Below are positions 1 to 64,000 of a stretch of 64,000 bases of DNA, piece after piece. Every line of letters starts with the position of its first letter. Position 1 is the stretch's first letter. The notes beneath the pieces are model-generated. The model ran no database searches. It worked only from the letters and a program-made list of their open reading frames with translations, and was not told where the DNA came from. Made by a program: the position numbers and the translations under genes. The stretch comes from Dyadobacter sandarakinus (lineage in GTDB: Bacteria > Bacteroidota > Bacteroidia > Cytophagales > Spirosomataceae): positions 1,304,001-1,368,000 of the forward strand of contig NZ_CP056775.1 in the NCBI RefSeq assembly GCF_016894445.1, given 5' to 3'.

Positions 1-181
1 ATAAACCGTGAATTTCTTCCGACCTGGACGAAAAGGCTTCTTCATTTTCAGGGTAAACGTTCTGCAGGAACGTACCTTTTGACTCCCACTGATCATCAAA
101 GAATTCAGCACCGATCTGGATAATCTCGTTCCAGCCGGGCTCAGGACCGGTCATTTCAATATCAAGGACTAAGAATGGCAT
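1..181 (-). CDS. 3'-5' exonuclease (DEDD superfamily), N-terminal fragment cut by the window edge
   Basis: The reverse strand has an ATG at 179-181 followed by 60 open codons that run off the window. The peptide begins MPFLVLDIEMTG, and DIEMTG fits the ExoI motif (DxE) of DnaQ/oligoribonuclease-type DEDD exonucleases, whose two acidic residues bind catalytic metal. The next stretch, NEIIQIGAEFFDD, is the usual second strand of that fold. The other motifs (ExoII, ExoIII) lie outside the window, so substrate (DNA or short RNA) cannot be judged. It is divergent from nspC, with 123 bases between the two starts. Confidence 0.75.
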   Translation of the reverse strand, partial: MPFLVLDIEMTGPEPGWNEIIQIGAEFFDDQWESKGTFLQNVYPENEEAFSSRSEEIHGL

Positions 182-304
182 ACAATTGTTAAGATCTGGG
201 TGAGCGCAGGCATGAGGTGCAACTCTGCGTGGATTTTTGTGTTAAAATCTATGTAAACATCCCATTTTTGCGGTTCATTCCCAATAACACCTATTTGAAT
301 TCAT

Positions 305-1456
305 ATGGATTATCATAACGTTCCTTCTCCGTGCTTCGTCCTCGAAGAAGCTTTGCTGCATCAGAACCTCGCATTGATTGATAGTGTGCAAAAGGCTGCC
401 GGGTGTACCATCATCCTGGCATTGAAGGGATTTTCCATGTACAGCGTATTCCCGACAGTTCGTCAGTACCTCAGCGGCGCCACTGCCAGCTCGCTCAATG
501 AAGTGAAGCTGATCAACGATTTTATGCAGGTGAAAGCCCATACTTATATGCCGGCTTATCTTGAATCGGAGTTTGATGAAATACTGGACCGGAGCAGCCA
601 CATTACATTTAACAGTCTTGGGCAGTGGGAGCGATTTAAAAACAAAGTAGAGACCTTCAATGCTGCGCATTCTGAGGCTCGTATTTCCTGTGGTATCCGG
701 GTCAATCCGCAATATTCAGAAGTAACTACCGATATGTACAATCCGTGCGTACCCGGGTCGAGGCTGGGCGTAACGCGCGACAAGCTGCCGGAACACCTGC
801 CGGAAGGCATCGAAGGGCTGCATTTCCATACGCTTTGTGAAAATGGGTCTGACACCCTGGAACGTACACTGGCGGCACTTGAAAGCAGGTTTGGCGACCT
901 GCTGCACGAAGCCAAATGGCTGAACATGGGCGGTGGCCACCTGATGACGCGTGAGGGATACGACATTGAAAAACTGATCGCCCTGGTAAAAGCGATCCGG
1001 GAACGTTACGATCTGGATGTGATTTTGGAACCAGGTTCGGCCATTGCATGGCGAACCGGTGTACTGGTCACAACGGTACTGGACATTCTCGATAGTCAGG
1101 GAATTGACGTGGCTGTGCTGGATACCTCCTTTGCGGCACACATGCCGGATACGCTTGAAATGCCTTACAAGCCTTATATTCAAGGCGCCCACCATGAGCC
1201 TGTACCCGGAAAGCCCACTTACCGGATGGGAGGGATGACCTGTCTTGCAGGGGATTTTATGGGTGATTACTCATTTGAACAACCGCTGCAAATTGGCGAT
1301 AAAATCATATTTGAAGATATGATCCACTACACGATGGTCAAAACTACAACATTTAACGGTGTTAACTTACCTTCCATTGGCGTGGCTCGCAAAAACGGAG
1401 ATTTTGAACTGATAAGGTCGTTCGGCTACGAGAGTTTCAAGGATAGACTGTCCTGA
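305..1456 (+). CDS. nspC: Carboxynorspermidine decarboxylase
   Basis: A 383-residue PLP enzyme of fold type III (alanine racemase/ornithine decarboxylase group). It decarboxylates carboxynorspermidine or carboxyspermidine to the triamine in the aspartate-semialdehyde polyamine route. The PLP lysine is K41 in ILALKGFSMYSVFP, a hallmark of NspC. The glycine-rich phosphate-binding segment LNMGGGHLMTREGYD and a C-terminal segment GDFMGDYSFEQPLQIGD are also typical. Length matches the family (about 380). The partner carboxynorspermidine dehydrogenase is not next to it in this window. A hairpin separates it from the convergent PIG-L gene. Confidence 0.93.
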   Translation: MDYHNVPSPCFVLEEALLHQNLALIDSVQKAAGCTIILALKGFSMYSVFPTVRQYLSGATASSLNEVKLINDFMQVKAHTYMPAYLESEFDEILDRSSHITFNSLGQWERFKNKVETFNAAHSEARISCGIRVNPQYSEVTTDMYNPCVPGSRLGVTRDKLPEHLPEGIEGLHFHTLCENGSDTLERTLAALESRFGDLLHEAKWLNMGGGHLMTREGYDIEKLIALVKAIRERYDLDVILEPGSAIAWRTGVLVTTVLDILDSQGIDVAVLDTSFAAHMPDTLEMPYKPYIQGAHHEPVPGKPTYRMGGMTCLAGDFMGDYSFEQPLQIGDKIIFEDMIHYTMVKTTTFNGVNLPSIGVARKNGDFELIRSFGYESFKDRLS

Positions 1457-1479
1457 TTTCTAGCTTAATTTAGTAAATA

Positions 1480-1527
1480 CAGCAGGTCAGTTTATGAGAA
1501 TAGTGCTAAGCTTGGACTGACCTGCTG
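1480..1527. terminator. Inverted repeat between convergent nspC and PIG-L gene
   Basis: CAGCAGGTCAGT at 1480-1491 pairs perfectly over 12 bp with ACTGACCTGCTG at 1516-1527, leaving a 24-nt loop. It sits in the 80-base gap between two convergent stops, where a bidirectional terminator is expected. There is no clear U-tract on either side, so termination is an inference from position and stem. Confidence 0.55.
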
Positions 1528-1536
1528 CTCTACGGT

Positions 1537-2469
1537 TTATTGAGGCAGCATGGGAAATAGCCTCTTGATTTCTTCCGGGCCTGGCTGCTTTCCATACTCA
1601 CAAATTTCGAATACCTCCACAAACTTGACCTTGCCTGCCTTTTCAGGGCCGTACCATTTGTCAAGCGTCTGCTTGATCTCCGGCGTTACCGACGATCGCC
1701 GGCCGATGCTCTCCAGAAGCCATTTTTTGCGCTCCACCTTGTCTTTGGGTACTTTGTCAAGATCCTGGTTGGTCCAGGGCAGCCACTCGTAGAACTGGGA
1801 AACATGCGCATCCAGTCCGTCGACCTTTTTAGCAAGTGCATCGGTTATGTCCACTGCAATGTCCGGCCGGAAAGGATTTGGTCTCTGAAAGCGGTCGCGA
1901 AAGTACAGGAACACCGGGTTTTTGGTCAGCGGGGGCACACTGCTGAGGATATTGGGCACAATCACCAGGTAGGCGGCATCCTGTACCACCACGCCGGTAT
2001 TGCGGTGATCGGGATGATAGTCGTTGGTGCGGGGGGCAATCACGATGTCGGCATTCCATTCGCGGATTTTACGGATGACCAGCAGCCTGTTTTCCAGGGT
2101 TGGTAAAAGTTCACCATCATGGTTGTCGAGCACGTCGTAAGTAATGCCCAGCCGCCTGGCTACTTCCCTGGTTTCCAGTAATCGACGGTTGGCCAGCTCG
2201 CCTCCGCCCATATCCTGGTGTCCTTTGTCGCCATTCGTCAGCGAAACAAACTTTACCTGATGGCCCATGGATGAATAGATGGAGGCAATGCCGCCGGCAC
2301 CAAGATCACAATCATCAGGATGTGCTCCAAAAACAATAATTTTTAAAGGCTGGGCTGTGCTGGTTTGTGCCTGTGCAGGCTTGTTGCCGGCAAAAACGGC
2401 GAGCAAAAGGGCCATACAAAATGAATGTAAAGCAGCTGCCTGAAAAAGGCATGGAAATGTTTTGTACAT
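1537..2469 (-). CDS. Exported PIG-L/LmbE-family deacetylase
   Basis: A 310-residue protein with a signal peptide (hydrophobic stretch about residues 8-27, probable cleavage after AQA near residue 34), so it acts outside the cytoplasm. The zinc site of the N-acetylglucosaminyl-deacetylase-like fold is complete: AHPDD at 49-53 supplies His and Asp ligands plus the catalytic Asp, and HPDH at 152-155 supplies the further His. The family removes acetyl groups from GlcNAc-type sugars on lipids, antibiotics or cofactors such as bacillithiol and mycothiol. The secreted form here points to a glycan or glycolipid substrate, which the sequence does not identify. Confidence 0.85.
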   Translation of the reverse strand: MYKTFPCLFQAAALHSFCMALLLAVFAGNKPAQAQTSTAQPLKIIVFGAHPDDCDLGAGGIASIYSSMGHQVKFVSLTNGDKGHQDMGGGELANRRLLETREVARRLGITYDVLDNHDGELLPTLENRLLVIRKIREWNADIVIAPRTNDYHPDHRNTGVVVQDAAYLVIVPNILSSVPPLTKNPVFLYFRDRFQRPNPFRPDIAVDITDALAKKVDGLDAHVSQFYEWLPWTNQDLDKVPKDKVERKKWLLESIGRRSSVTPEIKQTLDKWYGPEKAGKVKFVEVFEICEYGKQPGPEEIKRLFPMLPQ

Positions 2470-2668
2470 CGTTCAAAAGGGTTAGGAAGTAAGAACAGGT
2501 TGGTCTCAAATGCAAAATATGCAAAATTGGCGGGTATCGGATACATCCGTAAGGCCAAACTCGCCCTTCCAGGAAAAATGCCTGCATAATACCGCAGAGG
2601 CACAAATGCTTACATCCCGTCTTCTAAATATTTAGACATTCCGGGCTGACTTTCTGGTGATGTTTCTG

Positions 2669-2676
2669 TACCTTTG
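2669..2676 (+). promoter_or_regulatory. Putative -7 promoter element of pyrG
   Basis: TACCTTTG matches the Bacteroidota -7 consensus TAnnTTTG exactly. No good -33 TTG was found at the usual spacing. Transcription starting a few bases downstream would exclude the upstream in-frame TTG at 2674 as a start codon and supports the ATG at 2710. Confidence 0.55.
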
Positions 2677-2709
2677 TATCCCGTAATCATAGAAAAAAAG
2701 CAACGTCTT

Positions 2710-4374
2710 ATGGCTTCCAAAGCACAAAAGACCGCGAAGTACATTTTCGTTACGGGCGGTGTTACATCTTCACTTGGCAAGGGAATCATTGCCTCTTCAT
2801 TAGCCAAACTGCTGCAAGCCAGAGGGCTTTCTGTTACCATACAGAAATTTGATCCATACCTTAATATTGATCCGGGCACAATGAATCCCTATGAACACGG
2901 GGAATGCTATGTGACCGACGACGGGGCCGAGACAGACCTTGACCTGGGACATTACGAGCGTTTTCTCAATGTTCGTACTTCACAGGCCAATAATGTTACT
3001 ACAGGACGCATTTACCACAATGTGATTACTGCAGAGCGCCGCGGCGACTTTCTTGGGAAAACCGTGCAGGTAGTACCCCATATTACCGACGAGCTCAAAC
3101 GCAATATGCTGCTGCTCGGGCAGACAGGCGACTACGATATTGTCATCACTGAAATAGGAGGGTGCGTGGGTGATATTGAGTCACTTCCGTTCCTGGAAGC
3201 CGTACGCCAGCTTAAATTCGAGATGGAAGAGCACGATACGCTCATGATCCATTTAACCCTGATCCCTTACCTGAACTCCTCCGGCGAGCTTAAAACCAAG
3301 CCTACCCAGCACTCTGTCAGAATGCTGCAGGAATCAGGAATCCAGCCCGATATCCTGGTTTGCCGTACGGAGCATCCGCTGCCGTATGACATCCGCAAAA
3401 AAGTGGCGCTTTTCTGCAACGTACATGTGAATTCGGTGATTGAAGCGATGGATGCCGACACGATTTACGCTGTCCCGCTGCTCATGCTGAAAGAGCGCCT
3501 TGACCAGCGTGCGTTGTACATGCTGGATATTTATAATGATAAGGATGTAGAGCTGGACACGTGGAAAACATTCCTTTCCAGGTTGAAAAATCCCGTGGAT
3601 TCGGTCCGGATCGGGCTGGTAGGGAAGTACGTGGAGCTCCATGATGCCTACAAGTCGATTGTTGAATCGTTCATCCATGCCGGCGCAGCCAACGAATGCA
3701 AGGTAAATATCGAGTGGATCCATTCAGAAACGCTTACCGCTGAAAATGCTGTTGAAAAACTCGAAAACCTGGACGGTGTGCTGGTAGCACCCGGATTTGG
3801 GGAGCGGGGTATCGAGGGGAAAATTGCTGCTATTCAATATGTGAGGGAAAACAATATTCCGTTTTTCGGGATTTGCCTGGGTATGCAAATGGCCGTGATC
3901 GAGTATGCTCGCAATGTGATCGGCTGGGAGCCGGCGCATTCCGTTGAAATGGATGCAAATACGGAGTACCCGGTGATTAATCTCATGGAAGACCAGAAAG
4001 ACATTTCTACCAAAGGAGGGACCATGCGTCTGGGAGCTTATCCGTGCCGCATCAAAAAAGATACGCTTGCCTACCGGATTTATGGCAAAACCAACATTAC
4101 CGAGCGTCACCGTCACCGCTACGAGTTCAACAACAAGTATCTTAAGGATTTTGATGAAAAAGGGCTGATCGCGACGGGTATCAATCCGGAAAACAATTTG
4201 GTGGAAATGGTTGAGCTGCCTTCACATCCGTTCTATATCGGTGTGCAGTTTCACCCTGAGCTGAAAAGCACGGTGATCAATCCGCACCCGATTTTTGTCA
4301 ATTTTGTGAAAGCAGCGTTGACATACTCCCTGGAAAAAAGGTCGGTAGAGTCTGTAAACAGTTCAGTCCATTGA
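2710..4374 (+). CDS. pyrG: CTP synthase
   Basis: CTP synthase makes CTP from UTP, ATP and glutamine, and is cytoplasmic. With the ATG at 2710 it is 554 residues. The N-terminal synthase domain starts with KYIFVTGGVTSSLGKG (P-loop). The C-terminal class I glutamine amidotransferase domain has the nucleophile Cys near residue 389 (FGICLGMQ) and the His-Glu pair near 515-517 (VQFHPEL). An in-frame TTG at 2674 would add 12 residues, but it lies inside the apparent -7 promoter box. The next gene, yidC, has its own promoter-like box. Confidence 0.97.
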   Translation: MASKAQKTAKYIFVTGGVTSSLGKGIIASSLAKLLQARGLSVTIQKFDPYLNIDPGTMNPYEHGECYVTDDGAETDLDLGHYERFLNVRTSQANNVTTGRIYHNVITAERRGDFLGKTVQVVPHITDELKRNMLLLGQTGDYDIVITEIGGCVGDIESLPFLEAVRQLKFEMEEHDTLMIHLTLIPYLNSSGELKTKPTQHSVRMLQESGIQPDILVCRTEHPLPYDIRKKVALFCNVHVNSVIEAMDADTIYAVPLLMLKERLDQRALYMLDIYNDKDVELDTWKTFLSRLKNPVDSVRIGLVGKYVELHDAYKSIVESFIHAGAANECKVNIEWIHSETLTAENAVEKLENLDGVLVAPGFGERGIEGKIAAIQYVRENNIPFFGICLGMQMAVIEYARNVIGWEPAHSVEMDANTEYPVINLMEDQKDISTKGGTMRLGAYPCRIKKDTLAYRIYGKTNITERHRHRYEFNNKYLKDFDEKGLIATGINPENNLVEMVELPSHPFYIGVQFHPELKSTVINPHPIFVNFVKAALTYSLEKRSVESVNSSVH

Positions 4375-4401
4375 TCGTAAAGCCGGTAAGCAAAAACTTC
4401 T

Positions 4402-4409
4402 TACCTTTG
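4402..4409 (+). promoter_or_regulatory. Putative -7 promoter element of yidC
   Basis: TACCTTTG, an exact TAnnTTTG match, lies 41 bases before the yidC ATG. No -33 TTG is present at 18-21 bp spacing, so this is a half-site call. Confidence 0.5.
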
Positions 4410-4450
4410 ACGTCCCGCGAGGGAAAATCTTCAATCATTTAAAGTAAATA

Positions 4451-6274
4451 ATGGACAAAAATTTTGTGATCGGCTTAGTACTGATTATGCTAATGCTGAT
4501 AGGCTACCAGGTCCTTGTTCCAAAACCCGTGGAGCAGGTCCCGACGGCGCAAGTGAAGAAAGAAGCTTCAAACTCTCCCGCTACCACTTCAACTACCCAG
4601 GACAATAATCAGGCCGGTTTGCAGCAGGGCGACTCTGCGGTTGTGCAAACACCTCCTCAGGATCTTGTTATCGAAACCAGCGACCTCCGTGTTGTCTTTT
4701 CTAACAAAGGCGGTGTCATGAAGGAGGTTTTACTTAAAAAATACAAAACGTTTGATCATAAACCACTCTATCTGATTGCGGAAGGACATAACAGGTTCCA
4801 GCTTGATTTCCCGTCGGCTGCTGCCAATGTACGGCTGAGCGACATGTTCTTCACAACCAGCGCGACGAACAGAACGTTATCCGAGAAAGACTCGGCGGTA
4901 ATCTCGTATCGCGTCGACCTGAAAAACAACCAGTATCTGGAGCAAACCTACGTGGTACGCGGATCGGGTTACCTGATTGATTATGGTATCAAATCGAACA
5001 GCACCGCTTCCGCCGATAAGGCATTGCACCTGGACTGGACGAATGACCTGCTGCAGCTTGAAAACGACATGAAGAAAAACAGGGAAGTAGTTACCATCAA
5101 CTACTATACCGACGAACTTCAGAATCTGCCTACAAGCCCGACTGCCAATGAAGAAGCACTGGCTGCTGAGCCGGTAAAATGGTTTACGATCAAGCACAAA
5201 TACTTTCTTGCCGGTTTGATCGCGAAAAGCGGTCCGCTCACAAATGTAGCCCTGCGTGCCAGTGTGAACCCTCAGGACTCGACCATCGTGAAAACGATGA
5301 ACATATCGGCCAACATACCGGTATCAACAATTCAGAAGGGACAGGCTGCGTATCAGTTTTACCTCGGTCCCAATGATTATCATACCGTCGACCGGGTTCA
5401 GGCCGAAAATTTTGACCAGAATGTATACCTTGGGTATGCGTTCCTAAAACCGATCAACAAGTTCTTCCTGGTTCCGCTTTTCAATTTCCTTGAAAAATTC
5501 ATCTCGAACTACGGGCTTCTGATCATCTGTCTGGTATTGTTTGTGAAAACGCTGCTCACGCCGCTGACTTACAAATCCTATATCAGTATGGCGAAAATGA
5601 GGCTGCTGGCTCCGGAATTGGAACAGATCCGTGAGAAAAACCCGGACGATATGGCCAAGCAGCAGCAGGAACAAATGAAGCTTTACCAGCAGGTAGGCGT
5701 CAGTCCGCTGAGTGGATGTATTCCTGTACTGGCAACCATGCCGATCCTGTTTTCGCTCTTCTTCCTGTTCCCGAACCTCATTGAGCTGCGGCAGCAAGCA
5801 TTCCTTTGGGCCGGTGACCTTTCCACTTACGATTCATTTATCAAGCTCCCATTTACCATTCCTTTCGGAATCGGAAACCACATCAGTCTTTTTACGATCC
5901 TGATGACGGCTTCGAGCATTGGGTACGCCTATTATAACAACCAGATCACGCCAACCCAGCCGGGACCGGTGAACATGAAAATGCTAAGCTACTTTATGCC
6001 GCTCATGTTCATGTTTGTACTGAATTCATTCCCTGCAGGTCTTACGTTCTACTACTTTGTTTCAAACATTGTGACGATTGCGCAGCAATTGCTGATCAAG
6101 CGCTTTGTGAATGAGGACAAGATCCGGAGTATCCTGGACGAAAACAGGAGAAAGAATGCCAACGGTGAGAAAAAGCAAACCAAATTCCAGCGTTACCTGG
6201 AAAAATCACTGCAGGCTGCCGAGGAAGCAAAGAAAAAGCAGGCAGAACTCGAGAAGCGTTCGAAAAAGAAATAA
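4451..6274 (+). CDS. yidC: Membrane protein insertase YidC
   Basis: A 607-residue Oxa1/YidC-family insertase that places proteins into the inner membrane with or without SecYEG. A first membrane helix lies at about residues 4-22, followed by a Ser/Thr/Gln-rich linker and a large periplasmic beta domain (about 70-330) as in Gram-negative YidC. The conserved insertase core with five helices covers about 345-565. Signature stretches include VKTLLTPLTYKSYISMAKM and FPAGLTFYYFVSN. The tail (last 40 residues) is Lys/Gln-rich and coiled-coil-like, fitting a ribosome-contacting end. A strong terminator follows. Confidence 0.97.
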   Translation: MDKNFVIGLVLIMLMLIGYQVLVPKPVEQVPTAQVKKEASNSPATTSTTQDNNQAGLQQGDSAVVQTPPQDLVIETSDLRVVFSNKGGVMKEVLLKKYKTFDHKPLYLIAEGHNRFQLDFPSAAANVRLSDMFFTTSATNRTLSEKDSAVISYRVDLKNNQYLEQTYVVRGSGYLIDYGIKSNSTASADKALHLDWTNDLLQLENDMKKNREVVTINYYTDELQNLPTSPTANEEALAAEPVKWFTIKHKYFLAGLIAKSGPLTNVALRASVNPQDSTIVKTMNISANIPVSTIQKGQAAYQFYLGPNDYHTVDRVQAENFDQNVYLGYAFLKPINKFFLVPLFNFLEKFISNYGLLIICLVLFVKTLLTPLTYKSYISMAKMRLLAPELEQIREKNPDDMAKQQQEQMKLYQQVGVSPLSGCIPVLATMPILFSLFFLFPNLIELRQQAFLWAGDLSTYDSFIKLPFTIPFGIGNHISLFTILMTASSIGYAYYNNQITPTQPGPVNMKMLSYFMPLMFMFVLNSFPAGLTFYYFVSNIVTIAQQLLIKRFVNEDKIRSILDENRRKNANGEKKQTKFQRYLEKSLQAAEEAKKKQAELEKRSKKK

Positions 6275-6296
6275 GGATCCATACCGTTTAAGATCA

Positions 6297-6332
6297 GGGC
6301 AATGTTCCATTCGGAGCGTTGCCCATTTTTTT
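6297..6332 (+). terminator. Rho-independent terminator after yidC
   Basis: A 12-bp stem, GGGCAATGTTCC (6297-6308) with GGAGCGTTGCCC (6313-6324), has two G-U pairs and an ATTC loop. It is followed by seven T residues at 6326-6332. Confidence 0.85.
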
Positions 6333-6383
6333 CTCTTTACTGCATTTCGTTAATTAGCCTTTCAAACGGTTCCCACTATCCTG

Positions 6384-8096
6384 ATGTTACGAATTAGCTT
6401 CTTCCTCTTTTTTGCATGGTCCTTCTGTCTGGCTGAAGTTTATGGTCAGTCGGGTAGTGCAGCAGAAAGCAGATACAAAGCCGCCATCCAAGATTACAAG
6501 CAAGGAAGGTATGCTGCCGCGATGGAAAAGCTCGCGCCCATTACCAAAGCTGCTGAACCCGGCAGCTACGTACCATTTGCGCATTACTACTACAGTTTGT
6601 CGGCCTACCAGCTTAAACGTTATCGCGAGAGCCGCCAGACGCTTTTGCAGCTGCAGAGCAAATATCCCGGGTGGCGTAATATGAACGATGTCAATTACCT
6701 GTTGGGGGCGGTTGCAGTTGGCTCCGGCCAATACCGGGAGGGCCTTGATTATCTTTCAAGAATCAAAGAATCCTCATTTTCCAAAGACATACAAGCACTT
6801 AAGCAGAGTTCGCTCGCCGGCATCACCGATCTTGCCCAGCTGAAAGAACTGCAGAAAGCATATCCAGACGATAAGGATATTGCAATCGCATTGATCGTGT
6901 TTATAGAAAATACTCCCCGGTCATCGGCTACCGATTTCCAGCTGGCTGAGCAGCTTCAGAAGAACTTTAAAATATCAAAAAAAGACAAGGGCAGCGAATC
7001 TGCCGTGCCGAATAGAAGTACCCCGCGCTCCGACACGAAGTGGACGAAGGGATACCTGAACGTGGCGGTACTCCTGCCATTTCGCCTGGATGAAGCGGCC
7101 ACAGCCAAAAGGCGCAGCAATCAGTTTGCCTTCGATTATTACATGGGCCTGAAACTGGCAAAGGAGCAGCTTGCTACCGAGGGAATTTCAGTTAATCTAT
7201 GGGCCTATGATGTGACCAATGATGAGGCCGCCATGCGTTCTGTTTCCGATAATAAGAACTTCCGCCAGTCGGACCTGGTGATTGGTCCGCTTTACCCTGC
7301 CACGCTCGAAGTAGCGGCGGACTTTGTTGCAGGCAGTCAGGCGATCATGCTCAACCCGCTTTCAACAGATGGCAACATCATCAATGCATCTTCCAACATC
7401 TACCTGGGGCACCCCTCCATTTCATACCAGACCAAGCGCGCAGCAGAGTGGATGAAAAGTGCCGCACCCGGACCACTGACTGCCATTTATTACGGCAGTA
7501 CCACCAAGGATTCTTCCATGGCTGCGGCTTATGCAGCGGAATGGGAGAGGCTCGGCGGTAAGGTCAGCCAAATGCTCAGGATCCAGCCGGACCGTGAGTG
7601 GCTGGACACCAGGGTAACCATAACGGAACAATCCAGGCCCGGGCACGTAGCTCTTTTCAGCTCGGACGGAGTTTCAGGTGCTGCCATCATCGAGGTATTG
7701 AATGGGAGAAAACTGAATACCCTGCAGGTAATTGCGACAGCCACCAGCTTTAATCTTCAGCAGTCAAGACTGTCGCGGTACGCTAGCAGGCTTTTCCTGA
7801 TCGAGGCCGATTATGTTGATCGTGAAAAGGAGAGTATCCGGGCTTTTCAGCGGAATTACTACAATCTTGCAAAGACATTTCCATCGGTATATTCCTACCA
7901 GGGATACGATCAGCTGCTCTTTTTTGCCCGCATGATGAACACCTACAGGGACAAAGCTGCGGATGCATTGCGAAAGCAGAAGTATGAAAACGGAGAATTT
8001 CTGCTGTCAGGGTTTAACTACACCAAAGCCAACGAAAATCAGATTACACCCATACTAAGGTTCAATGGCAGCAAATGGGCTCCGGTAGACAAATAG
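6384..8096 (+). CDS. Exported TPR plus type I periplasmic-binding-fold protein (LpoA-like layout)
   Basis: A 570-residue protein with a signal peptide (residues 1 to about 21, ending ...AEVYGQ) and no lipobox Cys. Residues 25-200 form TPR-like helical repeats (pattern YKQGRYAAAMEKLAP, GQYREGLDYLSRI). Residues 225-565 look like a type I periplasmic binding fold of the Leu/Ile/Val-binding kind: NVAVLLPFRLDEA, a FAFDYYMGLKLAKEQL helix, and DLVIGPLYPATLEVAADF. No ABC transporter genes are nearby. The domain order resembles LpoA, the outer-membrane activator of penicillin-binding protein 1A, but LpoA is a lipoprotein, so this is only a structural analogy. Function unknown. Confidence 0.7.
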   Translation: MLRISFFLFFAWSFCLAEVYGQSGSAAESRYKAAIQDYKQGRYAAAMEKLAPITKAAEPGSYVPFAHYYYSLSAYQLKRYRESRQTLLQLQSKYPGWRNMNDVNYLLGAVAVGSGQYREGLDYLSRIKESSFSKDIQALKQSSLAGITDLAQLKELQKAYPDDKDIAIALIVFIENTPRSSATDFQLAEQLQKNFKISKKDKGSESAVPNRSTPRSDTKWTKGYLNVAVLLPFRLDEAATAKRRSNQFAFDYYMGLKLAKEQLATEGISVNLWAYDVTNDEAAMRSVSDNKNFRQSDLVIGPLYPATLEVAADFVAGSQAIMLNPLSTDGNIINASSNIYLGHPSISYQTKRAAEWMKSAAPGPLTAIYYGSTTKDSSMAAAYAAEWERLGGKVSQMLRIQPDREWLDTRVTITEQSRPGHVALFSSDGVSGAAIIEVLNGRKLNTLQVIATATSFNLQQSRLSRYASRLFLIEADYVDREKESIRAFQRNYYNLAKTFPSVYSYQGYDQLLFFARMMNTYRDKAADALRKQKYENGEFLLSGFNYTKANENQITPILRFNGSKWAPVDK

Positions 8097-8117
8097 GTGA
8101 TATTACTAAAAACGACA

Positions 8118-9413
8118 ATGAACAGAACAGCCAGTCAGGCCTTATTTGAACGAGCACAACATTTTATCCCCGGCGGCGTAAACTCACCCGTACGCGCATT
8201 CCGGGCCGTAGGCGGATCGCCGGTCTTTATCAAATCAGCCAAAGGTGCATATGTGTACGATGAAGATGGAAACGAATACATTGAGCTGATCAATTCGTGG
8301 GGGCCTATGATTCTGGGGCATGGCCATGAACTCATCCACGAGGCCGTGGCAGAGGCTGCTCAGCATTCCTTTTCCTTTGGAGCGCCCACCAGGCGAGAAG
8401 TAGAAGTAGCCGAGCTGATCGTCAGCATGGTGCCATCGGTGGAAAAAGTGCGCATGGTCAATTCAGGTACCGAGGCCACCATGTCAGCCATCCGGGTAGC
8501 CCGGGGCTTTACAGGGAGAGATAAGATCATCAAATTTGAGGGATGCTACCATGGTCATGGCGACAGCTTCCTGATTGCCGCAGGAAGCGGCGCGGCAACA
8601 TTCGGCCAGCCCGATAGTCCCGGCGTGACACGCGGCGTCGCCAATGATACCCTTACCGCACCTTACAATGACCTGGAAGCAGTACGCCAGCTTGTGGATG
8701 CCAATAAAAACCATATCGCTGCCCTCATCCTTGAACCGGTCGTCGGTAATATGGGCTGCGTACTTCCGGAGCCGGGCTTCCTGCAGGGATTACGAAAGCT
8801 GTGCGACGAAGAAGGCATTGTCCTGATTTTCGATGAGGTGATGACGGGTTTCAGGCTCGCACGGGGAGGTGCCCAGGAAAGATTTGGCATCACACCCGAT
8901 ATGACCACCATGGGTAAAATCATCGGGGGCGGCATGCCGGTAGGTGCCTATGGCGGAAAAGCAGAGATCATGAACTGGGTATCGCCCGCAGGCCCGGTAT
9001 ATCAGGCAGGCACCCTGTCAGGGAATCCGATCGCGATGGCAGCGGGCCAGGCCATGCTGCAGTACCTGAATGCACATCCTGAGGTTTATTCGCAGCTGGA
9101 AACTGCCGGGAGCAAGTTAGCTGCCGGTTTTAACAAGTCGCTGCAAAAGCTTGGCCTCGACTACACGGTAAACCAGATCGGTTCCATGTATACGTTGTTC
9201 TTTACAAATCAAACTGTTAAAGATTTTCCTTCTGCCAAAACGTCTGATCTGGTGCTCTTTGGCAAATATTTTCATGCAATGCTGAACCGGGGCATTTACC
9301 TGGGTCCCTCGCAGTTTGAAAGTATGTTTTTGTCCACAGCACTTACAGATAAGCACCTGGATCTGATCATCGCAGCCAACGAGGATGCATTGTCCGAGGT
9401 GCTCAGTTTATAA
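8118..9413 (+). CDS. hemL: Glutamate-1-semialdehyde 2,1-aminomutase
   Basis: A class III PLP aminotransferase-fold enzyme that converts glutamate-1-semialdehyde to 5-aminolevulinate in the C5 route of tetrapyrrole synthesis. The ATG at 8118 gives 431 residues, the usual length. An upstream in-frame GTG at 8097 directly abuts the previous stop and would add seven residues without similarity to the family, so I reject it. PLP lysine is K267 in [14 protein letters not shown]. Other landmarks are [13 protein letters not shown] at the N terminus, [12 protein letters not shown], and FDEVMTGFR with the PLP-pyridine Asp. Confidence 0.96.
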
Positions 9414-9418
9414 TTTTG
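9390..9418 (+). promoter_or_regulatory. Bacteroidota-type promoter overlapping the hemL stop
   Basis: TTG at 9390-9392, an 18-base spacer, then TAATTTTG at 9411-9418, an exact TAnnTTTG. The first three bases of the -7 box are the hemL stop codon. The implied start of transcription is only a few bases before the glycosyltransferase start, so the message would have almost no leader. Confidence 0.55.
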
Positions 9419-9428
9419 TACAAAATCC

Positions 9429-10448
9429 TTGACCCCAGTGCGCCGATATTCCGTCATTATCCCTGTGTACAATCGCCCGGATGAGTTGCAGGAACTCCTG
9501 GAATGTCTGTGCCGTCAAACTTTCACGAATTTTGAAGTAGTAGTGGTGGAGGATGGGTCACGAATCAAAGCCGACGAGGTTGTCAGATCTTACTCAGCCC
9601 GCCTCGATATTCACTACTACTATAAAGAAAACGGGGGACAAGGTTTTGCCAGGAACTATGGTTTTCAGCGCGCCAGCGGCGATTATTTCATTGTACTCGA
9701 CTCTGACGCGCTGATTGAGCCTGCTTACCTGTCTATTGTGGAAGATCGCCTGAACAGCGATTACGTAGATCTTTATGGCGGTCCGGATACCGACCATCCT
9801 TCATTTACCCCCATTCAAAAAGCCATCAGCTATGCCATGACCTCCATTTTTACAACGGGTGGGATTCGTGGAAAAAAGAACAATATGGGTGGCACGTTCC
9901 ACCCGCGCAGCTTTAATATGGGATTGTCGCGGACCGTATGGGAACGGACCGGCGGGTTCCCGATCAGCAGGATGGGAGAGGATATCCTGTTCAGCATCCA
10001 GGCAATCAGGGCTGGTTTCCGCGCTGCATTGATCCCGGAGGCATTCATTTACCATAAAAGACGCACCCGTTTCGGCGCATTTTACAGGCAGCTGCAGTTC
10101 TTCGGGCGGGCCAGGATTAACATTGCCCGGTTTTATCCCGACGAACTTAAACTGGTGCATACCTTTCCGCTGTGTTTTACAATGGCGGTATGCAGCATAC
10201 CGCTGCTGGCACTGCTTTCAGGCGCACTTTTCAGGCTTGCAGCGGCTGGGCTGGGTATTTACATACTGCTGATTTTCCTGGATGCACTCCGGAGTACCCG
10301 GAGCCTGCAGGTAGCACTTCTGAGCATTGTCGCTTCCTTTATCCAGCTGTTTGGCTATGGTACCGGATTTTTACAGGAAGGCTGGAAAAGACTCTGGGAA
10401 AATAAGGCGCACCGGGAGACAGGCGCCTCCATGGAATATCCTTCCTGA
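9429..10448 (+). CDS. Family 2 glycosyltransferase with C-terminal membrane segments
   Basis: A 339-residue GT-A fold transferase. RYSVIIPVYNRPDELQELL is the classic GT2 start, VLDSDALIEP supplies the DxD-type metal/nucleotide-sugar site, and GGFPISRMGEDILFSI holds the acceptor-side ED motif. Two or three hydrophobic helices at about 240-320 would anchor it at the inner membrane. The start is the TTG at 9429, and a GTG at 9438 is the alternative. There is no ATG before the conserved core. It probably adds a sugar to an envelope glycan, lipid or protein. It abuts the opposing methyltransferase with no spacer between stops. Confidence 0.87.
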   Translation: MTPVRRYSVIIPVYNRPDELQELLECLCRQTFTNFEVVVVEDGSRIKADEVVRSYSARLDIHYYYKENGGQGFARNYGFQRASGDYFIVLDSDALIEPAYLSIVEDRLNSDYVDLYGGPDTDHPSFTPIQKAISYAMTSIFTTGGIRGKKNNMGGTFHPRSFNMGLSRTVWERTGGFPISRMGEDILFSIQAIRAGFRAALIPEAFIYHKRRTRFGAFYRQLQFFGRARINIARFYPDELKLVHTFPLCFTMAVCSIPLLALLSGALFRLAAAGLGIYILLIFLDALRSTRSLQVALLSIVASFIQLFGYGTGFLQEGWKRLWENKAHRETGASMEYPS

Positions 10449-11222
10449 CTACGTTTTCTGACAGAAATAGACGATCTCATCAGCGGGAAGTGCATAGCGC
10501 TTAACCTCAGCCGGCGTGAGCTCATCCATCACAAAGCGATCCTCTGTGACGGTAAATCCCCCTTTTTCAAGCTCCCGCGCATAATCCCGCCCAAATAGCC
10601 GCAAGTGGTCGTTCTGCAGAAAATGCTTCTCACGTTCACGCGGGTCGGTGATGGTAGCATCCTCGTAGGTAGTTGCATGGCGCAGGTCCTGGGGGGACTG
10701 GATCAGCGCCCAGCCGCCCGGGCGTAACACACGGAAGAGCTCACGCATGGCAAGCACATAATCGTCCACGTGCTCCATCACATGGTTGCAGAATGCAACA
10801 TCAAAGGTATTGTCAGGAAAAGGAATCTGGTGAATGTCCATCTTGACTTTTGCAAGCGGCGATTCAATGTCGGCGGTGATGTAATCCAGGTTTTTCATCT
10901 CTTCAAACCGGTTTATAAAACAGTACTCCGGCGCTACATGGAGTACTTTCAGCTGCGCGCTGTAAAAGTTGGTTTTCCGCCTCAGATACAAGCCCATGAG
11001 CCGGTGCCGTTCGAGGGACAGGCAATGCGGGCAGAGTGCATTGTCACGGCTGGATGTATTGCGCCCATAGGGGAGGAACTTCCGGTACTGACTTTCACAT
11101 ACCGGGCAGGTCACATTTTTACCCAGATAAAAAATACTGAGGAAGCGTGCCACCCAGTGCCCGACAAGCTGCAGATAGGGTCTCGGAATGAACCGCAGAA
11201 CGAAACTAATGATGCTTTTCAT
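10449..11222 (-). CDS. Class I SAM-dependent methyltransferase with N-terminal zinc ribbon
   Basis: Starting at the ATG at 11222 gives 257 residues. The open frame extends 60 codons further upstream, but that stretch has no family character and would overlap the divergent gene. Two CxxC pairs (CPVC near 39 and CPHC near 63) suggest a zinc ribbon. The Rossmann-type core has AFCNHVMEHVDD and FRVLRPGGWALI, the usual motif II/III of Methyltransf_11/25 proteins. The product ends in ALPADEIVYFCQKT. Being convergent with a GT2 gene suggests glycan or lipid modification, but the substrate is unknown. Confidence 0.8.
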   Translation of the reverse strand: MKSIISFVLRFIPRPYLQLVGHWVARFLSIFYLGKNVTCPVCESQYRKFLPYGRNTSSRDNALCPHCLSLERHRLMGLYLRRKTNFYSAQLKVLHVAPEYCFINRFEEMKNLDYITADIESPLAKVKMDIHQIPFPDNTFDVAFCNHVMEHVDDYVLAMRELFRVLRPGGWALIQSPQDLRHATTYEDATITDPREREKHFLQNDHLRLFGRDYARELEKGGFTVTEDRFVMDELTPAEVKRYALPADEIVYFCQKT

Positions 11223-11280
11223 GGACCGATTATCTAAAAAATTGATAAATTTAGGATCATAACAAGGTAAAAAATAATTA

Positions 11281-11652
11281 ATGCTTCCGTCTATTGATCC
11301 CAAGCCACCCGGCAAAAGACTGATTAAGAGAATGTCAACCCGAACCAAATGGATGATCCTCACTCCAATCGGGCTGATCCTCTTCAGTTTCGGGCTGATC
11401 AATCTGACAGAGGCGACCTACCAGCGAAGAACAGGCCAGCCGACACAGGTATGGGTGGTTCTCGGGATTTACAGCCTGGTCCTGATCAATTCCGGCCTGG
11501 TCATATTTGGTGAAGCGCTTCGTTTTCGGACCATGGTGAATATCCGGAGGGAAACCCGCAGAAGCATGCGCCAGATCATGCGCAAGGTGAACACCAAATC
11601 ACCTGGGAAAGCCAAGTCTAAAAAAGCAAAAAGCCCTACCAAAACAGATTGA
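11281..11652 (+). CDS. Small two-helix membrane protein, unknown function
   Basis: A 123-residue protein with two hydrophobic helices (about 24-42, WMILTPIGLILFSFGLIN, and about 58-77, VWVVLGIYSLVLINSGLVIF). The C-terminal tail is strongly basic (about 85-123, rich in Arg/Lys and ending KSKKAKSPTKTD), expected in the cytoplasm. I do not recognise a named family. It is divergent from the methyltransferase, with 58 bases between starts. Confidence 0.65.
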   Translation: MLPSIDPKPPGKRLIKRMSTRTKWMILTPIGLILFSFGLINLTEATYQRRTGQPTQVWVVLGIYSLVLINSGLVIFGEALRFRTMVNIRRETRRSMRQIMRKVNTKSPGKAKSKKAKSPTKTD

Positions 11653-11686
11653 CAGGACTAGTTGAATGACTTTCGAAGTGGCTTGC

Positions 11687-11839
11687 TTATTTTTTATTAG
11701 CTTCAAACTGAGCTTTGATGGCCTCCACATCTACGTTGCGTACTTCAGGTTTACGCAACAAATCTTTAATTTTCGCCGTGCGATTATTTGCTACTGCCCT
11801 GTTTCTGCGACCTTTACGTTTTAGTTCCGTAACTCCCAT
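11687..11839 (-). CDS. Small basic protein of 50 residues, unknown function
   Basis: The ATG at 11839 begins MGVTELKRKGRRNRAVANN and ends FEANKK. The protein is small and highly basic at its N terminus (KRKGRRNR), with an amphipathic second half. It resembles, from memory, short uncharacterised proteins conserved in Cytophagales and Flavobacteriia that start MG(V/I)TKLKRK. The basic character would suit nucleic-acid or ribosome binding, which is inference only. A longer reading from 11887 adds 16 residues and is less likely. Confidence 0.65.
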   Translation of the reverse strand: MGVTELKRKGRRNRAVANNRTAKIKDLLRKPEVRNVDVEAIKAQFEANKK

Positions 11840-11929
11840 TGTAATTTGTGTTTTGTGAAAGAGCCGCAAAATTAATGATTTCCGCATAAATAATGTAGCA
11901 GAGAATCATAAATATTGTACCGGCTCGCA

Positions 11930-11937
11930 TAACTTTG
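11930..11937 (+). promoter_or_regulatory. Putative -7 element upstream of hisS
   Basis: TAACTTTG matches TAnnTTTG exactly. It lies 108 bases before the hisS ATG. No -33 TTG at the right spacing. The leader holds a small hairpin (CGGGC TGAG GCCCG) but no run of His codons that would indicate a leader peptide. Confidence 0.45.
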
Positions 11938-12045
11938 CCGCTTCATCCGGGCTGAGGCCCGATACTCCGCACTTACCGGACCACAGTTTTACCTGCGCCG
12001 GAAAGTTACAAATGCGGCATTACTGCTTACCTGAGGACAAACAGA

Positions 12046-13410
12046 ATGAGTAAACCATCCCTTGCCCGCGGCACCCGTGACTTTGGTCCGGAGCAAATGG
12101 CAAAACGTACCTTCATTTTCGACACCATCCGTTTTTACTTCCAGCGCTATGGCTTTTTGCCCCTGGAAACGCCCGCTATCGAGAACCTTTCCGTATTGAT
12201 GGGTAAATATGGTGATGAGGGCGATCAGCTTTTGTTTAAAATACTGAACTCCGGCGACTTTGCCGGCAAGCTTGAACCTGCCGACCTGCACTCGGGCTAT
12301 AAGGTACTTACGGGTAAAGTGTCCGAAAAAGGATTACGTTACGACCTTACCGTACCGTTTGCGCGCTACGTGGTGATGAACCGCGGTACCCTGCTCATGC
12401 CCTTTAAGCGCTACCAGATCCAGCCGGTATGGCGCGCCGACCGGCCTCAGAAGGGACGGTACCGGGAGTTTTTTCAATGCGATGCGGATGTGGTCGGTAC
12501 CGACTCGCTCCTTTGTGAAGCCGAGATCGTAATGATGCTGCACGACATTCTGCCAGCTTTGGGCATCCGGGATTTTACCGTCAAGATGAACAATCGTAAA
12601 ATCCTGACGGGCATTGCAGACAGTATCGGGGCGCACGGCATGGAAGGCCCGCTGTGTGTGGCTATCGACAAGCTGGATAAAATCGGCCGCGAGAAAGTAG
12701 TGGAGGAACTGGTAGAACGTGGTTTTTCCGAAGAAAGCGTTACCCGGCTCGATCCAATATTTGACCTTGCTGCCGAGAAAGATCCTTTTACTTACCTCAA
12801 ATCTTTGCTTGCGGAGTCAGAAACAGGCATGAAGGGCATTGCAGAGCTGGAAACCGTGTGGCAGCTCGTGGAGCAACTCGGTCCCGAGAATCTGAAACTG
12901 CAGTTTGATGTTACCCTGGCGCGCGGACTCTCTTACTATACCGGCGCAATTTTCGAAGTGAAAGCCAACAATGTGCAGATCGGCAGTATTTCCGGCGGCG
13001 GAAGGTACGACAATCTAACAGGTACATTCGGGGTGCCGGGCATTTCGGGTGTAGGCATTTCGCTGGGCGTAGACCGTATTTATGACGTCATGGAAGAACT
13101 GGGCCTGTTTCCCGAAAACCAGACGACCAGTACACAGGTAATGATTTCGAACTTTGACGAACAGGCATTCCGGTTTGCACTGGGTATTCTGCCGCAACTC
13201 AGGAAGGCTGGTATCAATGCAGAACTTTACCCGGATTCGGTGAAGCTTAAAAAGCAGCTTGACTATGCAGACCGGAAGCATATTCCCTATGTCATCCTCA
13301 TCGGATCGGATGAAATGGCATCGGGTACATTTACACTGAAAAACATGAAAACAGGGGAGCAGCTGAAACTTGCGCTGCCTGCAATCATATCGCATATCAA
13401 TGCCGGATAA
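12046..13410 (+). CDS. hisS: Histidine--tRNA ligase
   Basis: A 454-residue class II aminoacyl-tRNA synthetase that charges tRNA-His. Class II motif 2 is in GRYREFFQCDADVVG. Histidine-binding signatures include ARGLSYYTGAIFEV. Motif 3 is GVGISLGVDRI. The C-terminal anticodon-binding domain covers about 355-450. It is followed 39 bases later by hisG on the same strand and probably co-transcribed, putting charging of tRNA-His in the same unit as histidine synthesis. Confidence 0.96.
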   Translation: MSKPSLARGTRDFGPEQMAKRTFIFDTIRFYFQRYGFLPLETPAIENLSVLMGKYGDEGDQLLFKILNSGDFAGKLEPADLHSGYKVLTGKVSEKGLRYDLTVPFARYVVMNRGTLLMPFKRYQIQPVWRADRPQKGRYREFFQCDADVVGTDSLLCEAEIVMMLHDILPALGIRDFTVKMNNRKILTGIADSIGAHGMEGPLCVAIDKLDKIGREKVVEELVERGFSEESVTRLDPIFDLAAEKDPFTYLKSLLAESETGMKGIAELETVWQLVEQLGPENLKLQFDVTLARGLSYYTGAIFEVKANNVQIGSISGGGRYDNLTGTFGVPGISGVGISLGVDRIYDVMEELGLFPENQTTSTQVMISNFDEQAFRFALGILPQLRKAGINAELYPDSVKLKKQLDYADRKHIPYVILIGSDEMASGTFTLKNMKTGEQLKLALPAIISHINAG

Positions 13411-13449
13411 TTCCGGCTTCCATCATTTTAATTACAAGCTACCAGGTAC

Positions 13450-14313
13450 ATGGCTGATAATATTTTAAGAATTGCAATTCAGAAGTCGGGCAGGCTCAGT
13501 GAAGATTCGCTGAAACTGATCAAGGAATGTGGTATCCGGTTTGACAATGGTGCCGGCAAGCTCAAAACCAATGCGACCAATTTTCCGGCAGAAATACTTT
13601 TTCTCCGCGACGACGATATTCCCGGCTACGTGGAAGACGGCGTGGCGCACCTCGGTATTGTGGGTGAAAACGTATCCGAAGAGTCGGCCAGGGATGTTGA
13701 TACGGTACATAAACTGGGTTTTTCACGCTGCCGCCTGTCAATCGGGGTGCTGCGTGAGCATGATTACCAAGGTGTTAGTGACCTGCAGGGAAAAAGCATC
13801 GCTACGACTTACCCGCGTTTACTGGGCCAGTATCTGGAAGCAAATGGGGTCAATGCAGCGATCCACGAGATCAGCGGCTCGGTTGAGATCGCGCCCAGCA
13901 TCGGGCTGGCCGATGCGGTATGCGACATCGTGAGTTCCGGAAGCACACTTTTGAGCAATGGTTTGAAAGAAGTGGAAACCATATTCCGCTCGGAAGCCGT
14001 GATGATCGCCAGCAAACATTTATCCGATACACAAAAGACCCTGCTGGATCAGTTGCTTTTCAGGATCAAATCGGTACAGGCGGCAAAAAATAATAAGTAC
14101 ATACTGTTAAACTGCCCTACCGGCGCAGTCGAAAATATCGCCCAGTTCCTGCCGGGGATGCGCTCACCGACGGTAGTTCCATTGGCTACGGAAGGCTGGT
14201 GCTCAATGCATTCGGTAATCAATGAGAATGATTTCTGGGAAAATATAGAGAAAATCAGGCAGGCTGGTGCAGAGGGGATTCTGGTGATTCCCATTGAAAA
14301 AATGATCTTGTAA
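13450..14313 (+). CDS. hisG: ATP phosphoribosyltransferase, long form
   Basis: First step of histidine synthesis: ATP plus PRPP gives phosphoribosyl-ATP. The protein has 287 residues. The catalytic two-lobe domain starts LRIAIQKSGRLSEDS, and the PRPP loop is ADAVCDIVSSGSTLLSNGL. Length and the extra C-terminal region (about 215-287) match the hexameric long form with a regulatory ACT-like domain that senses histidine, so no HisZ is needed. It is 11 bases ahead of hisD. Confidence 0.95.
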   Translation: MADNILRIAIQKSGRLSEDSLKLIKECGIRFDNGAGKLKTNATNFPAEILFLRDDDIPGYVEDGVAHLGIVGENVSEESARDVDTVHKLGFSRCRLSIGVLREHDYQGVSDLQGKSIATTYPRLLGQYLEANGVNAAIHEISGSVEIAPSIGLADAVCDIVSSGSTLLSNGLKEVETIFRSEAVMIASKHLSDTQKTLLDQLLFRIKSVQAAKNNKYILLNCPTGAVENIAQFLPGMRSPTVVPLATEGWCSMHSVINENDFWENIEKIRQAGAEGILVIPIEKMIL

Positions 14314-14324
14314 AAACATCCTCA

Positions 14325-15596
14325 ATGAAGACGATTACCTTTCCGCCGCGCTCCGAATGGCCAGGGCTGGTAGCCCGGCCCGTGCAGGATGCGGGAGATA
14401 TTGAAAGAAAAGTAGCGCCGATCCTCGAACAGGTAAAAACCCAAGGCGATGCGGGCGTACGCGAGCTTGCTTTACGCTTTGACAAGGTTGAGCTGCAAAG
14501 CCTGGCGTTCCCGGAAGAGGAGCTTGCCGGTGCCGAACACAAGCTGGACGACAGCCTGAAAAGCGCGATCCGGCAGGCCTATGATAACATTTTTCGTTTT
14601 CATAAAGGACAACTGCAGCCTGCCGAAAAAATCGAGACCATGCCGGGTGTCACCTGCTGGCGGCGGAGCGTGGGAATAGAAAAAGTGGGCATTTACATTC
14701 CGGGAGGTACCGCACCATTGTTCAGTACCGTGCTGATGCTGGGAATTCCTGCAAAGATTGCGGGTTGTAAAGAAGTGGTGCTCTGCACGCCTTCCGATCA
14801 CCCGGCTATCCTGTACGCTGCCCGCCTGGCGGGAGTGACAAAAGCATTCAGGATCGGCGGCGCGCAGGCGATCGCGGCACTGGCCTATGGTACCGAGAGC
14901 GTCCCGAAAGTTTACAAGATTTTCGGACCCGGAAATCAGTATGTGACGGCCGCCAAAATGCTCGTTAACAAAGACGGCATTGCGATCGATATGCCGGCTG
15001 GCCCGTCCGAAGTTGCCGTATATGCGGATGATACCGCCGTACCCGAGTTTGTTGCTGCCGACCTGCTTTCACAGGCTGAGCATGGGCCCGACAGCCAGGT
15101 GCTGCTGGTCTCGACCAGTCAGGAACTGATTACGGCAGTCGATCAATGCCTGGACATACAGTTGGCCGATCTTCCGAGAAAGGAACTCGCCACACAGTCC
15201 ATCGGCAATAGCCAGGCCATTCTGGTGCAGTCGGAAGAGGAGGCGGTTGACCTGCTGAATGCATATGCTGCCGAGCACCTTATCTTAAGTGTGGCGGATG
15301 CCGAAGCAGTTTCGGAAAAGATCATCAATGCCGGATCTATTTTTTTGGGCAACTTCACGCCCGAATCCTGCGGCGATTATGCGTCCGGCACCAATCACAC
15401 CCTGCCCACCAATGGATATGCGCGCCAGTACAGCGGTGTGTCTGTGGACAGTTTTGTAAAAAAAATTACCGTTCAGCACATCACGGAGCAAGGTTTGCAA
15501 ACCCTCGGACCCATCGTGGAAACCATGGCACTGGCCGAGTCGCTGCATGGACACCAAAGGGCCGTGGCTGTCCGAAATGAGAAGGGAAAATTTTAA
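14325..15596 (+). CDS. hisD: Histidinol dehydrogenase
   Basis: A 423-residue zinc enzyme for the last two steps of histidine synthesis (L-histidinol to L-histidine with two NAD). Conserved segments include GIYIPGGTAPLFSTVLML, KIFGPGNQYVTAAK, IDMPAGPSEV, LLSQAEHGPDSQ with the zinc-ligand His, and GDYASGTNHTLPT. The stop is followed by 144 non-coding bases before hisC. Confidence 0.96.
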   Translation: MKTITFPPRSEWPGLVARPVQDAGDIERKVAPILEQVKTQGDAGVRELALRFDKVELQSLAFPEEELAGAEHKLDDSLKSAIRQAYDNIFRFHKGQLQPAEKIETMPGVTCWRRSVGIEKVGIYIPGGTAPLFSTVLMLGIPAKIAGCKEVVLCTPSDHPAILYAARLAGVTKAFRIGGAQAIAALAYGTESVPKVYKIFGPGNQYVTAAKMLVNKDGIAIDMPAGPSEVAVYADDTAVPEFVAADLLSQAEHGPDSQVLLVSTSQELITAVDQCLDIQLADLPRKELATQSIGNSQAILVQSEEEAVDLLNAYAAEHLILSVADAEAVSEKIINAGSIFLGNFTPESCGDYASGTNHTLPTNGYARQYSGVSVDSFVKKITVQHITEQGLQTLGPIVETMALAESLHGHQRAVAVRNEKGKF

Positions 15597-15710
15597 AACC
15601 CTGAAGAATGTCCTAACTTACCAGATAGTGATATAAGCGTGCTGACATGTTCAGCAAGGTATCTTATCGCAGCCATTTGAATCGGACAAATAACTTTATT
15701 AATAAACGAC

Positions 15711-15725
15711 CGGACCGAAAGTCCG
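15711..15725 (+). other. Small hairpin in the hisC leader
   Basis: CGGAC (15711-15715) pairs with GTCCG (15721-15725) across a CGAAA loop, 16 bases before the hisC ATG. A second small stem, GCTGA/TCAGC, lies near 15641-15655. A near-match to a -7 box, TAACTTTA, is at 15691-15698. These suggest hisC has its own leader, but the evidence is weak. Confidence 0.3.
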
Positions 15726-15740
15726 ACTTGTTATCCACCC

Positions 15741-16811
15741 ATGAGTAACTTTGATTTAAGTAAAATACTCCGTCCGCACATTCTCACACTTGCGCCATAT
15801 TCTTCGGCCAGGGATGAGTATACCGGACAGGTAGGCGTATTTCTCGACGCAAATGAAAATCCATTCGGATCAGCAAGTACCGGAAATTTCAACCGCTATC
15901 CCGATCCGCACCAGGCCGGGATCAAGGCCCTGCTGGCACCGCTGAAACACATCAGTACCGACCGCATTTTTCTTGGAAACGGGAGTGATGAGCCTATCGA
16001 CCTGCTGACGCGCATCAGCTGTACGCCGGGTAAGGACAGGGTGATTATCCTTCCGCCAACATACGGTATGTATGAGGTAAGTGCATCCATTCACGACGTG
16101 TATATCGACAAAGTGTCGCTCACACCCGACTTCCATCTGGATGCCGACGCAATCCTGCATGCAGTAACTCCCGATACCAAAATCGTCTGGATCTGCTCGC
16201 CCAATAACCCGACGGCCAACACCATGGATCGTGCGTGTATTCAGCGGATACTGGAAAATTTCGTGGGACTGGTGGTGGTAGATGAAGCTTACATTGATTT
16301 TACAGATGAACCATCCTGGATTGCAGAGCTTGACCGCTACCCGAACCTGGTCGTGTTGCAGACTTTTTCGAAAGCCTGGGGACTCGCCGGGATAAGGATC
16401 GGCATGTGCTTTGCTTCTGCTGAGCTGGTCCGGATATTAAACAAAGTGAAGCCGCCTTACAACATCAGCCTGCCGGCCCAGCAATTGCTGCTTGAAGCTT
16501 TGCATGCAGTGGACAAAAAGGACCAAATGGTAGCTGATATCCTGACCGAGCGCGCAACCCTCGATACCATGCTGCGGGCATTGCCGCTTGTGGTAAAAGT
16601 GTACCCTTCCGATGCCAACTTCCTGCTGGTGCAGTTTGAAGATGCACGGGCAGTGATGGACTATCTTATCAAGGAAACCATTATCGTCCGCGACCGTTCC
16701 AGGGTTCATCTCTGTGACGGATGCCTCCGCATAACTGTTGGCACAAGTGAAGAAAACAAAGTTTTAATCGCATCATTAAAGAAATTCCAGGAGAAAAACG
16801 TTACAGTTTAG
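15741..16811 (+). CDS. hisC: Histidinol-phosphate aminotransferase
   Basis: A 356-residue class I/II PLP aminotransferase that converts imidazole-acetol phosphate to histidinol phosphate. It shows FLDANENPFGS near the N terminus, the SPNNPTANTM motif with Asn, VVVDEAYIDF with the PLP Asp, and the PLP lysine in TFSKAWGLAGIRIG. It follows hisD after 144 bases. hisB, hisH, hisA, hisF and hisI do not follow it: the next gene is an unrelated barrel protein. Confidence 0.95.
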   Translation: MSNFDLSKILRPHILTLAPYSSARDEYTGQVGVFLDANENPFGSASTGNFNRYPDPHQAGIKALLAPLKHISTDRIFLGNGSDEPIDLLTRISCTPGKDRVIILPPTYGMYEVSASIHDVYIDKVSLTPDFHLDADAILHAVTPDTKIVWICSPNNPTANTMDRACIQRILENFVGLVVVDEAYIDFTDEPSWIAELDRYPNLVVLQTFSKAWGLAGIRIGMCFASAELVRILNKVKPPYNISLPAQQLLLEALHAVDKKDQMVADILTERATLDTMLRALPLVVKVYPSDANFLLVQFEDARAVMDYLIKETIIVRDRSRVHLCDGCLRITVGTSEENKVLIASLKKFQEKNVTV

Positions 16812-16856
16812 CGTGCCTCAGCGTTATAAACCGTTTTTTTTCTACAAATCCGCATT

Positions 16857-17381
16857 ATGAAGAAACTAGCCTTAACATTCATCTGCACCTTCTGCTTTTT
16901 CGGACTGGCACAGGCACAGTACGACAACCTGGCCGTAGGCTTTAAGCTGGGCGAACCTACCGGCGTCAATTTCCGTAAGTATTTCAACAACATCCATGCG
17001 CTGGATATTACAGTAGGAACTTACGGCGGCATTATGTCCAAAGACCGGAAGTACAGGGGTGATGAAGGTGTTTACAAAAATACCGGTCTCTCCGTGCAGG
17101 TTCATTACCTATGGCATACGCCGCTTTTCAATTCAGAGGCAGTTCATGTTTACTATGGTATAGGCGGGCAGGTCAACAGCCGCCGGTCCTATCCAAAAAG
17201 ACTGAGTGGAAATTATGAGAAGAATATCTCGCTCGGTGGCTCGGCCCTGGCAGGATTGGAATATTTTATCCCGGATAATCGCATTTCGGTGTTCCTGGAG
17301 GGCGGTACTTATCTCGAATTGTTACCGCGGCCTTTCTATCTGAGCCCTAATCTTTCAGCGGGTATCCGGTTTAATTTATAA
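16857..17381 (+). CDS. Small outer-membrane beta-barrel protein
   Basis: A 174-residue protein with a clear signal peptide (1-20, ...FFGLAQAQ). The mature part alternates polar and hydrophobic residues with many Gly and aromatic residues, and ends SAGIRFNL, a typical C-terminal beta-signal ending in an aromatic-x-hydrophobic strand. This fits an 8-stranded porin-family or OmpA-type barrel. Function unknown. A strong terminator closes it off. Confidence 0.7.
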   Translation: MKKLALTFICTFCFFGLAQAQYDNLAVGFKLGEPTGVNFRKYFNNIHALDITVGTYGGIMSKDRKYRGDEGVYKNTGLSVQVHYLWHTPLFNSEAVHVYYGIGGQVNSRRSYPKRLSGNYEKNISLGGSALAGLEYFIPDNRISVFLEGGTYLELLPRPFYLSPNLSAGIRFNL

Positions 17382-17412
17382 GATATTCCGACAGATCTAT
17401 GGATGTGAAAAG

Positions 17413-17434
17413 AGCAGGGTAACCTGCTTTTTTT
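17413..17434 (+). terminator. Rho-independent terminator after the barrel gene
   Basis: AGCAGG (17413-17418), loop GTAA, CCTGCT (17423-17428), then a T-run to 17434. Confidence 0.85.
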
Positions 17435-17466
17435 ATTTAATTTGAACAAAAAGCATCTTTCTCCCT

Positions 17467-20400
17467 GTGTTCAAGATTTACAGTTCTTCGGCTGGTTCCG
17501 GCAAGACCTATACGCTCACAAAGGAATACCTGAAACTGGCATTAAATGCACAGTCTGAGGGTTATTTCAAACATATACTGGCAGTTACATTTACCAATGC
17601 GGCTGCTAACGAAATGAAGGACCGCATCCTTACCATGCTGCGGCTGTTTTCGGAGTATCCTGCTTCGAATGCCGCAATGCCTGTAATGCTGGCGGATATC
17701 GTGCGCGAGCTGCATCCCGGAGCGGAGGCAGACAGTATATTGATGCAGGAAAAAGCACAGGAGCTGGCAGTGCGCGCGAGGTTGGTTTTCCGGCAGATCC
17801 TGCACCGGTATTCAGACTTCTCGGTGATGACCATCGACAAGTTTACCCAGCGACTGGTGAGCAGCTTCACCGACGAACTCGGCATCCCCTTTATTTTTGA
17901 AACACAACTCGACAGCGACCTGCTGGATGAAGCGGTTGACCGCCTGCTGGCCAGGATCGGGGAGGAAGGCGAGGACGTACTGACCACGATCGTCGAGCGC
18001 TACTACCGTGAGCAGGCCGAGGAAGGAAGAGGCTGGGGAACCCTGCCCAATCAGATACGCCAGACGGCAGAAACCTTGCTTAATGAGCAAAGTTACCTCG
18101 AGATGAAGCGGGTAGAGGATCTCGGCATGGAGGACTGGATTGCGATCCGCAAGCAAATGCGCGAGTACGTGCGCGGCGAAGAGCAGAAAATCGCGCGTCT
18201 GGCAAAAGGTGCATTTCAGATGATCCAGGAGACTTTTTTGGCTGAAAAGGATTTTTTCCAGAGCGGCAGAGGCATATACGGATATTTCCGGGAACGCTCG
18301 GAGGAAAAAAAGCTTTGGGCAGAACCGAATTCCTACGTTTACAAAACCATCGGTGAAGGTACATGGTACGGTGCAAAAGCGCCCGCATTGATCAGGAACG
18401 AAATAGAGGCGCTGCGGAACGATCTTGAAAACCACTTTCACCAGATTGAAAACATCCGACTGTCGCAAACCGGGACAGTACTGCTGTACCAGCAGCTCGA
18501 CCGGCATATGTACCACCTCTCGCTCCTCGGAGAAATCAGGAAAGAGTTTGACGCTCTGCTGCGCCAGAATAACCAGGTACATATCTCAGATTTCAACCGG
18601 AAAATAGCGGCGATCGTAGCGCAGGAGCCGGTGCCCTTCATTTTCGAGCGTCTTGGCGAGCGGTACAACCATATTCTGGTGGATGAGTTTCAGGACACCT
18701 CGAAGCTGCAATTTGCCAATCTCCTGCCATTGATGGAAAATGCACTCGCGGGCGGATATTTTAATCTTGTTGTCGGGGATGCGAAGCAATCCATCTACCG
18801 GTTTCGCAGCGGCGATATGGACCTGATCCTGCATTTATCGCAAAACCAGATGGTGCAGCTCGGCACCTTGCTGGGCAACAATGAATTTCATCTCGAAAGG
18901 CTGCAAAGCCTGGAATACTTCCTGGAAATTAACCAGCTGCGTGTAAACAGGCGGAGTTTTCGCGAGATTACGACCTTCAACAACCAGTTTTTTGCATTCA
19001 TTGCCGCGCAGATGTCGGGTGAGTTCCCGCTCATTGAAGACGTTTACGACCAGCATTTTCAGCAGGAAATACCCGAAGGGGTTAAAGACGGCGGGCATGT
19101 GGAAATTGAATTCGTAGAGATGGGCGACGAGCCCGACAGCACGGAGGACGAAGACCGCCCGGCTGATCCGATTGTAGGCAGGACCGTAGCGCTGGTTCGC
19201 GAAATGAGAGAGCACGGGTATAACTGGCGGGACCTGGCCGTGCTTTGCCGACGTAAAAAAGAGGCAACTACACTTGCCAATGAGTTGAAGAAACAGGGTT
19301 TTCCGCTCATTTCGGACGATGCGCTTTCCTTGGGTTACTCCCGGTCGGTGCATTTTGTGATCTCTTTTATGAAAGTGCTGCACGGATCCGACAATCGCCT
19401 GGCCAGGTATGAGGCTGCGTACCTTTTTCATCATGTGATCAGACGTCAAAACCCGAGTGCACGGGAGTACGAGCAGATCCGCCAGCTGTGCGAAGCACCG
19501 GGACTGGATAGTTTTCTTACCTACTTTCACCGCTGGAAGGTGCAGCTGAATGCTTTCAGGCTGCGGCAGCTGTCGGTTTTTGAGCTGAGTGAAACACTCA
19601 TGAAGCGTTTCGGGATGTTTGAAAGCCTGTATGAAAGTGAGTACCTGTTCCGCTTTCTGGATGTGGTACTTGAATTCGGAAACCGCAAGACGAACCACCT
19701 GGGTGATTTCCTGATCTACTGGCAGCATGCTAAAAACAAGCTCTCCATAACAATTCCCGAGGAAACGGATGCGATCCGCATCACAACCATTCACAAGTCA
19801 AAAGGACTGGAGTACCCGGTGGTGATCGTGCCGTATGCCCAGTGGAAAACATCGCCCAATGCACGGCTCGACCGGATATGGGTGAACCTGGATGATATGG
19901 AAGATGATGCCCTTCAGCGCAGTGGCGAGCCCGGTAAGAAGCTGAGGAGCTCGATGGTTTCGGTGGTGAAGGATCTGGAAAATACACCGGTAGCGGACCA
20001 GTACCAGAATGAAAAAACACGTACCCTCGTGGAAAATCTCAACCTGCTGTATGTAGCATTTACCCGGCCGGTGCAGCGGTTGTATGTTCTGGCGAAAAGA
20101 GAAAGACAATGGGACTCGGGACAGCAGGTAAACCACTGGCTGAAAGATTTCCTGGCCAGCGAGCATGTGACGCCTGCCTGGGACGAAGGTCTGTCGCGGT
20201 ATGTGCTGGCCCAGGGAGCCGGCACCTTGCAGCACGCCCACCGGAAGTCGGGGGCGGAAACCTTCTATATGCGCGAGGTACTCAGTAACGATCGTACCGA
20301 ATCACTGCGCCTCAGACGCCTTGCAGACCGTATTTTTGATGTGGAAACATTTGAGCCGCGCCTGGATCTGCTCCAAAAAACAAAGTACCTGCTTACCCGC

Positions 20401-20784
20401 CTGCGAAGTTTGGCCGACCTGCCCGATATGCTCGAACGACTGACCGATGAGGGTATTTTTATCAAAAAAGAAGGCATTGAAATAGGGGAGCACGTGCACC
20501 GCTACCTTTCAGATCCCGTGCTCCGCCGTCTTTATCAGGAAGACAGCCACGTTCAGATCAATAAAGAGCTCCTGATTCCCGGCGGCAAAATGCTGCATAT
20601 AGACCGGGTCGTTCAGCAGGCGAACGGATCTGTGACCTTTGTTACCTTTATCGGAGGAACGGGCACCGACGATGCGCGCAGGCATATGAAGAAGCTTGTA
20701 GGTGCCTATCAGGACTCCGGGAAGCTCGCGCATGGAGTTTTGGTGACACTGGGCACCGGAAGTGTGGAAGAAGTACAGAATTAA
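17467..20784 (+). CDS. UvrD/AddA-like superfamily 1 helicase with a degenerate C-terminal nuclease region
   Basis: A 1105-residue protein starting at GTG 17467 (FKIYSSSAGSGKT follows directly, so the Walker A at residues 7-14 fixes the start). SF1A helicase motifs are present: LVDEFQDTSK near 405 (Walker B), GDAKQSIYRFRSGD (motif III), ITTIHKSKGLEYPVV (motif V), and LLYVAFTRPVQRLYV (motif VI). This is the arrangement of AddA/RecB-type subunits that process double-strand breaks. The last 110 residues should be a PD-(D/E)XK nuclease: GEHVHRYL and HIDRVV are recognisable, but the position of the usual DYKTG motif reads TFIGGTG, without acidic residue or Lys. The nuclease is therefore probably inactive. 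No AddB-like partner is adjacent. Confidence 0.85.
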   Translation: MFKIYSSSAGSGKTYTLTKEYLKLALNAQSEGYFKHILAVTFTNAAANEMKDRILTMLRLFSEYPASNAAMPVMLADIVRELHPGAEADSILMQEKAQELAVRARLVFRQILHRYSDFSVMTIDKFTQRLVSSFTDELGIPFIFETQLDSDLLDEAVDRLLARIGEEGEDVLTTIVERYYREQAEEGRGWGTLPNQIRQTAETLLNEQSYLEMKRVEDLGMEDWIAIRKQMREYVRGEEQKIARLAKGAFQMIQETFLAEKDFFQSGRGIYGYFRERSEEKKLWAEPNSYVYKTIGEGTWYGAKAPALIRNEIEALRNDLENHFHQIENIRLSQTGTVLLYQQLDRHMYHLSLLGEIRKEFDALLRQNNQVHISDFNRKIAAIVAQEPVPFIFERLGERYNHILVDEFQDTSKLQFANLLPLMENALAGGYFNLVVGDAKQSIYRFRSGDMDLILHLSQNQMVQLGTLLGNNEFHLERLQSLEYFLEINQLRVNRRSFREITTFNNQFFAFIAAQMSGEFPLIEDVYDQHFQQEIPEGVKDGGHVEIEFVEMGDEPDSTEDEDRPADPIVGRTVALVREMREHGYNWRDLAVLCRRKKEATTLANELKKQGFPLISDDALSLGYSRSVHFVISFMKVLHGSDNRLARYEAAYLFHHVIRRQNPSAREYEQIRQLCEAPGLDSFLTYFHRWKVQLNAFRLRQLSVFELSETLMKRFGMFESLYESEYLFRFLDVVLEFGNRKTNHLGDFLIYWQHAKNKLSITIPEETDAIRITTIHKSKGLEYPVVIVPYAQWKTSPNARLDRIWVNLDDMEDDALQRSGEPGKKLRSSMVSVVKDLENTPVADQYQNEKTRTLVENLNLLYVAFTRPVQRLYVLAKRERQWDSGQQVNHWLKDFLASEHVTPAWDEGLSRYVLAQGAGTLQHAHRKSGAETFYMREVLSNDRTESLRLRRLADRIFDVETFEPRLDLLQKTKYLLTRLRSLADLPDMLERLTDEGIFIKKEGIEIGEHVHRYLSDPVLRRLYQEDSHVQINKELLIPGGKMLHIDRVVQQANGSVTFVTFIGGTGTDDARRHMKKLVGAYQDSGKLAHGVLVTLGTGSVEEVQN

Positions 20785-20906
20785 GCTGTATTTATTTGAT
20801 TAAGCGACTACATAACCTTCTATTTTAAAACATATTTTATAAGATATAAGGCGATAGAATTAGTTTTAGTATTATTGTGGATAATTCTACCACTTGTTTT
20901 CGCCCT

Positions 20907-23900
20907 ATGCGCCTGACCTTTCAGAGGCAAGTCCTCATTGGCATAAGTTTCTCGATCTTTCTGGTTTTTGTCGTGGGTTTCACTTCTTACATCGCGATCA
21001 ACATTCAGGAAACCAGCTCGCGACTTGTAGATCATACCCGCGAAGTGATGCGCTCGTCTGCATCGGTACGAAACCTGTTGCTGAGAGCTGAGGCTAGTAT
21101 CCGGGGTTACGTGATTACCAGGAACTCTGCATTTGAAAACAATTACCACCAGGCCAGCGGCGCCATTCCCGGCGAGATGGACAAGCTCCGCACGCTCGTG
21201 GCCGACAACCCTACACAGGTAAGCCGCATTGATACGCTCGCACCCATCATGCAGTCGAGGATAGATGTCATGGCCCACCAGTACGACGTCCTGAAATCGG
21301 GTAACTACGATGCGGACACGATTAAAAAGATCATTTTACTGGGCAGAAACCTGTCTTCCCAGATCGAGTTCCAATTCAACCGCATTGAGCATGTGGAAGA
21401 AGAACTGCTGGTTGAGCGTGAGCAAAAGGCTGCGGCGAAAGCAAACCAGGCGAAGCAGTTTATCTTAGGCGGCAGCCTCATATTCCTGCTGGTCATCCTG
21501 CTGCTTTATTATTTTATCAGAAAAACATACCTCTCGCAAATCGCCCAGGAAAAGGAGATTCTGGAAGCCAACCGGCGGCTGGAAGCCTTATCAATGGAAG
21601 ATCAGATAAAAAACTGGATCCTCAATGCCGCGGCAGACGTCAATACCGCCATTCGCGGCATACCTACGCAGGTAGAGCTGAGCGAACGCCTGCTGTCGAG
21701 GATGGCGGAAGTGACCGGCTCCATTGTGAGCGTTATTTATTCGATTGACCGTACCGGGGATAGTCTCGTGCTTACGGGCAAATACGGCGTGGACGAGGCC
21801 CGTGAGATCCCACTCAGCATCCAGTCGGGAGAGGGAATCCTTGGTCAGCTGACGGAAGCGCATGCAGGGGTCAAAAAATTGGAAGTAGCACCCGACTACC
21901 TGGCGATCCGCTCGGGGACGGGTGGGGGAAAAGCTGCATTCGTGTACATCAAGCCGGTAGTGCACGACGACCGGATCGTGGCAATGATAGAGCTTGGATT
22001 TCTCAGCGACCCGGGCGAAAAAGTAGCCAAGCTACTCGACATGATCTCTGACAATGTCGGGGTGGCGGTGATGGCAGCCCAGTCACGGCAAATCGCCATT
22101 GAGCTGCTTGAAAAAACACAGCTGCAGGCCGAGGAACTCGAAAGTCAGCAGGAAGAGCTGCGGGTGACCAATGAGGAGCTTACCCGGCAGACCTCGTTGC
22201 TGCAGGTTTCGGAAGAAGAGCTGCGCGTGCAGCAGGAAGAGCTCAAACAGATCAATACGGAGCTGGAAGAAAAGGCGGTAATGCTGGAAGAGCAGAAGAA
22301 AACCATTGAAGAGGCCCGCGACCAGGTTCAGGTGAAAGCGGATGAGCTCGAACGCAGCGGCCGGTTCAAAAGTGAGTTTTTAGCCAATATGAGTCATGAG
22401 CTGCGTACGCCGCTGAACAGTATCTTGATCCTGTCGAGGATTTTGGGAGAGAACAAGGGTGCTCGCCTGAGTGACGAAGAGCAGCGGTATGCGTCTGTGA
22501 TCCATAATTCGGGCAATGACCTGCTGACGCTGATCAACGACATCCTTGATCTGGCCAAGGTTGAATCGGGCAAAATAGAGCTCTTCCGGGAAAATGTTAA
22601 AACCGACCTGGTACTCTACGAAGTACGCAGCACTTTTCAGACGGTTGCTGAAAACAAAGGGCTCACGCTCAAAGTTGAAAAGCAGGAAAGCTGCCCCGAC
22701 CAGCTTTACATTGATCAGACCCGCCTGATGCAGATCATCCGGAACCTGCTGTCGAATGCCATCAAGTTCACATCGACCCCCGGAACGGTATCACTTTCCG
22801 TAGGAAGCCTGGGCAAGGACCTGTTTTTTGAAGTAGCCGACACGGGTATTGGTATTCCGGAAGACAAGCAGAAGTCAATCTTCGAAGCCTTTCAGCAAGC
22901 CGACGGCTCAACCAGCCGCAAGTACGGGGGTACCGGGCTGGGATTGTCCATCAGCCGGGAAATGGCCATTCTTTTTGGCGGATCTATTTCTCTGAAAAGT
23001 ACACCTGGTGAGGGATCGGTATTTACGCTGTGGATCCCCAATGTGACGGAAGAGGTACAGGAGGAAGCCGTGGAAGTTGCACCCGAGCCGGTAAAAGTGT
23101 CCGATCCAAAGCCGGTTTCGATCACCAAACCCCAGGAAGATGGTCGGGAAGAGCGTTTGCTGCTGATCGAGGACGATGAAATATTTGCTGCCGATATGTC
23201 GGAAAAAGCCCGCACCAGCGGCTTCGATGTCGCGGTAGCCTACAATGGACGCGACGGGCTTGCGATGGTGCGCAGCTTCCGTCCGACGGCCATCATCCTG
23301 GATATGAACCTGCCCGACATGTCGGGCAATGAGGTACTTCAGGAACTGAAATCCGATACCCGTACCAGGCTCATACCTGTACATACCGTGTCCTCGGGCG
23401 ACTATAAGAGTACAGAAATGTTGCGGAACGGAGCGGTGGGTTTTATGCAGAAACCAGTGAACAAGAAATCGGCAGAGAGCATTTTTGATTTACTTAAACT
23501 GGAAGGTAAAGATCTTGAAAAGCAGCGTATACTCCTGATCGAGGACGATACCTATCAAAGTAAATACGTGGGCGACTTCCTGGCCGAGAACAACATTCTT
23601 GTCCTGTATGCCTACTCCGGCGAGGAGGCGCTAAACCTCCTGCGGACGGAGCCGGTAGATGGTATTATCCTGGACGTCAGGCTCGCTGATATGAACGGGC
23701 TCGACCTGCTCGATACGATCAAAAAGAATCCGGAATGGGATCATCTTCCGGTAGTGGTGAATACGGCGGAGGACTTGTCGCAGGCCGACCTGAGCCGCGT
23801 GATGAAGTATGCGCATCCCGTGGTGATGAAAACCAGGAAATCGAATGAGCGCCTGCTGGACGAAGTGAAGCTGTTTCTTAAAAAGATTCAGCCCAAAAAT

Positions 23901-24338
23901 GGAAAGCCGGAGCCGAAAGAGGAGTTTTTTGCCAATCCGGTGGTACATGCCGAACATGTATTTGTGGGCAGGAAGATCCTGCTTGCCGACGACGACATGC
24001 GCAATATTTTTGCGCTCAGTGCCGTCCTGGAAGAAGCAGGCTTTACCATCGAGATTGCTACAAACGGACTTGAAGCGATTGCACGCCTCGAAGAATCCGC
24101 GAACATTGAGCTGGTGCTGATGGACGTGATGATGCCCGAAATGGACGGGATTGAGGCGACAAGGCGGATCAGGCAGGTAGGGAAGTGGGCCAATCTGCCG
24201 ATCATCGCCGTCACTGCAAAGGCCATGCAGGGTGATCGTGAACAATGCCTCGCGGCAGGTGCAAACGATTACATATCGAAGCCGGTGGATATTGACAAGC
24301 TACTTTCACTCATTAAAGTGTGGTTACATTCAGCCTAG
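20907..24338 (+). CDS. CHASE3-GAF hybrid histidine kinase with three receiver domains
   Basis: A membrane sensor of 1143 residues, first gene of a four-gene cassette. Order: helix 1 (about 9-27), CHASE3-type periplasmic domain (about 35-180), helix 2 (about 186-206), GAF (about 230-390), a long Glu/Gln-rich coiled coil (about 395-485), HisKA with phospho-acceptor H497 in NMSHELRTPLNS, HATPase (about 580-715), then three receivers with phospho-Asp D799, D923 and D1073. The middle receiver ends in MKTRK rather than the usual KP and may be atypical. An upstream GTG at 20877 adds ten residues, but two near-matches to the -7 box lie at 20861-20877, so I chose the ATG. It is followed after 4 bases by cheR. 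Confidence 0.88.
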   Translation: MRLTFQRQVLIGISFSIFLVFVVGFTSYIAINIQETSSRLVDHTREVMRSSASVRNLLLRAEASIRGYVITRNSAFENNYHQASGAIPGEMDKLRTLVADNPTQVSRIDTLAPIMQSRIDVMAHQYDVLKSGNYDADTIKKIILLGRNLSSQIEFQFNRIEHVEEELLVEREQKAAAKANQAKQFILGGSLIFLLVILLLYYFIRKTYLSQIAQEKEILEANRRLEALSMEDQIKNWILNAAADVNTAIRGIPTQVELSERLLSRMAEVTGSIVSVIYSIDRTGDSLVLTGKYGVDEAREIPLSIQSGEGILGQLTEAHAGVKKLEVAPDYLAIRSGTGGGKAAFVYIKPVVHDDRIVAMIELGFLSDPGEKVAKLLDMISDNVGVAVMAAQSRQIAIELLEKTQLQAEELESQQEELRVTNEELTRQTSLLQVSEEELRVQQEELKQINTELEEKAVMLEEQKKTIEEARDQVQVKADELERSGRFKSEFLANMSHELRTPLNSILILSRILGENKGARLSDEEQRYASVIHNSGNDLLTLINDILDLAKVESGKIELFRENVKTDLVLYEVRSTFQTVAENKGLTLKVEKQESCPDQLYIDQTRLMQIIRNLLSNAIKFTSTPGTVSLSVGSLGKDLFFEVADTGIGIPEDKQKSIFEAFQQADGSTSRKYGGTGLGLSISREMAILFGGSISLKSTPGEGSVFTLWIPNVTEEVQEEAVEVAPEPVKVSDPKPVSITKPQEDGREERLLLIEDDEIFAADMSEKARTSGFDVAVAYNGRDGLAMVRSFRPTAIILDMNLPDMSGNEVLQELKSDTRTRLIPVHTVSSGDYKSTEMLRNGAVGFMQKPVNKKSAESIFDLLKLEGKDLEKQRILLIEDDTYQSKYVGDFLAENNILVLYAYSGEEALNLLRTEPVDGIILDVRLADMNGLDLLDTIKKNPEWDHLPVVVNTAEDLSQADLSRVMKYAHPVVMKTRKSNERLLDEVKLFLKKIQPKNGKPEPKEEFFANPVVHAEHVFVGRKILLADDDMRNIFALSAVLEEAGFTIEIATNGLEAIARLEESANIELVLMDVMMPEMDGIEATRRIRQVGKWANLPIIAVTAKAMQGDREQCLAAGANDYISKPVDIDKLLSLIKVWLHSA

Positions 24339-24342
24339 TCGT

Positions 24343-25158
24343 ATGGTAACAATCGAATACTCGGACCTGGAACTGATCATCAGGAAAATTCACGAAATAT
24401 CGGGATTCGATTTCTCGGGTTATGCGCGGCCCTCGCTGCTGCGGAGGGCCAGCAGGTACCTGACCGGCAAAGCCATGGACGTGCAGCAGCTGATGGAGCA
24501 TATCCGGCCCGGAGGCAAGGTCGTGTACGATCTGATCCAGGAACTGACGGTGAATTATTCGGAAATGTTCCGTGATCCGGACTTTTACGTACGGCTGCGG
24601 TCGGAAGTATTCAGCTACCTCGAATCCTATCCGTCCGTGCGCATGTGGATTGCGGGATGCGCCTCAGGCGAAGAAGCATTTTCAATGGCGATCATGCTGA
24701 AGGAGGCCGGATTTCTGGACAAGTCTATCATTTATGCCACAGACCTCAACAGCCGTGTGCTGGCTTCGGCCCGCGAAGGTGTTTTTACGCTGGGCAATGT
24801 GCGCACTTTTTCTGAGAATTACCTCCTTGCTGCGGGCAAGCATTCATTGTCTGAGTACTACCATGTGTCGTACAACAAGGCGGTCATCTCGCCCGAGGTC
24901 AGGAAGAACATCGTTTTTTCAATTCACGATCTCACGGGTGACGGCGTGTTTAACGAGTTTCAGCTGATCAGCTGCCGCAATGTGATGATCTACTTCAACC
25001 TGGAACTTCGCCAGCGTGTATTCCGGCTTTTGTACGACAGCCTGAGCATGCTGGGCTTTCTTTGTCTGGGAAAACGGGAAACACTCCGGTACTCGGGCAT
25101 TGAGCAGCATTTCAGGATCATCGACAGTTCACTCAACATTTATCAGAAGATCAGATGA
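24343..25158 (+). CDS. cheR: CheR-type protein-glutamate methyltransferase
   Basis: A 271-residue CheR that uses SAM to methylate Glu side chains on a signalling protein. The N-terminal helical domain covers about 5-75. The SAM-binding domain has GCASGEE at 105-111, YATDLNSRVL, and SCRNVMIYF at 210-218. The start is the ATG at 24343: a longer frame from 24232 only overlaps the kinase end. No pentapeptide-tether receptor, CheA or CheW occurs in the window, so the substrate is likely the neighbouring kinase or an unlinked protein. It shares ATGA with cheB. Confidence 0.92.
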   Translation: MVTIEYSDLELIIRKIHEISGFDFSGYARPSLLRRASRYLTGKAMDVQQLMEHIRPGGKVVYDLIQELTVNYSEMFRDPDFYVRLRSEVFSYLESYPSVRMWIAGCASGEEAFSMAIMLKEAGFLDKSIIYATDLNSRVLASAREGVFTLGNVRTFSENYLLAAGKHSLSEYYHVSYNKAVISPEVRKNIVFSIHDLTGDGVFNEFQLISCRNVMIYFNLELRQRVFRLLYDSLSMLGFLCLGKRETLRYSGIEQHFRIIDSSLNIYQKIR

Positions 25159-25736
25159 TAGAACCTGTCATGGAACCGCTGAGTATCGTACTGATAGCCG
25201 GATCATCAGGAAGTTTTTCACTTTTTGAAAAAATCCTCTCGCAGCTGCGGAGTCCGCTCAGCTTTGCATTGATTTTCATTTTACACCGGGGCAAATCGAG
25301 CAAAAATGCGCTCCCGGATCTATTTAAAAACAAAACGAATGTAGTCATGAAGGAACCCTACCATCTCGACCCGATTCTGCCGGATTGCATTTACTTTCCT
25401 TTTCCCGACTACCACCTGCTCGTAGGGCCCGACAGCCGGTTCTACTGCGACCGGTCGGACAGGGACTTTTTCTCAAGACCCAGCATTGATGCGACCTTTG
25501 TGTCCGCAGCCGTGTCGGGCATTCCGGTGCGGGCTGCCATGCTGTTTTCCGGTTCCAATGCCGATGGGGCGGAGGGGCTGGCATTGCTGGCGGACAAAGG
25601 GTATGCCACTTATATCCAGGACCCGGCAACCGCCGAGTTTCCCAGAATGCCCGCCGCGGCGCTGGTACGGTGCGATAAACATATTTTGTTAAAACAGGAA
25701 AACTTCTTCGAAGCTGTAAACGGTATTTTAAGTTAG
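25155..25736 (+). CDS. cheB: CheB-type methylesterase, stand-alone catalytic domain
   Basis: A 193-residue protein holding only the methylesterase domain, without the N-terminal receiver that controls CheB in classical chemotaxis. The triad is visible: Ser18 in AGSSGSF, His44 in ILHRGK, Asp137 in SGSNADGAEG. It should hydrolyse Glu methyl esters (or deamidate Gln) placed by the upstream CheR. ATG 25155 overlaps the cheR stop by four bases, indicating translational coupling. Without a receiver its activity may be set by one of the kinases' receivers or be constitutive. Confidence 0.9.
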   Translation: MIEPVMEPLSIVLIAGSSGSFSLFEKILSQLRSPLSFALIFILHRGKSSKNALPDLFKNKTNVVMKEPYHLDPILPDCIYFPFPDYHLLVGPDSRFYCDRSDRDFFSRPSIDATFVSAAVSGIPVRAAMLFSGSNADGAEGLALLADKGYATYIQDPATAEFPRMPAAALVRCDKHILLKQENFFEAVNGILS

Positions 25737-25751
25737 AGCTCAACGTTGATT

Positions 25752-27674
25752 ATGGAAAACACGAAAATTCTTTTGCTGGATGACAGGGAGGAAAACCTGA
25801 TATCATTAAGGGCGATCCTCAACCGGGACGATATAGAAATATTTGCCACTACCTCACCCAATGAGGCGCTGAGACTGGTGTGGGAAAACGAAATTGCGGT
25901 GGCGCTTGTAGATGTGCAAATGCCCGGCATGGATGGCTTTGAGTTTGCAGAAACCCTTTTTTCCAATCCCAAGACGAGGGAAATCCTCGTGGTGTTTGTG
26001 ACGGCCATTTCCAAGGAGACCACCTATGCCGTGCGCGGCCTCAAAACAGGCGCAATCGACTACCTTTACAAGCCCCTTGACCCGTACATAACCAATGCCA
26101 AGGTTGACTCGCTGATCAGGCTTGCACGCAGCCAGAAAGAAATCCGCGAGAAAAACAGGCTGCTCGAAAATTACGCGACCATCGTGATCAACTCACCCGA
26201 TATGATTGCGACTGTTGAGCCGGAGACCGGTAAGATCGCCAGTATCAATCCATCCATCCAGACCATTCTCGGCCTCTCGCCAGCCAATGTGACGGGCGGC
26301 ACGATCCTGGACCTGCTGGTGGACCCGCTCAATTCGGAGCTGAGGGAAGTGCTGGTGAAACGTACCTATGCAAGCGGCGACACCATTGTTGTCGAAGACA
26401 GGTTCTTCGGCCGCCTGCGCCAGCCAGTCTGGCTCGAACTCCGTATCATGTACCGCAACAGGCTGCTCTTTGTGAACCTGCATGACATTGAAAAGCGCAA
26501 GGCGCACGAGCGGGCGCTCATGGACGCGCAGGCACAGGCAGAAAAAGCAAGAAAGGTGAAGGAAGCATTTCTGGCCAATATGAGCCACGAGATCCGGACC
26601 CCGCTCAATGGTATCATCGGGCTTGGTAACCTGCTCTCGGCAACTGAGCTGAGCCAGTCGCAGCGCGACCTGCTCGAAATGCTGCAGCAGTCTTCCGGTT
26701 CCTTACTCAACATTTTGAATGACATCCTCGACATTTCGAAGATCGACGAGGGTAAATTTTCGATTATACCCGCTTCTACGGATCTGCGGTCGCTGGGGAA
26801 AGGTATCGTGGATCTGATGAAGTTTAAGGCCGATGAGAAAAGGCTTGAAATCCGGCTCGACATCGATCCTAAAATCCCGGGCTCCATACTGGTAGACGGT
26901 ATGCGCCTGACGCAAATCCTGCTGAACCTCGTCGGGAATGCGCTGAAATTTACACACGAAGGCAACATTCAGGTGAAATTTGAATATGTGTCCGAAGTGC
27001 AGCAGGGACATAAGATCAAGTTTCATGTGAATGATACCGGGATCGGCATGAGCAGCGAGCAGATCGCCAATATATTTTCTGAATACGGACAGGCCACGGA
27101 GAACACCTCGCGCCAGTACGGGGGCACCGGGCTCGGCCTGACTATTTCACAAAAGCTTACCCGGCTGATGGGCGGGGAGCTTGAAGTAAACAGCCGGCTC
27201 AATGGCGGCAGCCAGTTCTTCTTCACGCTGGTGCTGCAGGAAAGCCAGGAGAAAGCCAATGATAACCGTACACCCATCGCATTTCAGGACCTGCCCACCT
27301 TTGAGGGGCAGCGGGTGCTGGTTGCTGAGGACAATCCGGTGAATGCATTGCTGCTGAAAAAATACCTGCGTACCTGGGGACTTGTGGCCACTTTGGTAGA
27401 AAACGGGAAAGACGCGGTGGACGTCCTGCGCGAGCAGCAATTTGACCTGATCATCCTGGATACACGCATGCCGGAAATGGATGGATTTCAGACTGCAAGG
27501 TACGCCCGGCAGGAACTTGCTGTGACAACTCCCATTCTTTCGCTTTCGGCGACGGTACTGCCGGAAGAAGTGCGCCAGGCGTTTGAATCCGGGATGAATG
27601 ATGCACTCTCAAAACCATTTGAGCCCGAAAAGCTGCACAATAAGATCAACCATCTGCTTTCGCTGAATGCCTAG
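25752..27674 (+). CDS. Receiver-PAS-histidine kinase-receiver hybrid protein
   Basis: A soluble 640-residue protein closing the cassette. Order: receiver 1 (phospho-Asp D54, Lys107), PAS (about 130-245), HisKA with H279 in NMSHEIRTPLNG, HATPase (about 375-495, with NALKF, DTGIGM and GGTGLGL boxes), and receiver 2 (D570 in LIILDTRMPEMDG). Having a receiver in front of a kinase suggests it takes phosphate from the membrane kinase at the start of the cassette and passes it on. The ATG at 25752 is preferred over an in-frame TTG six bases earlier. It has no DNA-binding output domain. Confidence 0.9.
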   Translation: MENTKILLLDDREENLISLRAILNRDDIEIFATTSPNEALRLVWENEIAVALVDVQMPGMDGFEFAETLFSNPKTREILVVFVTAISKETTYAVRGLKTGAIDYLYKPLDPYITNAKVDSLIRLARSQKEIREKNRLLENYATIVINSPDMIATVEPETGKIASINPSIQTILGLSPANVTGGTILDLLVDPLNSELREVLVKRTYASGDTIVVEDRFFGRLRQPVWLELRIMYRNRLLFVNLHDIEKRKAHERALMDAQAQAEKARKVKEAFLANMSHEIRTPLNGIIGLGNLLSATELSQSQRDLLEMLQQSSGSLLNILNDILDISKIDEGKFSIIPASTDLRSLGKGIVDLMKFKADEKRLEIRLDIDPKIPGSILVDGMRLTQILLNLVGNALKFTHEGNIQVKFEYVSEVQQGHKIKFHVNDTGIGMSSEQIANIFSEYGQATENTSRQYGGTGLGLTISQKLTRLMGGELEVNSRLNGGSQFFFTLVLQESQEKANDNRTPIAFQDLPTFEGQRVLVAEDNPVNALLLKKYLRTWGLVATLVENGKDAVDVLREQQFDLIILDTRMPEMDGFQTARYARQELAVTTPILSLSATVLPEEVRQAFESGMNDALSKPFEPEKLHNKINHLLSLNA

Positions 27675-27726
27675 GCAAACCCGGAAGAGCCATTGTGCAA
27701 CATAATGTTCGGGATTACCGTAATGA

Positions 27727-27755
27727 TTGTTCAGCAGTTTGCGTTTATACTGTTG
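27727..27755 (+). promoter_or_regulatory. Possible promoter of the lipoprotein gene
   Basis: TTG at 27727-27729, 18 bases, then TACTGTTG at 27748-27755, one mismatch from TAnnTTTG. It lies 27 bases before the ATG at 27783. Confidence 0.35.
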
Positions 27756-27782
27756 ATCAAATCCAGGAATTTAACCGGCAAA

Positions 27783-28544
27783 ATGAAAATCATATCCAGT
27801 AAATGGCTGCTGCTGCTCACTTTGGCAGCAGCTTGCAGCTCCTCGAAAACAGTACCCTACGAATCCAAATGGAATGCACCTTTCGCATATGCGGATGAGG
27901 TAAAGCCCGACCGGCAGGACCAGCGTTCGCGGCTGAAGTACGGCATCATTAATGATGATCAGTACATTTACCTTACACTGAAAACCAAGGATCCGACAAC
28001 GATTCAAAGCATTCTGACCAGTGGACTCAAACTCTCTTTCAGTCCCGAAGGTCAGAAGAAAGATGGTTATGCCCTGACATTTCCCGTGGTGATGAAAGAA
28101 GACCGTAAGGCATTGCGCCGCATCGAGACCGATATGCCTAACAGTTTGGGACTTGGTTTGCTGCTTGACAGCTACAACAAGGAGGCTGTCTGGAAGGATC
28201 GTGACGGGCAGCATATCATCAACCTGGTAGCACCTGACAACAGTATCAAATCACACATTGCCATGGATCGCGACGGTGAGCTGACCGAGCAGGTTGCGAT
28301 TCCTTTCAGCGCTCTGAACACGAAGCCATCGGCAACTTCCGTGCTGGGCATTGCCATTAAAGTGGACGGACAATCATCCCAATCCGGATTCAGTCCCAGG
28401 ATCGGCATCGGTCTGGGTGGCGGTATGGGTATGGGTGGTGGCATGGGCGTGGGCATTGGTACAGGCGGCTACAACTCGCGCTACGGCAACAATGACCGTA
28501 ATGTGGACATCCGGCTTGAAGTGCAGCTTGCACGCGCCAATTGA
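27783..28544 (+). CDS. Lipoprotein with a Gly/Met-rich tail, unknown function
   Basis: Starting at ATG 27783 gives 253 residues, with a lipoprotein signal (LTLAAACSSS, acylated Cys18). A start at 27693 would put 30 unrelated residues before a good signal peptide and is unlikely. The body (about 30-210) alternates beta strands, with LKYGIINDDQYIYLTLKTKD reminiscent of CBM9/DOMON-like carbohydrate- or haem-binding domains, a weak resemblance. Near 220-240 is a low-complexity Gly/Met segment (GLGGGMGMGGGMGVGIG), then a closing strand. A terminator follows. Confidence 0.6.
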   Translation: MKIISSKWLLLLTLAAACSSSKTVPYESKWNAPFAYADEVKPDRQDQRSRLKYGIINDDQYIYLTLKTKDPTTIQSILTSGLKLSFSPEGQKKDGYALTFPVVMKEDRKALRRIETDMPNSLGLGLLLDSYNKEAVWKDRDGQHIINLVAPDNSIKSHIAMDRDGELTEQVAIPFSALNTKPSATSVLGIAIKVDGQSSQSGFSPRIGIGLGGGMGMGGGMGVGIGTGGYNSRYGNNDRNVDIRLEVQLARAN

Positions 28545-28567
28545 TCCTTATATAAATTTCTTTTCAG

Positions 28568-28590
28568 GCCCGTTTTCAACGGGCTTTTTT
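28568..28590 (+). terminator. Rho-independent terminator after the lipoprotein gene
   Basis: GCCCG (28568-28572), 7-nt loop, CGGGC (28580-28584), then six T residues to 28590. Confidence 0.8.
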
Positions 28591-28654
28591 GTTTTCCTGG
28601 TTCAATGCCGGCGACAGGTACGTAAATTGCTGCCTTTTCAGGAATACATCTTTC

Positions 28655-30541
28655 ATGCATTGCAAACCCGGCTCTGCCGGAAAATTCCTTATTGTGGACA
28701 ACAGCAGTATCAAGAAATTTTACAGCTTTCTTAAGTTCCGCCGGAACTTCCTTCGTTACAGTTTCCGCAAAGCAAGGAGTTATGAGATTGTGCTCTTCTG
28801 GCTCAAAAGCATCCTGACGCGTTCGCAGTTTCTGATCCTTTCGGGTATCCTGGTAGGCATCACCTGCGGGCTTGCAGGTGTACTGCTGAAGTCCCTGGTA
28901 CATTACATCCATTACGTCATTACCTACAAGGTCCACTTTGAACAGCAGCTGCTATTTTACGGCCTGTTTCCTTTCCTCGGGATCGTCATTACTACGCTTG
29001 TGGTCATCTTCTTTTTCAATGGGCAGGACAGAAAAGGAATCCCTGCGATCCTGTATGAAATCGCCCAGAATTCAAGCGTTGTCTCTTCCGTAAAGATGTA
29101 TTCTCAGATTGTGCAGAGTGCCATTACGGTCGGGCTCGGCGGGTCGGCAGGACTCGAGAGTCCGATAGCGGTTACGGGCTCGGCGATCGGTTCCAACTTC
29201 GCTCGAACCTACAAGCTTGAATACAGGGAGCGCACGCTGCTGCTCGCCGCAGGTGCTACTGCCGGCATTGCGTCCGCATTCAATGCACCCATTGCGGGCG
29301 TCATGTTTGCGTTTGAAATCCTGCTGACGGGCGTTGTTTTTTCGGACTTCATTCCGCTTGTCGTGGCGGGCGTATGCGGCAGTCTTGTATCCAAAATACT
29401 GTTGCAGGAAAATGTACTTTTCCAATTTTCCACACGCAATCCCTTCGACTACCATAACATCCCTTTTTACCTCGTCCTCGGTGTTCTTTGCGGTTTGTAT
29501 GCGCGCTACTTTGTTGTTATCAGCCGCGAGATCGACCAGTTTTTCCACCGGCTGAAAATGACCCGCATCCGCAAAGCAATGCTGGGTGGCGCCATACTTT
29601 CCGTACTCTGCGTGTTGTATCCTCCACTTTTTGGTGAGGGGTACGATACCATCAAAGCCATCATCAACGGGCAGATGCAGGAGGTAATTGCCAACAGTTT
29701 TTTCCGGTTCATCGGTAACCGCGAATGGGTCGTTCTTGTGTTTGTTACGATCGTTTGTTTGCTCAAAGCATTCTCCGCTTCCATCACCATTTTCAGCGGC
29801 GGTAACGGGGGGAATTTTGCACCGTCACTTTTCGCCGGCGGTCTGCTCGGATATGCGTTTGCGCTGCTTTCACTTCAACTCGGATTCATACAGGCACCGG
29901 TGAGCAACCTGGTGATTGTAGGTATGGCAGGTGTGATGGCGGGGGTACTGTACGCTCCACTGACCGCCATTTTTCTGATTGCAGAATCCACTTCCGGCTA
30001 TGATCTTTTCATTCCCCTGATGATTGTCTCAGTCATGTCGTTCCTGATTGTAAAATGGTTTTCATCCGTATCTCCGGACCTGCAGAAGCTTGCCGAGCAG
30101 GGGAAGATTTTTACACGCGAGCACGACAGAAACCTGCTGTCGCTCCTGCACGTGCTCGACCTGATCGATAAGGATGTTCAGGTGATCCAGGCAGATGCCG
30201 GCCCCCACGAACTTGTGGAGCTGGTAAGGAGCGGCAGGCGGAATATGATTTCGGTCATCGACGATAAAAGCAAGCTTCTCGGCATCATTTCGCTGGACGA
30301 TATCCGGCCGCTTTTTTTCAGCCCTCAGGCCGAACAAATGCTGGACATTGAAGCATTGATGAAACCACCCGTCGCCGTAATCAGCGACTTCGACAGCGTG
30401 GTTACCGTCATCCGCAAGTTTGATGAAACCGGCGCCTGGAACCTGCCTGTGATCAAGGCAACCGGTGAGTTTCTCGGGTTCATTTCAAAGTCTGCAATAC
30501 TCAACAGTTATCGTCAGCTGCTCCGCGCTCATTCAAGCTGA
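28655..30541 (+). CDS. ClC-family chloride channel or transporter with CBS pair
   Basis: The ATG at 28655 gives 628 residues. The open frame begins at 28589 inside the preceding terminator, so that earlier start is excluded. A GTG at 28694 is another candidate. About ten membrane helices span residues 55-445. Anion-pathway motifs are KGIP (for GSGIP), GLESP (for GREGP, gating Glu at about E168), and GGNGGNFAPSL; the central Tyr is probably in SGYDLFIP. The Glu used for internal proton transfer in E. coli ClC is replaced by Ile in FAFEILLTG. Two CBS domains (about 480-620) form the cytoplasmic tail. It probably moves Cl- or another halide. Confidence 0.88.
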   Translation: MHCKPGSAGKFLIVDNSSIKKFYSFLKFRRNFLRYSFRKARSYEIVLFWLKSILTRSQFLILSGILVGITCGLAGVLLKSLVHYIHYVITYKVHFEQQLLFYGLFPFLGIVITTLVVIFFFNGQDRKGIPAILYEIAQNSSVVSSVKMYSQIVQSAITVGLGGSAGLESPIAVTGSAIGSNFARTYKLEYRERTLLLAAGATAGIASAFNAPIAGVMFAFEILLTGVVFSDFIPLVVAGVCGSLVSKILLQENVLFQFSTRNPFDYHNIPFYLVLGVLCGLYARYFVVISREIDQFFHRLKMTRIRKAMLGGAILSVLCVLYPPLFGEGYDTIKAIINGQMQEVIANSFFRFIGNREWVVLVFVTIVCLLKAFSASITIFSGGNGGNFAPSLFAGGLLGYAFALLSLQLGFIQAPVSNLVIVGMAGVMAGVLYAPLTAIFLIAESTSGYDLFIPLMIVSVMSFLIVKWFSSVSPDLQKLAEQGKIFTREHDRNLLSLLHVLDLIDKDVQVIQADAGPHELVELVRSGRRNMISVIDDKSKLLGIISLDDIRPLFFSPQAEQMLDIEALMKPPVAVISDFDSVVTVIRKFDETGAWNLPVIKATGEFLGFISKSAILNSYRQLLRAHSS

Positions 30542-30569
30542 CAAATTTCTATTTACATAAAAAAGCCCC

Positions 30570-30599
30570 TTGCAGAATCCATAGCAGCTTTTATATTTG
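30570..30599 (+). promoter_or_regulatory. Bacteroidota-type promoter of the MarR gene
   Basis: TTG at 30570-30572, a 19-base spacer, then TATATTTG at 30592-30599. Both elements and the spacing fit the TTG-N19-TAnnTTTG model. The start of transcription would be about 55 bases before the ATG. Confidence 0.65.
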
Positions 30600-30656
30600 T
30601 ATAATACTTGATAACTCAAATACATCTCAAATAGAAATCAAATACAATACAAACTC

Positions 30657-31091
30657 ATGATAACAATATCTCCTGCATTGAAGGTCTTTCTTAACCTCAC
30701 AATGATCCAGGCGCTCACTGCCAAGAAGTTTGATGCACGCCTGGGAAACCATGGTGTAAGCCTGAATGAATTCATGATTCTGGTACATCTGGCGGAGGCG
30801 CCGGATGAAAAATTAAGACGTACGGACCTTGCTGAAAAGACCGGTTTAACCGCGTCAGGAATCACGCGTATGCTCACGCCCCTGGAAAAATTGGGTATGG
30901 TCAAACGTGAGGCCAATAGCCGGGACGCCAGGGTGTCCTATGTGAAGCTCGCTACGGCCGGAAAACGCGTTCTGAATGAAGCGCTGCTCACGGCCGAAGC
31001 GACTACTGATCAGCTACTTTCGGCGGTAAAAACGAAGAAGCTGGATGAGCTTGCGAAGTTGCTTGTGGAGCTGGGAGGGACGGTCATTTAG
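30657..31091 (+). CDS. MarR-family transcriptional regulator
   Basis: A 144-residue winged-helix regulator. The helix-turn-helix and wing are visible in LRRTDLAEKTGLTASGITRM and VKREANSRDARVSYVKL (the wing Asp-Ala-Arg is a MarR hallmark). Flanking helices provide dimerisation. Its target is not evident: it lies after the ClC gene on the same strand with its own promoter, and converges with a DUF4097 gene two bases away. It may repress itself or a distant efflux or stress gene. Confidence 0.88.
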   Translation: MITISPALKVFLNLTMIQALTAKKFDARLGNHGVSLNEFMILVHLAEAPDEKLRRTDLAEKTGLTASGITRMLTPLEKLGMVKREANSRDARVSYVKLATAGKRVLNEALLTAEATTDQLLSAVKTKKLDELAKLLVELGGTVI

Positions 31092-31093
31092 CA

Positions 31094-31927
31094 CTACCTG
31101 AATTTGCGGACATAAATGTTACCATTCATGTTTTTCATCATTATCTCGCTGCCACCGCCATTGACTTTGCCTCTGACCCAATCTTCAACCGCGACTTTGT
31201 ACATCCCGTCCTTGCCCGACCGTGATGCCTGCGGCTGCGACTGATCCACCTGCACATCGAAGTCGGTGAAGATATCGCCGTTATCAGATTTGAGTTTTAC
31301 ATCAAACTTTGCAGTGGGAGGTAACGTAACATCTACATTTCCATTCAAAGTGGAGAACGCCATCGGCAGCTTGGTGTCCGCATTTCTGAAGGTCACTTTC
31401 AGCGTTCCGTTAATGGTGTTGGCAACGATGGAACCGCCCATGTTCGTAAGGGTAATGTCCCCGTTCACATTCGATATTTCGTGTGTTCCGCTCACGTTGT
31501 CTACTGCAATGTTTCCGTCATCAATTGTGCCCGCCTTGATGGAAAAGCTCTGCGGTACTTTGATGAGCAGGTCGACAGGCCGGTTCACCAGACGTGAATT
31601 AATGTGTACCTTGTTTTTGTCTTCCGTCGCTGTCACATCGATGGCGGCAGACTTAGGGACGATCTTGCGCATGCCGTCCGCTGCGGGCTCCTTTTTGTCT
31701 TCTGTCGAATTGGATTTTCCCGTGACTTCCACAATCACCTGGTTGCCCTGATAACCCGCAATCCTGATGCTTCCCTTGATCAGGTTTACCGTCAGGCTGC
31801 CCGGTTTAGAAGGGTCACTCAGCGGAACAGTGAGTTGCTCCTTTACTTCATTTTGTGCCTGACTAGCCTGCCCGTTAAACAGGAGCATGGCAGGAACAAT
31901 GAGGGTTTTTATCCAGTTGGTTTTCAT
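31094..31927 (-). CDS. Exported DUF4097 beta-repeat protein, second copy
   Basis: A 277-residue protein with a signal peptide (1-24, ...GQASQAQ). The mature part is a ladder of short beta repeats of the DUF4097 type: GTHEISNVNGDITLTNMGG, IVANTINGTLKVTF, STLNGNVDVTLPP. Each repeat has the N-G-(D/N)-(I/V) turn. It is the last gene of the sigma/anti-sigma operon, three bases after its paralogue. The family is often linked to envelope-stress regulons and is proposed to form a surface or periplasmic beta-helix. Role here unknown. Confidence 0.8.
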   Translation of the reverse strand: MKTNWIKTLIVPAMLLFNGQASQAQNEVKEQLTVPLSDPSKPGSLTVNLIKGSIRIAGYQGNQVIVEVTGKSNSTEDKKEPAADGMRKIVPKSAAIDVTATEDKNKVHINSRLVNRPVDLLIKVPQSFSIKAGTIDDGNIAVDNVSGTHEISNVNGDITLTNMGGSIVANTINGTLKVTFRNADTKLPMAFSTLNGNVDVTLPPTAKFDVKLKSDNGDIFTDFDVQVDQSQPQASRSGKDGMYKVAVEDWVRGKVNGGGSEIMMKNMNGNIYVRKFR

Positions 31928-31930
31928 AAA

Positions 31931-32794
31931 TCAGGATTGCTTTTTGATGTAAATGTCTCCGTTAAATGTTTCAAACCGGAGTGCCTGTCCGCCTTTGCCG
32001 ATGCGGATCAGCGTATCGGTACTAAGTTTGTATGTGGTCTTGCCGGGAGTACTTTCTGTATTTTTAATTACCCTTGCCGGCAGCGTTTCCACGTTTGGAA
32101 AATCGGTATAAAACCCACCATTGAAACTCCTGAACTCGCAGTCGGCGGACAGGCCGGCAGGGTAGGTAACCCGGATGTCTCCATTCAGTGTCTTGAAGTC
32201 CGACGCACCCGAGGGTACAGCCAGGTAGTCAATGATCACGTCGCCGTTAATGGTATGCGCACTGGCTGCTTTCCGTGCACTGGCGATGGTGACGCCTCCG
32301 TTCACATTAGCTGCCTCAATCCTCCCGTCAACATTCCCGATCGTTACTTCGCCATCGTTTACCGTTGCGACGTGCAGGCTGATGCCCTGCGGCACCTTGA
32401 TCGTAAAGTCGAGGCGGAAATCGAAGGATGGTTCATGGCGGGTCCAGTCACGCACCTTCTTGTTCGGGCGGGAGTCAAAAGGAGCCGCCACGTAAACCAC
32501 CAGACTATCGGACTGCTCATCGAACCCGATCTGAAGTTCCTGCCGCCCCTTTGTGACGCCGGCTTCATCGCGGCCCGTGATCGTTTTGCTGACCTCAATC
32601 CGGATCTCATTACCGGTGTATCCTTCCACTTTCACAAATCCATTGATGTTGTAAATGGCAAGCACATGCCCGGCGGCATTCTGGGGCAGGGTGAACATTT
32701 TGCTGACATGCTCATTAAATTCGGCTTTCTGGGCAGTGGTCGGGACATACCCGAGCAGCATTCCCGCGAGGATCGGGATTGTAAATGTTTTCAT
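31931..32794 (-). CDS. Exported DUF4097 beta-repeat protein, first copy
   Basis: A 287-residue paralogue of the next gene with a signal peptide (1-22, ...VPTTAQ). The repeats run through the mature part: GNVDGRIEAANVNGGVTIAS, TINGDVIIDYLAV, KTLNGDIRVTYP and a final FNGDIYIKKQS, which parallels MNGNIYVRKFR at the end of the sister protein. The tandem pair points to a local duplication. It starts 19 bases after the anti-sigma stop. Confidence 0.8.
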   Translation of the reverse strand: MKTFTIPILAGMLLGYVPTTAQKAEFNEHVSKMFTLPQNAAGHVLAIYNINGFVKVEGYTGNEIRIEVSKTITGRDEAGVTKGRQELQIGFDEQSDSLVVYVAAPFDSRPNKKVRDWTRHEPSFDFRLDFTIKVPQGISLHVATVNDGEVTIGNVDGRIEAANVNGGVTIASARKAASAHTINGDVIIDYLAVPSGASDFKTLNGDIRVTYPAGLSADCEFRSFNGGFYTDFPNVETLPARVIKNTESTPGKTTYKLSTDTLIRIGKGGQALRFETFNGDIYIKKQS

Positions 32795-32813
32795 GGCAAA
32801 TGATGGATTGAGG

Positions 32814-33653
32814 TTAAGAAAGATCGCGGATAGACTGCTCGATTTTTATTTTTACGAGATGGTCCAGGTTGTCTTTCCGGAGCAGCGTTTTTAATGCACT
32901 CACGGCACTTTTTTCCTGCAGGCGGACCATCACGTCGGCCAGCGCAGCCTGGATCATAGGGGAGTCCTGCCGCAGCAGTGATTTCACCAGTTGTTCCCGC
33001 ACTTCCGGCAAGTCTGCGTATTCTGCCAGCGCCTCAAGGGTCACCAGCCGCACATTCACATTGGGATCATTGTTGAGCGTCGCAAACAAGGCATTGATCA
33101 CGCGCTCGTCTGCATTCGCAATTTCACTCGTGTAACTCACCGCCCGCAGCCGCTCAGCCGCCGAGGGATTGTCGATCAGGGCGAGCATCATGGCACTTTT
33201 CACATCCTGCACCTGTGCTGCCAATGCGTCAATCTGCTCTTCCGGCCTGGCCGGGCCAGGTGCTTTCATGCGGTACCCGATGGTCCAGCCAAGTGCCACC
33301 AGCAGCAGGCTGAATCCCAGCTGAAACGTCCACTGCGGAATCGCCGCGTTCCTGACATTCAGGAGCAGCTTGTCCCACAGAGAGGTGCTGCCTGCAAGCT
33401 CTTTTTCTTCCTCCCTGAAAGTGTCGAGCATGTTGTAAAAATTGGCGCGCATGCCGGGGCCCGGCTGCGGTACCGGTAACTTGCCCAGGTTTTCCCAAAG
33501 CTGGCGTGACGCCTGATAAGCTTCCTGGCAGCTTACGCATTGGGCTATATGTTGCTCTGTTGCGGCACGCTCAGCCTCGCTGAGATGGTTGGTCAGCAGG
33601 TCGGTTAGCCGATCCGTGATGTGCCCGCCGCTAGTGATGCTATCTTCTTTCAT
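32814..33653 (-). CDS. Membrane anti-sigma factor with zinc-finger domain and HEAT-like repeats
   Basis: A 279-residue protein in three parts. An N-terminal zf-HC2-type anti-sigma domain has the H-x3-C-x2-C site (H35, C39, C42 in HIAQCVSC). A single membrane helix covers about 108-127. The C-terminal periplasmic half (about 150-279) has HEAT-like helical repeats such as VNVRLVTLEALAEYADLPEV and SAVSALKTLLRKDNL. It should hold the partner sigma factor at the membrane until a signal is sensed outside. HEAT repeats as the sensor are less usual. Its start overlaps the sigma gene by 14 bases. Confidence 0.85.
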   Translation of the reverse strand: MKEDSITSGGHITDRLTDLLTNHLSEAERAATEQHIAQCVSCQEAYQASRQLWENLGKLPVPQPGPGMRANFYNMLDTFREEEKELAGSTSLWDKLLLNVRNAAIPQWTFQLGFSLLLVALGWTIGYRMKAPGPARPEEQIDALAAQVQDVKSAMMLALIDNPSAAERLRAVSYTSEIANADERVINALFATLNNDPNVNVRLVTLEALAEYADLPEVREQLVKSLLRQDSPMIQAALADVMVRLQEKSAVSALKTLLRKDNLDHLVKIKIEQSIRDLS

Positions 33654-34191
33654 TGGTAAAAAACTTTTTCTTCAACTCCGCCAGTGCCCGGTGTACTCTC
33701 GTTTTTACTGCCCCCTCACTGATTTCGAGGATCCTCCCGATCTCTTCGTATTTCAGCTCCTGAAAACGGCTCAGGATCAATATTTCACGTTGTTCGGGTG
33801 CCAGGGCTTCCAGAGTCCTGTGCAGGAACTCGGTTTGCTGCTGCTGGTCAAAGTGCTCGTCCGCCGGAGTACCGCCATCCATTTCATCGGCCAGCTCCGA
33901 CCAGTTTGTAGCTTCCTGCCTGCGATCGGTTTTTGGAAGGTCGTGCAGTACGTTTCTTGCCAGCGCATACATCCAGGTCCTGAACTCTCCGTCGCCCCGG
34001 AATGCCTGTCTGTATTTCAGCATCCGGTAAAACACATTCTGCACAAGATCCTCACTCACGTGTTTTTTGTGCGTCATGTGGTAAAAAAACGCAAACAGCG
34101 GACGGTTGTACCGCTCAAACAGCAGGCCCATTTTGTCGAGGTCCCCGGCTTTCACCCGGAGCATCAGCGCATTGTCCGTCAGTGCATTCAA
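33640..34191 (-). CDS. ECF-type RNA polymerase sigma factor
   Basis: A 183-residue sigma-70 family protein with only regions 2 and 4. Region 2 lies at about 20-85 (LFERYNRPLFAFFYHMT, EDLVQNVFYRML, WMYALARNVLHD) and region 4 at about 125-175 (LEALAPEQREILILSRFQ, YEEIGRILEISEGAVKTRVH). It is first in a four-gene operon with its anti-sigma factor and two DUF4097 proteins and probably controls its own promoter. It is not next to a FecR/SusC-type system, so an envelope-stress role is more likely than nutrient uptake. Confidence 0.92.
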   Translation of the reverse strand: MNALTDNALMLRVKAGDLDKMGLLFERYNRPLFAFFYHMTHKKHVSEDLVQNVFYRMLKYRQAFRGDGEFRTWMYALARNVLHDLPKTDRRQEATNWSELADEMDGGTPADEHFDQQQQTEFLHRTLEALAPEQREILILSRFQELKYEEIGRILEISEGAVKTRVHRALAELKKKFFTNERR

Positions 34192-34272
34192 AAGTTTGTG
34201 GTTTGCGTTTCAATAGTGGAAACTGCCGAAGCCGGAAAAGGTTACAGGAAAGTTGAAAAAAATTGCAGTGGT

Positions 34273-34319
34273 ACCTAAAAGAAGAAAGACCGGCCTGGCC
34301 GGTCTTTCTTCTTTTAGGT
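34273..34319 (-). terminator. 47-base near-perfect palindromic terminator of the PA2169-family gene
   Basis: Two 23-base arms (34273-34295 and 34297-34319) are perfect reverse complements around a single T. The core is GACCGGCC/GGCCGGTC and the outer arm is a purine/pyrimidine run that supplies U-rich tracts on both strands. The TAA stop of the PA2169-family gene (34314-34316) lies inside one arm. It may also insulate the opposite strand. Confidence 0.8.
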
Positions 34320-34796
34320 TGTTAAAGGATACTTGGCTACATCCTGCTGCCGCTCCTGCTCCCGTTTGATCATGTCGTGGGCTGCACCGATCTTGGTATG
34401 CTGCGCCAGGACGAGCTGGCGTACATCCGCCGGCAGTATCTCCGACCTCGCAGCTTCGTCGTAGGCTTTTCTGGCGGCATCTTCACCTGCCATCGCATTA
34501 TCCAGCACAGCCAGTCTGTTATCCGTGGTAAATACCGCACGTACGTCCATCCATGCACGGTAAAGTTTCCCCGACAGCATGGTACCTGTTGCCGGTTCTC
34601 CGCCCAGCTGTGTTACCTGTGCTTTCAGGTCGGTCAGGAAAGACCTGCTGTCGTCGGCGAAGCTGCGGAACAATGCACGCAGGTCGTTTTCAATTTCCTT
34701 GGTTTCATCATAAGCCTTTTCATACCCGGCGATCCGGTCGTTATTGATCAGGATCAGGTCGTTTAATACCTCGATCACTTCTGCATTTTGTGACAT
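34314..34796 (-). CDS. PA2169-family four-helix-bundle protein (DUF2383)
   Basis: A 160-residue, all-helical, soluble protein. The opening VIEVLNDLILINNDRIAGYE and the later RAVFTTDNRLAVLDNAMAGED are typical of DUF2383, a ferritin-like bundle. Conserved Glu/His (GYEKA, AGEDAARKAY, AQHTKIGAAHD) could form a metal site, but the family has no assigned activity. It is often linked to stress conditions in related bacteria. It stands alone, with a terminator behind it and the permease gene 56 bases upstream. Confidence 0.85.
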   Translation of the reverse strand: MSQNAEVIEVLNDLILINNDRIAGYEKAYDETKEIENDLRALFRSFADDSRSFLTDLKAQVTQLGGEPATGTMLSGKLYRAWMDVRAVFTTDNRLAVLDNAMAGEDAARKAYDEAARSEILPADVRQLVLAQHTKIGAAHDMIKREQERQQDVAKYPLTT

Positions 34797-34852
34797 GATG
34801 GTTGGTTTTTAGTGATGCCCGTTATTCTAAATAACCATTCCAGCGGGCACTG

Positions 34853-37276
34853 CTACTCTGCGCGCAACGATCGCACCGGGTTCATCAATGCAGCCTTTAC
34901 CGACTGGAATGAAATCGTCAGGAGCGCAACGACCACCGCGAGTATACCAGCTACAGCAAACATCCACCAGGCTATTTCCGTACGATAGGCAAAGTCCCGC
35001 AGCCAGTAATCCATCAGCCACCAGGCCACAGGCACTGCCAGCACAATGGCAATGCCTACCAGTTTGAGAAAATCTTTGGAAAGCAATGCGACGATGCCCG
35101 CCACCGATGCTCCCAGTACTTTACGCACCCCGATCTCTTTTGTGCGCTGCTCAGCAGTAAAAGTAGCAAGGCCAAACAGTCCGAGGCAGGCAACAAAGAC
35201 AGTCAGTCCTGCGAATATGCCTAGTATCTCAGCCGTTTTCTGCTCCGCTTTATAGGTTTCGTTGAAGCGCTCATCCAGGAATGAGTAGGTAAAGGGAAGG
35301 TCGGGTTTGAAGGTGTTCCATGACTGCTGCACTTTCGAAATTAGTCCCGGAACATCATCTGTTTTGATCTTCGCGATCATCGTTCCGGCGCCCCGGCTGA
35401 GTACCATCACGAGGGGAGTAATGGCTTCGTGCATGGATTTAAAATGAAAATCCTCAACAACCCCGATCACGTGGAGTGTGTATTTGGTCCCGTCATTCTC
35501 CTGACGGGTTACCTGAGCATTCAGCGGATCTTTGGTCAGGCCCAGCAGCTTTGCAGCGGTCTGGTTGAGGATGATCGCTGTGGAGTCGGTTGCAAATGCT
35601 TTCGAAAAGTTGCGCCCTGCTGCGATGTTCATGCCGAGGGTGGGTACATATTGCTCGTCAACCTCGTACCGGAGCGTCTTGACCGTTTTTTCCGGACTTT
35701 TATCCGATGAAATCATGAAGTTGTTATTGGACGAGGGACCCGCTGGAAGAAAGCCCGAGCTACTGATGCTGACAATGCGGCTATCGGCCTGCAAAGCTTC
35801 CCTGAAGGCTTCCTGATTAGATCCCAGCGCCCAGGTATCCGGAATGACGAGCACCTGACTTTTGTCATACCCCAGCTTTTTGTCCTGTATAAATTTGAGC
35901 TGCCGGTACACAACCGTAGTGCCGATAATCAGAATAATCGAGATACTGAACTGAACTACCACCAGCCCGCTTCTCAGTCCCAGGCTCCTGCCTGACCCCG
36001 TTGCAGAGCCGCCTTTCAGTACAACAAGCGGCTTGAAAGACGAGAGGAAAAGGGCAGGGTAACTACCCGCAGCGAAACCTACGAACAACCCGAAGAGTAC
36101 AAAGCAAAGTAGCAGCATAGGAACCATGCCGGGTGAAAATGCGAGTTCTTTTCCGGAAAGCCGGTTGAAGTAGGGCAGTGCCAGCAGGGCGATCCCGATA
36201 GCCAGCGCCATGGCGATGAACGTCACGACCATCGATTCAGTCAGGAATTGGAAGATTAGTTCTTTCTTCCTGGATCCCATTACTTTTCTCACCCCGATTT
36301 CCATCGCCCTTTTCGAAGAACCTGCCGTAGATAGATTCATGAAGTTGATACAGGCAATCACCAGCATGAAAATCGCCACGGCCGTAAAAATGTAGACGTA
36401 CTTGATGTCACCATTGTTTCCCAGATCATACTGGAAATCGGAATGCAGGTGAATGTCGGTAAGCGGCTGCAGGAAGAGGCCTATCTTATTGCCGCGTCTT
36501 TCAAATTCTTCATAGCTGGCGCCAAATGCCTGCTGGATCTGCGGACCCGCGTACTTTTTCATTGTAGCCGGGAGCTTAGCTTCCAGCTTTTTATAATCAT
36601 AATTTTCTGGCAGGAGCAGGTAGGTAAAAAACTCCGATTGCATCCATGTGGTCGATTTGGCTTCTTCCATTCCATTGAGTGAAGCCAGCAGGTCATAATG
36701 AAAATGGGAATTCCGGGGCATATCCTTAAAGACACCCGCTACTTTCAACTTCAATGTCGAACCTTTAAAGCCGATCAGTTTACCTATGGGGTCCTGCGTA
36801 CCAAAGTATTTCGCGGCAGCTTGCTCGCTCAGCACAATGGCGTTGGGATCTGCAAGTGCGGTACTGGGATCACCTTTGATAAATGGCAGCGTAAACATTT
36901 CAAAAAAGTTGGGATCAACATGCGCAAGCTTGTCGCCGGTAAACGGCTGGTTATCGACGATCACAAGTGGGAATCCGCTCTGGCGGAGGCGCGTGGAGGC
37001 TTGTACCTCCGGGTAGTCGGCTTTGAGCGCAGCAGCTACCGGAGGCATTACGTGCGACTCATTGAACTTGCCGCCTGCCATGTGCCCCTTGAACACCACC
37101 CGCACGATCCGGTCTGCATGGTCGTTGAACCGGTCGAAGCTCAGCTCGTCGAAAACGTAAAGGCCCATCAGCATGCAGGATGCCAGTCCAATGGCCAGCC
37201 CGACAATGTTGATAGCCGAAAATGAACGCTGCCGGAGTAAGTTGCGCCACGCAATTTTGAAGTAGTTTCTGATCAT
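34853..37276 (-). CDS. MacB/FtsX-type ABC transporter permease
   Basis: An 807-residue fused permease with two repeats, each made of a periplasmic MacB-like core domain and FtsX membrane helices. It starts MIRNYFKIAWRNLLRQRSFS (the usual amphipathic lead-in). Helices are at about 20-42, 285-310, 340-365, 380-405, 430-450, then 685-710, 735-760 and 770-790. FtsX signatures are STAGSSKRAMEIGVRKVMGS and TAEQRTKEIGVRKVLGA. No ATPase gene is adjacent, as is common for these Bacteroidota permeases. The family couples ATP use to extrusion or mechanical signalling in the periplasm. Palindromes upstream may be operators. Confidence 0.9.
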   Translation of the reverse strand: MIRNYFKIAWRNLLRQRSFSAINIVGLAIGLASCMLMGLYVFDELSFDRFNDHADRIVRVVFKGHMAGGKFNESHVMPPVAAALKADYPEVQASTRLRQSGFPLVIVDNQPFTGDKLAHVDPNFFEMFTLPFIKGDPSTALADPNAIVLSEQAAAKYFGTQDPIGKLIGFKGSTLKLKVAGVFKDMPRNSHFHYDLLASLNGMEEAKSTTWMQSEFFTYLLLPENYDYKKLEAKLPATMKKYAGPQIQQAFGASYEEFERRGNKIGLFLQPLTDIHLHSDFQYDLGNNGDIKYVYIFTAVAIFMLVIACINFMNLSTAGSSKRAMEIGVRKVMGSRKKELIFQFLTESMVVTFIAMALAIGIALLALPYFNRLSGKELAFSPGMVPMLLLCFVLFGLFVGFAAGSYPALFLSSFKPLVVLKGGSATGSGRSLGLRSGLVVVQFSISIILIIGTTVVYRQLKFIQDKKLGYDKSQVLVIPDTWALGSNQEAFREALQADSRIVSISSSGFLPAGPSSNNNFMISSDKSPEKTVKTLRYEVDEQYVPTLGMNIAAGRNFSKAFATDSTAIILNQTAAKLLGLTKDPLNAQVTRQENDGTKYTLHVIGVVEDFHFKSMHEAITPLVMVLSRGAGTMIAKIKTDDVPGLISKVQQSWNTFKPDLPFTYSFLDERFNETYKAEQKTAEILGIFAGLTVFVACLGLFGLATFTAEQRTKEIGVRKVLGASVAGIVALLSKDFLKLVGIAIVLAVPVAWWLMDYWLRDFAYRTEIAWWMFAVAGILAVVVALLTISFQSVKAALMNPVRSLRAE

Positions 37277-37320
37277 TGAGGTAATCGTTAAAAGTAAAAT
37301 TTATTTCAGGCTAACAGACA

Positions 37321-37334
37321 GCATTCAAGAATGC
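37321..37334. promoter_or_regulatory. Inverted repeat upstream of the permease
   Basis: GCATTC-aa-GAATGC, 6-bp arms, 45-58 bases before the permease ATG on the reverse strand. A candidate operator by position only. Confidence 0.35.
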
Positions 37335-37355
37335 GTTATAATCTGGTATTATGCA

Positions 37356-37373
37356 ATGCATAGTTCTATGCAT
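37356..37373. promoter_or_regulatory. 18-bp palindrome upstream of the permease
   Basis: ATGCATAG-tt-CTATGCAT has perfect 8-bp arms, 80-97 bases before the permease ATG. The size and symmetry suit a dimeric repressor site. The binding protein is unknown. Confidence 0.45.
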
Positions 37374-37438
37374 AAAAGATATGCCAAATTGCTAAATGCC
37401 TGACTTTCAGAATATCGTTTCTTCGAGAAGCTAGCGCA

Positions 37439-37456
37439 ATGTCCGCTTACGGACAT
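37439..37456. promoter_or_regulatory. 18-bp inverted repeat upstream of the permease
   Basis: ATGTCCG-ctta-CGGACAT has perfect 7-bp arms with a 4-base centre. It may be a regulator site or a small hairpin. Confidence 0.4.
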
Positions 37457-37626
37457 CAACCGCACGAATTTGTGCAGCACTTTCTCTGATTGGGCCGGAT
37501 AAAGATTGAGGATGCGAAACCAGGAAGGATAAAGTCAGACCTGTCTCTCAGAAGGAAGGCGGGAAGGTGCTGATGCTCAAAGAAGTGCGGGGAGACCTGG
37601 AAGCACTTCACGACTTGCGCGAAGAA

Positions 37627-37657
37627 GAAAAACGCGGAGACCGGGACCGGCCTCCGC
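37627..37657 (-). terminator. Rho-independent terminator of the GH95 gene
   Basis: On the reverse strand GCGGAGGCCGG pairs with CCGGTCTCCGC (one G-U pair, 2-base loop) and is followed by GTTTTT. It starts ten bases after the GH95 stop. Confidence 0.8.
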
Positions 37658-37666
37658 ATCGTGCAT

Positions 37667-40210
37667 TTATTTTAATCTGAAAACATATTCCTTGCCTGCC
37701 TCCGTAGGGAAGTCATATTGTGTCCGGCCTTTCATCAGGTTGGTATCTTCGGCGGTTTGCAGGGCTGCAATCCGGTAAAAATCATTTGCATTGGTGCCGG
37801 CGCCGCGCTTCAAGCCTGCTTTTCCGGCGGCTTTCAGCGGATTGGGTACATTCACCCGGCAGTTGCCGCCCAGCGCTGAGCGGATTTTCAGCTCAGAAAT
37901 CTTCCCTTTTTCCCAAACGATATCCACCTCAAAGCCTCCGCGCGCTTTCAGTCCTTTCACTGAGCCGGATTGCCACACGTCAGGAACAGCGGGCAGTACA
38001 TTCAGCATACCGTCATGGCTTTGCAGGAGCATTTCATTGATTCCGGACGTGCCCCCAAAATTACCGTCGATCTGAAAAGGCGGGTGCGCATCGAGCATGT
38101 TAGGGTAGGTACCACCTCCGTTTGTATAATTGGTACCTTCCGCACCGGTGAGTTTCAGCTGTTCACGGATAAGCTTGTAGGCATGATTCCCGTCCAGCAG
38201 CCGCGCCCATACATTGATTTTCCAGCCTTTGCTCCATCCGGTACCGCCATCGCCGCGTAGTTCCATGGTCTTCCTCACTGCATTTGCAAAGTTCATGGTG
38301 TAAACCGGCGAAATCTGCCGGCCCGGAAACAGTCCGAACAGGTGTGAAATATGCCGGTGCTCGGGCTCGGCCTCGTCAAAATCTTTGTACCACTCCTGAA
38401 GATTGCCCTTCTTGCCGATCTGCAGTGGAAACAGTTTGCTTCGCTTTTCAATGAGGGTTTGGCGGAAATCCGGGTCGATACCCAGCTTTTCGGAGGCTTC
38501 GATCAGGTTGGTAAAAAGGTCCCAGATGATGGACATATCCATGGTGGTGGCTACGCTTACCGAACCTTTGTAGCCTTTATCCGTGATGAAAATGTTTTCG
38601 GGAGAAGTAGCCGGTGCAGTTACCAGTTTGCCCTTTTTGTCTTCGATAAGCCAGTCGATGCAGAATTCGGCGGAGGACTTCATGAGCGGATAGGCAGTTT
38701 TGAGGAGATAATCCTTGTTGCCGGTAAACTGGTAGTGTTCCCACAAATGCTGGCAGAGCCAGGCGCCGCCCATCGGCCAGTTGGCCCACGACGGACTGCC
38801 GCTCACAGGGTTTGTTGTTGCCCAGATGTCCGAGTTGTGGTGCAGTACCCAGCCTTTTGCATTATAAAAATTCTTTGCAGTTTCAGTCCCGGTTTTTGCA
38901 ACGTGGCCGATCAGCTCGATCAATGGATCATGCAGTTCGGAGAGGTTCGCACTTTCCACCATCCAGTAGTTCATCTGGGTATTGATGTTGGTGGTAAAAT
39001 TGCTGCTCCATGGCGGCCGCAGTTCGTGGTTCCATATTCCCTGCAAATTAGCCGCAATACCACCCGGCCGCGAGCTGGAAATGAGCAGGTACCGTCCGAA
39101 CTGGTAGTACAGGGCTTCGAGGCCGTTATCATCGGCGCCTTCCGCATATTGTCTCAGGCGATCATCGGTCGGCAGCTCGTTTGTTTTACTTCCGAGACGA
39201 AGGTCTACCCGGTTGAAAAGCTTTTGATAATCCCTGATGTGATCCTGCCGGAGTATCTCGAAGGATTTGCCGGATGCCTTGCTCAGGTAGTCGCCTGCAA
39301 GCCGGGCTTCATCTTTACCCTCCTGATCAGGACATTTGTCAAAACCATTGAAACTGGTAGCTGCCGAAATAAGTATGGTGGCCTCGGAAGCATCTGCAAC
39401 ATGTACGCCCGCACTATCTGTTACCACGGTTCCATCCGCCAGCCTGACCATAAGCCGCAGCTCGAAGCGCATGCCCTTGCACCTGGCCGGATCGTTGTAG
39501 ATGATAGGCAGCTCCATGGTCTGCATGTAGCTGGGATCAGTATGCGAAGGTGCCTGGCCTTTCATTGCGATTTGGTCTTTGGCAACCACTACATTCTTAT
39601 AATAGAGCTGGCTTTGTGGTTTGATCGTAAACCGCAGCGCACCCTTCCGGCCGGCTGCCAGCCTGATCACCATCACCTGGTCTGGCGCCGACACAAACAG
39701 TTCGCGGGTAAAGTTCACGCCGTCTGCAGTGAAGCTGGTGCTGGCTACGGCATCTGAAATGTTGAGCTCACGACGGTAGTTGGTGACTTCTCCCGGGAAG
39801 TCCTGATTGATCAGGAGATCGCCGAGCGGCTCGTACGACTCGGTAAATACGCCCTGGATCTTTTGCGTGAGCTGCTCGGCAAGCTGGTAATCTTCGTTTT
39901 CAAGTGCCTTGCGCACATCGGCGAGGTACCGGGAAGCCATCGGGTTCGGATTTGTATTTACCGGCCCGCCTGACCACAGGGTTTCCTCGTTCAGCTGAAT
40001 CAGCTCTTCATCGGGCCTGCCAAAAACCATCGCACCGATACGCCCGTTGCCGATCGGCAGCGCCTCGTTCCAATTCCTGGCAGGCTGCTTGTACCAAAGT
40101 TTCAGATCGGGCTGGGCGCTGAGTGTTAGTGAAAATGTAAGACTGATAGCGACTACAGCCGGGACATACGCCCGGCGGCAGTCCAGGTTCGGAAAGATTT
40201 TTGAAAACAT
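37667..40210 (-). CDS. Glycoside hydrolase family 95 (alpha-L-fucosidase type)
   Basis: Starting at ATG 40210 gives 847 residues with a signal peptide (about 1-33, ...TLSAQ), so it acts in the periplasm or outside. The N-terminal domain has [12 protein letters not shown] and [11 protein letters not shown], typical of GH95. In the (alpha/alpha)6 barrel, residues matching the catalytic set of bifidobacterial AfcA are present: N408 and N410 in [11 protein letters not shown]538 in ATSPENIF, D715 in [10 protein letters not shown]. The family inverts and cleaves alpha-1,2-linked L-fucose; some members act on L-galactose in xyloglucan or pectin. No SusCD pair is adjacent. Confidence 0.92.
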
Positions 40211-40276
40211 GTAAGTAAATGATGGTGAAAGCCGAAAATACAAGCTTTTTAGACCAAAAATCTACTTTACAGGCAT

Positions 40277-41254
40277 CTAAGAGCGTTTTTGTTGGTAACC
40301 CTGGTAGTGCGCAATGATATCCTGATCCGAAAATCTATACGCGGGATCCTTTTGTCCGAGGAAATATACGCCGCTGGCGGTATCCGCATTGAAACTTGCA
40401 GGCACCAACCTGTCAAACACCCGCAACCAGCTGAATAGAAGGGATATTGCAATCGCGAGCTTCTTATTCCTCGTCACGCCCCAGGCCAGGTAGCGTACAT
40501 TCCAGAGCAGCACGGTGCCGATTCCGGTGGAAAATCCCGAGTCAATTCTTTTGAAGTCTTTAAACAGCAGCCGGTGTCCGCTTTCGGTGAATCGGGTAAA
40601 GTCATACGGACCTTCATGGACAAACTGCATAAACGGTGTTTCTGCATACACAATGCCGCCGGGCCGCAGCACGCGCAAAATTTCGGAGGCTACCTTGTGC
40701 GGGTACATGACATGTTCAAGCACAGCCTGGATCCAGATACCATCCACCGAATTGTCGGCAATCGGCAGTGAATGTCCGTCGGCGATGAAATCGGTGTGCG
40801 GTGATGCATAAATGTCAAAAGAAAGTACCTCGGTTTGTGGAATCTGGTACAACCCGGCTGCACCGGTACCCACCGCGCCGCCGCCGATGACCAGGATCAG
40901 GGACTTTGCGGCATTACGACGGGGAAGGCTCTCGCTGAACTGCGTGAGGTTTCGCTTGGTGCTCCGGCCACTGCCCCAGAAGATTCTTTTGATTGTACTG
41001 TATTTTTCGTGTGAGCGCGGGATCAGACTTTCTCCGGCGGTAGCCAGGAGTTTTTGTTTGTCAAGGATCGTATGTCTGAAATCGACGAGAATCGGGATTT
41101 TTTGCTGGATAACCGGTAGCGGCTGAACATGATGTTCGCAGGCAATGTTTGTACAAAGCAGCGCACTGCTGTTTTCAAGTCTTGAGAAACACAGCGGACA
41201 TACAATGTGGCCCTTGGCAATGTGGTCATCGAGAACTGGCGTAAAATTGGGCAT
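40277..41254 (-). CDS. Class I SAM-dependent methyltransferase with N-terminal zinc-binding segment
   Basis: A 325-residue protein. The first 45 residues hold a zinc-ribbon-like set (CPLC near 19, then two more Cys and a His pair). The core covers about 115-270: LILVIGGGAVGTGAAGL (motif I), LSFDIYASPHTDFIADGHSLP, WIQAVLEHVMYPHKV, LRVLRPGGIVYAETPFM. The arrangement resembles proteins that methylate sugars or lipids in surface polysaccharide loci. The substrate is unknown. It is divergent from the AraC gene with 148 bases between. Confidence 0.82.
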   Translation of the reverse strand: MPNFTPVLDDHIAKGHIVCPLCFSRLENSSALLCTNIACEHHVQPLPVIQQKIPILVDFRHTILDKQKLLATAGESLIPRSHEKYSTIKRIFWGSGRSTKRNLTQFSESLPRRNAAKSLILVIGGGAVGTGAAGLYQIPQTEVLSFDIYASPHTDFIADGHSLPIADNSVDGIWIQAVLEHVMYPHKVASEILRVLRPGGIVYAETPFMQFVHEGPYDFTRFTESGHRLLFKDFKRIDSGFSTGIGTVLLWNVRYLAWGVTRNKKLAIAISLLFSWLRVFDRLVPASFNADTASGVYFLGQKDPAYRFSDQDIIAHYQGYQQKRS

Positions 41255-41390
41255 ACTTAATTTAATTGTGGGGTGATCCTTGAACCGGCGGTAATGTAGT
41301 CGTACAATGGGGCATCCCGGAAACGGTTAAACCTGAAAGTTACCGCGCGGCAGTGCTTACTTAGCAAGTGGTTCTTTTATTTGATTATAG

Positions 41391-41398
41391 TAACTTTG
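41391..41398 (+). promoter_or_regulatory. Putative -7 element directly before the AraC gene
   Basis: TAACTTTG matches TAnnTTTG exactly and ends four bases before the ATG at 41403, so the message could be leaderless. There is no good -33 TTG. Confidence 0.45.
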
Positions 41399-41402
41399 AT
41401 CC

Positions 41403-42305
41403 ATGAAAAATACCGAGACACTGGAAGATTTTTATCAGCATAAATTTAAATGGGTACCAGACAACCTGCAACAGGACATCGGCCATTTTAATGTATTTGG
41501 TTTCCAGCAGCATTGCGGGCTGAACACGACGCCGGTGAGTTACAGCAGGCGCGACTTTTACAAAGTAACGCTGATCCGCGGCAGGAACATCTACCATTAC
41601 GCAGATAAAAGTCTGGAAACGGACGGCTCCGCACTCATCTTCTTCAACCCGCAGGTGCCTTATACGTGGGAAGCTGCCAATGATTTTACCGAGGGGTATT
41701 TCTGCATTTTCAAGGAAGCTTTCATCACCGAGAAAATGCGTGTAAACCTGGCTTCGCTGCCCATGTTTGCGATCGGTGGTAAGCCGTCCTACCTGCTGAC
41801 GCAGGAGCAGGACGACCGCGTTAGCGCCATATTTTTAAGGATGCTTGAAGAAATCGGCTCCGACTACCAGTTCAAATATGACCTGCTCCGCAGCTACCTC
41901 ACCGAGCTGATCCACTATGCGCTGAAGCTGGAACCTTCCAACTCGCTTTTCCAGCATCCCAATGCAAATTCACGCATTACTTCGGTGTTTGTAGAGCTCC
42001 TCGAAAGACAGTTTCCGATCGAATCACCTTCACAGCGCTTCTCAATGCGGTCGGCCAATGATTTTGCCCGGCATCTTTCGGTACATGTTAATCATCTTAA
42101 CCGTGCCATCCGTGAAACCACCGGGAAAACAACTACGGCGCACATTGCCGAGCGGCTGGCCAGTGAGGCCAAAGCGCTGCTGAAACACACCAACTGGAAC
42201 GTTTCCGAAATCAGCTACAGTCTCGGGTTTGAAGAACCTGCGCACTTCAATAACTTCTTCAAGAAGCAGACGCATCAGACACCGTCATCTTTCCGGCTGG
42301 TTTGA
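41403..42305 (+). CDS. AraC-family transcriptional regulator
   Basis: A 300-residue regulator with an N-terminal cupin-like sensing domain (about 30-170; YTWEAANDFTEGYFCIFKEAF) and a C-terminal pair of helix-turn-helix motifs (about 200-300). The second motif carries the AraC signature: WNVSEISYSLGFEEPAHFNNF ends the conserved stretch before QTPSSFR. The inducer is unknown. Neighbours are a divergent methyltransferase and a convergent DUF5618 gene, so its targets may be elsewhere. Confidence 0.9.
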   Translation: MKNTETLEDFYQHKFKWVPDNLQQDIGHFNVFGFQQHCGLNTTPVSYSRRDFYKVTLIRGRNIYHYADKSLETDGSALIFFNPQVPYTWEAANDFTEGYFCIFKEAFITEKMRVNLASLPMFAIGGKPSYLLTQEQDDRVSAIFLRMLEEIGSDYQFKYDLLRSYLTELIHYALKLEPSNSLFQHPNANSRITSVFVELLERQFPIESPSQRFSMRSANDFARHLSVHVNHLNRAIRETTGKTTTAHIAERLASEAKALLKHTNWNVSEISYSLGFEEPAHFNNFFKKQTHQTPSSFRLV

Positions 42306-42326
42306 TTTTCGTAAGGTGGTATTTAC

Positions 42327-42366
42327 AAATGCAAACAGCAGGCCCGAAAGTCTGCTGTTTGCATTT
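42327..42366. terminator. Bidirectional terminator between the AraC and DUF5618 genes
   Basis: Perfect 15-bp stem AAATGCAAACAGCAG (42327-42341) with CTGCTGTTTGCATTT (42352-42366) and a 10-nt loop. It sits between convergent stops, with A/T-rich outer arms. Confidence 0.8.
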
Positions 42367-42381
42367 ATAAATCACGTAAGT

Positions 42382-42771
42382 CTATGCGTAGGACGTCGTA
42401 CGTTGCTCAACCCAGTTGATGATCTCTTCCGCGCGTTTCAGGCCGGACTTGGCAACATCAACATCACGGTTTCCATCATAACTCATAGACAAGTGCAGGA
42501 TATCATAAGCGATTCCAAAGTTGGTCAGTACTTTCTTATCCATTCCTGAGAGCTGCTCCCGGTACCAGGAAACATCCTTGCGCCCCTTCTTTTTTTCACC
42601 AAATAGAAAATCAAGAGCTACCAGCACGCCCGTATATGCAGCATGACCCGCAAGCTTTACGTATTTGGGATCCTGGTAATAGTCATCCTCCTTGCCTGCC
42701 TGCTCGCTGAGGATGGTCCTGGCATTGGCCAGATAACGTTTTGCCTCCTGAATCGAAATTCGTTTGCTCAT
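42382..42771 (-). CDS. DUF5618 family protein
   Basis: A 129-residue, all-helical, soluble protein starting MSKRISIQEAKRYLANARTI. The fold appears HEPN-like: a helical bundle with AAYTGVLVALDFLFG and GIAYDILHLSMSYDG. There is no R-x4-6-H ribonuclease motif, so toxin activity is not suggested. The family is common in Bacteroidota and has no assigned role. Its promoter overlaps the end of the efflux pump gene. Confidence 0.75.
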   Translation of the reverse strand: MSKRISIQEAKRYLANARTILSEQAGKEDDYYQDPKYVKLAGHAAYTGVLVALDFLFGEKKKGRKDVSWYREQLSGMDKKVLTNFGIAYDILHLSMSYDGNRDVDVAKSGLKRAEEIINWVEQRTTSYA

Positions 42772-42803
42772 AAGTTAGTGTGTTTGAAAGATGGTGATCC
42801 ATG

Positions 42804-42832
42804 CAAAAATATCAATTTTACACACTTTACAA
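42804..42832 (-). promoter_or_regulatory. Promoter of the DUF5618 gene, overlapping the 3' end of the RND pump gene
   Basis: On the reverse strand TTG (42830-42832), an 18-base spacer, then TATTTTTG (42804-42811), an exact -7 match, lie 33 bases before the ATG at 42771. The -33 part overlaps the last codons of the pump gene. Confidence 0.6.
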
Positions 42833-45800
42833 TGCTGGCTCCTCCTGTGCTTTCCCGGACTTCCGGTTTCGTTCGGCCCAAAGGTAAAGCGGCGGCATGA
42901 GGATGGGAGCAAAGATCAGCGTACTGGTAAGCCCGCCGATGATCACCGTAGCCAGCGGTCGCTGCACATCCGAGCCTATACCTGATGAAATGGCCGCAGG
43001 TACCAGCCCGATGATCGCCACCACCAGGATGGATAACAAGGCCCGCAGCTGCTCACCGGATGCTTCCAGCACGGCAGTTTCAAGCGGGCCGGAATAGCTT
43101 TGGACCGTCCGGTTGAGTGCGGATACAAGCAGTACACCGGCCATTACCGAGATTCCAAAAATGCTCACAAACCCTACGCCCGCCGACACGTTGAAATAAT
43201 AACCCCGGGCCAGCAGCGCGACGATACCACCTCCCAGCGCAAACAGGATACAGCTCATCGTCACCATCGTATGCGAAAGTTTACGGAAAAGCATAAAAAG
43301 GAACAGAAAGACCATCACAACCGTAAGCGGGATCGTAAATGCCAGCTGCTTACCGGCACGTTTCAGGTTCTCATACTGTCCGCCGTAAATAATGCTGTAG
43401 CCTTTGGGGACATGTACTTTTGCGTGCAGTTTGGTTTGCAGCTCAGCCACAAATCCGCCCTGGTCGCGCCCGCGGATGTTGGTACGGACGGTGACCATTC
43501 TTTTGCTGCCATACCGGTATATATTGGTTTGCCCTTCTATGAAATGAATATCTGCAAGCTGGCTCATCGGGATTAGTGCACCGGTGAGGGATGGCACCTG
43601 CACATTTTTGATCGCGTCAATGGAGTTGCGGTAATTTGGCAGAAAGCGCACGACAATGTCGTACCGCTTCGTACCGTCGTACAATGTAGAGATGGTCTTG
43701 CCTCCGATCGCAGCCTCGATCATATTCTGGATGTCGGCCACGTTAATGCCAAACCGCGCCGCAGCTTCCCGGTTGATGTTGATCGCCAGCTGCTCCTGCG
43801 GACCTTCCTGCTCAATATTCACATTGTCTGCTCCGCGGGTAGCCTTTACAATCTTTGCAATGTCCTCCGCTTTCTTGCGCATCATGTGCAGATCATCGCC
43901 TACGATCGACACGGCCAGGTCGGCTGCACTTCCCGTCACAATTTCCATGACCTGATCAATAATGGGCTGGCCGGATGAAAAAGATACCGCAGGCAGCTGG
44001 GTCTGCAGGTCGGTTTTAATTTTTTCAACCAGTTCTTTTTTGGTGATGGTTTTACTCCATAGGTCATAGTCTTTCAGGCCGACCAGGATTTCATTCCGGT
44101 TGGCCGGAAACGGGTCGGTGCCATCATCATTGCGGCCCGTTTGCGTGATAACAAATGCAATCTGCGGGTATTTGGCTATGATCTTGCGAATCTTTGGCGC
44201 ATAGCTGGCATTTTCCTGGATGGTAATGCCCGACGGAAAGTTTCCCCTCAGGAAGATGGAACCCTCATCCAGCGTCGGCAAAAACTCAGTACCCAGCCTG
44301 ATCCCGAACAAAACCATCACCAGCACCAGGCTGAATCCTGCCAGCACAGCGGTCTTGTAGTTTTTGAGGAAACCGCGCAGCGACCGTACATACCATCTGG
44401 TCAGAAAATCAAGCACAATGTTACGGTGCTCTTTCATCGGCTTTTCCGGCTCAGACAGCGGCTTGGCGTAAGCAAATGAAATGAGCACAGGAATAAAGGT
44501 TAGTGCAGCCAGCATGGAACCAATGACGGCAAATGCCAGGGTCAGTGCCATCGGGGAGAATAGCTTGCCCTCCACCCGCGTCATGAGCAGGATGGGCATG
44601 TAGGCAAGAATGATAATGGTGACGGAAAAGAAAATTTCCCTGCCTACTTCCTGTGCAGCCTCGAAAGTGATATGCACGATGCCCAGCTTCTTCTCCTCTG
44701 GCGTCGCAGAGCGGTATTTCCGGATCAGATGCTCAGCCATCACGCAGGCACCGTCCACGATAATCCCGAAGTCGATTGCACCAAGAGACAGCAAGTTTGC
44801 CGGAATGCCGGTCAGACGCATCAGTATAAACGCAAACAGAAGTGAAAACGGGATCGTCAGGGCGACCACAAGCGCACTGCGTACGCTGCCCAGGAAGAAA
44901 ATGAGCAGTATGACCACAATGCTGATTCCTTCAAAAAGGGTGTGGGCTACCGTTTCCAGTGAATGGTCAATCAGAAAACTCCTGTCGTACAAGGGGCGCA
45001 GGTGTACGCCTTCGGGCAGCTCGCTGGCTTGCAGGTCTGCCATTTTTTCTTTCAAAACCTTCAATACCTCGCTCGGGTTTTCATACCGGCGCAGCAGGAT
45101 GATGCCCTCCACACCTCCGGTAACATCGGTATGGTCCTGGGTAATGGTATAGCCCATCACGCCGCTGGGCGGTGGAGGCGTGATCTCAACCGTTGCTACG
45201 TCACGTACAAATACAGGAACCCCGTTGTCAGATTTAAGCACGATGTTCTGGATATCATGCTCGTTTTTGATCGCTCCCAGCCCGCGGATCGCGAAGCCCT
45301 GGCCACCGCGTGAAATGATGTTTCCGCCCGTATTCTGGTTGTTGACCTGAATTGCATTCAGTACGTCCTGCAGGGACAACTTGTACTTGACCAGCTTTTC
45401 GGGTGAGGTAATAATGTGGTATTGTTTGAGCGGACCGCCAAAGGTGGTCACGTCCGCAATGCCCGGCACCTGCAGCAGAGCGGGCTTGATCACCCAGTCC
45501 TGCAGGTCGCGCAGCTGGGTCGGACTGTAGCTCGGCGGCGCTTCTACCACGTAGCGGAGGATTTCGCCCACCGCGGTCGACAGCGGCGCCAGCTCGGGCG
45601 CAACACCTTCCGGCAATTCAGCCGAGGCAAGACGCTCGGTAACCTGCTGGCGCGCAAAGTAGTCGTCAGTGCCATCCTTAAATGTAAGCTGCACAACCGA
45701 CAGCCCGAAGATCGTGCGGCTGCGGCGGTCGAGTACGTTGGGCGTATTCTGCAATGCGCGTTCAATAGGTACGGTCACCTGCTGCTCCACCTCCTCGGCA

Positions 45801-45970
45801 GCACGGCCTGCATATTGGGCCACAACAATAACATTGGTATCAGCAATGTCCGGGTAAGCCTCTATTTTAAGCTGGGTAAAACACCAGTAGCCGATGCCCA
45901 TGAGCGCAGCACTGACGGCCAGCACAACCCAGCGGTTACGCAGGCTGAATGATAACAAATTCCTGATCAT
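42827..45970 (-). CDS. Heavy-metal efflux RND pump (CusA/CzcA family)
   Basis: A 1047-residue inner-membrane pump with twelve helices and two large periplasmic loops, powered by the proton gradient. It starts MIRNLLSFSLRNRWVVL. The helix 4 segment DFGIIVDGACVMAEHL is closest to the DFG-x3-DGA-x3-(V)E pattern of CzcA-type (Zn/Co/Cd) pumps rather than the Cu/Ag pattern, though the match is not perfect. It is last in the operon, 12 bases after the adaptor. Metal specificity is inference. Confidence 0.92.
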   Translation of the reverse strand: MIRNLLSFSLRNRWVVLAVSAALMGIGYWCFTQLKIEAYPDIADTNVIVVAQYAGRAAEEVEQQVTVPIERALQNTPNVLDRRSRTIFGLSVVQLTFKDGTDDYFARQQVTERLASAELPEGVAPELAPLSTAVGEILRYVVEAPPSYSPTQLRDLQDWVIKPALLQVPGIADVTTFGGPLKQYHIITSPEKLVKYKLSLQDVLNAIQVNNQNTGGNIISRGGQGFAIRGLGAIKNEHDIQNIVLKSDNGVPVFVRDVATVEITPPPPSGVMGYTITQDHTDVTGGVEGIILLRRYENPSEVLKVLKEKMADLQASELPEGVHLRPLYDRSFLIDHSLETVAHTLFEGISIVVILLIFFLGSVRSALVVALTIPFSLLFAFILMRLTGIPANLLSLGAIDFGIIVDGACVMAEHLIRKYRSATPEEKKLGIVHITFEAAQEVGREIFFSVTIIILAYMPILLMTRVEGKLFSPMALTLAFAVIGSMLAALTFIPVLISFAYAKPLSEPEKPMKEHRNIVLDFLTRWYVRSLRGFLKNYKTAVLAGFSLVLVMVLFGIRLGTEFLPTLDEGSIFLRGNFPSGITIQENASYAPKIRKIIAKYPQIAFVITQTGRNDDGTDPFPANRNEILVGLKDYDLWSKTITKKELVEKIKTDLQTQLPAVSFSSGQPIIDQVMEIVTGSAADLAVSIVGDDLHMMRKKAEDIAKIVKATRGADNVNIEQEGPQEQLAININREAAARFGINVADIQNMIEAAIGGKTISTLYDGTKRYDIVVRFLPNYRNSIDAIKNVQVPSLTGALIPMSQLADIHFIEGQTNIYRYGSKRMVTVRTNIRGRDQGGFVAELQTKLHAKVHVPKGYSIIYGGQYENLKRAGKQLAFTIPLTVVMVFLFLFMLFRKLSHTMVTMSCILFALGGGIVALLARGYYFNVSAGVGFVSIFGISVMAGVLLVSALNRTVQSYSGPLETAVLEASGEQLRALLSILVVAIIGLVPAAISSGIGSDVQRPLATVIIGGLTSTLIFAPILMPPLYLWAERNRKSGKAQEEPAL

Positions 45971-45982
45971 CTGGATAGGAGG

Positions 45983-46993
45983 TTAATAGCCGAATGAAAG
46001 ACCTTTGAGCTGCATGACGCCACGTACTGCTACCTGTTCACCGTTTTTTAGTCCGTCGTAAATGATGATGCGGTCACCGATCTGATCGCCCGGGCTTACT
46101 TCCCGGCGTTCAAAGAGACTTGTGCCTGTTTTTACAAAAACATAATTCTTTCCCTGGATCGTAATCAGCGCATCTTTGTTGATACTCATACTATTACCCT
46201 CACTCAGCCCGAATGCCACCGTACCGAACATGCCCGCCTTGAGCCGGCCATCGGAGTTGTTGATCGTAACCCGCAGCTTGATCATACGCGTGGTTTCGTC
46301 CACGAGGTCGGCGATGTCGTCGATGCGGCCGGTAAAATTATCATTGGGGAAGGCGGTAAACCGGATCGTGCATTTACTGCCCTGTTTTACCTTATTGATT
46401 TCACTCTCTGGTATATCGCAGATGATGTAGGTCGTGCCCGCAGGTGCCTGCCGGAGCTCTCTAGGTTCAAACCCGCCCGCCTTCAGCTTCGTCTCATGCT
46501 CAATGATTGCCGAGCGTTCATTGATCAGGTTGGTCTCTTCCATAGAGAGGGCCGATTGTGATTCGAGCAGGTCTTTGCCGGTAGCAGCGCCGTGTTCCTG
46601 CAGATCCTGAATGCGCGAAAGTTCTGTTTTACGCTGGCGGATGTTGATGTTCTGGATCTGGTTGATCATCGTCAGGTGCTGCAGGAGCTGCGTATAATTG
46701 CCCGACAGTTCTGGATTATCGAACAATACGATGTTGCCTGAAGCACCTTCACTGGACCGGATGACCGTGGCCGACACCTTTGCAGGTGCGGTAATATCCG
46801 CCATCAGCGTGCTTGTGGATACCATTTCTGTTTGAAAAGAAGTAAGACCGGCTTTGTTGGGAAAGCTGATGCGCGTGCCGTCAGCATTGACTACCGGCGT
46901 AATATTATCCTGCTGAACCTGCTTGTTTTCTTTGTTTTTGCAGGCCAGTACCAGGGCAGCGATGAGGACGCTGCAAAGAATCGTTTGCTTCAT
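45983..46993 (-). CDS. RND efflux periplasmic adaptor lipoprotein (CusB/CzcB family)
   Basis: A 336-residue membrane-fusion protein with a lipoprotein signal (ALVLACKNKE, Cys18). It has the barrel-sandwich halves around a coiled-coil hairpin (about 110-170), then a beta-barrel domain (RIDDIADLVDETTRMIKLRV) and a membrane-proximal domain (QVAVRGVMQLKG). It links the inner-membrane pump to the outer-membrane channel. It lacks a long His-rich metal-binding N terminus. Two bases separate it from the upstream channel gene. Confidence 0.9.
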   Translation of the reverse strand: MKQTILCSVLIAALVLACKNKENKQVQQDNITPVVNADGTRISFPNKAGLTSFQTEMVSTSTLMADITAPAKVSATVIRSSEGASGNIVLFDNPELSGNYTQLLQHLTMINQIQNINIRQRKTELSRIQDLQEHGAATGKDLLESQSALSMEETNLINERSAIIEHETKLKAGGFEPRELRQAPAGTTYIICDIPESEINKVKQGSKCTIRFTAFPNDNFTGRIDDIADLVDETTRMIKLRVTINNSDGRLKAGMFGTVAFGLSEGNSMSINKDALITIQGKNYVFVKTGTSLFERREVSPGDQIGDRIIIYDGLKNGEQVAVRGVMQLKGLSFGY

Positions 46994-46995
46994 TG

Positions 46996-48252
46996 TTACT
47001 GTGCGATTTGATTGATCAGCCCCGAGGCGAAAAGTAGGTCGATATAGCTTTGGCGGTATTGGAGAAGCAGGTCAAAGTACTGCTGCTGGGTGTCCAGCCA
47101 GCTTCTTTGTGCTTCCAGGTAGTCTATGATCGTCGTGCCGCCACGCAGATAAGAATACTTGACACTGTTCAGGATGTTCTGGGATTGGGTAAGCAGCTGG
47201 TTGAAATTCTGAACATTCACTTTCTGCATTTCATAGGAGCGGTATGCTGTCAGGATTTCCGTCGACAGTTGTGTCTCTGTCGCGCGCAGGTCCTGCTGGG
47301 CTTGCTGGCGGATCGTCTCAGCCTTCCTGATCTCACCCTGGTTTCTTGAAAAAACCGGTATTTCCAGCGTTCCGTAGAATCCCATATAATGCGCCCGGTT
47401 CTGCGGGTTGTAAATCAGCCCGAGTTCCGGGGTAGGGAGGGCTGTCGATTTCTGCAGTTTGATGTTGGCATCCGCTGCATCCATGGTCGACCTGATTACC
47501 TGCACGTCGGAGCGGTTCTGCAGGGCCTGCTCTACCAGTGAGTCCATGCGTGCCGGAAATGCAAAAAGGAACTGGTCGCTCGTATCAACCAGTACCGAGT
47601 CTGTGGTACCCATCAGGAACTTAAGGCCCGTAAGCTGGTTGCGGTACTGCTGCGCGGCCGTTTTCAGCTGAATGTCAAACTGGCGCGCCAGGAGCTCGGC
47701 CCGCGCAAGATCCGTGGTTGTGATCGCCTGGTTTTTCAGCCGCAGGCGGTTGATCTCTGCCAGCGAGTCGGCGTTGCTTTTGGCGGTGGTGAGCAGGTCC
47801 AGCTGCTTGCGGGCCGCCCAGGCATCGAGCCACTTTTGTGCTACTCCCTGAAAGAGGTTGCGCTCGGTTTCAGCATATTGCCGCTCGGTAAGCCGGGCAT
47901 TCTGCTCCGCCAGCCCGATTTTATTGCGGCGCTGCACAGGCAGCTGGAACGGCTTGGTGACCTGCCACCAAACCTGCCGGTTTACGCCATCGTACCAGGA
48001 GGTGTGCTCCGGAAAACGGGAGGGCTGCACCAGCTGAAGTGATTGGTTGTTAAGTACCGGATTGGGACGGAGCGAAGCCGTCGTGATGTCTGCCTGTGAA
48101 ACGGACAGGTTGTACTGCTCTCTTTTGAGCACCGGATTGCCGGTCTTGGCCGCCTGCAATGCCTGCTGCAGCGTATAGCGCGTCTGTGCTCCGGCGCCGG
48201 CTGCATGGAGGAGCAGCAGCAGGATTACCGGTTTAAAAACTTTCCAGAACAT
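46996..48252 (-). CDS. Outer-membrane efflux channel, TolC/CzcC family
   Basis: A 418-residue protein with a signal peptide (about 1-22, ...AAGAGAQ) and two OEP repeats of long helices (LQQALQAAKTGNPVLKREQ; VRQ-type second repeat QALQNRSDVQVIRSTMDA). It is first gene of the three-gene efflux operon: channel, adaptor, pump. The 231-base region before it, shared with a divergent kinase, shows no strong promoter or metal-regulator palindrome that I could find. Confidence 0.9.
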   Translation of the reverse strand: MFWKVFKPVILLLLLHAAGAGAQTRYTLQQALQAAKTGNPVLKREQYNLSVSQADITTASLRPNPVLNNQSLQLVQPSRFPEHTSWYDGVNRQVWWQVTKPFQLPVQRRNKIGLAEQNARLTERQYAETERNLFQGVAQKWLDAWAARKQLDLLTTAKSNADSLAEINRLRLKNQAITTTDLARAELLARQFDIQLKTAAQQYRNQLTGLKFLMGTTDSVLVDTSDQFLFAFPARMDSLVEQALQNRSDVQVIRSTMDAADANIKLQKSTALPTPELGLIYNPQNRAHYMGFYGTLEIPVFSRNQGEIRKAETIRQQAQQDLRATETQLSTEILTAYRSYEMQKVNVQNFNQLLTQSQNILNSVKYSYLRGGTTIIDYLEAQRSWLDTQQQYFDLLLQYRQSYIDLLFASGLINQIAQ

Positions 48253-48483
48253 GTTGGTGAGTGTTTAGCTTCTTGCCGGCAAAGGTTCGTCAGGCTGGTG
48301 AAAATGGCATTAAAAAGGTTTTATAATTGAATTAAAATGCCGTTAGAAATAAATTAGACTCGGATGAAAATGGTAGCAGCAAGGAAGCCTGCCTGTGCCT
48401 GCTCAGGCTGATTTGTGCCGGAAAATATTTACTTTGCCTCCGATAAAATCGTCATCTAAAAGCGCCAAGCAACAAGCACTGGA

Positions 48484-49848
48484 ATGGATTATTTCCTGGT
48501 TTCATTTTTCCTGATCCAATACACACGTACCTCCCTGCAGACGGCCGTGAACATGCCGCAGTGGGACAAAACATTGCTTTTTGCCCGGTATACATCCATA
48601 GGGCTGATTGTCAGCTACTATGTCAGCGATGAAGGGGCGTGGTTTGCGTGGTTATGGCACGCATTCTTGATCTGGCTTGTGTATACTTTGTACCGGAATG
48701 AAGCATTCAGACCGCTCCGTTCACTGGTGCAGTCTGTCATTCCTTTTGTAGTGATCTCGATCCTCAATGATTTTACCGAAGCTGTATTTCCTGATTTTTA
48801 CAAAAAATATGACGATTTCCTGGGCATAGCGAAATCATTTGCCTTCGTCCTCTGCTTCGTGATCTGGTTTTATGCAAGAAAACAGCAAAAAGCGCTCTTG
48901 CTCGAACGTGAGGAGCGGATCCGTGAAGAGCGGGAGTCCAAAGCGCAGAAGGAATCACTGGAATACCTGGTCAATGAACGTACCCGCGAGCTCACCCAGC
49001 AAAAGGAAGAACTCCAGAAAGCCATCGAAGAACTAAAATCAACACAGACCCAGCTCATTCAAAGTGAAAAAATGGCCTCACTGGGCGAGCTCACCGCCGG
49101 TATTGCCCACGAAATCCAGAATCCGCTGAACTTCGTGAACAACTTTTCGGAAGTATCGGTAGAGCTTTGCACGGAACTGGAAGAGGAAATTGAGAAAGTA
49201 AGCCTTCCTGACGAAGACAGGGATTATATCAAAGGCATTATCGCCGATCTGAGCCAGAACCAGCAGAAGATCACCCACCACGGCAGGCGTGCGGATTCCA
49301 TCGTGAAAGGCATGCTGCAGCACTCGCGGGCCTCCTCGGGTGAGAAGGAGCCGGTGGATATCAATGTACTGGCCGACGAATACATGCGCCTGGCCTACCA
49401 TGGACTTCGTGCCAAGGACAAGGAGTTTAATGCAGCCCTCACGACAGACTTTGACGGCACCATCGGGAAGGTAAAAGTACTCCCGCAGGATCTCGGAAGG
49501 GTTTTTCTGAACCTTTTTACCAATGCATTCTATGCAGTTGCGGAGAAAAAGAGGAAACTTGCGGCAAATGGCGGTGAAACCGACTACCGGCCGGAAGTGA
49601 AGATTTCTACAAAAAAGTTTGACAATACGCTCTACATCCGGGTCACTGACAATGGTACAGGTATTCCGGAACACGTGAAAGCGAAGATTTTCCAGCCATT
49701 TTTCACCACCAAACCTACCGGACAGGGCACCGGCCTGGGGCTTTCCATGAGCTACGATATCGTGACCAATGCGCATGGTGGCACGCTGGATGTTGAAAGT
49801 GTGCCCGGCGAAAGTACTGTGTTCAAAATATCCCTGCCGGTAACCTGA
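48484..49848 (+). CDS. Membrane histidine kinase
   Basis: A 454-residue kinase. Four hydrophobic helices lie in residues 30-130, without an extracellular sensing domain, followed by a coiled coil (about 132-195, [18 protein letters not shown]). The dimerisation/phospho-acceptor region has H209 in [15 protein letters not shown], and the HATPase covers about 300-454 ([32 protein letters not shown]). The HEIQNPL type is common in Bacteroidota kinases paired with receivers. It is first of four tightly packed genes and should phosphorylate the two receivers downstream. A start at 48553 is possible. Confidence 0.9.
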
Positions 49849-49864
49849 GTGCCGGCTTTATCTT

Positions 49865-50239
49865 ATGAAAATACTAGTTGTTGATGACGAAGAGGATGTA
49901 CGGTCCCTTTTTGAACAAAAATTCAGACGCGAAATACGCAGTGGCCAGCTTGAATTTTCTTTCACCTACTCGGGTGAAGAAGCGCTCGCGTTCCTGCACG
50001 ACCACCCGTCGGAGGTTGTCATGATCCTGTCGGACATCAATATGCCGGGCATGAGCGGCATTGAGCTGCTGAAATCCATCCGGAAGGAGCACCCGGCTGC
50101 GCCGCCCATGGTGATGATGATCACGGCCTATGGTGATCGTGAAAATCATGATCAGGCCATTCATCTGGGTGCGGACGATTTCCTGACAAAGCCGGTGAAT
50201 TTTACAGAACTGAAAGAAAAACTGCTCAACAATTTATGA
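49865..50239 (+). CDS. Single-domain response regulator
   Basis: A 124-residue stand-alone receiver: acidic pocket VVDDEED, phospho-Asp D57 in LSDINMPGM, Lys109 in FLTKPVN. There is no output domain, so it works as a phosphate shuttle or by binding a partner. Its opening matches that of the next gene's receiver, including the basic KFRR-x-IR-x-G stretch, which suggests a tandem duplication. Its stop overlaps the next start by four bases. Confidence 0.92.
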
Positions 50240-51279
50240 AAGCCAAAATTCTGGTGGTGGACGATGAGGCCGACCTGCAGCTACTGATCAAGCAAAAGTT
50301 CAGGCGGCAGATCCGGGAGGGGGAATATGAATTTATTTTCGCGGAAAACGGGTTTCAGGCGCTGAGCACACTTGTGCAGCACCCCGACGTGGACATGGTG
50401 CTCACCGACATCAACATGCCGGAAATGGACGGATTAACCCTGCTCGTCAGGCTGGGGGAGGCGAGTCCGATGCTCAAATCGGTGATTGTGTCTGCCTATG
50501 GCGACATGCAGAATATCCGGACCGCCATGAACCGCGGCGCCTTCGATTTTTTGACCAAGCCCATTGACTTCCGCGACCTGGAACTTACCATGGAGAAAAC
50601 CCTCCGGTATGTCACTCAGCTGAAAGAAACCGTGAAAGCGGTGCGCGAAAACGACATACTCCGCATGTACGTGGACTCTTCGGTACTGCAGTTTATGACG
50701 CAGGAAGAATTTGAAAGGTCGCTGATGTCGAGCGAAAATATAGAGGGTACAGTCGTGTTTATGGATATGTGCGGCTTTACTGCCATCTCGGAGCGGGAAA
50801 AACCCGACCGGGTTGTTAAGCTGATCAACAAGTATTTTGATGTGATGGTGAAAGAGATCATCGCGCAGGGAGGACTTGTGGATAAGTTCATGGGCGATGC
50901 GGTGATGGCCGTTTTCCGCGGCGAATACCACCTCGACCGCGCCATTGAATCTTCACTGTCCGTGCGCAATCACATCAACGGGTTCAAGGAAGAGCTTTCC
51001 GAAGGTGACTACTATCCCAAGGTGTCTATCGGGATCAATTCGGGCGAGATGGTTTCCGGGAACATCGGGTCCGAGACGCTGAAAAGACTGGATTATACGG
51101 TGATCGGCGACTCTGTCAATGTAGCCCAGCGGCTGCAATCAGTGGCCCAGCCGGGGCAGGTGGTCGTGCAGGAGTCGGCTTATGAGTGTATCAAAGAAGC
51201 TTTCCGGTGTAACCTGATCGGGGAGGTCAATCTTAAAAACAAATCCGACTCAGTACGGATTTATGAAGTGCTCGAATGA
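50236..51279 (+). CDS. Receiver-linked class III adenylate cyclase
   Basis: A 347-residue protein with receiver (1-120, phospho-Asp D58, Lys108), a helical linker (120-165) and a class III cyclase domain (168-347). Every catalytic position can be read: metal Asp D177 (FMDMCGFT) and D221 ([11 protein letters not shown]), purine-selecting K217 and T288 (the Lys plus Asp/Thr pattern of ATP users), and transition-state N295 and R299 (NVAQRL). It should make cAMP when the receiver is phosphorylated by the upstream kinase. It overlaps its neighbours at both ends by ATGA, so it is translationally coupled. Confidence 0.92.
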
Positions 51280-51866
51280 TCATGGACGTGGAACGTGCAT
51301 CGTCGTACATCCTTGGTGAGCTCGGGAGCCGCCTGCCGGCTGACCTGTTTTACCATGGACTTCACCACACCCTCGATGTGGTGCGTGCAGCCATGGAACT
51401 GGCCGCTGAGGAGGGTGTCACGGATGAAGAAGCATTGCTCCTGCTACGTACGGCAGCCCTGTACCACGATGCCGGCTTTATGGTGGTGTACCGGGAGCAT
51501 GAGGCCGAAGGTTGCCGGATTGCGCAGGAGGTACTGCCTGCATTTGGCTACTCTTCCCGGCAGGCCGATGCGATTTGTGGAATGATCATGGCTACAAAAA
51601 TCCCGCAGTCCCCCGCTACGCACCTGGAACAGATCCTGTGCGATGCAGACCTCGATTATCTTGGACGGGACGATTTTGAAACGATTGGAGCTACCTTATT
51701 CGAAGAGCTTAGGGCACGCGGCCTTGCCGGTAACCCGGACGAGTGGAACCGCACGCAGGTACATTTTCTTACAGCACATCAATACTGGACCGCAGCTGCA
51801 CGCAGGAAGCGGGCACCCCGGAAAGCCGCTCATCTGGCAGGATTAAAAAACCGCCCGGGCTATTGA
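51276..51866 (+). CDS. HD-domain phosphohydrolase
   Basis: A 196-residue HD protein. Metal-binding residues are H27 or H31 in [10 protein letters not shown], the H64-D65 pair in AALYHDAGF, and an Asp in [10 protein letters not shown] (about 125). Such proteins hydrolyse phosphate bonds in nucleotides, cyclic (di)nucleotides or (p)ppGpp. Coupling to the cyclase by a four-base overlap makes a role in nucleotide-signal turnover plausible, but the substrate cannot be read from sequence. Its stop overlaps the opposing translocase-like gene by seven bases. Confidence 0.85.
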
Positions 51867-54800
51867 GCCGTCAGCAGACGCATTTTCTCATTTTGTACCC
51901 TGATCCGCTGGCAAAGAATCCGCAGTACGTTGCGGAGGATCTCATCACGCTCTTCCATCAGTTCGAAAAAGTCTTCCTGGTCAATGCGAAAAACAAGGAT
52001 ATCGGTTTCTGCCAGCGTAGTGGCCGACCGGGGTTCGGTATCCAGCAGCGCCAGCTCTCCGAAAATTTCACCTTTGTCAAACAGTGCAAGCTGGCGGCTG
52101 CCGTCATAAATCCCGACCTGGCCGGCATAGATGATGTACATGGAATCGCCCAGATCCCCTTTGGCAAAAATCTGCTGACCCTCGGTATAGCTTACTTCGC
52201 GCATGATCGGAGCAATGGAGCTCAGCACGTTTTCGGGAGTTTGTGAAAACAGCCTTGTGTTTTTCAGAACAATTACCCGCTCCATCTCGGAAATCTGCTG
52301 GGTCGTATCTTCGTGTTTCATGGTTTTTGGGAATGAAGTGGGGAGAAATCCTGCTTCCGAAAGTGCCTTGCTGCGCGCAGCGGCTGCCTCCCGGATGAGC
52401 CTGGACCGATGACTGCCTAATCCTTCCAGCAGGATGATGTCTGTGCGATCAATGGCGGCTCCGGCTGCCAGGGCAATGGTCCAGGGTGTGAAGGCTCTTT
52501 CTTTTTGGGTCAGAATATAGGTAATGATCGGCATGCCGGCATCCTGGCTTCCCATGTACTGGCGGAGTGCATCACGCTTTTTCTGGATAGAAATATCTTC
52601 GAAAAGCGCATGAAGCGAAGGGTACAGCATACGGGGCAGGAGGCTCTCGATCATCTCAATGGAATTGGCCCGTTTTTCACGCGAGGCATGCCGGATCCCC
52701 TTCCATGCATTTTGCACGGCATCTTTGTCATACTGGATCATAAACAGGTAGAACAACCGCTGACCGGTGAGTTCCAGCTCAAATTCCAGTGCATTATTCC
52801 ACAGCACATTGGCTCCCGACTCATCCATTCCGTTTAGCAGCAGGTACGCATGTATCAGTTCTTTTTCAACAAACTCGGACACAGCTTGCTTGTACTCAGC
52901 GATTAACGAATAATTGGTCAGCGCTTTCAGAGCGGCCTGGTGTGTGAAGGTATCGGTATGGTACGTACTGTTTGAATGTTCTGTATGCAGGGAAAGTTTG
53001 TTCAGGTAGATATTTTTAGTAAGGTCTAAAAGTATTTGAAGTACAAACTCATGACGGAACTTTTCCGCTACCCTGATGAAGTTATGTAGCCTCCTGCCTG
53101 ACTCGTCTCCGCGCAGCCAGTTCTCTACCATCCGCGCACCCTGGTCGCCGCTACGGATGAGTGCGGCCATGGTCGGCTTGCGCAGGTGATCGGTCAGGTA
53201 GGGTTCGAGATTGCGCAGGTATCCCGCATTTCCGGATCGGGCGGCTACTTCAAGTGCCAGGTTCTGCACGGCAGGTGTGCCATTTACAAGGCATTGTTTT
53301 ACGAGATCTTCAAACGGGTGCAATCCGGTGGTCTGCAGACATTCCAGGCCGGCAAGCCGGGCGGCTTCATCGCCGGAGTCCAGCAGCCGCCGCAGGGTAC
53401 CATGGATCATGGGCAATGCCTTACCTGCTTCCCAGCATCCGGTAATGCACCCTTTTACAATATCAAGGTCGGGGTGGGCAAGGTAGCGGGCGATCGTTTC
53501 TTCAGATAGCCGCGATGATGAGCACGCGATCTTCACCGCCAGAGTCTGGCAGGCAGCATCGGGTTCGTTCTCGATGTATTGGGTGAACTTGTCCGGCAAA
53601 TCTGGCTTCGCAGACAAAGCCAGGGTTTGCAATGTTTTCAGGCGGACAGCAGGAGAGTTATTTTTCAACAGTCCATCAATGTTCTTTCTGAATATAGAAG
53701 GCTTGTTAGCGGCGAGCCAGTCTATCGCATTGATCACCTCCTCCTGTCGCGGGCTTCTCAGGTTTTCTTCAATGATTGGCAGGGCCACAGCAGGGGAGGC
53801 CATTTCGCCGCTATGGATAAAACGCTTGCTGATCGCATTTTTCAGTTCAAGAATATAATGACCGTATGCCTTGCGGAATGCCAGCAATGCAGCGAGTGCA
53901 AAGAGGAGTGAGAGGTCGAAAGTTAGGCTGATGTTGCCAAGTTGCTGGGTGTAAATAATCGCAAGCAAAGCGCCGGCTACGATCATCCCGAGCGGCTCAA
54001 AAAGTCCTTTGGCCAGCGTATGTCCTTTGAGGCGCACCTTGGTGGCGAGCGGCTGGAACAGCACCAGGAAGACAGGATCGAAAATGGTGCGGCGAACCAG
54101 CTCAAACAGGAGGTAAGCTACGCAATAGTAGACCAGCAGGGAAGGTTCATCCTTCCGAAAGTAGGACGAGATCAGCAGCCCGAGCGAAGTTGCAATGGTG
54201 ATGAGCGGAAGCAGGTACAGCGTGAGACGTACCCCGAAGCGCTCCACCGTTTTCCCAGAAAAAATAAGTTTTACAAAAGTAGAGATCACATACGTGGCCG
54301 TCAGCAGCGAACCCACGAACACGATCACATCGTGCTGGCTGTGAAACTTGTATTTCACATTGACAAAAAAATGGTACTCGATCCACGTGGCGGTGGCCGA
54401 GACAGCCACCATGCCCAGGCAGAGGGAAGTCAGCAGCTTGTTGCCCCCGAAGTATTTCTCGATAATCTTTGAGCCTGATGATACGGCCTGCCTGGTGCGG
54501 GCGTGATGCGGGTTGGGAATGTCGGTGTGACGGAAGGTGAGCAGCTGCGTATAAAAAGCCAGTGCAAAGCACACTAGGGAAATCACCAGCAGGATCATCA
54601 GTACCGAGGGCGAATGAATGAGGACCGCCAGCACGGCACCCAATGCTTTGGCCGGCATATCGCCCGACCCTATTACACTGAACAGCCGCTTGCTCTGGCG
54701 TACATCAAACACCAGCGCCGACAAGCCCCAGAATTCGAGATTGATAAGCAGGTAAATAATGCGGTAACCCACCATCACGGCAATCGCAGTAGCAATGCCG

Positions 54801-55114
54801 TGCCCGAGCCAGAGAAGACCCATCACCACCATCACCATGAACAGGGACGATAGCATGGTGCCCAGGCTCAGGCGTTTGAGGAGCAGATGGTGCTCGTAAT
54901 GCTCGTAGACCTTCCCCGCCAGCATGACGGCCGCGCCTGCGGCGATATATGCGATGGGGAGCGAGTACTCGGGATGATTTTCGAGCAGGAGTACGTTGGC
55001 CGACACATACACCAGCGTGGTGCCGATGTTGATGAAAAAGTTATGTAAAAAGAATAGGGAAGTCTGCTTGTTGAAGTAATTGGAAAGATTGGTGTCTTTA
55101 AAAAACGATTTCAT
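51860..55114 (-). CDS. Nucleotide-translocase-like membrane protein with HEAT repeats and C-terminal cNMP-binding domain
   Basis: A 1084-residue three-part protein. Residues 1-420 form about twelve helices of MFS/NTT (ATP/ADP carrier-like) type. Residues 440-700 are HEAT-like repeats (ARLAGLECLQTTGLHPFED, VQNLALEVAARSGNAGYL), followed by a helical linker. Residues 955-1075 are a cyclic-nucleotide-binding domain with an intact phosphate-binding cassette, FGELALLDTEPRSAT, including E1020 and R1029 that hold the ribose and phosphate. cAMP or cGMP should therefore bind. It converges with the cyclase operon. Whether the membrane part transports nucleotides is unknown; it may be a sensor. Confidence 0.82.
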   Translation of the reverse strand: MKSFFKDTNLSNYFNKQTSLFFLHNFFINIGTTLVYVSANVLLLENHPEYSLPIAYIAAGAAVMLAGKVYEHYEHHLLLKRLSLGTMLSSLFMVMVVMGLLWLGHGIATAIAVMVGYRIIYLLINLEFWGLSALVFDVRQSKRLFSVIGSGDMPAKALGAVLAVLIHSPSVLMILLVISLVCFALAFYTQLLTFRHTDIPNPHHARTRQAVSSGSKIIEKYFGGNKLLTSLCLGMVAVSATATWIEYHFFVNVKYKFHSQHDVIVFVGSLLTATYVISTFVKLIFSGKTVERFGVRLTLYLLPLITIATSLGLLISSYFRKDEPSLLVYYCVAYLLFELVRRTIFDPVFLVLFQPLATKVRLKGHTLAKGLFEPLGMIVAGALLAIIYTQQLGNISLTFDLSLLFALAALLAFRKAYGHYILELKNAISKRFIHSGEMASPAVALPIIEENLRSPRQEEVINAIDWLAANKPSIFRKNIDGLLKNNSPAVRLKTLQTLALSAKPDLPDKFTQYIENEPDAACQTLAVKIACSSSRLSEETIARYLAHPDLDIVKGCITGCWEAGKALPMIHGTLRRLLDSGDEAARLAGLECLQTTGLHPFEDLVKQCLVNGTPAVQNLALEVAARSGNAGYLRNLEPYLTDHLRKPTMAALIRSGDQGARMVENWLRGDESGRRLHNFIRVAEKFRHEFVLQILLDLTKNIYLNKLSLHTEHSNSTYHTDTFTHQAALKALTNYSLIAEYKQAVSEFVEKELIHAYLLLNGMDESGANVLWNNALEFELELTGQRLFYLFMIQYDKDAVQNAWKGIRHASREKRANSIEMIESLLPRMLYPSLHALFEDISIQKKRDALRQYMGSQDAGMPIITYILTQKERAFTPWTIALAAGAAIDRTDIILLEGLGSHRSRLIREAAAARSKALSEAGFLPTSFPKTMKHEDTTQQISEMERVIVLKNTRLFSQTPENVLSSIAPIMREVSYTEGQQIFAKGDLGDSMYIIYAGQVGIYDGSRQLALFDKGEIFGELALLDTEPRSATTLAETDILVFRIDQEDFFELMEERDEILRNVLRILCQRIRVQNEKMRLLTAQ

Positions 55115-55162
55115 AAAACGGATTGCTTATGCGGCTCATGTAAAATAAACACATTAACCTCA

Positions 55163-57436
55163 TTAATCCCGTATCACAAGCACCGAAGGCGACTGCGAGA
55201 GCCACACGCTATGCGCCTCCACGGCTTTTTTCCAGCTTGCAAGGCTCATCACCAGCAGGTCGAATTGCTGCAGAAAATCCCTGTCCAGCGCATTGCCGTA
55301 ATGCAGGATCACACGCTCGGGGGCAGTTTCCTGCACCGCTGCGAGGTGGCCCGTCACGTCCGGGTTCTGGCTCAGGGATTCGGAGGGGTCCATAATAGTC
55401 ACCTCGGCATCACCCGAGAGCAGCATTTTCTGTCCGTAACGCAGCAGGAACTGGTCTGCCGGAGCAAATACCGGAATCAGGATGCGGTGTACGCGGGCCA
55501 GGTTCTTCTCGATCAGTATGCCCACCGGTACCTTTACAGAGCGGATGATATGGGTTGTTTTTTCATCAAACACATCTGAATGAAAGAACTTTTCCTTACC
55601 CGTGAGTGTATCAGACCAGCGTTCACGGCTGATGATCTTAGAAGTAAAGCCCAGTACCTTCCCCAGGAATGTGCCTTCAAAAACCGACCTGCCCATGCCG
55701 ATCACAAGCATATCGTACTCACCGCTGTTGGCAGTATCGATGATATCATTGTCAATGTTTTTTGAAGGTCTGAAAAGCGGGGCGAATGTGGTACCGAGGT
55801 GCTCGGCTTCCTCGGTGATCGGCCTGAAAGTTTCGGCCTGATATGCCTCGGTATTGACCTGATTGAGGTAGCTGCTGGGGGAGAGGTGCAGTGCCGTTAT
55901 GTGCTGCGACTCGGCGTCTTTTTGCAGAAAATGATAAACAAGCCTCAGCATTTTCTTGCCTCCCTGCGGACTGGCAAATGCAATAAGTACTGAAAAACGC
56001 GATGGAATGGCGCTTTCCAGCATACTTTCCCAGTTGTTCTGCGGTAAAAAGCGGTCGATGAGGTCGAGTGCGGGGCCTGTCATGCAAGTGGTAGCCAGCG
56101 CCATAATCACCATCATTGCAAAAATCTCGGGAGAAAGTACGCCGATGTCGTAGCCGATGTTAAGTACCACCAGCTCCATCAGCCCGCGGGTGTTCATCAG
56201 CGAACCGATGATCAGGCTGTCGCGCCATGATTGCCGCACCATACGGGCTGCGATGGCACTCCCGAGGAACTTGCCTGCGACCGCCGCGAGGATGATCAGT
56301 CCGGTGATTTTCCAGAGGTAAATGTCGTTCAGCAGTCCGATCTGCGTGCGCAGTCCGGTGAAAACAAAAAAGAGCGGCAGGAGCAGTACAAGCGAAACGT
56401 CTTCTACTTTCTCGGTAAATATGGTCCTGAAATTCTGGTTGGCAGGCATGATCACACCCGCCATGAATGCACCGAACAGGGCATGGATGCCGATGATCTC
56501 ACTGCAGTAAGACGAGAGCAGCAGTGTCACAAAGAACACGGCAACTACCGGCTTGGTAAGACCTTCGCGGTAGGCATAATGATCGCCGATGCGTTTCAGG
56601 AACGGGCGCACCAGTTTGAGCATGATCACTACATATACCACGGCCAACGCAATGGTGTACAATGAGCTCAGGAACGATCCCGCCTTCACGATGGCGATCA
56701 CGGCCGCCAGGATACACCAGGCAGTAATATCGTCTGTGGCTGCACAGGTGATCACCATGGTTCCCAGCCGGGTGCGCGACAGCCCGCGCTCCTGAACGAT
56801 GCGCGCGAGTACGGGAAAAGCGGTAATACTCAGAGCGATACCGATAAAGAGTGCAAATGAGAGAAAGTTGATGCCTGCCGGTGCAAAACGCTGATAAATC
56901 ATCAGCGCCAGGCCCACCCCCAGGGAAAAAGGCAGGATGATACTCGCATGACTGATCACCACAGCTTCCTCGGCTTTGCTTTTTAATGTTTTGAGATCGA
57001 GTTCCATGCCAATGATGAACATGAAAAGGATGAGGCCAATCTGACTCAAAAACTGCAGATTGCCCAGCGATTGGGCTGGAAAGAGGAAAGCCGATACCTG
57101 GGGAAAGTACATGCCCGCCAGCGAAGGTCCCAGAAATATCCCTGCTGCGATCTCACCCACTACCGACGGCTGCCCGATTTTCCTGCACAGAAAACCGAAA
57201 ATCCTCGCGATGAGGATGATAGTGATGATTTGCAGCAGAAGAATGGCGAGAGGGTGCGAAAGACCATGCCTGAAAGTATCCCAAAACTGCTCCCACGAGC
57301 TGGTTCCTGGGTCTTTGCTGCTGGCAGCAAGTGCAGGGCTTTCCAGGTTTTGTCCCTGCTGCATGAAAAAATAAAGAAGTGTTGAGAATACCCCTATCGT
57401 GATAATGTAGAAAAAGAGATTGCGCAGGTTTTTCAT
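55163..57436 (-). CDS. CPA2-family cation:proton antiporter with Usp-like tail
   Basis: A 757-residue protein. Residues 1-470 hold a first helix (about 7-27) then the 12-13 helix Na+(K+)/H+ exchanger core, with VGEIAAGIFLGPSLAG, IGLILFMFIIGMELD and the ion-site motif AATDDITAWC (tandem Asp). The C-terminal 270 residues are soluble, resembling two universal-stress-protein-like domains (LVIGMGRSVFEGTFLGKV). This matches plant CHX-like and cyanobacterial/Bacteroidota CPA2 exchangers for K+ or Na+ and pH control. The gene is 48 bases upstream of the cNMP-binding protein on the same strand, so the two may be co-transcribed. Confidence 0.9.
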   Translation of the reverse strand: MKNLRNLFFYIITIGVFSTLLYFFMQQGQNLESPALAASSKDPGTSSWEQFWDTFRHGLSHPLAILLLQIITIILIARIFGFLCRKIGQPSVVGEIAAGIFLGPSLAGMYFPQVSAFLFPAQSLGNLQFLSQIGLILFMFIIGMELDLKTLKSKAEEAVVISHASIILPFSLGVGLALMIYQRFAPAGINFLSFALFIGIALSITAFPVLARIVQERGLSRTRLGTMVITCAATDDITAWCILAAVIAIVKAGSFLSSLYTIALAVVYVVIMLKLVRPFLKRIGDHYAYREGLTKPVVAVFFVTLLLSSYCSEIIGIHALFGAFMAGVIMPANQNFRTIFTEKVEDVSLVLLLPLFFVFTGLRTQIGLLNDIYLWKITGLIILAAVAGKFLGSAIAARMVRQSWRDSLIIGSLMNTRGLMELVVLNIGYDIGVLSPEIFAMMVIMALATTCMTGPALDLIDRFLPQNNWESMLESAIPSRFSVLIAFASPQGGKKMLRLVYHFLQKDAESQHITALHLSPSSYLNQVNTEAYQAETFRPITEEAEHLGTTFAPLFRPSKNIDNDIIDTANSGEYDMLVIGMGRSVFEGTFLGKVLGFTSKIISRERWSDTLTGKEKFFHSDVFDEKTTHIIRSVKVPVGILIEKNLARVHRILIPVFAPADQFLLRYGQKMLLSGDAEVTIMDPSESLSQNPDVTGHLAAVQETAPERVILHYGNALDRDFLQQFDLLVMSLASWKKAVEAHSVWLSQSPSVLVIRD

Positions 57437-57541
57437 CTATATGGAACGAGGTGAACAGCGCAAAGTACCAAAATAATGAAGATAAGCCAACTCTGAGGCC
57501 ATGAGGCCACTTTTTGAGCGCCGGACAACCGGTCAGCCCGG

Positions 57542-57572
57542 CAAAAAAATCGCCCCGGTGATGCCGGGGCGA
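57542..57572 (-). terminator. Rho-independent terminator of the enolase-superfamily gene
   Basis: On the reverse strand CGCCCCGG, loop CATCA, CCGGGGCG (8 bp, GC-rich) is followed by ATTTTTTTG. It closes the SusCD operon. Confidence 0.9.
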
Positions 57573-57614
57573 AATGTTATCTTTTGGTTAAGAAAAAAGC
57601 GGGCGGATTGGTGC

Positions 57615-59099
57615 CTAGCTCCACAGCCGGTCGTGGGAGCGCTTGTCGTTCCAGTCGGGCGTAGGTGCAAAGAAACTTTTGTCTTTTGGAAGCAGGTGCT
57701 TTTTCACTTCCTCTTCGTTCAGCTCGATGCCCAGCCCGGGTGCGTCCAGCGGCACATTGGCGAAGCCTTTGTCGATCAGCCTGCGGCCATCTGTGGTTTT
57801 GACCAGACTTTCCCACCAGGGTACATCCACCGAGTGGTGTTCAAGCGCGAGGAAATTCTGCGTAGCTGCGGCACAATGCACATTGGCCATAAAGCTCACG
57901 GGAGTTCCGGCAAAGTGCATGGCCATTGCAATCCCGTTTTCTTCAGCATAGTCGCCAATGCGCTTCGTTTCCAGGAGTCCACCCGATGAAGCCAGGTCGG
58001 GATGGACGATGTCTATCGCACGTTTGTCGATGAGCGTTTTAAAGCCATCTTTCAGATAAATATCCTCCCCGGTCAGCGTAGGAGTTTCGAGTGCGTCGGA
58101 AATCGTCCGCCACTGGTCTGTAAACTCCCAGGGAACCATGTCTTCCAGCCAGGCAAGGCGGTATTTTTCGAGTGCTTTTCCCAGCCGGATGCCGTTATTC
58201 ATATCAAAATGGCCATAGTGGTCGGTAGAGAGCGGTATTTCGTAACCTACCGCGCTGCGTACATCGTCTACTACCTTGGCCATTTCGGCAAGGCCTTTTT
58301 CTGTGATCTGGATACCGGTAAACGGGTGTTTGGTGTTGGCGTAAGAGTAGTAGTCGCCCGACCATTGTGAAAACCCGCCACCCCAGAACTTGTTGTTTAC
58401 CACGCCATTTTCCACGTTTCGGAGCATTCCAATGGATACGTCCATTTTGAGCCAGGTATATCCCTGATCCACTGTACGGTACTTGATTTTTTGTTTAAAC
58501 TCGGCAAGATCGTCAGATTCCGGGGTATCGGCATACAACCGGACCTTGTCGCGGTAGCGGCCGCCAAGCAGCTGCCAGCAGGGCACGCCGTAAGCTTTTC
58601 CGCAAAGGTCCCAAAGCGCCATTTCCACAGCGCACACCCCGCCGGCCTGGCGCCCGTGAAAGCCGAATTGTTTGATCGATTTAAATAACATTTCCACGTT
58701 GCACGGATTATGCCCCAGCAAATGTGCTTTAAGACTCAGCGCATAGCGTTCATCGGCCCCGTCGCGTACCTCGCCTAAACCGTAGATCCCCTGATTGGTG
58801 TCGATGCGGATAATAGGCGTCCGGCCTACATTCTGTACGATACAATACCGTAGATCGGTGATTTTCAGGTCGGAAGGTTTGGACGCCCGGTTCACCTTGC
58901 TGGTAGCCTGCGCAATGGTGTCTTCGGTGGACATGGACATAAAGCTCCCCAGCGCAATGCCGCCGATGGCCGAATTGCGGAGGAAGTTCCTGCGGCTGGG
59001 CTTTGTTGCCGGATCGTTCATCTCTGCAAGATGAGCTGCTTTTTCAGCTGCTTCCAGTTGCTTGTTCTGTGCAATAATGTCTTTTAAGATGCTTTTCAT
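57615..59099 (-). CDS. Tat-exported enolase-superfamily enzyme (mandelate racemase/muconate lactonizing type)
   Basis: A 494-residue protein. A 34-residue lead-in is followed by a twin-arginine motif, SRRNFLRNSAIGG (R36, R37), and a hydrophobic stretch, so the folded enzyme is probably sent to the periplasm. The enolase barrel covers about 80-480. Metal ligands are D293 (STDHYGH), E319 (WLEDMV), E345 (TGEDIY). Base/acid candidates are K218 (WLKMDVS), H366 (IVHPDLASSGG) and H395 (MHFAGTP). The pattern fits acid-sugar dehydratases such as the galactonate/gluconate type. The substrate is not determined. It lies at the end of a SusC-SusD-RraA-like operon. Confidence 0.85.
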   Translation of the reverse strand: MKSILKDIIAQNKQLEAAEKAAHLAEMNDPATKPSRRNFLRNSAIGGIALGSFMSMSTEDTIAQATSKVNRASKPSDLKITDLRYCIVQNVGRTPIIRIDTNQGIYGLGEVRDGADERYALSLKAHLLGHNPCNVEMLFKSIKQFGFHGRQAGGVCAVEMALWDLCGKAYGVPCWQLLGGRYRDKVRLYADTPESDDLAEFKQKIKYRTVDQGYTWLKMDVSIGMLRNVENGVVNNKFWGGGFSQWSGDYYSYANTKHPFTGIQITEKGLAEMAKVVDDVRSAVGYEIPLSTDHYGHFDMNNGIRLGKALEKYRLAWLEDMVPWEFTDQWRTISDALETPTLTGEDIYLKDGFKTLIDKRAIDIVHPDLASSGGLLETKRIGDYAEENGIAMAMHFAGTPVSFMANVHCAAATQNFLALEHHSVDVPWWESLVKTTDGRRLIDKGFANVPLDAPGLGIELNEEEVKKHLLPKDKSFFAPTPDWNDKRSHDRLWS

Positions 59100-59155
59100 A
59101 AGTAGTTTTTTGTAGAATTTCTAAATACTGTCTTTAAGATGTTTAGCGTTGAAGC

Positions 59156-59395
59156 CCCTCCTTTGTCACCCTGAGCGGAGTCGAAGGGCGATGCGGCCAC
59201 GACAAACCACTTTTTACCTCGCTTGTTGCCATTTGCTATTATCAAGCTTAAATGGCTTCATAGTCGCCGCACCCACCCTCCTTTGTCACCCTGAGCGGAG
59301 TCGAAGGGCGATGCGGCCACCACAAACCACTTTTTACCTCCTTTGTTGCCATTTGCTATTATCAAGCTTGAACAGCTTCATAGTGGCCGCATCTG
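59156..59395. repeat. Two tandem 120-base direct repeats
   Basis: Units at 59156-59275 and 59276-59395 are nearly identical, differing at about eight single positions. Each begins CCCTCCTTTGTCACCCTGAG and ends in CTTCATAGT(C/G)GCCGCA. Confidence 0.9.
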
Positions 59396-59420
59396 CCCTT
59401 CGACTCCGCTCAGGGTGACA
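59284..59420. mobile_element. MITE/REP-like element with 37-38 bp terminal inverted repeats
   Basis: The left arm 59284-59320 and right arm 59383-59420 are reverse complements with a single one-base insertion. They enclose a 62-base centre. The arm holds CACCCTGAGCGGAGTCGAAG, a string I recall as widespread between genes in Bacteroidota and other bacteria. The left neighbour unit (from 59164) lacks its right arm. No transposase is present, so it would be moved in trans. Confidence 0.7.
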
Positions 59421-59475
59421 AGGGATGGGAGGAGCGGTGTTGAGGGAGATGACGTGCCTTACATAGCCGTTCTAC

Positions 59476-60408
59476 CTAGTAATTTCTGTCTTTCAGATAA
59501 TCATCCAGCTCCTTCTTGGTCATCGGCAGCTTGCCGGGGTAGTTGTTGACCCAGTTCAGGAAATCTTTCTGGATCGCATCGGACCATTTGGTGTCGATCT
59601 CGCCGGGCGTGTACTTGCCCTCGCGCAGGCGCAGGTGCCCGAACTCGTCGCGCAGCGCTGTTACCTCAGAGGTAATCACAAGGTCTTCCACCAGGTGAGC
59701 GGGAATGAAGATGGTACCGTATTTTTTGGCCAGTACCACATCCCCCGGCAGCACGGTGGCGCGGCCGATCCGGATCGGCGTATTGATGTTGGACAGCATC
59801 ATCTGCTGGATATAGGAAGGATCATTTCCTTTGGTCCATGCATTGAACCCCTTGATTTCGCTCAGCCCTTCCACGTCCCGGACCGACCCGTAAAAGATCA
59901 CCCCACGCTTCGATTTGGCATAGATAGAGTTACCCAGGTTATCACCGATCAGCGTGCCGTCGGCAATTTTGCCGTAGCCGTCGGCCACGTATACATCGCC
60001 TTCTTTGAGAACATCAATGGGCCAGGAGTTGGTACCCCCGGTTTGTACCCGTCCTTCTTTCTTGCCCATTTCCTTGACCAGATCGGCCAGGTCAGGGCGG
60101 AGCGGTACGTATTGGGCAGTGACGACGCGCCCGGTCATGACGCTGTCCGTATGGATCAGCTGCCAGTCTCCCTCAAACTGATTGTTGTAGCCCTTGTTCC
60201 GGAGTACGCCCCAGGCTTCTTCCATAGAAATGTTTTTGAGGCGCGCCAGTATCGCGTCGGAAACCCTGGGCCGTCCGTCGGCGGAACGTTCGCCTTTCCA
60301 GGCCGATGTGTAGGCTTTCAGCTGGTCGGGCGTAGGCGAGACGGATTGCGCCTGCGCACCGAGCGTACAGCATGCAACCATCCCTGCGAAAAAGGTTTTT
60401 TTGATCAT
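59476..60408 (-). CDS. Exported RraA-like/HMG-aldolase-family protein
   Basis: A 310-residue protein with a signal peptide (about 1-21, ...TLGAQAQ). The central domain (about 115-245) is the RraA fold: GDVYVADGYGKIADGTLIGD, then RGVIFYGSVRDVEGL with the Arg-Asp pair that in aldolase members binds pyruvate and metal, and PGDVVLAKKYGTIFIP. Cytoplasmic relatives are 4-hydroxy-4-methyl-2-oxoglutarate aldolases or RNase E inhibitors. Export rules out RNase E regulation, so an enzyme role on oxo-acids is more plausible. It follows susD by 24 bases. Confidence 0.82.
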   Translation of the reverse strand: MIKKTFFAGMVACCTLGAQAQSVSPTPDQLKAYTSAWKGERSADGRPRVSDAILARLKNISMEEAWGVLRNKGYNNQFEGDWQLIHTDSVMTGRVVTAQYVPLRPDLADLVKEMGKKEGRVQTGGTNSWPIDVLKEGDVYVADGYGKIADGTLIGDNLGNSIYAKSKRGVIFYGSVRDVEGLSEIKGFNAWTKGNDPSYIQQMMLSNINTPIRIGRATVLPGDVVLAKKYGTIFIPAHLVEDLVITSEVTALRDEFGHLRLREGKYTPGEIDTKWSDAIQKDFLNWVNNYPGKLPMTKKELDDYLKDRNY

Positions 60409-60432
60409 AAAAGTATATTAAGCGGATAAAGA

Positions 60433-61965
60433 TTATTTGTCCCAGAAAACGGGTGTACCTAACTCATCAGGGCCCATGCGGGCTACTGCTTCCCTGTAAT
60501 TGGCCTCATTCACCGAACGCTCGCGCACCGGATAAACCAATCTCCTGATAAAGTCTTTGACGGAAGGATCTTTACCCGGATAGGTATTTACAGGCAACGC
60601 AGGAAAGCCGCTCCGGCGGAAATTGGCCCACGCTTCCGAACCATTCAGGAAGGAGGAAACCCAGTACTGGCTGTTGATCTGTTCCAATGCATTCGCCGGC
60701 GTAAATGGGTGGGCGGTGAGGTAGGCATCCTGACTGGCCGCGGGGATTGTCGCAGCCACATCATAGGTCGCCAGCTGCGACATATGTGCTTTTACGCCAG
60801 CCTCGTACAACGCTTTTACATCTCCCGCAGCCCAGCCGCGCTGTACGGCTTCAGCCAGTAAAAGCGAGGTTTGCGAGTAGGTGATGAAAAACTCGGGTGC
60901 ATCAATCTTGCCCAGTGTCTTACGGTTGATCTGCGAGTATTTGAATGCAGCCCCGATCTTCCCGGGAAAGCCGGGCGCATTGGCAATGGTCGATTCATTG
61001 TACCCGTAGGGCATGCCTTCCTGGTTGGCAGGATTGGTGTCCTCCGCTCCGGCGGTGGCAATCGGGTTGCCGGGGGTTTCGTACTTCACGGCAATGACGC
61101 TCAGGCGGGGATCTGCATTGGCTTTCAGATAATCCACAAAGGCTTTGCCAAGATATACGTTGCCTCGCTCGGTACCCTGAAAGTAGTTTGCCAGCGGATG
61201 GTTGAAAGTGCTGTTAAAGGCGATGAATGCATTGTCGGCATTGGAACTCTGCAGACCTCCGTTCGCGGGATCCACCGCTACCGCCACAAACTGTTTTGCC
61301 TTGTTCTGGTCAATTTTTGTATACCGCATCGCGGCACGCAGAAGGAGCGAGTTGCCCAGTTTTTTCCATTGTGCAATGTTTCCCTTGTAAAACAGGTCAC
61401 CGATTTCGATTGCCTTGCTTGCATCAAGACCCTTGGTGCCTTCGCTGAGCTCTTTCAGCAAGTCGTCGTAAATCAGCTTCTGGTCGTCATATTTGGGTAA
61501 GTTGATCTGCTCAAGAAATCCTTTTCCTGCCTGGAAATAGGGGACATCCCCATAGGTATCTACCAAAACCATAAACACATACGATTTCCAGATCCGCGCC
61601 ATATGGTACAGGTTACTGCGGGCCGGATTGTCTTTCGTCTGAGAAATGACAGTTGTCAGCAGGTTCACCGGACCGTTTTGCAGGTAAAGCGAGTTGAAGT
61701 TCGCATTGGAATTTGGATCAGACACTGCATTGTGGTTGCCGCCTTCAAGCACACCCGTGTAAGGTGTATTGATCTGCTGCACAATCTGAAGCTGATAGTT
61801 CTGCGTAGCGATCGCCGACGAAAACTGTGCATTGGAGAACAGGTAACCCGGATCAATGCTGGTCGCCAGCACCGGGTTTTTGTTCACATCCTCAAACCCC
61901 TTGTCGCAGGAGCTGACCAGGACGAGGAGGCAGAGGGTTGTGATATGTGAGAGAAGTTGTTTCAT
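60433..61965 (-). CDS. SusD/RagB-family outer-membrane nutrient-binding lipoprotein
   Basis: A 510-residue surface lipoprotein, with signal ending VSSC (acylated Cys20). TPR-like helices of the SusD fold are visible (YHMARIWKSYVFMVLVDTYG, DDLLKELSEGTKGL, WKKLGNSLLLRAAMRY). It caps the SusC barrel and captures an oligosaccharide or related compound. It is separated from susC by 166 bases holding a short tandem repeat. The adjacent enolase-type and RraA-type genes suggest acidic sugars or their derivatives as ligand, which is inference. Confidence 0.92.
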   Translation of the reverse strand: MKQLLSHITTLCLLVLVSSCDKGFEDVNKNPVLATSIDPGYLFSNAQFSSAIATQNYQLQIVQQINTPYTGVLEGGNHNAVSDPNSNANFNSLYLQNGPVNLLTTVISQTKDNPARSNLYHMARIWKSYVFMVLVDTYGDVPYFQAGKGFLEQINLPKYDDQKLIYDDLLKELSEGTKGLDASKAIEIGDLFYKGNIAQWKKLGNSLLLRAAMRYTKIDQNKAKQFVAVAVDPANGGLQSSNADNAFIAFNSTFNHPLANYFQGTERGNVYLGKAFVDYLKANADPRLSVIAVKYETPGNPIATAGAEDTNPANQEGMPYGYNESTIANAPGFPGKIGAAFKYSQINRKTLGKIDAPEFFITYSQTSLLLAEAVQRGWAAGDVKALYEAGVKAHMSQLATYDVAATIPAASQDAYLTAHPFTPANALEQINSQYWVSSFLNGSEAWANFRRSGFPALPVNTYPGKDPSVKDFIRRLVYPVRERSVNEANYREAVARMGPDELGTPVFWDK

Positions 61966-61975
61966 GTTTAGTTTT

Positions 61976-62126
61976 GAATTAGTGAATGAGTGAATTAGCG
62001 AATGATTGAATGACTGAATGACCGAATGATTGAATGAATGAGTGATTTAGTGATCAATGACCCAATGACTGAATGACCCAATGACTGAATGACCGAATGA
62101 TTTAGTGACCCAATGACCCAATGCCC
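61976..62126. repeat. Degenerate octamer tandem repeat between susC and susD
   Basis: About 18 units of an 8-base motif GAATGANY (variants GAATGACT, GAATGACC, GAATGATT, AATGACCC) fill 151 bases of the 166-base gap. The units diverge from one another and do not extend into either gene. Confidence 0.85.
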
Positions 62127-62131
62127 ATTTT

Positions 62132-64000
62132 TTACAACTTAATATTCAAATTAACCCCATAGCTCCGGGTGGTGGGTAGGGTGTGGGTTTCGATGCCCTG
62201 GAGGTTGTCGGAGGCGGAGACAGCAGCCTCGGGATCAAGGTTATCGATGTACTTTTTGATCATCAGCACATTGTAGCACATGGCCGAAATGCTCAGCCCT
62301 TTGACAAACGTCTTGTCTCTTACGAAGCGGGAAAGATCGTAGCTCACAGACAGGTTTCTCCACCTCACGAATGCGCCATTGTAGACAAACGGGGCGGCCA
62401 GGTTGGTGCTGCGGTATTGGGTGTAAAACTGCTGCGCTTCCACGCGGGTCGTGTTTGGCAATCCGTCGGAGGTAACCCCTTCGAACAGTACACCGCCTTC
62501 GCGACCTACGAGTGAGGGTTTGGAAATTCCTTCACGCAGGAAGTTCAGGTTGGAGTTGGAAAGGATTTTGTGACCCGCCTTGAAGTCGATCTGGGTTCCG
62601 ATGCGGATACCTTTTACATTGAAATTGTTGACCCAGGCACCCACCCAGGTAGGGATGGCGCTGCCGAAAGTGGTCAGCTCACCCTGCTGGAACAAGCCGC
62701 CTGCCGTGATAATGCGCCCCTGTGCATCTCTTTTGTAATCAAAACCCCGGAGTGACGCGAGCGGCTTGTTGAGCTCGTGTGACACGATCCCGAAGAACTC
62801 GCCCGTGCCTACGTCAAACCGCTGCTGCCGCGGCGGGCCCGGTGCCAGCTCAATCACTTTGCTGATATTATAGCTGCCGTTAAAGCTGGTTTCCCAGGTG
62901 AAAGCCTCTGTCCTCGCCGGTACAATGGTAAGCAGGAACTCAATACCGGTATTACGCAGCTTGCCAACATTCACTTTCGTCTGGCTGAAACCCGATGTGT
63001 TCGAAATATCCACGTTCAGGATTTCATCAACGGTGTTTTTGCGGTACACTGACATGTCCAGGTTAAGGCGGCTGTCAAATGTTTTCAGTTCGAGTCCCAG
63101 CTCGGTTTCCTTCACCTTCAATGGTCTCAGGTTTGCATTTGGCGCCACCGTCGAAGGCAGGTTACCCAGGGCAGTTCCGTTGAATGGGTTTGCATTGATC
63201 CCGTAATAAAGATTATTGGAGTACGGGTCCGTGTCGCCGCCCACTTCTGCATAAGCCGCGCGCAGTTTGCCGTAAGTAAGCCACTCAGGTGCACTGGCAA
63301 ATGCCTGGCTGAATACAAAGCTTCCGCTTACAGAAGGGTAGAGGTAGCTGTTGGATGCAGGATTGAGCGTCGAAAACCAGTCGTTCCGCCCTGTGACATT
63401 TACGAAAAGAAAGTTTTTGTAAGACAGCTCCGCAGACCCATAGAAGGAGTTGACCTTCTTCTTGCTGTAACCATAATTTGGATTCTTGATCTGCCCGTTT
63501 GCAACGGTATACAAGTCGCGGACATAGAAGTTGGTGACCGCCGTAGACAAATTATCATTGATCTGCGTCATCTGGTTGCCGCCGAGCGTCACATCGATCC
63601 CGAAATCGCCGAACGTCCGGTTGATACCCACGAGGAAGTCGAGGTTGGTCTCCCGGAAAGTAGCTACATCCTGGTAGTAATACCCGTTGAAACCCGTAGT
63701 CACAGCACCGATGGAGCGTGTGCCGGTCGGGCGGTTGTAGTTGTAAGGTCTGGTGAAATAATCCTGACCGATGCGGCCCTGCACAAACAACCAGTCTGTA
63801 AAATCGTAGCGGACAGAGGTATTACCAAAAATCCGGTCGCGGCGCACATTCTCAAACCGGTCATAAGCGACCCAGTAGGGGTTGTTACGGTTGGTAAAAC
63901 GCGCCAGGGGCATCTCATTTCCGTTAGCATCCTTCCGGTTTTTGAGCCACTCGGCATCAATGCTCGTGGCCAGGGTATAAATGGTGGTATTGGCATTCAT
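62132..64000 (-). CDS. SusC/RagA-family TonB-dependent receptor, C-terminal 622 residues
   Basis: The open frame runs to the window edge, so the signal peptide, carboxypeptidase-like domain, TonB box and plug lie outside. What is here is the beta-barrel: alternating strands such as LFVNVTGRNDWFSTLNPAS, KLRAAYAEVGGDTDPYSNN and a final TTRSYGVNLNIKL, which is the C-terminal beta-signal of SusC proteins. It imports the ligand captured by SusD using TonB energy. The N-terminal Met in this frame at 63998-64000 is internal to the protein. It is the first visible gene of a leftward operon with susD, the RraA-like gene and the enolase-type gene. Confidence 0.93.
   Translation of the reverse strand: MNANTTIYTLATSIDAEWLKNRKDANGNEMPLARFTNRNNPYWVAYDRFENVRRDRIFGNTSVRYDFTDWLFVQGRIGQDYFTRPYNYNRPTGTRSIGAVTTGFNGYYYQDVATFRETNLDFLVGINRTFGDFGIDVTLGGNQMTQINDNLSTAVTNFYVRDLYTVANGQIKNPNYGYSKKKVNSFYGSAELSYKNFLFVNVTGRNDWFSTLNPASNSYLYPSVSGSFVFSQAFASAPEWLTYGKLRAAYAEVGGDTDPYSNNLYYGINANPFNGTALGNLPSTVAPNANLRPLKVKETELGLELKTFDSRLNLDMSVYRKNTVDEILNVDISNTSGFSQTKVNVGKLRNTGIEFLLTIVPARTEAFTWETSFNGSYNISKVIELAPGPPRQQRFDVGTGEFFGIVSHELNKPLASLRGFDYKRDAQGRIITAGGLFQQGELTTFGSAIPTWVGAWVNNFNVKGIRIGTQIDFKAGHKILSNSNLNFLREGISKPSLVGREGGVLFEGVTSDGLPNTTRVEAQQFYTQYRSTNLAAPFVYNGAFVRWRNLSVSYDLSRFVRDKTFVKGLSISAMCYNVLMIKKYIDNLDPEAAVSASDNLQGIETHTLPTTRSYGVNLNIKL

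Follow-up and report, generated by a model that had tools for sequence, protein, structure and literature searches.

A SusC/SusD operon encoding two enzymes with export leaders: possible sugar-acid breakdown outside the cytoplasm in Dyadobacter sandarakinus

Aldonate catabolism of the non-phosphorylative Entner-Doudoroff or De Ley-Doudoroff type is cytoplasmic, and both the dehydration of aldonates and the cleavage of 2-keto-3-deoxy acids are regarded as central carbon steps of that compartment. Among RraA-family proteins, FlDet from Bacteroidota converts 2-keto-3-deoxyglucarate to alpha-ketoglutaric semialdehyde, with no activity detected on KDG, KDPG, DEHU or 4-hydroxy-2-oxoglutarate (PMC8563752). 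One paper on Dyadobacter names RraA family proteins in connection with a proposed degradation of benzoate (PMC12584681).

The bacterium described here appears, from its sequence, to degrade a sugar acid outside the cytoplasm with two exported enzymes of normally intracellular kinds. The substrate taken up by SusC/SusD would be an acidic sugar, in all likelihood an aldonate (for example gluconate, galactonate or mannonate) or an aldonate precursor, and its degradation would begin in the periplasm. There, a Tat-exported enolase-type enzyme would dehydrate the aldonate to a 2-keto-3-deoxy-aldonate; a Sec-exported RraA-like enzyme would then act on this 2-keto acid, the likeliest reaction being a metal-dependent retro-aldol cleavage that releases pyruvate and an aldehyde. 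The small keto acid would finally be carried across the inner membrane; many relatives probably use for this a BASS-family symporter encoded close by.

What is observed is the order of the genes, the leaders of the two enzymes, the conservation of their catalytic residues, their predicted folds, and the recurrent pairing of their genes; from this we infer periplasmic location, substrate class, both reactions, and the transporter's role. Dehydration is well supported by inference of this kind, and the RraA step less so. It is quite probable that the enolase-superfamily protein is an exported aldonate dehydratase whose product the RraA-like protein uses, whereas the pathway as a whole, exported dehydration followed by RraA retro-aldol cleavage, is favoured by a narrow measure.

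The operon and its limits

The window analysed comprises 64,000 nucleotides (C1:1304001-1368000 in the genome). The source organism is a soil bacterium. The original prediction described a cluster of SusC, SusD, RraA-like and enolase-superfamily genes running in one direction. Open reading frames and Pfam/NCBIfam matches (MR_MLE N and C domains, RraA-like, SusD-like, and SusC/RagA) confirm all four genes at the positions then given, on the minus strand, transcribed in the order SusC, SusD, RraA-like, enolase-superfamily:

57615..59099, minus strand: enolase-superfamily protein (mandelate racemase/muconate lactonizing type), 494 aa, candidate exported aldonate dehydratase (Pfam/NCBIfam, 2qq6)
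59476..60408, minus strand: RraA-like protein, 310 aa, with export leader and class II pyruvate aldolase fold (PF03737, predicted model, 3noj)
60433..61965, minus strand: SusD-like outer-membrane substrate-binding lipoprotein, 510 aa (PF12771, 1.8e-74)
62132..64000, minus strand: SusC/RagA TonB-dependent transporter, C-terminal part, running past the window edge (TIGR04056)
57550..57572, minus strand: terminator-like hairpin 3' of the enolase gene, stem TCGCCCCGG/CCGGGGCGA, with a run of T following it on that strand
59156..59391, no strand: an interspersed repeat, present as two copies of 120 bp within the 376 bp that separate the RraA-like and enolase genes

The SusC gene is truncated by the window edge; its portion inside reaches 278 bits where the cut-off is 368, and matches 609 of the model's 981 positions, at the C-terminal end. 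Further genes had been expected beyond position 64000. There, SusC is completed to an ORF of 1167 aa, which has a plug domain as well as an STN domain marginally below its cut-off (28.2 versus 28.4 bits), and FecR and ECF sigma genes lie upstream of it. With the SusD-like lipoprotein adjoining the transporter, the two constitute a SusC/SusD pair. The same four-gene order, SusC-SusD-RraA-enolase, recurs in 13 of 13 Dyadobacter loci fetched.

Judged from its sequence, the hairpin likely marks the operon's end; the scan that found it gave 13 sites of this kind in the region, where 7.9 are expected, and also listed this stem on the plus strand. The exact core of the interspersed repeat is missing from the RraA-enolase gap in 13 other Dyadobacter loci.

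Export leaders

Both enzymes begin with export leaders:

58980..58997, minus strand: twin-arginine motif SRRNFL of the enolase, residues 35-40 (sequence; relatives)
60346..60408, minus strand: Sec-type leader of the RraA-like protein, residues 1-21, ending AQA-Q (sequence; relatives)

The enolase motif reads S35-R-R-N-F-L40. With this twin arginine, a hydrophobic stretch, and TatC encoded in the genome, the enolase is a predicted Tat substrate. The RraA-like leader is MIKKTFFAGMVACCTLGAQAQ.

These leaders had been predicted at the outset, and their absence from close orthologues was named as one observation that would refute the reading. They are instead conserved. Twin arginine and hydrophobic stretch occur in 102 of the 104 family enolases with a placeable leader (123 sequences were examined, and the script failed to place a leader in 19). 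The two misses are a miscalled start, in a sequence that does contain SRRNFL (L067), and a Caldilineaceae protein without the motif (L116). A hydrophobic leader occurs in 113 of 114 RraA relatives, the lone miss (L061) apparently having a leader marginally below threshold; this hydrophobicity test is lenient, since among the 501 other ORFs in the loci 219 pass it as well. The Tat and Sec leaders are not chance features.

The enolase-superfamily protein

The enolase scores 43.7 bits for MR_MLE N (cut-off 22) and 149.2 for MR_MLE C (cut-off 29.4). Its best solved relative is 2qq6 (phmmer E 9.7e-58), on which the predicted model superimposes with Z 47.5 and rmsd 1.8 over 369 aligned residues. The proposed catalytic residues are as follows:

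58221..58223, minus strand: Asp293, proposed metal ligand, with H294, Y295, G296 and H297 next (alignment)
58143..58145, minus strand: Glu319, proposed metal ligand (97/97 subfamily A)
58065..58067, minus strand: Glu345, proposed metal ligand (97/97 subfamily A)
57996..57998, minus strand: Asp368, proposed His-Asp dyad (97/97 subfamily A)
57915..57917, minus strand: His395, proposed His-Asp dyad (97/97 subfamily A)

D293, E319 and E345 are presumably metal ligands, and D368 and H395 the dyad. Loss of metal or base residues had been raised as a sign of inactivity; ligands and dyad are kept in all enolase relatives aligned (97/97 of subfamily A, which includes the window's protein, and 23/23 of subfamily B). 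Within subfamily A, D293 and H294 are present in 97/97 and H297 in 95/97. The Tyr replaces the His of the D-x-H found in 2qq6 and in the other dehydratases of the genome; the acid/base set of this enzyme is therefore unusual.

The best curated models are those of galactonate, mannonate, and gluconate/galactonate dehydratases (160-181 bits); the talarate/galactarate model gives 100 bits and the glucarate model 21. Because aldonate dehydratase models score highest, an aldonate is favoured over an aldarate as the probable substrate. The scores stay below the curated cut-offs for D-galactonate dehydratase (NF010624, 180.5 versus 311 bits) and D-mannonate dehydratase ManD (NF043051, 163.6 versus 550 bits), and no NCBIfam model matched by the enolase or the RraA-like protein attains its cut-off.

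Three more dehydratase-like genes with Tat-like leaders (judged by eye) are present in the genome. One of the three passes the galactonate dehydratase curated cut-off (440 versus 311 bits) and has SusCD and a PQQ dehydrogenase gene alongside.

The RraA-like protein

The RraA-like protein matches PF03737 (E 9.2e-18; 65.3 bits, cut-off 24.5). Its predicted model (pLDDT 89.7) superimposes on 5x15 with Z 23.3 and on 3noj, an HMG/CHA aldolase, with Z 20.5 and rmsd 2.7 over 207 aligned residues. It falls below the cut-offs for HMG/CHA aldolase (TIGR02798, 53.8 versus 304.5 bits; NF006731, 52.2 versus 179 bits) and for the RNase E regulator RraA (NF006875, 36.9 versus 136 bits). The D-X20-R-D motif of HMG/CHA aldolase and the proposed metal ligands are intact:

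59941..59943, minus strand: Asp156 of D-X20-R-D (aligned with the D-X20-R-D stretch of 3noj)
59875..59880, minus strand: Arg177-Asp178 of D-X20-R-D (R-D in 118/119 RraA sequences)

Relatives vary. The motif Asp is present in 92 of 119 RraA sequences, 91 of which carry R-D too. The motif is thus broken in 28 (27 at the Asp, one at R-D), and 11 of the 27 also miss the alternative R-D-X2-E/D; chemistry may therefore differ in part of the family.

This variation bears on three other readings. Dehydration could proceed as proposed, with RraA performing another reaction on the 2-keto-3-deoxy acid: dehydration/decarboxylation, as FlDet does, or decarboxylation, as in oxaloacetate-decarboxylating relatives. 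FlDet provides the precedent and the variable Asp fits, yet the enolase lies nearer aldonate than aldarate dehydratases, semialdehyde dehydrogenase is not among the recurrent neighbour families identified (part of all such families), and FlDet has no export leader (PMC8563752); this reading is unlikely. Loss of the Asp in some relatives might instead indicate exported, catalytically dead proteins with another role, or an RNase regulator. That is very improbable: an RNase E regulator must be cytoplasmic, yet the leaders are near-universal, and the enolase's proposed catalytic residues do not vary.

The third reading makes RraA a helper without C-C cleavage, acting in ring opening, epimerisation, or binding, with the 2-keto-3-deoxy acid imported intact (by BASS) to cytoplasmic KDG kinase and KDPG aldolase. 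YhcH, reportedly an anomerase assisting an aldolase (PMC8141875), is a precedent. A uronate operon of the genome encodes both cytoplasmic enzymes, KDG kinase and KDPG aldolase, so imported KDG would be usable without RraA. Of the 64 enolase-selected loci, 11 also have KDG kinase and/or KDPG aldolase genes no more than 8 kb away. In 7 of these 11, the RraA copies carry neither known metal-ligand motif (7 of the 11 motif-less copies in all), and a periplasmic aldolase there would be redundant. However, five of the seven are in the tree, all in one clade, which amounts to about one event; the motif is retained in the other 4 of the 11 copies near KDG genes; and a non-catalytic helper would not need D-X20-R-D, which 91/119 sequences, including the window's, keep. 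We consider a helper role improbable, and retro-aldol cleavage to be an evenly balanced call.

Gene neighbourhoods in relatives

Two samples were compared: 64 enolase-selected loci, and 34 RraA-selected loci from a phylum-wide draw. In 52 of the 64, an RraA gene on the enolase's strand lies no more than 1.5 kb away. Eight of the remaining 12 span at least 3.7 kb on each side, and two have RraA within 8 kb. Among the 34, a family enolase adjoins RraA in 24; an exported amidohydrolase takes its place in five (four with a DgaE-like ammonia-lyase, three with RidA); and five have neither context. Both sets of enzymes should give 2-keto-3-deoxy sugar acids, so RraA best fits the enzyme acting on their shared product. 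Pairing and DgaE-like context support the predicted order, dehydratase then RraA, with retro-aldol cleavage by the latter an even call.

Enolase subfamily B is accompanied by an RraA clade of its own (24 rows, support 100/100): 17 stand beside a B enolase only, and seven belong to tandem loci where an A and a B enolase both lie within 1.5 kb. Such matching is as would be expected of dedicated partners.

Recurrent neighbours include KDG kinase-like, KDPG aldolase, UxuA, FGGY gluconokinase-like, PQQ dehydrogenase, and BASS transporter genes; KDPG aldolase and UxuA score above NCBIfam cut-offs, the others below theirs. A BASS gene lies within 8 kb in 18 of the 34 RraA-selected loci. For the window's own operon, the surrounding 20 kb yielded no such gene; the L023 operon contains a related one.

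The original prediction left the substrate as an acidic sugar or an aromatic-derived acid. Sugar-acid neighbours and aldonate models speak for the former. The latter would require degradation of the muconate or gallate/protocatechuate 4,5-cleavage type, with the enolase acting like a cycloisomerase and the RraA-like protein as an aldolase of HMG/CHA type. The fold relative 3noj and the benzoate degradation proposed beside RraA family proteins in Dyadobacter (PMC12584681) are consistent with it, but the muconate cycloisomerase model scores 60 bits against 181 for galactonate dehydratase, and the recurrent neighbours identified (part of all neighbour families) are mostly sugar-acid and transport genes, with no ring-cleavage enzymes; an aromatic route is highly improbable.

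A wider reading, which we offer tentatively and with some doubt, is that many Bacteroidota have modular extracytoplasmic sugar-acid catabolism, in effect a periplasmic non-phosphorylative Entner-Doudoroff module. Aldoses would be oxidised and the acids would enter by SusC/SusD; exported enolase-type dehydratases, or DgaE-type ammonia-lyases with exported RidA, would produce 2-keto-3-deoxy acids; exported RraA enzymes, one matched to each dehydratase, would do the cleavage; and a BASS symporter would take up only the small keto acid. If this is true, SusC/SusD loci are capable of more than periplasmic glycan hydrolysis, proteins now labelled just 'RraA family' gain a function, and a class of BASS transporters is implicated as keto-acid importers. 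The two paired enolase/RraA subfamilies make substrate assignment open to direct test.

Comparison with known systems

D-galactonate and D-mannonate dehydratases (MR subgroup; NF010624, NF043051) share fold, proposed metal ligands, and His-Asp dyad with the enolase. The enolase has D-H-[Y/F]-G-H where they have D-x-H-G-R, scores below their curated cut-offs, and adds a Tat leader and a long conserved N-terminal extension.

HMG/CHA aldolase (3NOJ), a class II pyruvate aldolase, has its fold (Z 20.5) and D-X20-R-D in common with the RraA-like protein, which differs in its export leader, its longer N- and C-terminal parts, and its sugar-acid rather than aromatic neighbourhood. FlDet likewise belongs to the RraA family, comes from Bacteroidota, and has a 2-keto-3-deoxy sugar acid as its substrate; it differs in its length (237 aa), lack of a leader, alginate pathway, and particular substrate (PMC8563752). 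DgaE-like ammonia-lyases accompany exported RraA in the amidohydrolase context; compared with DgaE, these proteins score below its cut-offs, have Tat-like leaders, and lie beside RraA and BASS.

Finally, the non-phosphorylative Entner-Doudoroff and De Ley-Doudoroff routes and the proposed pathway would have in common an aldonate dehydratase followed by an aldolase acting on the 2-keto-3-deoxy acid. The aldolase candidate here belongs to the RraA family rather than to the usual KDG aldolases, and the two enzymes have export leaders and share an operon with SusC/SusD.

A putative exported dehydratase-RraA module

On sequence grounds, the window operon is one member of a putative exported dehydratase-RraA module that recurs in Bacteroidota. 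This keeps and extends the part of the original prediction that had an exported enolase-type enzyme and an RraA-like protein acting in succession. The aromatic-derived acid that it offered as one possible substrate falls away: model scores and the neighbors identified speak against it, and an aromatic acid route was rejected on these grounds. No description of an exported enolase-RraA pair was found in open-licence literature at the level of titles and abstract openings.

The four minus-strand genes, SusC-SusD-RraA-like-enolase, run from 64000 down to 57615 as described, with SusC truncated by the edge of the window, which spans C1:1304001-1368000 of the genome. Beyond 64000, where further upstream genes had been anticipated, the SusC ORF completes to 1167 residues and is followed by FecR and ECF sigma genes; next come the genes of a cupredoxin-fused protein and of a second protein, which matches a 3-keto-disaccharide-hydrolase domain. 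The gene order, which was to be sought in relatives, recurs in 13 of 13 Dyadobacter loci, whose enolases are 87-92% identical to that of the window and which all keep the cupredoxin-fused gene. In this protein, only the cupredoxin part exceeds its Pfam cut-off, and the NCBIfam azurin match falls below cut-off; the label "sorbosone dehydrogenase" was given little weight. An STN-type SusC beside FecR and ECF sigma genes is a known substrate-induced arrangement, and the STN-like domain of the window SusC fits induction by the transported substrate.

57615-59099, minus strand: enolase-superfamily protein, 494 residues
58998-59099, minus strand: its N-terminal extension before the Tat motif, 34 residues (MKSILxxI...), kept in many orthologues and partly predicted to be helical
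59156-59391, RraA-enolase gap: interspersed repeat, two 120-bp copies with three cores, CCCTTCGACTCCGCTCAGGGTGA or its reverse complement
59476-60408, minus strand: RraA-like protein, 310 residues
61966-62131, SusC-SusD gap: imperfect short TCATT-like units in a run

The repeat in the RraA-enolase gap is the target of much of the 151 own-genome matches to a 7-kb query, often on both strands; its exact core is absent from this gap in the 13 other Dyadobacter loci checked. The SusC-SusD gap likewise resembles dozens of other sites in the genome (matches at query positions about 4965-5124). A Na+/H+ exchanger gene (55163-57436) was considered as an operon member and judged unlikely; it is probably separate, because a terminator-like hairpin and T run (a consensus match) lie directly behind the enolase gene.

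Export leaders

The window enolase carries SRRNFL followed by a hydrophobic stretch, and the RraA-like protein a Sec-type leader, as foreseen. The prediction would have suffered had close orthologues lacked these signals; nearly all testable relatives keep them. A twin-Arg motif with hydrophobic stretch occurs in 102 of 104 testable family enolases. Of 114 RraA relatives, 113 have a hydrophobic leader. The hydrophobicity test behind these counts is lenient: 219 of 501 other ORFs of the same loci pass it too. (The scan covered sequences whose leader the script could place, leaving out 19 of 123 enolases and two RraA; an early enolase set left out 3 of 71 as not full length.) The one clear enolase exception, L116, comes from a record titled Caldilineaceae, a family of Chloroflexota. 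Because leaders are near-universal and TatC is encoded in the genome, export would be a property of both families. The leaders, together with a low model score, also speak against the RraA-like protein being an RNase regulator, a reading that was rejected. Chitinophagaceae enolases have a different extension before the Tat motif (MTPSQKFL...).

Recurrence and pairing

Recurrence was gauged from two directions. Enolase-selected loci were the 64 of 80 with at least about 50% identity to the window enolase; the remaining 16 (L122-L137, about 29% identity) were left out. Lower bounds, given contig ends, are 52 of 64 with a same-strand RraA no more than 1.5 kb away, 34 with SusC and SusD within 8 kb, and 29 with a BASS symporter-family gene within 8 kb. 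Among RraA-selected loci of the phylum sample (34 loci, L138-L171; own-family loci L172-L177 were fetched but stand outside the count), 24 have a family enolase adjacent, five an exported amidohydrolase set, and five neither; a BASS gene lies within 8 kb in 18. One RraA was taken from each multi-RraA locus (L141, L142, L149, L166, and L171), and this choice did not inflate the 24, since the uncounted RraA of L149 adjoins an enolase. Chance adjacency is rejected: with 10 enolase-type C-domain matches in the 6.07-Mb genome, RraA would by estimate have an enolase at a distance of about 1.5 kb or less in about 1% of cases or fewer, versus 24 of 34 observed. Outside its own family, such RraA is patchy, with matches in 25 of 392 genomes sampled from the whole phylum, the window's own among them (E up to 1e-30), versus 133 of 200 within the family (E up to 1e-20, a different cut-off).

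The enolases of this family fall into two subfamilies, A (including the window enolase) and B, and some loci hold two RraA-enolase pairs in tandem. In an RraA tree of 106 of 119 rows (13 rows of closely related loci were dropped beforehand), one clade of 24 rows has support 100/100: 17 of its rows have only a B enolase as neighbor, and the other seven have both A and B enolases within 1.5 kb. All 17 B-only rows fall inside this clade. Partners would be matched by subfamily in this way if each RraA had to suit the stereochemistry of the product made by its dehydratase. One A pair has apparently decayed by internal deletion:

L166:10154-10816: ORF fusing an RraA front to a subfamily A enolase back; an intact B pair and a BASS gene lie next to it

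The enolase active site

Loss of metal or base residues would have spoken for inactive enzymes. Instead, the proposed metal ligands D293, E319, and E345 and the proposed His-Asp dyad of D368 and H395 are invariant in 97 of 97 subfamily A enolases, the window's included. K218 and H294 are invariant too, and 95 of the 97 have H297. 2qq6, the best solved relative, and three further dehydratase-like proteins encoded in the genome have a D-x-H motif; in subfamily A its His gives way to Tyr in 53 of 97, Phe in 29, Trp in 7, Thr in 5, and other residues in 3. The window enolase reads D-H-Y-G-H, with one His directly before the Tyr and another two places behind; subfamily B reads D-M-H-G-R or K in 23 of 23. 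Because the ligands and dyad are invariant and the D-x-H His is replaced, the window enolase looks active, with an acid/base arrangement of its own. This unusual arrangement may mark a particular substrate. The substrate of the operon is probably an aldonate.

The RraA-like protein

Structure models were compared with the 1000 chains ranked highest by Foldseek. The predicted RraA-like fold resembles the HMG/CHA aldolase 3noj (Z 20.5, rmsd 2.7, 207 aligned residues) and 5x15 (Z 23.3), and its D156-X20-R177-D178 aligns with 3noj. Among 119 RraA sequences from matches longer than 700 bases, 91 have D-X20-R-D; the first Asp is replaced in 27 (Ser 19, Ala 6, Asn 2), and one further sequence has R-N for R-D. 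Of these 27, 16 have Glu or Asp three residues after R-D and 11 do not. Mazurkewich et al. in 2014 reportedly worded the second motif of the family G-X20-R-D-X2-E/D. Most RraA homologues are described as containing one of two motifs (PMC5065237). Tandem RraA genes (L076:11736-13865; also L071, L075, L078, L105, L120, and L142) consist of copies without the first Asp, mostly with Glu three residues after R-D; they possibly form hetero-oligomers.

From fold, motif, and context, we infer that the RraA step is retro-aldol cleavage. RraA may instead dehydrate and decarboxylate its 2-keto-3-deoxy acid, a reaction with a Bacteroidota precedent in the RraA-family protein FlDet, which acts in this way and can ignore 2-keto-3-deoxygluconate, KDG (PMC8563752).

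Besides retro-aldol cleavage, a phosphorylative variant fits seven loci, mostly of Zobellia-like flavobacteria (L073, L088, L089, L091, L092, L094, and L106), where RraA has neither metal-ligand motif and KDG kinase and/or KDPG aldolase is present. Seven of 11 motif-less RraA copies sit near such genes; however, four of 11 RraA copies near them keep D-X20-R-D, and the five of the seven motif-less copies in the tree form one clade. Asp loss as a sign of redundancy with KDG kinase is therefore kept only as a hint.

Other sugar-acid loci and known systems

Exported aldonate dehydratases seem to be a theme of this genome, judging from gene content, because a second locus (L022) holds three more genes for dehydratase-like proteins that, by eye, begin with Tat-like leaders; one of them exceeds the curated galactonate dehydratase cut-off (440 versus 311 bits). 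Its PQQ dehydrogenase exceeds the Pfam cut-off, with the glucose/quinate/shikimate family as best NCBIfam match, below cut-off; L022 is possibly an exported aldose-to-keto-acid route. The genome's second RraA with a leader, encoded in the L023 operon, is 58% identical to the RraA-like protein of the window. KDG kinase and KDPG aldolase lie inside a uronate operon and are leaderless, which would allow the cytoplasm to use any KDG that is taken up.

L022:2088-18875 (C1:176000-195000): two SusC/SusD pairs, three aldonate-dehydratase-like genes, LacI-like regulator, PQQ dehydrogenase
L023:523-10572: FecR-SusC-SusD-amidohydrolase-RraA-BASS operon of the same genome, with leaders on amidohydrolase and RraA (by eye)
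L150:479-10446, L140:6231-11316, and L148:2576-14412: clusters, from the phylum sample, of DgaE-like lyase, RidA, amidohydrolase, RraA, and BASS, with leaders on the enzymes by eye

The last three clusters suggest amino-sugar-acid breakdown outside the cytoplasm. The L150 amidohydrolase exceeds its curated cut-off (436 versus 371 bits); the DgaE-family PLP ammonia-lyase relatives of L150 and L140 reach 167 and 197 bits, where the cut-off is 385; and the RidA-family protein lies above the Pfam and below the NCBIfam cut-off. The lyases and RidA start with Tat-like leaders (by eye), and L150 also holds a gluconolactonase-like protein. At 12 loci (for example, L071:12806-13234), RraA/BASS genes have a small leader-bearing DUF4440 protein as neighbor.

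Common to the enolase and amidohydrolase contexts are RraA and, often, a BASS gene. For one BASS relative, the best models are those of the bile-acid symporter family and of the ketopantoate transporter PanS, neither of which reaches its cut-off. An aldonate dehydratase yields a 2-keto-3-deoxy acid, the same compound class as the product of DgaE. Because two contexts with one product class share these genes, the simplest reading is that a 2-keto-3-deoxy acid is the substrate of RraA and a keto acid the cargo of BASS. Conversion of an amino sugar acid to a 2-keto-3-deoxy acid is established for DgaE (PMC9529869), and SusC/SusD-type import of an acidic monosaccharide has a described precedent in NanO/NanU, which take up sialic acid (PMC3969230).
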